NCBI RefSeq assembly: GCF_003996855.1
Contig: NZ_NRQY01000001.1
Span: forward strand, 2,744,206 to 2,759,475
Direction: 5' to 3'
DNA from: Morganella morganii
Lineage (GTDB): Bacteria > Pseudomonadota > Gammaproteobacteria > Enterobacterales > Enterobacteriaceae
Length of the DNA stretch: 15,270 nt
Part shown: piece by piece, positions 1 to 15,270 of the stretch
Layout: every line of letters begins with the position of its first letter
Position numbering within the stretch: the stretch's first letter is position 1
Program-made: the position numbers and the translations under genes
The notes under the pieces: generated by a model
Told to the model about the DNA's origin: nothing
Databases searched by the model: none
What the model saw: the letters and a program-made list of their open reading frames with translations, nothing else

Positions 1-616
1 CGATCTTTATGCTAATACATTCTGCCGAATAAGTTACTGTGGTATATCGCTTTTGCTAACGTCTTTGTTTACCTGCTGCGTTACGGTGTGCTGGACTGGT
101 CGCCAACCTATCTCCGCGAAGTCAAACATTTCGATATAACAGGCTATTCTGTCGCCTATTTTCTGTATGAATGGGCGGGGATACCGGGCACCCTGCTGTG
201 CGGCTGGATGTCAGATAAAATCTTTAAAGGAAACCGGGGTGTTCTTTATGACACTGGTGACGATCGCCACTGTGGTCTTCTGGCTCAACCCGCCGGGAAA
301 CCCGGCTATTGATATGGCGTGTATGATCACCATCGGCTTCCTGATTTACGGCCCGGTCATGCTGATCGGCCTGCACGCCCTGGAGCTCGCACCGAAGAAA
401 GCCGCCGGTACAGCAGCCGGATTCACCGGGTTATTCGGCTACCTCGGCGGCTCGGTGGCAGCAAGTGCAATCGTCGGCTTTACTGTGGATTATTTCGGCT
501 GGGATGGCGGTTTCGGCGTAATGATCGGCGGCAGTGTGCTCGCTGTTATTCTGTTAGTTGTGGTGATGCGTGGTGAGAAGAAACACCACGATGAAATCGC
601 CCGCAATAAAGCATAA
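1..616 (+). pseudogene. glpT: Glycerol-3-phosphate:phosphate antiporter GlpT, 3' part, disrupted by two frame lesions
   Basis: Inner-membrane MFS antiporter that imports glycerol-3-phosphate in exchange for phosphate, and also fosfomycin. Only the C-terminal half is in the window. The family sequence is readable in three successive frames. IFM is in frame 3 at 3-11. [20 protein letters not shown] and onward to [10 protein letters not shown] is in frame 1 from about 16 to 233. [16 protein letters not shown] to the stop at 616 is in frame 2. The first break looks like one extra T near position 13, which makes a TAA in frame 1. The second removes about 11 nt near 230, because E. coli has Ala-Thr between GNRG and GVFF. 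The product cannot be full length unless these are sequence errors. glpQ follows after 14 nt, so the two form the usual glpTQ operon. Family identity is certain; loss of function is inferred. Confidence 0.88.
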
Positions 617-630
617 GCGGAGACATACAG

Positions 631-1713
631 ATGAATATATCCCGTCAGTTTTATCTTGTCAGTGCCCTTGCGGGCGCCATGCTCTGCGGCTCAGCCGCTT
701 TTGCGGCAGACAATAAGATTGTGATTGCACATCGCGGCGCCAGCGGGTATCTGCCGGAACATACCCTGCCGGCCAAAGCGATGGCATATGCGCAGGGTGC
801 TGATTATCTGGAGCAGGATCTGGTGATGACCAAAGATGATGAACTCATCGTCCTGCATGATCATTATCTCGACCGTGTTACAGATGTGGCAAAACGTTTT
901 CCGGATCGCGCGCGTAAGGATGGCCGTTACTACGCCATCGATTTTACCCTCGCGGAAATTAAGTCCCTGAAATTTACTGAAGGGTTTGAAATCGAAAACG
1001 GTAAACCGGTACAAAAATATCCGGGTCGTTTTCCGATGGGAAAATCAGATTTCCGTATTCATACCTTTCAGGAAGAACTTGAGTTCATTCAGGGTCTGAA
1101 TCATTCCACCGGAAAAAATATCGGGATTTACCCGGAAATCAAAGCGCCGTGGTTTCACCGTCAGGAAGGTAAGAATATCACCCGTAAGACCCTGGAAGTG
1201 CTGAAAGCCTACGGCTACCAGACTAAAGATTCCGGGGTATTTCTTCAGTGTTTCGATCCGAATGAATTAAAGCGCATCAAAAATGAACTGATGCCGGAAA
1301 TGAAGATGGATCTGATGCTGATACAGCTGATAGCTTACACCGACTGGCAGGAAACATTTGAACAGAATGCGGAAGGCAAATGGGTCAACTATAACTATGA
1401 CTGGATGATGGCTCCCGGTGCGATGAGTAAAATCGCAGCATATGCTGATGGCATCGGGCCTGATTATCATATGCTTATCAGCAAAGAGTCCGGACCGGGT
1501 CACATCATTCTGACGCCGATGGCGGAAGAGGCACACGCCTCACAGCTGATGATCCATCCGTTTACTGTCCGCACGGATGCCCTGCCGCCGTATGCGGAGA
1601 ACACTGAACAGCTATTTGATGCTATTTATATTCAGGCCGGAGCGAAAGGGTTATTTACTGATTTTCCGGACAAAGGCGTACAGTTTCTGCAAAAACATAA
1701 ACTGCATCAGTGA
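631..1713 (+). CDS. glpQ: Periplasmic glycerophosphodiester phosphodiesterase GlpQ
   Basis: Hydrolyses glycerophosphodiesters such as glycerophosphocholine to glycerol-3-phosphate and an alcohol in the periplasm, supplying substrate for GlpT. The 360-aa length fits the E. coli enzyme (358 aa). Residues 1-25 form a Sec signal peptide with a hydrophobic core and a cleavage site after AFA. The GDPD domain starts at about residue 30. The catalytic and metal-binding pattern is visible as HRGASGYLPEHT (H34, R35, E43), EQD (E61, D63) and LHD (H76, D77). A GGAG ribosome site lies about 10 nt before the ATG at 631. The gene is the distal member of a glpT-glpQ operon and ends just before a strong hairpin. 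Its partner glpT appears broken, so the glycerol-3-phosphate made here may need another importer. Confidence 0.97.
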   Translation: MNISRQFYLVSALAGAMLCGSAAFAADNKIVIAHRGASGYLPEHTLPAKAMAYAQGADYLEQDLVMTKDDELIVLHDHYLDRVTDVAKRFPDRARKDGRYYAIDFTLAEIKSLKFTEGFEIENGKPVQKYPGRFPMGKSDFRIHTFQEELEFIQGLNHSTGKNIGIYPEIKAPWFHRQEGKNITRKTLEVLKAYGYQTKDSGVFLQCFDPNELKRIKNELMPEMKMDLMLIQLIAYTDWQETFEQNAEGKWVNYNYDWMMAPGAMSKIAAYADGIGPDYHMLISKESGPGHIILTPMAEEAHASQLMIHPFTVRTDALPPYAENTEQLFDAIYIQAGAKGLFTDFPDKGVQFLQKHKLHQ

Positions 1714-1739
1714 TCACTCCGCTGCGGAACAAAACAGCA

Positions 1740-1765
1740 ACGGGCACTACAGTGCCCGTTTTCTT
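1740..1765 (+). terminator. Rho-independent terminator after glpQ
   Basis: A 9-bp perfect inverted repeat, ACGGGCACT (1740-1748) and AGTGCCCGT (1751-1759), is followed by a T-rich tail (TTTCTT). It lies 27 nt after the glpQ stop and ends the glpTQ transcript. emrD converges on it from the right, so it may also stop readthrough from that side. Confidence 0.85.
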
Positions 1766-1781
1766 ATGTCAGAAACCTGAC

Positions 1782-2957
1782 TCAGGATGCCATCGGCTGC
1801 TCATTCTGCAACCGGTGAGCCAGCGGCAGCCAGCACAGCACCATAATCACGGAGACCGCCAGCATCAGCAGGCCGACACTGCCCTGCCCACCCTGCGGCA
1901 TCAGTGCCGAAATCCAGGTAGCGATACCGGAGCCCACATTCTGTAACCCGCCCACCAGCACACCGGCAGCCCCCGCCAGATACGGGAACGGCTCCATTGC
2001 CGCTGTGGTTGCCAGCGGGAACAGCATCCCCGCCCCGAAGAAAAACAGCGCAGCAGGGATCAGTAATGTCCAGACATTCATCACACCCATCAGCCCGGGT
2101 ATCCACATCAGTGCACCAGCGATCAGACAGCAAATCACGGCACACCACACCAGAAAGCTGAAGGATTTGCTGTCCCGTCCGGCAAACCAGGCACCGAAAA
2201 ATGCCGCCGGAATCGGCAGAATAAACAGGATACTCACCGCCATACTACCCAGCCCAGGCCGTCACGCATCAGTACACCGCTGGATGCCTCAAACACAGCC
2301 ACACCAGCCAGGCCTCGCCAGATACGGCACAAATGTCCGGTTGGTCAGCAGCAGACGGAAAGAGGCCCACATTTTTGGTCTCTCTTTCATCTGCGGACGG
2401 GTTTCCGGCAGTTTATGCCACATGTTGTAACCCACCGCCAGGCTGAGCAGAAGGAGAAATGCATAACAGGCACGCCAGCCGAAGAAAAATGCCAGAGCAC
2501 CACCGGGCATCGGAGCTATCAGCGGGCTGACCAGAATCCCCATATTCAGCAGGCTGTTAGCATAACGCAGGGAAATCCCGGTGTATAAGTCACGCGGCAT
2601 GGTCCGCGCCATCACCCCGGCCACACCGGTGCCCAGCCCCTGTAATCCGCTGGCGATCACCAGCATGGTCAGGTTCGGCGAAAACAGCGCGGCGGTCGTG
2701 GAGAGTACATAGATAAATAATCCGGTGAGGATCACCGGACGGCGGCCGATTTTATCTGAAATCGGCCCGTAAATAAGCTGGGATGCGCCATAAGTAAATA
2801 AATATGCCGCCATCACGCTCTGCACGGCACCCGCAGGTTCGCCGAAGTCCAGCGCAATCTCGGTTATTACCGGTACATACACCGTCTGCGTCATTTGCCC
2901 GACAGCAATCAGCGCAATCAGCATTACCAGCAGATGAAAGTTTTCCAGTTTTTTCAT
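1782..2957 (-). pseudogene. emrD: Multidrug efflux MFS transporter EmrD, interrupted by two compensating lesions
   Basis: Proton-driven 12-helix drug exporter of the Bcr/CflA type. The N-terminal part (2957 down to 2289) begins MKKLENFHLLVMLIALIAVGQM and contains the MFS motif A region GPISDKIGRRPVIL and MARTMPRDLY. The C-terminal part (from about 2243 down to 1782) contains SILFILPIPAAFFGAWFAG and FFFGAGMLFPLAT. Both halves match E. coli EmrD from memory and are in the same frame, but between them the frame reads into TGA at 2289-2291. The linking peptide LAGVAVFEASSGVLM is present in another frame. About 11 nt seem to be missing near 2311-2320 and one more near 2254, so the two losses cancel but leave the internal stop. 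The encoded protein would end after helix 6 or so. The start ATG at 2955-2957 has no strong ribosome site. Confidence 0.88.
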
Positions 2958-3282
2958 TTTTATTGTCAGTCTTTACATTGTCACTGGGAGGGCACAGCAC
3001 AATTCCGGCAGAATTAATCACGGCCGGAATCAGTCATACTTGCGATACCGTATAAAATAGCAAATTAAAAAAATTTTGGGAGATAGTTCACACATTTATT
3101 TTTGTTACCGGACGACCATTTTTATGCTGTTTCCGGCAACTAAACTGTACACTTCATCCTGATTTATCGTATTCATGCGACAGTATCCTCTGACGCATTT
3201 AATCGATACATTTTTCCCCGTTGGCTTATTACACTGGTTTACATATTAATAACGACGACCCTGCGACTGACGGAGGTTATGC
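2958..3282. other. Divergent intergenic region between emrD and fpr
   Basis: This 325-bp region separates two divergently transcribed genes and is rich in A/T runs, notably around 3060-3120. It must hold the promoters of both. A plausible fpr promoter is listed separately; no clear promoter for emrD was found. In E. coli fpr belongs to the SoxS regulon, but no convincing SoxS box could be read here. No coding potential was seen apart from an unsupported 61-codon frame overlapping the start of fpr. Confidence 0.6.
3221..3249 (+). promoter_or_regulatory. Putative sigma-70 promoter of fpr
   Basis: TTGGCT (3221-3226), a 17-bp spacer and TATTAA (3244-3249) form a reasonable -35/-10 pair, 33 bp upstream of the fpr start. 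This would give a leader of about 27 nt containing the GGAGG ribosome site at 3272-3276. Found by eye only. Confidence 0.4.
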
Positions 3283-4032
3283 ATGTCAAACTGGATCACA
3301 GGACGTGTCACACGTGTCACACATTGGACTGACACTTTATTCAGCCTGCATGTTCAGACACCTGTCCGCCCGTTTACGGCAGGACAATTTGCCAAACTCG
3401 GTCTGAAAATCGGCGATGAACGCATACAGCGCGCTTATTCTTATGTTAATGCACCGGACAATGATGACCTTGAATTTTACCTGGTCACTGTCGGCGACGG
3501 TAAACTCAGCCCGCGTCTGGCAGCACTGACCTCGGGAGATGAACTTCTCATCACCGATGAAGCATCCGGATTTTTTGTGCTTGATGAAGTACCGGACTGC
3601 GATACCCTCTGGATGCTCTCCACCGGCACCGCTATCGGCCCGTTTTTATCCATTCTGCAATACGGCAGGGATCTTGAGCGGTTCCGTCATATTGTGCTGG
3701 TACATGCTGCGCGTTACGCCGCCGACCTGAGCTATCTGCCGCTGATGCAGGAATTACAGAAAAAAACCGGGAGTGACAAACTGCGGATTGTGACTGTCGT
3801 CAGCCGGGAACTTGCGGAAGGTTCACTGCATGGCAGGGTTCCGGCGCTGATCCGTTCCGGTGAACTGGAAGCGGCAGCCGGATTGCCGCTGACCGCCGCA
3901 AACAGCCATGTGATGCTGTGCGGCAACCCGGAGATGGTGAAAGATACACAAAATCTGCTGAAAACAGAGCGGGAGATGCGCAAACACCTGCGCCGCAAGC
4001 CCGGTCATATCACCAGCGAGCAATACTGGTGA
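3283..4032 (+). CDS. fpr: Ferredoxin/flavodoxin-NADP(+) reductase Fpr
   Basis: FAD enzyme that passes electrons from NADPH to flavodoxin or ferredoxin, feeding radical-SAM enzymes and oxidative-stress defence in the cytoplasm. The 249 aa align along the full length with E. coli Fpr (248 aa). The FAD-binding signature RAYS is at residues 50-53 and the NADP-binding loop STGTAIGP at 112-119. VHAARYAADLSYLPL and VMLCGNPEM follow in the NADP domain. The protein ends in an aromatic residue (EQYW), as in this subclass where the terminal Trp stacks on the flavin. The start is fixed by GGAGG at 3272-3276, six bases before the ATG. The gene is monocistronic, ends at a hairpin shared with convergent yiiR, and is intact. 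Confidence 0.97.
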   Translation: MSNWITGRVTRVTHWTDTLFSLHVQTPVRPFTAGQFAKLGLKIGDERIQRAYSYVNAPDNDDLEFYLVTVGDGKLSPRLAALTSGDELLITDEASGFFVLDEVPDCDTLWMLSTGTAIGPFLSILQYGRDLERFRHIVLVHAARYAADLSYLPLMQELQKKTGSDKLRIVTVVSRELAEGSLHGRVPALIRSGELEAAAGLPLTAANSHVMLCGNPEMVKDTQNLLKTEREMRKHLRRKPGHITSEQYW

Positions 4033-4038
4033 GCCTGT

Positions 4039-4060
4039 GACAGCGGGTTCACCCGCTGTC
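4039..4060. terminator. Hairpin between convergent fpr and yiiR
   Basis: A perfect 9-bp stem, GACAGCGGG (4039-4047) and CCCGCTGTC (4052-4060), has a 4-base loop. It sits 6 nt after the fpr stop and 6 nt after the yiiR stop on the other strand. Neither side has a long T-run, so it may be a weak or Rho-assisted terminator, or a 3'-end stabiliser, for both transcripts. Confidence 0.6.
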
Positions 4061-4066
4061 TCTGCT

Positions 4067-4495
4067 TCAGAAGCTGTCGAGTTTATCCACCGGCTGTGTG
4101 CTCTCCCCGAAACGGTTACCCTCATCAAGGCTTTTGAACACGCCGCAGTCGAGCACCATCATCATCACGATAAAAATCGGCAGAAATCGCCCCAGCCCCC
4201 ACTGCCAGAAATCACCGGCAAGGCTCCAGTCCGGTGTGGTGAGTGCCCACGCCATCACCAGCATTAATGCCCAGCCGCCGCGCTTGTTGCGGTCATGCAG
4301 ACGTTTGGTGAAAATCGCCGCTGCGGGATACATCACCACCAGCACCGGTACCATTATCACTTCAACAGGTAACTGAAACAGCCCCTGCAATGACATCAGG
4401 AGAAACAGCACTGCGCCGCACACACCGATCCCCGCCCAGAATGCTTTGCGGCCGATCCGCCCGTGAAACGAAAACGCCCATTGTTGTAGTGTCAT
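4067..4495 (-). CDS. yiiR: DUF805 family inner-membrane protein YiiR
   Basis: Small integral membrane protein of unknown function, 142 aa (E. coli YiiR is about 146 aa). The DUF805 pattern is clear: an N-terminal SFHGRIGRKAFW motif at about residues 9-20, a hydrophobic pair of helices (roughly 22-40 and 45-63), the conserved AIFTKRLHDRNKRGGWAL segment at about 60-77, and a fourth hydrophobic stretch near 105-118. The hydrophilic tail includes ENRFG-like DEGNRFG. It is divergent from yiiQ with a 57-bp gap and convergent with fpr, the same arrangement as in E. coli. No catalytic residues are known for this family, so no function is assigned. Confidence 0.93.
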   Translation of the reverse strand: MTLQQWAFSFHGRIGRKAFWAGIGVCGAVLFLLMSLQGLFQLPVEVIMVPVLVVMYPAAAIFTKRLHDRNKRGGWALMLVMAWALTTPDWSLAGDFWQWGLGRFLPIFIVMMMVLDCGVFKSLDEGNRFGESTQPVDKLDSF

Positions 4496-4552
4496 TTCTC
4501 TTTCCTAATCGTGTACACTGGTTATATTGCAGACGAACCACAGGGAGTCGCT

Positions 4553-5173
4553 ATGAACGCAGTCAAAAAAACCGCACTGGCCGCCCTGACAGCAGGATGC
4601 ACGCTGCTGCCCGCTATACCGGCTGCGGCAGGTGAGGCGGTGTTACTTCCCATCCCCTGCTCGCCGGAAACTCTCTGGCTTCAGACGGATGCACCGACCT
4701 TCGGCATCACTATCCCCGTTATGCGCGAACAGTTTAACCGCAACAACCCGTCGCTGCCATTACGGGAATACAAAGTCGTGGCCTCAAACGACATTACCGC
4801 CAGCTACCTGCGGGCGGCAACCCGCATCAACCCTTATATTTACTCCTCTGCGGTTCTTGAACGCGACAGCGAAAAAATCAAAAGCCTCCAGCTGACACTG
4901 CTGCCGGGCGCTGACAGTGCTGCGGAAAAAACCAATCGCGCCCTGATGCTGGCCTATATTAAGGCACTGATTATTCAGTTCGAACCGACACTCAACGAAA
5001 GCAATATTGATTCTGCACTGAGCGGGGCACTGGCGACGGATTTCAAAACCGGCACTTACGCCTCTCAATTCGGTGCATTACGCTATCTTCTCGTAGTTGA
5101 TGAGATAAATGGGGTAACTTTCGCTATTGAACCGATTAAGCTTTCGCTATCTAATAGTGAGATGGCACAGTAA
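4553..5173 (+). CDS. yiiQ: Exported DUF1454 protein YiiQ
   Basis: Periplasmic protein of unknown function, 206 aa from the chosen start (E. coli YiiQ is 199 aa). Residues 1-26 form a Sec signal: MNAVKK, a hydrophobic stretch, then IPAAAG, with cleavage near AAA-GEA. The conserved core includes DAPTFGITI, FNRNNPSLPLREY, RAATRINPYIYSSAVLE, KIKSLQLTLLP and ALRYLLVV, and the C-terminal FAIEPIKLSLS. An earlier in-frame ATG at 4511 would add 14 residues ahead of the signal peptide. The ATG at 4553 is preferred because AGGGAG lies just upstream (about 4542-4547) and the signal peptide then begins normally. The gene is followed by tpiA after 133 bp, with a possible separate promoter in between. Confidence 0.93.
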   Translation: MNAVKKTALAALTAGCTLLPAIPAAAGEAVLLPIPCSPETLWLQTDAPTFGITIPVMREQFNRNNPSLPLREYKVVASNDITASYLRAATRINPYIYSSAVLERDSEKIKSLQLTLLPGADSAAEKTNRALMLAYIKALIIQFEPTLNESNIDSALSGALATDFKTGTYASQFGALRYLLVVDEINGVTFAIEPIKLSLSNSEMAQ

Positions 5174-5213
5174 ACAGTGGCCGAAAAGCAAAGCTATTTC
5201 GCGCCGGTTTCAC

Positions 5214-5219
5214 TATACT
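5214..5219 (+). promoter_or_regulatory. Possible -10 element upstream of tpiA
   Basis: TATACT at 5214-5219 is close to the -10 consensus and lies 88 bp before the tpiA ATG in the yiiQ-tpiA gap. No good -35 hexamer is visible 16-18 bp upstream, so this call is weak. A well-placed AGGAGG (about 5295-5300) precedes the ATG. Confidence 0.3.
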
Positions 5220-5306
5220 GTCTCTCTGTTTGCCTGTTCGCCGCTCTGCGCGGACAATGGTAATAAAGCTTAAGTCATTTAACTCATTCCGGCAGGAGGA
5301 AATACA

Positions 5307-6077
5307 ATGCGACATCCCTTAGTTATGGGTAACTGGAAGCTGAACGGCAGCAGTAAAATGGTTCATGAGCTGATCACCGCTCTGCGTCATGAAATCGGCA
5401 ATGTCACCGGGTGTGACGTTGCGATCGCACCACCGGCAATTTATCTTTCTCAGGCCAAACAGGTCCTGGCAGGCTCCTCCATTATGCTGGGTGCCCAGGA
5501 TACCGGTCTGAATCTTTCCGGTGCCTTCACCGGCGAAACCTCTCCTGAGATGCTGAAAGATATCGGCGCACACTACATCATTATCGGCCACTCCGAGCGC
5601 CGCACCTATCATGGTGAAAGTGATGAATTAGTGGCAGAGAAATTCGCTGTCCTGAAAAAACTGGGTCTGACCCCGGTACTGTGCATCGGTGAATCCGAAG
5701 CAGAAAATGAAGCGGGTAAAACCGAAGAAGTCTGCGCGTGTCAGATTGATGCTGTTCTGAATACTCAGGGTGCAGACGCCTTCATCGGTGCAGTCATTGC
5801 CTATGAGCCAATCTGGGCTATCGGCACCGGCAAATCCGCCACTCCTGCACAGGCTCAGGCGGTACATAAATTTATCCGCAGCCATATCGCGAAGAAAGAT
5901 GCGAAAGGGGCAGAGCAGGTCATTATCCAGTACGGCGGTTCTGTAAATGATAAAAACGCCGCAGAGCTGTTCACCCAGCCGGATATCGACGGCGCATTAG
6001 TCGGTGGCGCATCACTGAAGGCAGATGCGTTCGGCGTGATCGTCAAAGCCGCCGCGGCAGCAAAAGCCGCAAAATAA
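5307..6077 (+). CDS. tpiA: Triose-phosphate isomerase
   Basis: Interconverts dihydroxyacetone phosphate and glyceraldehyde-3-phosphate in glycolysis and gluconeogenesis; a cytoplasmic homodimer with the TIM-barrel fold. The 256 aa match bacterial TpiA in length. Catalytic residues fall where expected: N9 and K11 in MGNWKLNG, H95 in IIGHSERR, and E167 in [14 protein letters not shown], the last including the mobile loop 6. The phosphate-binding YGGSV is at about 209-213 and LVGGASL at 231-237. AGGAGG just before the ATG fixes the start. The protein ends in an Ala/Lys-rich tail (AAAAAKAAK). It is convergent with pfkA, so two glycolytic genes meet at one terminator. Glycerol-3-phosphate metabolism (glpTQ, same window) feeds its substrate. 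Confidence 0.98.
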
Positions 6078-6096
6078 TTTCCGGCCTCCGGAAAGC

Positions 6097-6124
6097 AAAA
6101 AGCGGCGAAATCGCCGCTTTTTTT
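6097..6124. terminator. Bidirectional terminator between tpiA and pfkA
   Basis: The stem AGCGGCGA (6101-6108) / TCGCCGCT (6111-6118) is flanked by an A-run on the left (6097-6101) and a T-run on the right (6118-6124). It is therefore an intrinsic terminator for tpiA on the plus strand and also for pfkA on the minus strand. It lies 20 nt after the tpiA stop and 28 nt beyond the pfkA stop. Confidence 0.9.
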
Positions 6125-6152
6125 GTGTCTGTATGAAGGATGACGAGGATTT

Positions 6153-7130
6153 TTAATAGAGTTTCTTCGCGGTCTCGTACCAGTCTTTCTTAAACACCCG
6201 CTTCATATTCATTACTGCATCAATAATATCGTGGTGAACCAGTTTTTCATTCTGGATCCCGACACAACGGCCGCCGTAACCTTCCAGTAATAACTGAATA
6301 GAATAAGCGCCCATACGGGATGCAAGGATGCGGTCATACGCTACCGGCGAGCCGCCGCGCTGAATATGTCCCAGCACCGTTGCGCGGGTTTCGTGATGTG
6401 TTGTCGCTTCAATCTGCCGCGCCAGTTCATACACATCGGTGACATGCTCGGTGATCGCCACAATCGCATGACGTTTACCTTTATCAATCCCGGCTTTGAT
6501 TTCTGCAATCAGTTCATCACTGCTGTATTCCACTTCATTCGGCGGCAGAACAATAAATTCACAGCCCCCGGCAATAGCAGCGGACAGTGTCAGATCACCG
6601 CAATAGCGCCCCATCACTTCCACAATAGAGATACGTTTATGGGATGTGGAGGTATCACGCAGACGGTCAATCGCTTCAACCACGGTTTCCAGCGCGGTAA
6701 AATAACCGATGGTGTAGTCGGTTCCCGCCACGTCATTATCGATAGTACCCGGCAGGCCGATGCACGGGAAGCCCGCTTCTGTCAGCTTTTTGGCACCGAG
6801 ATAGGAACCATCCCCGCCGATAACCACCAGCGCATCGATACCATTTTTGCGCATATTTGCAATCGCGGTTTCCCGCACTTTGTCATCACGAAATTCAGGG
6901 AAACGTGCCGACCCGAGGAACGTACCGCCGCGGTTGATCACATCTGAGACACTGAAGCGGTCGAGCTGTTTCATCCGGTTTTCATACAGCCCGAGATAGC
7001 CGTCATAAATCCCGATAACTTCCAGCCCTTCTGACAGCGCAGCACGGACAACACCGCGGATTGCGGCATTCATGCCCGGCGCATCACCGCCGCTTGTCAG
7101 CACACCGATTCGTTTGATCTTCTTGCTCAT
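6153..7130 (-). CDS. pfkA: ATP-dependent 6-phosphofructokinase, major isozyme
   Basis: Phosphorylates fructose-6-phosphate to fructose-1,6-bisphosphate with ATP, the committed step of glycolysis; an allosteric cytoplasmic tetramer activated by ADP/GDP and inhibited by phosphoenolpyruvate in this family. The 325 aa compare with 320 in E. coli. ATP-binding GGDAPGMN is at residues 14-21 and GGDGS at 105-109. The catalytic stretch PGTIDND (127-133) gives D131 as the presumed base by offset from E. coli D127. MGRYCGDL and the substrate-binding [13 protein letters not shown] occur in order. GAGG lies just ahead of the ATG at 7128-7130. The gene is intact and runs toward tpiA. The region upstream of it is where accessory DNA begins. 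Confidence 0.98.
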
Positions 7131-7235
7131 GATGACCTCTGATTTGCAGATGTAATATGTGTAAATCTGAAAAACCTGAGCGGCATGTTATCACGCTTCC
7201 CCGGTCAGGCTTCGGGAATTCACTGCTGTAACGTA

Positions 7236-7310
7236 TTGCTGAATTGATTCACCTAATCCTATAGTAAGATAAGGTTCCGCCGGATGCACCTACCTTTTGC
7301 GGATTTTTTT
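7236..7310 (+). ncRNA. Possible very short terminated RNA upstream of pfkA
   Basis: TTGCTG (7236-7241), an 18-bp spacer and TATAGT (7260-7265) resemble a promoter with start near 7271. Immediately after it come two interleaved pairs: AAGGT (7271-7275) with ACCTT (7292-7296), and TCCGC (7276-7280) with GCGGA (7299-7303). Seven T residues (7304-7310) follow. The second pair plus T-run works as an intrinsic terminator; the two together could fold as an H-type pseudoknot. A transcript of about 40 nt would result. It runs opposite to pfkA. No known RNA family was recognised. Confidence 0.25.
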
Positions 7311-7915
7311 GTCATTTTGAGACCCCGGGAAGACAGATGCGCCATGATCGGAATATTACTCAGCATACCCGTTAAGGATACCCGAAAAACAAAAAATAAT
7401 TAGCGTATCTGAAACATTTTTTTCACAAATAATGCGTTACAGGACAATCAGGTATAAAAAACGGGATCTGAAATAAAAATCATATACAAGGGGAAATATA
7501 TATCCGGATTTACCACACATTGTGTAATTAACAAAAACAAACCGTAACTAATTATTTCTTATTTCACACTATGACATGAATAACGCAATAGAAATTTATA
7601 TAATATTTTTTTGAAATTATTGAATATTACTTATAGCTGATTTTAAAAAAAGAATATCCGCAATATCCTGACACACTAAATTAATATTTATTATATTACC
7701 GTGATTACTCATCTCGCGGGTTTGTTTATTACCCGTGCGAAATCAAGTATGGAATTTAAATAACAAAATAAACTCAAAAACAGACTATAACAGGATTTTA
7801 CTCCAACTAAAGAAACAAAAAAACCATCAGATTACCTTCATTCATAATGTGTATTAAGATTCATTACCATCAAAGATGATTAAAAAAACCACTTAAATAT
7901 GCATTCTCACCCCCA

Positions 7916-7944
7916 TTGATTAAACAAATCTTAAATAAGATACT
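7916..7944 (+). promoter_or_regulatory. Putative promoter of the adhesin gene
   Basis: TTGATT (7916-7921), a 17-bp spacer and GATACT (7939-7944) match the sigma-70 consensus at four of six positions each. Transcription would start near 7951, giving an 86-nt leader that contains the two alternative hairpins at 7980-8008. In such AT-rich DNA chance matches are common. Confidence 0.35.
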
Positions 7945-7979
7945 TGTCTCATAAATAAATATTACATCTTGAGAATTTA

Positions 7980-8008
7980 CCATTTCAGCCTGACGAAATG
8001 GCTTTCGT
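7980..8008 (+). promoter_or_regulatory. Two mutually exclusive hairpins in the adhesin leader
   Basis: CCATTTC (7980-7986) pairs with GAAATGG (7995-8001). ACGAAA (7993-7998) pairs with TTTCGT (8003-8008). The shared segment 7995-7998 cannot be in both stems. They lie 28 nt upstream of the ATG at 8037 and just before the AGGGA ribosome site (about 8024-8028). Neither has a T-run, so any role would be in translation or mRNA stability, not termination. Speculative. Confidence 0.3.
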
Positions 8009-8036
8009 TATATTTACCGACACCAGGGAATAACTA

Positions 8037-9179
8037 ATGAAAACAAAAAAGAAAATATTACACTCCGCTATTCTGTCTGTTATTTTCACCGCAGCGCCTT
8101 CATTGGTTATGGCTGAAACATTCTGTGGTGACAGAGGCTATGTCGCTTACGGCGGGGGTATCGCGAAAGATTTGACACTGCTGAGCGGCAGTAAACTCAG
8201 TGTACTCGGCCTGTTTGAGGATTCTCAGGTTCAGGGCGGTGCTGAAGTCTGGATTGATAAAACGACACATATTGCCTGGGACGGCTATCACACCGGTTTT
8301 CCGGCCACCGGCAGCCGTATTGATATTCAGAGCGGCGGCTTAATCCGTGTTCTGGACGGCGGAACATTAAAAGATTCCGTACTCAACGGCGGCACTGTCT
8401 ATGTCAGTAATACCGGTAAAGCCGATGATCCGGGCCAGTCTGTAAATAATATCGTCAACAGCGGCGGGAAATTATTTATTTACCTGGGCGGGGAATCGAC
8501 CGGTACTCAGGTTAATAACGGCGGTTATGAATATGTTCAGCAGGACGGAAAATCCCTGAATACGGTCGTGAATAACGGCGGTGCCCAGATGCTGAAATCC
8601 GGCGGATTTGCGGACAGCACCATTATTAATGACGGCGGATTACAGCAACTGCACGGTAAAGGTTTTGCGGATAATACCCTCGTGAACGCCGGAGCACGGC
8701 AATATGTTGTCGATGATTCCAAAGCAACCAATACAACCGTTGACGGTGGCCAGCAATATATTTTCCGTCAAAACGCAGCAGCCGCTGCCGGTATTGCGGA
8801 ATTTAACCAAATAAAAAATGGCGGAGCCCAGATTATTAAAGGCGGCGGACAAGCCATTAATAACGAATTATATGACACCGCCGTGCAAAGTATTTACGGC
8901 AGCTCCTCCGCCACTGACACCACACTGAATGATCGCGCCAAAAGCTGGCTGGCGGCAGGGGCTCAGCTCCTCGGCGTCACCACGGTTAATCAGCAGTCTC
9001 AGGTGCAGCACACCACCGGCGCGGAAGACAGACTGGCTGCGGATGCCGGGGCTTATGCGGAAAATGTCATCTTATCCGGCCCGGACAGCTCCCTGCTGGT
9101 GATCACCGGTGATACCGGGAATGCCGCATTTGCCGGTTCACTCAGCGGACAGGGGCAGGTGCGGTTTGGGCACGATTGA
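8037..9179 (+). CDS. AIDA-I/Ag43-like autotransporter adhesin passenger, 3'-truncated
   Basis: Family members are surface adhesins whose beta-helical passenger is exported through their own C-terminal beta-barrel. This 380-aa protein has a signal peptide (residues 1-26, ending LVMAE) and a passenger made of degenerate repeats of about 19-20 aa with the AIDA pattern: VVNNGGAQMLKSGGFADSTI, INDGGLQQLHGKGFADNTLV, VNAGARQYV and so on (about residues 95-300). It then reaches the segment LAADAGAYAENVILSGPDSSLLVITGDTGNAAFAGSLSGQGQV, which in relatives leads toward the later passenger, and stops abruptly at 9177-9179. No barrel domain is encoded. From about 9169 the DNA is phage tail tube sequence in another frame, so the gene was cut by a deletion or recombination event. 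The shortened product would be exported to the periplasm at best. Probably non-functional. Confidence 0.85.
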   Translation: MKTKKKILHSAILSVIFTAAPSLVMAETFCGDRGYVAYGGGIAKDLTLLSGSKLSVLGLFEDSQVQGGAEVWIDKTTHIAWDGYHTGFPATGSRIDIQSGGLIRVLDGGTLKDSVLNGGTVYVSNTGKADDPGQSVNNIVNSGGKLFIYLGGESTGTQVNNGGYEYVQQDGKSLNTVVNNGGAQMLKSGGFADSTIINDGGLQQLHGKGFADNTLVNAGARQYVVDDSKATNTTVDGGQQYIFRQNAAAAAGIAEFNQIKNGGAQIIKGGGQAINNELYDTAVQSIYGSSSATDTTLNDRAKSWLAAGAQLLGVTTVNQQSQVQHTTGAEDRLAADAGAYAENVILSGPDSSLLVITGDTGNAAFAGSLSGQGQVRFGHD

Positions 9180-9453
9180 CGGTACACAGTACCGCTTTGC
9201 CGGTTCATACTATGACGATGCCACCGGTGAAACAACCGCGTATGAGATCCAGACACGCGGGCGTTTTAACGAACTTGACCAAGGCACCGCCAAGGCCGGG
9301 GACAACACCCAGCATAAATACACGCTGAAAAATACCTACATCAAAATTACTGCTGATGGTGAGGACATTTTCGAGCTGGATTTAATCAACATGAAATGGA
9401 TCGTTAACGGCGTTGATCGCCTGGCAGAGCACCGCGCCAATATTGGCCATTAA
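9169..9453 (+). pseudogene. FII: P2-like major tail tube protein (gpFII), 5'-truncated
   Basis: FII forms the inner tube of contractile P2-type tails. The retained C-terminal part of about 94 aa reads GTIDGTQYRFAGSYYDDATGETTAYEIQTRGRF and ends NMKWIVNGVDRLAEHRANIGH, matching the second half of P2 FII (RFAGSYQRDDTGETV and VNGVDRLEQHRRNIGL, from memory; 172 aa in all). The first 75-80 residues are absent and are replaced by adhesin DNA. The only upstream ATG in frame (9109) lies in adhesin sequence read out of frame, so no true start remains. A remnant gene; it marks the left limit of prophage DNA. Confidence 0.88.
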
Positions 9454-9462
9454 TTCTACCCG

Positions 9463-9483
9463 CAGCGTCACGCCGTGGCGCTG
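9463..9483 (+). other. Hairpin between FII and E
   Basis: CAGCGTCACG (9463-9472) pairs with CGTGGCGCTG (9474-9483) with one T-G wobble; the tip would open to form the loop. It lies 9 nt after the FII stop, has no following T-run, and precedes the E ribosome site. It may attenuate transcription between tail genes or protect a 3' end. Confidence 0.4.
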
Positions 9484-9514
9484 ATTACAACACTTATTCA
9501 CAGGAACCATCGCT

Positions 9515-9814
9515 ATGTCTATTGTTACTTTTAACAGCCCTGTCACCCTGAAAAACGGCACTGAAATTACCGAAGTGACTATTACTGATTCTATGCGTCA
9601 GGCTGGCGCTCTGCGCGGCCTGAAATTATGGGAAGTGGCAACCGGTGATGTGAACTCATTAATCACATTGCTGCCGCGAGTTACCCAACCCCGCCTGTCT
9701 GAACAGGATATCACAACCATGCCGATTGATTGCTTTGCGCAACTGGCAAACGAGGTGGCGACTTTTTTAGCGCCGAGTGTCCCAGCCGCAGAGACGGACG
9801 CACAGGACGATTAA
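9515..9814 (+). CDS. E: P2-like tail assembly chaperone gpE
   Basis: Small cytoplasmic protein (99 aa) of the P2 gpE / phage tail assembly chaperone family, which with its frameshifted form loads the tape measure protein during tail-tube assembly. The sequence MSIVTFNSPVTLKNGTEITEVTI, RGLKLWEVATGDVNSLITLLPRVTQP, and MPIDCFAQLANEVATFL is typical. AGGAA lies about 10 nt before the ATG. A slippery heptamer at 9763-9769 near the end (codons 84-85, TTT TTA) allows a -1 shift into E', the expected arrangement between tail tube and tape measure genes. The gene is intact. Confidence 0.9.
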   Translation: MSIVTFNSPVTLKNGTEITEVTITDSMRQAGALRGLKLWEVATGDVNSLITLLPRVTQPRLSEQDITTMPIDCFAQLANEVATFLAPSVPAAETDAQDD

Positions 9815-9969
9815 TCGCAGAAATACCCGCCATCGATATTGACGACCTTATCGCGGATATCGCGATGGTGTTTCACTGGCCGCCGGTATCTTTCGACACC
9901 ATGAGTGTGTCAGAGCTGCTGAAATGGCACAGGCTCGCGGCGACCCGCATAGGACAGAATGATGAGTGA
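9730..9969 (+). CDS. E': gpE' extension made by -1 frameshift (GpE family)
   Basis: This frame overlaps the end of E and is not expected to start on its own; ribosomes should enter it at 9769 after slipping back one base on TTTTTTA. The extension reads IPAIDIDDLIADIAMVFHWPPVSFDTMSVSELLKWHRLAATRIG, a clear match to the P2 GpE family core (ADIA..FHWPP...M...EL..W). The stop at 9967-9969 overlaps the start of the tape measure gene at 9959. The gpE-E' fusion would be about 152 aa. In P2 the corresponding shift site is a similar T-rich heptamer; function by homology is chaperoning tape measure and tube. Confidence 0.85.
   Translation: MLCATGKRGGDFFSAECPSRRDGRTGRLIAEIPAIDIDDLIADIAMVFHWPPVSFDTMSVSELLKWHRLAATRIGQNDE
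9763..9769 (+). promoter_or_regulatory. Programmed -1 ribosomal frameshift site (TTTTTTA)
   Basis: T TTT TTA is an X XXY YYZ heptamer in the E reading frame (codons TTT at 9764 and TTA at 9767). Slipping back by one base gives TTT TTT and then AGC in the E' frame, which stays open for 66 more codons. No stop intervenes. No downstream stimulatory structure was identified. Confidence 0.85.
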
Positions 9970-12877
9970 TCGCAATCTCAATATCCGGGTAGCACTTAAC
10001 GCCGTCAATAACTTTTCCTCACCGGTGAGAGCCGCACAACGCAGCGCCGCCGGTTTTTCTTCTCAGATAAAAGCCACGCAAAACAGCATCAAAAATCTTG
10101 CCGGTCAGGCAGCTACATTTGATCGGTTGTCACAGTCTGTTAAACGCAATAACACGGCTTACGAAGAATCCAAGGCAAAAGTTAAGGCGCTGCGCGACAG
10201 CTACCCCGCATTAAATCAACGCACTGAAGAACAAAAACGCGTACTGGAACAGGCACGGCAGGCGCGTGACCGCCTTGGCCGTTCTCTCGACAGTGAAAAG
10301 CAAAAACTACAGACAGCAGCAGCACAGCTGTACCGGCACGGCATATCTGTCCGGAACAGCGATAATGCCACCGCACAAATAACCCGGCGCACCGAAGCCT
10401 ATAACCGGCAGCTTGAGGCGCAACGGCAACAGTTGGCAGCCGTCACCCGGGCGCAATCTCAATACCAAAAAGCCAAAGAGACACGCGGCAAGCTGGCAAT
10501 GGGTGGCGCGGCTGCAATGGCGGCCGGTGGCGGAATGCTCTATGGCATGAGCAAAATCATAGCCCCCGGTCGTGAATTTGATTTCAGAATGTCCAATGTT
10601 CAGGCTCTGACGAAACTGGATAAAGACAGCCCTCAGTTTCAGGCATTGCGCGATCAGGCTAAAGAACTCGGTGCAAATACTGCATTTACTGCTGCTGATG
10701 CTGCATCGGGACAAAAATTTCTCGCAATGGCCGGCTTCACGCCCGATGCAATAAAACAGGCGCTGCCTGGTGTTCTGAATATGGCACTGGCTGGTGCAAT
10801 GGCGGATAACGGGATCCGCGGCTCAATGGCGGGTACGTCACTGCGTGCCGGTCTTTCACGCCTTGTCGCGCCTGTCGGCAAAGGTCAAAAAGCAATGGAA
10901 GCGCTCGGTGTATCAATCAAAGATGCAAACGGGCAACTGCGGTCTGCCGATGAAATATTAAAGGATGTCGGAATAAGACTGCGGAAATATGACCAGGCAA
11001 GCCAGATCAAACTGAAAAAAGATATTTTCGGTGAAGAAGCTATGGTCGGTATGGGGGCGGTCATTGATGCCACCTTAAACGGCAAATACGACAAACTTAA
11101 AAAGTTAAATGACGAAGCCCGTGGGCGTGCAAAAGCGATTGCCGATACAAACATGGATAACCTCGACGGGGATATCCTTGGCCTAACATCCGCTTGGCAG
11201 GGGTTCGGGATTGAACTCAAAGAGAAAATAGATCCAATCCTGCGCAGCATTACCCAAACCATAACCGGCGTTATCCGAAGTATTACCGCATGGATGAACG
11301 CACATCCGCAACTGACAAAAGCACTCGGTGTTGCAGTGATCGCCATTGGTGCAATCACAGCTGCTATTGGTGCCTTAGCACTTGTCGCCGCTGCTGTTAT
11401 TGTTCCAATCGCCGCGTTACGGCTTGGCCTGTTTATGCTTGGCTCTGGTGGCATAGGAGCATTAATTCCCCAGATGGGCTTTCTCTCCACAATGCTGTCC
11501 GGTTTGATGCCTAAATTACGGGCAATCGGAACCGGCATCGGTAGCTGGAGCGGGATATTTACCAGTATCGGCGGCTCAATTGTTAATTTTGGACGTAATG
11601 CTTTCGGCCTGATAATAAGCAATGCAATCAGAGCCGGTGCCGCAATGAAATTTGCGTTTACCAATCCGATGGCATCACTGGCAATACTTGGTAATGGCGT
11701 TAAAAATTTAGCACTGTCTGGTTTCAGTGGTCTGGCTAATGCTGCCCGGATGACATTTTCAGCCGTTGGCGGCGGACTATCTATGTTATTAAGCCCTGTA
11801 AGTATTCTGGTTATCGCTATAGTTGGCGCGGCTATTGCTATTTACAAATACTGGGATCATATCAGGGCTTTTTTTGGCGGTTTCTTTGAGGGGTTAATGA
11901 CCGGACTTGCCCCCATTGGTCAGGCCTTCAGCGCAGTATTTGGTGGTCTGGCTCCTGTTTTTGATGGCATCTGGACTGCTATCAAAAAAATGTGGGATTG
12001 GCTGACAGAATTATTTACCCCGATCAAAGCCTCTGACGAGGCACTGCAAGCCTGTACAGAAGCAGGGAAAATATTTGGTGAAGTCGTCGGAATTGCTATC
12101 CGCACCCTGCTTTATCCAATAGAGCTTGTCGCCAAAGGAATAGGATCTATTCTGGAACTACTTGGCATGGCTCCTACTGCTGCCGAAGATGCTGTTAATA
12201 AAATCAACAAAATGAAGCCTGTTGAACTGTCAGCAGCAGATGCAGCGAAGCTTAAAGGCCAGGGCGAAAAAGTCATGAGCCTGTTTACACCAAAGTGGAA
12301 ACTCCCGAAAGGTGCCAGTGACTTTATCGACGGCGCGGGCAAAAAGGTTTCAGACGTTGCCGGGAAAGCAAAGGAGAAATTAACCGGCGCGTGGGACGAA
12401 GCCATCAAAGAGGCGGAGAAAAAGAACAAACAGAAGGAAGCAACTGATGCGGCTTACGGTTCACAGGTCTATGACCCGACAGCGAAGAAAGACAAGGACG
12501 GTTCAGGCTTCAGCAGTCCGGCAGATAACGCAGCGAAAGACCCGAATAAACTCGGTGAAATCGTCTTTAAAAACTTCCCGGCGATTAAAGCGGTTGACGG
12601 ACTGTATCAGGATCCGTCTGTGCGCTCTCCGTCAGCTTTTAAGCGCGTGTCGGCACCGGATGTTATTGCCTCTGATATTACTCCGGCAAAAATGGAAATG
12701 CAGCGCCCCGCTGCACGGCAGGACATCAAGCAGGAAGGAGATAAAATTGAGCTACATTTTCACGGCGTGGATATGGCAAACGCGAAAAGTATCGCGGCAC
12801 TGGTACGGCAGGAACTGGAAAAACTGAAGCGCACTCAGGACAGTCGCCTCCGGTCACAACTCACAGATATAGGGTAA
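9959..12877 (+). CDS. T: Phage tail tape measure protein (gpT-like, TP901 type), with probable internal deletion
   Basis: Sets tail length and is ejected with DNA in contractile-tailed phages. The 972-aa protein has a coiled-coil-rich N terminus (about residues 25-175, Gln/Lys/Arg-rich), a glycine/alanine hydrophobic stretch (178-200), and the conserved TP901/PhageMin_Tail domain (about 201-420: FDFRMSNVQALTK, ANTAFTAADAASGQKFLAMAGF, GSMAGTSLRAGLSRL). Long hydrophobic segments follow (454-495, 505-560, 598-630), then a charged Lys-rich C-terminal region. At residues 278-282, MALAG joins directly to AMADNGIRGS. In relatives some 60-70 residues separate these motifs, including the NTNLSMLGETMKYVAPVA-like stretch. 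The frame stays open. The start overlaps E' by 11 nt; of the tandem ATGs (9959, 9962) either may be used. Confidence 0.9.
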   Translation: MMSDRNLNIRVALNAVNNFSSPVRAAQRSAAGFSSQIKATQNSIKNLAGQAATFDRLSQSVKRNNTAYEESKAKVKALRDSYPALNQRTEEQKRVLEQARQARDRLGRSLDSEKQKLQTAAAQLYRHGISVRNSDNATAQITRRTEAYNRQLEAQRQQLAAVTRAQSQYQKAKETRGKLAMGGAAAMAAGGGMLYGMSKIIAPGREFDFRMSNVQALTKLDKDSPQFQALRDQAKELGANTAFTAADAASGQKFLAMAGFTPDAIKQALPGVLNMALAGAMADNGIRGSMAGTSLRAGLSRLVAPVGKGQKAMEALGVSIKDANGQLRSADEILKDVGIRLRKYDQASQIKLKKDIFGEEAMVGMGAVIDATLNGKYDKLKKLNDEARGRAKAIADTNMDNLDGDILGLTSAWQGFGIELKEKIDPILRSITQTITGVIRSITAWMNAHPQLTKALGVAVIAIGAITAAIGALALVAAAVIVPIAALRLGLFMLGSGGIGALIPQMGFLSTMLSGLMPKLRAIGTGIGSWSGIFTSIGGSIVNFGRNAFGLIISNAIRAGAAMKFAFTNPMASLAILGNGVKNLALSGFSGLANAARMTFSAVGGGLSMLLSPVSILVIAIVGAAIAIYKYWDHIRAFFGGFFEGLMTGLAPIGQAFSAVFGGLAPVFDGIWTAIKKMWDWLTELFTPIKASDEALQACTEAGKIFGEVVGIAIRTLLYPIELVAKGIGSILELLGMAPTAAEDAVNKINKMKPVELSAADAAKLKGQGEKVMSLFTPKWKLPKGASDFIDGAGKKVSDVAGKAKEKLTGAWDEAIKEAEKKNKQKEATDAAYGSQVYDPTAKKDKDGSGFSSPADNAAKDPNKLGEIVFKNFPAIKAVDGLYQDPSVRSPSAFKRVSAPDVIASDITPAKMEMQRPAARQDIKQEGDKIELHFHGVDMANAKSIAALVRQELEKLKRTQDSRLRSQLTDIG

Positions 12878-12882
12878 CCGCT

Positions 12883-13326
12883 ATGATGATGATTTACGGT
12901 ATGTTTGTTTTTATGCTGGAAACCATACCTTACCAGAACTTACAGCGATCAATGAGCTGGCGCTATGCCAAAAATGACCGTGTCGGCCGTTCCGCGAGCT
13001 GGCAGTATATCGGGGCGGGTGAGGATAAGATCACCCTGAACGGCGTGCTGCTGCCGGAAGTAACCGGCGGTGATATCTCGCTGGAACTTCTGCGCACTGC
13101 CGCCTATCGCGGACGGCCTTACCCGCTGATTGAGGGTACCGGCATGATTTACGGTATGTACATCATGGACGGCCTGAACGAGGGGCGCGCTGAGTTCTTT
13201 TCAGACGGCAAAGCCAAACGGATAGAGTTCAGTATTTCCCTTGTGAAAGCCAGCGAGGATCTGCGCGAACGGCTAGCCGATCTGGAGTTCAGCGATTTGA
13301 TGGATATATTGCCGGGGTCGTTATAA
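12883..13326 (+). CDS. U: P2-like tail protein gpU
   Basis: gpU is a minor tail protein thought to act at the head-proximal tail end or in tail completion of P2-type phages. The 147 aa carry the family signature: YGMFVFMLETIPYQ at the N terminus (P2: LGMFVFMRQTLPHQ), IGAGEDKITLNGVLLPEVTGG at about 45-65, and YPLIEGTGMIYGMYIMDG near 82-100. P2 gpU is 159 aa, so the C terminus is slightly short and ends DLMDILPGSL. The start has three tandem ATGs with AGGG upstream; the gene begins 5 nt after the tape measure stop. In P2 the next gene would be D (tail hub), but here a terminator and an opposing invertase follow, so the tail operon is cut short. Confidence 0.9.
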   Translation: MMMIYGMFVFMLETIPYQNLQRSMSWRYAKNDRVGRSASWQYIGAGEDKITLNGVLLPEVTGGDISLELLRTAAYRGRPYPLIEGTGMIYGMYIMDGLNEGRAEFFSDGKAKRIEFSISLVKASEDLRERLADLEFSDLMDILPGSL

Positions 13327-13993
13327 AAATAGTAATGGGTGAAATTATTTTCACCCTTTTTTTTATTATCCCTTCTGCCCTTCTGCCCTTCTGCCCTTCT
13401 GCCCTTCTGCCCTTCTGCCCTTCTGCCCTTCTGCCCTTCTGCCCTTCAGCCGGAAAATACCGGTAAACAGTCGATACCCCCACACCATAAATAATTGCCA
13501 GCTGCTGCCGGGAGTATCCTTTATCCAGCAGCCGGCCGATTTGCTCCCGGTCATTCTGTGTCAGTACCGCCGGTCTTCCGCCGATTCTGCCCTGTGCTCT
13601 CGCTGCGGCCAATCCTGCCAGCGTACGCTCCACTATCAACTCGCGTTCCATTTCTGCTGGTGCCGACATGACGTGAAAGAAAAAACGTCCCATAGCGGTA
13701 CTGGTGTCGATACTGTCCGTCAGTGATCGGAAATGTGCGCCGCGTTCGTGCAGATCAGATATCAGGGCTATCAGGTTTTTGACACTGCGCCCGAGCTTGT
13801 CCAGTTTCCACACTGCCAGTGTATCGCCCGGCTGAATGGCCTTTAATGCCCGTTTCAGTCCTGGTCTGACGGCGGTTTTACCGCTCATTTTGTCCTCAAA
13901 AATCTGGTCGCAATTTATGCTGATGAGCGCGTTTCGCTGTAAATCGCTGTTTTGGTCAGTTGTTGATACACGGATATAGCCGATGACCGCCAT
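13289..13993 (-). CDS. Hin/Gin-family serine DNA invertase with a repeat-encoded C-terminal tail
   Basis: Inverts DNA between paired 26-bp sites; in phages it switches tail-fibre genes, with help from Fis. The 234 aa align with Hin/Gin/Pin (about 180-195 aa) up to residue 184: catalytic YIRVST (R8, S10), FEDKMSGKTAVRPGL, TDSIDTSTAMGRFFFHVMS, the long E helix, GGRP, and a helix-turn-helix ending STVYRYFPAEG. Residues 185-208 are three copies of QKGRRAEG, encoded by nine 8-bp repeats, and 209-234 (IIKKRVKIIS...) are read from the gpU terminator and the antisense of the U 3' end. Two changes stand out: K66 in WKLDKLGRS, where relatives have Arg, and P112 in MSAPAEMERE, where relatives have Leu. 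It overlaps U tail-to-tail by 38 bp. Activity is doubtful. Confidence 0.92.
   Translation of the reverse strand: MAVIGYIRVSTTDQNSDLQRNALISINCDQIFEDKMSGKTAVRPGLKRALKAIQPGDTLAVWKLDKLGRSVKNLIALISDLHERGAHFRSLTDSIDTSTAMGRFFFHVMSAPAEMERELIVERTLAGLAAARAQGRIGGRPAVLTQNDREQIGRLLDKGYSRQQLAIIYGVGVSTVYRYFPAEGQKGRRAEGQKGRRAEGQKGRRAEGIIKKRVKIISPITIFITTPAIYPSNR
13337..13364 (+). terminator. Rho-independent terminator after gpU
   Basis: GGGTGAAA (13337-13344), loop TTAT, and TTTCACCC (13349-13356) form an 8-bp perfect stem followed by eight T residues (13357-13364). It lies 10 nt after the U stop and ends the tail operon. On the minus strand the same DNA is read as coding by the long-tail form of the invertase. 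Confidence 0.9.
13370..13449 (-). repeat. Octanucleotide microsatellite inside the invertase 3' end
   Basis: Nine perfect tandem copies of CCCTTCTG on the plus strand (13370-13441; CAGAAGGG on the coding minus strand) are followed by a tenth copy with one mismatch, CCCTTCAG (13442-13449). Three units make 24 nt and eight residues (QKGRRAEG). Since 8 is not a multiple of 3, each gain or loss of a unit changes the downstream frame. Confidence 0.97.
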
Positions 13994-14645
13994 TGTTTTC
14001 CCTCATGTTTACTGTAATGACGGGATTATTACGAATTTATCCGGTTATGGCTGCATTCCCGGAAACCTTGGTTTACCGGAAAAGTATCAGCCGAAGGGAG
14101 ACTATCAGCAAGCCGGTGATTATGCATTGCAAAGTGAGGTGAATAAAAAACGGGACAAAACGGACGTCGTTTTTAAATTATTCGCGTACCAGCCGTATGA
14201 AACAGAACTTAATTCAGTCTGGTTTTTTACAAATGATGGCGACGGTGCCTGGCGACAGGGGTTAGCCAGAAATAAAGATGGCGTAGCCGGATATAGCAAC
14301 GTTCGCTCAGATCATTCCGGAGATATTGCGCATACCAACGAGCTACTTGGATTCGGCCAGCACTGGCAAAACGTAGCCCCACAGCGCCAGCAGGGAGTTG
14401 TTTACCATAACACAACAGGAAAGCCTATTGTTGTGTGTATTGGTAATCTGTATCAAAAAGTTCCACAGGGTGAGTATGCGGGATTCGGTTTTTATGTTGA
14501 TGATGTCAGGGTTGCTTCTTATGGGGGAAACTCTGTCTACTGGGTGGATAACTTGTCCGTTATAGTACCGTCCGGCAGTTCTTATACCCTCGCAGCAGAC
14601 AATGGAAAAATAGGATTTAATGACTGGGCGGAGTTACGCGGATGA
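13983..14645 (+). CDS. Tail-fibre C-terminal variable cassette, apparently silent in this orientation
   Basis: The 220-codon open frame starts at 13983 inside the invertase 5' end, but the real tail-fibre homology begins at the crossover-like site (14056), coding IPGNLGLPE, and continues KYQPKGDYQQAGDYALQSEV. The C terminus contains FGQHWQNVAPQRQQGVVYHNTTGKPIVV, YVDDVRVASYGGNSVYW, VIVPSGSSYTLAADNGKIGFNDWAELRG, a pattern typical of receptor-binding tips of phage tail fibres. No N-terminal shaft or tail-attachment domain lies upstream; the invertase is there instead. The cassette is therefore probably an unexpressed alternative end that is joined to the constant part only after inversion. Its stop overlaps the start of the assembly gene (ATGA), so the two form a unit. 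The true start is undefined. Confidence 0.75.
   Translation: MTAIVFPHVYCNDGIITNLSGYGCIPGNLGLPEKYQPKGDYQQAGDYALQSEVNKKRDKTDVVFKLFAYQPYETELNSVWFFTNDGDGAWRQGLARNKDGVAGYSNVRSDHSGDIAHTNELLGFGQHWQNVAPQRQQGVVYHNTTGKPIVVCIGNLYQKVPQGEYAGFGFYVDDVRVASYGGNSVYWVDNLSVIVPSGSSYTLAADNGKIGFNDWAELRG
14056..14081. other. Candidate invertase crossover site (hix/gix/dix-like)
   Basis: A 26-bp imperfect palindrome has the invariant-looking core AAACC-TT-GGTTT (14063-14074) with TTCC outer ends on both arms. Hin and Gin sites are also 26 bp with AAACC and GGTTT around a central dinucleotide (comparison from memory); the central pair here (TT/AA) equals that of hixL. It lies 63 bp upstream of the invertase start and codes for the NLGL motif of the tail fibre, the usual position of such sites. 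A partner in inverted orientation should lie beyond the right edge. Confidence 0.8.
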
Positions 14646-15073
14646 ACTACTACAAAGATAAATCAGGCATTGTTTATGCCTACGACGATGAACAAATGGC
14701 TGTCATTGACAGAATAAATGCGCCTGATTTCGACAGCGAAAAAGAGCAGGTTCCAGATATTTTCTTTGAGATTGACGAGAAAATTAAAGGTATGCAAAAA
14801 ATGACAGCGAAAGAAGTTGATGCGCATATCAATCCGCCAGTGACCAAAGAACAGCATATACAGCAGGCCGAAACCAAAAAGCAGGCGTTGATTGCTGAGG
14901 CTAACCAAAAAACGCAGATGTGGCAGACCCAGCTTATTCTGGGAATCATCACGGAAGAAGATAAAGCCAGCCTCAAAGAATGGATGCTGCACGTGCAGGA
15001 AGTGCAGGCGGTAGATCCATCCCTCGGGGCTGATGTTGTATGGCCTACACCACCGGCTTCACCGGCCAGATAA
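14642..15073 (+). CDS. Tail fibre assembly chaperone (Tfa/gpG-like, Caudo_TAP family)
   Basis: Small chaperone (143 aa) that helps its cognate tail-fibre tip fold or trimerise. It has the family layout: an N-terminal MNYYKDKSGIVYAYDDEQMAV, a middle variable part, a helical KEQHIQQAETKKQALIAEANQKTQMWQTQL segment (about 75-102), ITEEDKASLKEW, and the C-terminal VDPSLGADVVWPTPP motif. It overlaps the tail-fibre cassette by 4 nt (ATGA) and so is co-translated with it. If the cassette is silent in this orientation, this gene is too. Its 3' end overlaps the convergent second chaperone by 29 bp. Confidence 0.88.
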   Translation: MNYYKDKSGIVYAYDDEQMAVIDRINAPDFDSEKEQVPDIFFEIDEKIKGMQKMTAKEVDAHINPPVTKEQHIQQAETKKQALIAEANQKTQMWQTQLILGIITEEDKASLKEWMLHVQEVQAVDPSLGADVVWPTPPASPAR

Positions 15074-15270
15074 TATCCGGGGCGGTGGATGCGTCCACTG
15101 CCTCCAGTTCGTCCAGATAATCCAGCCAGGTGTTTAACAGCGCCTTTTCATCATCTGTGATGCGGCCAAGTGCCAGTTTTGCCCGCAGCATTTCTGTTTC
15201 GGTGTTGACCTCAGCAATGAGTGCCTGTTTTTGTGATTCAGCGATAGCGACATACTGTTCATGCGACAGC
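15045..15270 (-). CDS. Second tail fibre assembly chaperone, partial (5' end outside window)
   Basis: The minus strand is open from the right edge to TAG at 15045-15047, giving 74 residues: LSHEQYVAIAESQKQALIAEVNTETEMLRAKLALG, ITDDEKALLNTWLDYLDELEAVD, and the C-terminal APDIIWPVKPVV. This is the C-terminal half of another Tfa-family protein, related to but diverged from the plus-strand copy (ALIAE, LG.IT..., AVD, D.(I/V)(I/V)WP shared). Two convergent tfa genes meeting tail to tail are the hallmark of an invertible tail-fibre segment. This copy is probably the one linked to the expressed fibre, with the matching fibre end and constant part to the right. Confidence 0.85.
   Translation of the reverse strand, partial: LSHEQYVAIAESQKQALIAEVNTETEMLRAKLALGRITDDEKALLNTWLDYLDELEAVDASTAPDIIWPVKPVV

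What the first reader, a model, noticed from the sequence alone, without database searches (positions are those of the whole stretch)
13370..13449. Phase-variable octanucleotide repeat inside a DNA invertase gene, giving three alternative C-termini
Nine perfect CAGAAGGG units (coding strand) follow the helix-turn-helix of a Hin/Gin-type invertase. Working out the frames: if the copy number is 0 mod 3 (as here, 9) the protein gains QKGRRAEG repeats plus IIKKRVKIIS... to 13289. If it is 1 mod 3 it ends after QKG at a double stop (TAATAA). If it is 2 mod 3 it runs as DNKKKGENNF... far into the antisense of gene U. The 1 mod 3 form gives the natural, family-length protein, suggesting that was the ancestral state. 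A slippage-prone repeat would thus sit in the gene that switches the tail fibre: a switch acting on a switch. I know of no described case. The basic tail could alter DNA binding, Fis or site synapsis; this is inference.
Basis: partly seen in the sequence, partly recalled or inferred. Interest (0 to 1): 0.8.

Follow-up and report, generated by a model that had tools for sequence, protein, structure and literature searches.

The report
Octamer repeat in decaying prophage invertase
A short DNA unit has copied itself into a row of nine at the end of a phage gene-flipping enzyme, but the enzyme and the prophage around it look broken, so this is most likely harmless slippage in a decaying viral remnant rather than a switch acting on a switch.

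Summary
1 mod 3 as the ancestral state is supported: six of six orthologous invertase/gpU junctions have no array and stop at the equivalent place. The "switch on a switch" is not supported. (1) The invertase has Lys66 where 67 of 67 relatives have Arg (the Tn3 R68 position) and Pro112 where 66 of 67 have Leu. (2) A deletion of about 5.4 kb fuses an autotransporter gene to the tail-tube gene and removes the sheath gene. (3) The C-terminal tail varies freely in the family, is dispensable in Hin (PMC3798978, passages) and is predicted disordered here. (4) The octamer also expands in an unrelated, probably intergenic place in another enterobacterium. Best reading: slippage from an imperfect dimer, tolerated because the gene no longer matters. 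No second allele of the array was seen, but the collections could hide one, so variability is untested.

The parts
13370..13441 (-). Nine perfect tandem CAGAAGGG units
13442..13449 (-). Imperfect tenth unit CTGAAGGG; with one CAGAAGGG it corresponds to the near-dimer (CTGAAAGG CAGAAGAG and close variants) of the repeat-free relatives
13289..13993 (-). Hin/Gin-type DNA invertase ORF, 234 aa as it stands; Ser10 present; Lys66 and Pro112 not shared by any relative examined
13363..13368 (-). TAATAA double stop used if the copy number is 1 mod 3; with one unit its second TAA is, by codon count, the stop of the repeat-free relatives
13337..13356 (.). GGGTGAAATTATTTTCACCC hairpin between convergent gpU and invertase, terminator-like on both strands
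14056..14081 (+). gix/hix-like crossover site, 0 mismatches to a consensus that I recalled
   Evidence: two sites each in L190 and L002
13983..14645 (+). Tail-fibre variable half
   Evidence: phrog_26525, phrog_18834; no Pfam match
14642..15073 (+). Tail fibre assembly protein
   Evidence: Caudo_TAP
15045..15269 (-). C-terminal part of a second, oppositely oriented tail fibre assembly protein, running off the window
12883..13326 (+). P2 gpU tail gene, convergent with the invertase
9959..12877 (+). Tape measure gene (gpT), open
9169..9453 (+). Tail tube gene FII truncated at its 5' end (starts at residue 77 of 170)
7998..9168 (+). Stretch homologous to the first 418 of 854 residues of an AIDA-like autotransporter (ORF from 8037), cut at its 3' end by the deletion

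Best explanation
A P2-like prophage of a Morganella carried a Gin/Hin-type invertase whose gene ended in an imperfect 8-bp dimer just before its stop codon. In the lineage of the window this dimer became more alike and expanded by replication slippage to nine perfect units. This shifted the frame away from the old stop, so that 53 residues, predicted to be disordered, now follow the last conserved proline. The prophage has also suffered a deletion from the host autotransporter gene into the tail-tube gene, and the invertase has lost residues that are otherwise conserved, so it probably no longer inverts DNA. The repeat is therefore most likely a neutral by-product of decay. Shown: array, frames, repeat-free orthologues, unshared substitutions, deletion relative to a related genome. 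Inferred: slippage, loss of activity, neutrality, the host genus, and the order of events.
For: Six of six orthologous junctions (L002, L004, L007, L008, L176, L189) lack the array and read YFPAE(R/M)QKRK-stop from CTGAAAGG CAGAAGAG or close variants; at one copy the window gives YFPAEGQKG-stop-stop. Lys66 occurs in 0 of 67 and Pro112 in 0 of 67 unique relatives. In a second panel of 120 database representatives, 103 could be read by position: 100 of 103 have Arg66 and 100 of 103 Leu112, and none has Lys66 or Pro112. Position 66 aligns with gamma-delta/Tn3 R68, which contacts the scissile phosphate (PMC4499144, passages). Leu112 lies in the Hin rotation interface (PMC4513852, passages). The window joins autotransporter residue 418 to FII residue 77, while G003 has an apparently complete prophage in the same place. 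Tails after the conserved proline vary from 2 to 29 residues in the 83 of 120 proteins with the motif, none repetitive. Hin's own tail is dispensable (PMC3798978, passages). Residues 185-234 have pLDDT below 50. The same octamer stands in seven perfect copies in an unrelated, probably intergenic place in G023.
Against: The reading frames of T, U and the invertase remain open. The invertase shows no general rise of amino-acid changes: against the consensus of 16 sequences it has 15 synonymous and 5 other differences, and the highest among the other 15 is also 5 (L017); its 3 unshared amino-acid changes equal those of L015. So decay is recent, partial, or not general. Arg to Lys is a mild change and no paper passage seen here tests it. 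Cryptic-prophage invertases can stay active and useful (PinQ, PMC12529663, passages). Nine perfect copies with no point mutation suggest a young array or one under constraint.
Confidence: 0.75

Rival explanations
1. Neutral repeat on a still-active invertase: the array expanded in a dispensable C-terminal tail and the enzyme, despite Lys66 and Pro112, still inverts the fibre segment.
For: Ser10 and Arg69 are kept; the HTH is recognised; no general rise of amino-acid changes; Hin's tail is dispensable (PMC3798978 passages); cryptic-prophage invertases can be active (PMC12529663 passages).
Against: Two unshared substitutions at otherwise conserved sites, one of them a proline within helix E; no sheath gene and a broken tube gene in the window, so no particle for the fibre to serve, unless such genes lie elsewhere in a genome that is not held.
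Confidence: 0.15
2. Contingency switch on the switch: slippage between 0, 1 and 2 mod 3 tunes invertase activity and so tail-fibre inversion.
For: Perfect 9-copy array with frame-dependent ends; a gix-like site and fibre module alongside.
Against: No second allele seen, within collections that could hide one; the enzyme is probably inactive; the tail is dispensable in Hin; all frames alter only residues after the HTH; none of 143 invertase ends examined has a tandem unit of 4-12 bp in three or more copies.
Confidence: 0.05
3. Pil1-like attenuation: copy number decides whether ribosomes stop before the intergenic hairpin or run through it, so it gates antisense transcription into gpU and gpT.
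For: Hairpin directly downstream; the stop is before it only in the 1 mod 3 frame; precedent with GCAGA repeats in Streptococcus gallolyticus (PMC3894217, abstract and section 13).
Against: In the 1 mod 3 frame the stop is only 9 nt before the stem, so a ribosome may cover it anyway, whereas the published short frame ends 39 bp before its terminator; downstream lies only the antisense strand of tail genes; the tail operon is already broken.
Confidence: 0.03
4. Sequencing or assembly error created the array length or the frame.
For: Source reads not available; no whole genome is held.
Against: The array with its imperfect unit is 80 bp, which would fit in a usual short read (inference; read lengths unknown); an array of the same octamer exists in another genome.
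Confidence: 0.02

Closest known systems
Hin/Gin/Cin/Pin DNA invertases of phages and enterobacteria (phrog_125; PDB 4m6f, 3uj3)
   Same: Resolvase domain, HTH_7, gix/hix-like site, adjoining opposed fibre-module genes
   Different: Lys66 and Pro112; 53 residues, most from the repeat and beyond, after the last conserved proline; the prophage is deleted at one end
SSR-mediated (slipped-strand) phase-variable genes, reviewed in PMC11868660 (passages seen)
   Same: Perfect tandem unit whose length is not a multiple of three, inside an ORF
   Different: No allelic variation seen; alters only a tail that is dispensable in Hin; not a surface-structure gene
Pil1 leader-peptide attenuator of Streptococcus gallolyticus (PMC3894217, abstract and section 13 seen)
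   Same: Repeat in a coding frame just before a terminator-like hairpin, with frame-dependent stop
   Different: The repeat ends a full gene, and no sense-strand gene follows the hairpin
Cryptic-prophage invertase PinQ and e14 of E. coli (PMC12529663, passages seen)
   Same: Invertase and fibre module in defective prophages
   Different: PinQ is shown to be active; activity is doubtful here

Membership tests
Hin/Gin-type serine DNA invertase | Resolvase catalytic domain followed by HTH_7 | tested here: met
   Pfam PF00239 (2.9e-44) and PF02796 (5.5e-15); phrog_125
Hin/Gin-type serine DNA invertase | Catalytic serine (Ser10) | tested here: met
   S10 invariant in the 25 sequences of A1, window included
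Hin/Gin-type serine DNA invertase | Catalytic arginine at the Tn3 R68 position | tested here: not met
   Lys66; Arg in 67 of 67 relatives, aligned with gamma-delta Arg68. It is a member by descent; activity is doubted
Hin/Gin-type serine DNA invertase | Inverted gix/hix-like sites flanking a segment with opposed fibre halves | tested here: inconclusive
   One site in the window and opposed assembly-protein genes; a second site would lie beyond 15270. Relatives L190 and L002 have two
Hin/Gin-type serine DNA invertase | Recombination activity | not testable with these tools
   needs an assay
SSR phase-variable locus | Perfect tandem repeat with unit not a multiple of 3 inside an ORF | tested here: met
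SSR phase-variable locus | Copy number varies among strains or cells | tested here: inconclusive
   Six of six orthologous junctions have no array; no second array allele found; no reads available, and the 405 members of the Morganella protein cluster P0001 could not be seen one by one
SSR phase-variable locus | Copy number changes gene function | not testable with these tools
   Only the residues after the HTH differ
Pil1-like repeat attenuator | Terminator after the repeat, with frame-dependent stop before or past it | tested here: met
Pil1-like repeat attenuator | A regulated gene downstream on the same strand | tested here: not met
   Downstream on the minus strand is antisense to gpU and gpT

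The most novel reading that the evidence does not exclude
The array works as a frame-dependent read-through gate: in two of three copy-number states ribosomes that translate the invertase run across the gpU/invertase terminator, so antisense RNA silences the tail operon, while the third state restores the normal stop. A slippage clock in an invertase gene would thus control tail-gene expression rather than DNA inversion.
Probability: 0.03. Interest if true: 0.75.

Novelty: new member of a known kind. Interest (0 to 1): 0.22.

Why it matters
As it stands the locus shows how a slippage-prone octamer can arise from an imperfect dimer in a gene end that has little constraint, and it warns that a perfect, frame-shifting repeat is not by itself evidence of a contingency locus. 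I saw no described SSR inside a DNA invertase gene in the listings of three searches of an open-licence library (20 of 84 papers listed, 2 of 2, 1 of 1); subscription papers are mostly not in it.

Tried and rejected
No near match (about 85% or more) of 12883-14645 in 50,697 phage records or 20,395 E. coli records. Distant matches of 13280-14100 (631 plasmid records, 3467 E. coli records, 92 phage records; 30, 40 and 40 listed) are mostly annotated as recombinases or invertases, the best being Morganella record L002. A scan of viral contigs for three units in a row gave one contig, L001; I read its end and saw no invertase there, but did not annotate it. A search with the tail residues 172-234 listed 12 proteins; the five I read (P0121-P0124, P0126) are repetitive proteins without a listed resolvase domain. 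Rfam gave nothing at its gathering threshold for 12800-14300. Considered and dropped: a tailocin rather than a prophage. G003's copy of the cluster is followed by head, terminase, replication and integrase genes, so it is a P2-like prophage. Whether the window's module has a second crossover site could not be tested because the window ends first. Papers: no test of the Lys66-type change in the listings and passages seen; the Morganella/invertase/fibre search listed 20 of 49 papers, none with a title on this locus.

Panels and rows dropped. The relatives come from the loci held then: the best 80 of 369 viral relatives, the best 80 of 90 genome relatives, and loci. Only ORFs with GYIRVS were read, without gaps; 117 ORFs collapsed to 68 unique by the 170 residues from GYIRVS on, window included. 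In one search, 17 of 120 proteins could not be read and are left out; the 3 of 103 that disagree at positions 66 and 112 look register-shifted. In one search, 37 of 120 lacked the end motif. L181, L190 and L177 are the same contigs as L004, L007 and L008 and were counted once. Of the 15 contigs, eight had no match above 85% to the invertase region and were left out. Of 979 proteins found, 120 were listed.

Full report
What is there. On the minus strand at 13370-13441 nine perfect CAGAAGGG units follow the helix-turn-helix end of a serine DNA invertase; a tenth, imperfect unit (CTGAAGGG) precedes them at 13442-13449. The array scores 157 in Tandem Repeats Finder and is far beyond chance: two units with up to 2 mismatches are expected 0.01 times in shuffles, against 9 matches found.

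Where it is. The window's tpiA-pfkA stretch (5307-7130) matches six of six genomes of the genus Morganella at 87-95%, so the host is taken to be a Morganella; the window's own genome is not held. After that comes an AIDA-type autotransporter gene cut at residue 418, fused to a tail-tube gene FII that begins at residue 77, then E, T, U, the invertase (convergent with U), a fibre half, and two assembly-protein genes in opposite directions. A gix/hix-like site lies at 14056-14081 (the consensus is recalled). Relatives L190 and L002 have two such sites each.

The prophage is damaged. G003, one of the six genus genomes, has in the same place an intact 854-aa autotransporter gene followed by a P2-like prophage with D, sheath FI, full FII, E, T, U, fibre, baseplate, head, terminase, replication and integrase genes. 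In G003 the two points that are fused in the window lie about 5.4 kb apart, so relative to G003 the window has lost the end of the autotransporter, a gene of phrog_3403, D, FI and the start of FII; loss of the left attachment site is inferred. G003 itself has a fixed fibre and assembly gene and no invertase here. Two invertase-carrying relatives, L189 and L190, have full-length matches to D, FI, FII, E, T and U.

The ancestral state. Six of six orthologous gpU/invertase junctions in hand (plasmid record L002 of M. morganii and contigs L004, L007, L008, L176, L189) have no array. They read YFPAERQKRK-stop or YFPAEMQKRK-stop, from a near-dimer such as CTGAAAGG CAGAAGAG, and five of the six share the exact hairpin that follows. 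With a single unit the window reads YFPAEGQKG and stops at TAATAA; by codon count the second TAA is the relatives' stop (the aligner sets it one column off, in a run of A). Slippage itself is inferred.

The enzyme. Against 67 unique relatives the window alone has Lys66 (67 of 67 Arg) and Pro112 (66 Leu, 1 Ala). In a second panel, 100 of the 103 readable database representatives have Arg66 and 100 of 103 Leu112; the other three look register-shifted. Position 66 aligns with gamma-delta Arg68; a paper on Tn3 resolvase says R8 and R68 contact the scissile phosphate (PMC4499144, passages). Hin Leu112 belongs to the rotation interface of helix E (PMC4513852, passages). In the model, residues 112-120 have pLDDT below 50, which may reflect the proline or the shallow alignment of 25 sequences. 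I conclude that the enzyme is probably inactive; this is not shown. Against it: the gene shows no general rise of amino-acid changes. It has 15 synonymous and 5 other differences from the consensus of 16 sequences, and the highest of the other 15 also has 5; its 3 unshared amino-acid changes equal those of L015. Any loss is therefore recent.

The tail. Among 83 of 120 representatives with the end motif, 2 to 29 residues follow the last conserved proline, none repetitive; here it is 53. None of 143 invertase ends in the loci held (overlapping loci counted more than once, window not included) has a 4-12 bp unit in three or more copies. Hin's C-terminal segment is described as unstructured, absent from other invertases and deletable without effect on inversion (PMC3798978, passages). 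Residues 185-234 here have pLDDT below 50. So even on an active enzyme the repeat would probably do little.

The octamer elsewhere. None of the six Morganella genomes has two units in a row. Of 392 genomes of the family, one (G023) has three or more units in a row: seven perfect ones plus variants, in what appears to be an intergenic stretch between RarD-like and CorA-like genes (these two names are recalled from the proteins, not searched). One viral contig has three units at its end. The unit can therefore expand without any evident link to invertases.

Limits on variability. No second allele of the array was seen, but the genome collections hold one genome per species, the protein collection is clustered at 90% identity (the Morganella cluster P0001 stands for 405 sequences that could not be read one by one), and there are no reads. 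Absence of variation is not shown.

Mechanism. Most likely (0.75): neutral slippage in the little-constrained end of a gene in a decaying prophage. Rivals: neutral on a still-active enzyme (0.15), a true contingency switch (0.05), ribosome/terminator gating (0.03), error (0.02). The gating idea has a published parallel in Pil1 (PMC3894217, abstract and section 13), but here the 1 mod 3 stop lies only 9 nt from the stem and nothing but antisense follows. PinQ (PMC12529663, passages) is a reminder that cryptic-prophage invertases can matter.

Verdict.

Noticed in passing
window 9168-9169: Deletion junction fusing an AIDA-like autotransporter gene to the phage tail-tube gene; about 5.4 kb present in G003 is missing.
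   Followed up: yes
L002 (NZ_CP070551.1, 5,246 bp): A Morganella record called a circular plasmid has seven annotated genes, all phage tail, fibre or recombinase genes (one named only hypothetical), and no replication gene; it may be an assembly product or an excised circle.
   Followed up: no
window 10784-12874: The later part of the tape measure is much more diverged from G003 (59.8% aa) than its start (82.1%), which suggests mosaicism.
   Followed up: no
L213 (G023), about 1469-1556: The same octamer, seven perfect copies plus CAAAAGGG variants, in an apparently intergenic stretch of another enterobacterium.
   Followed up: partly
G003, L208:13102-15030: The same prophage site carries a fixed fibre and assembly gene with no invertase, so the invertible module is optional.
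   Followed up: partly
G001:C1:2173298-2173607: Another invertase copy in a Morganella genome matches only in three pieces, so invertase decay seems to occur elsewhere in the genus.
   Followed up: no
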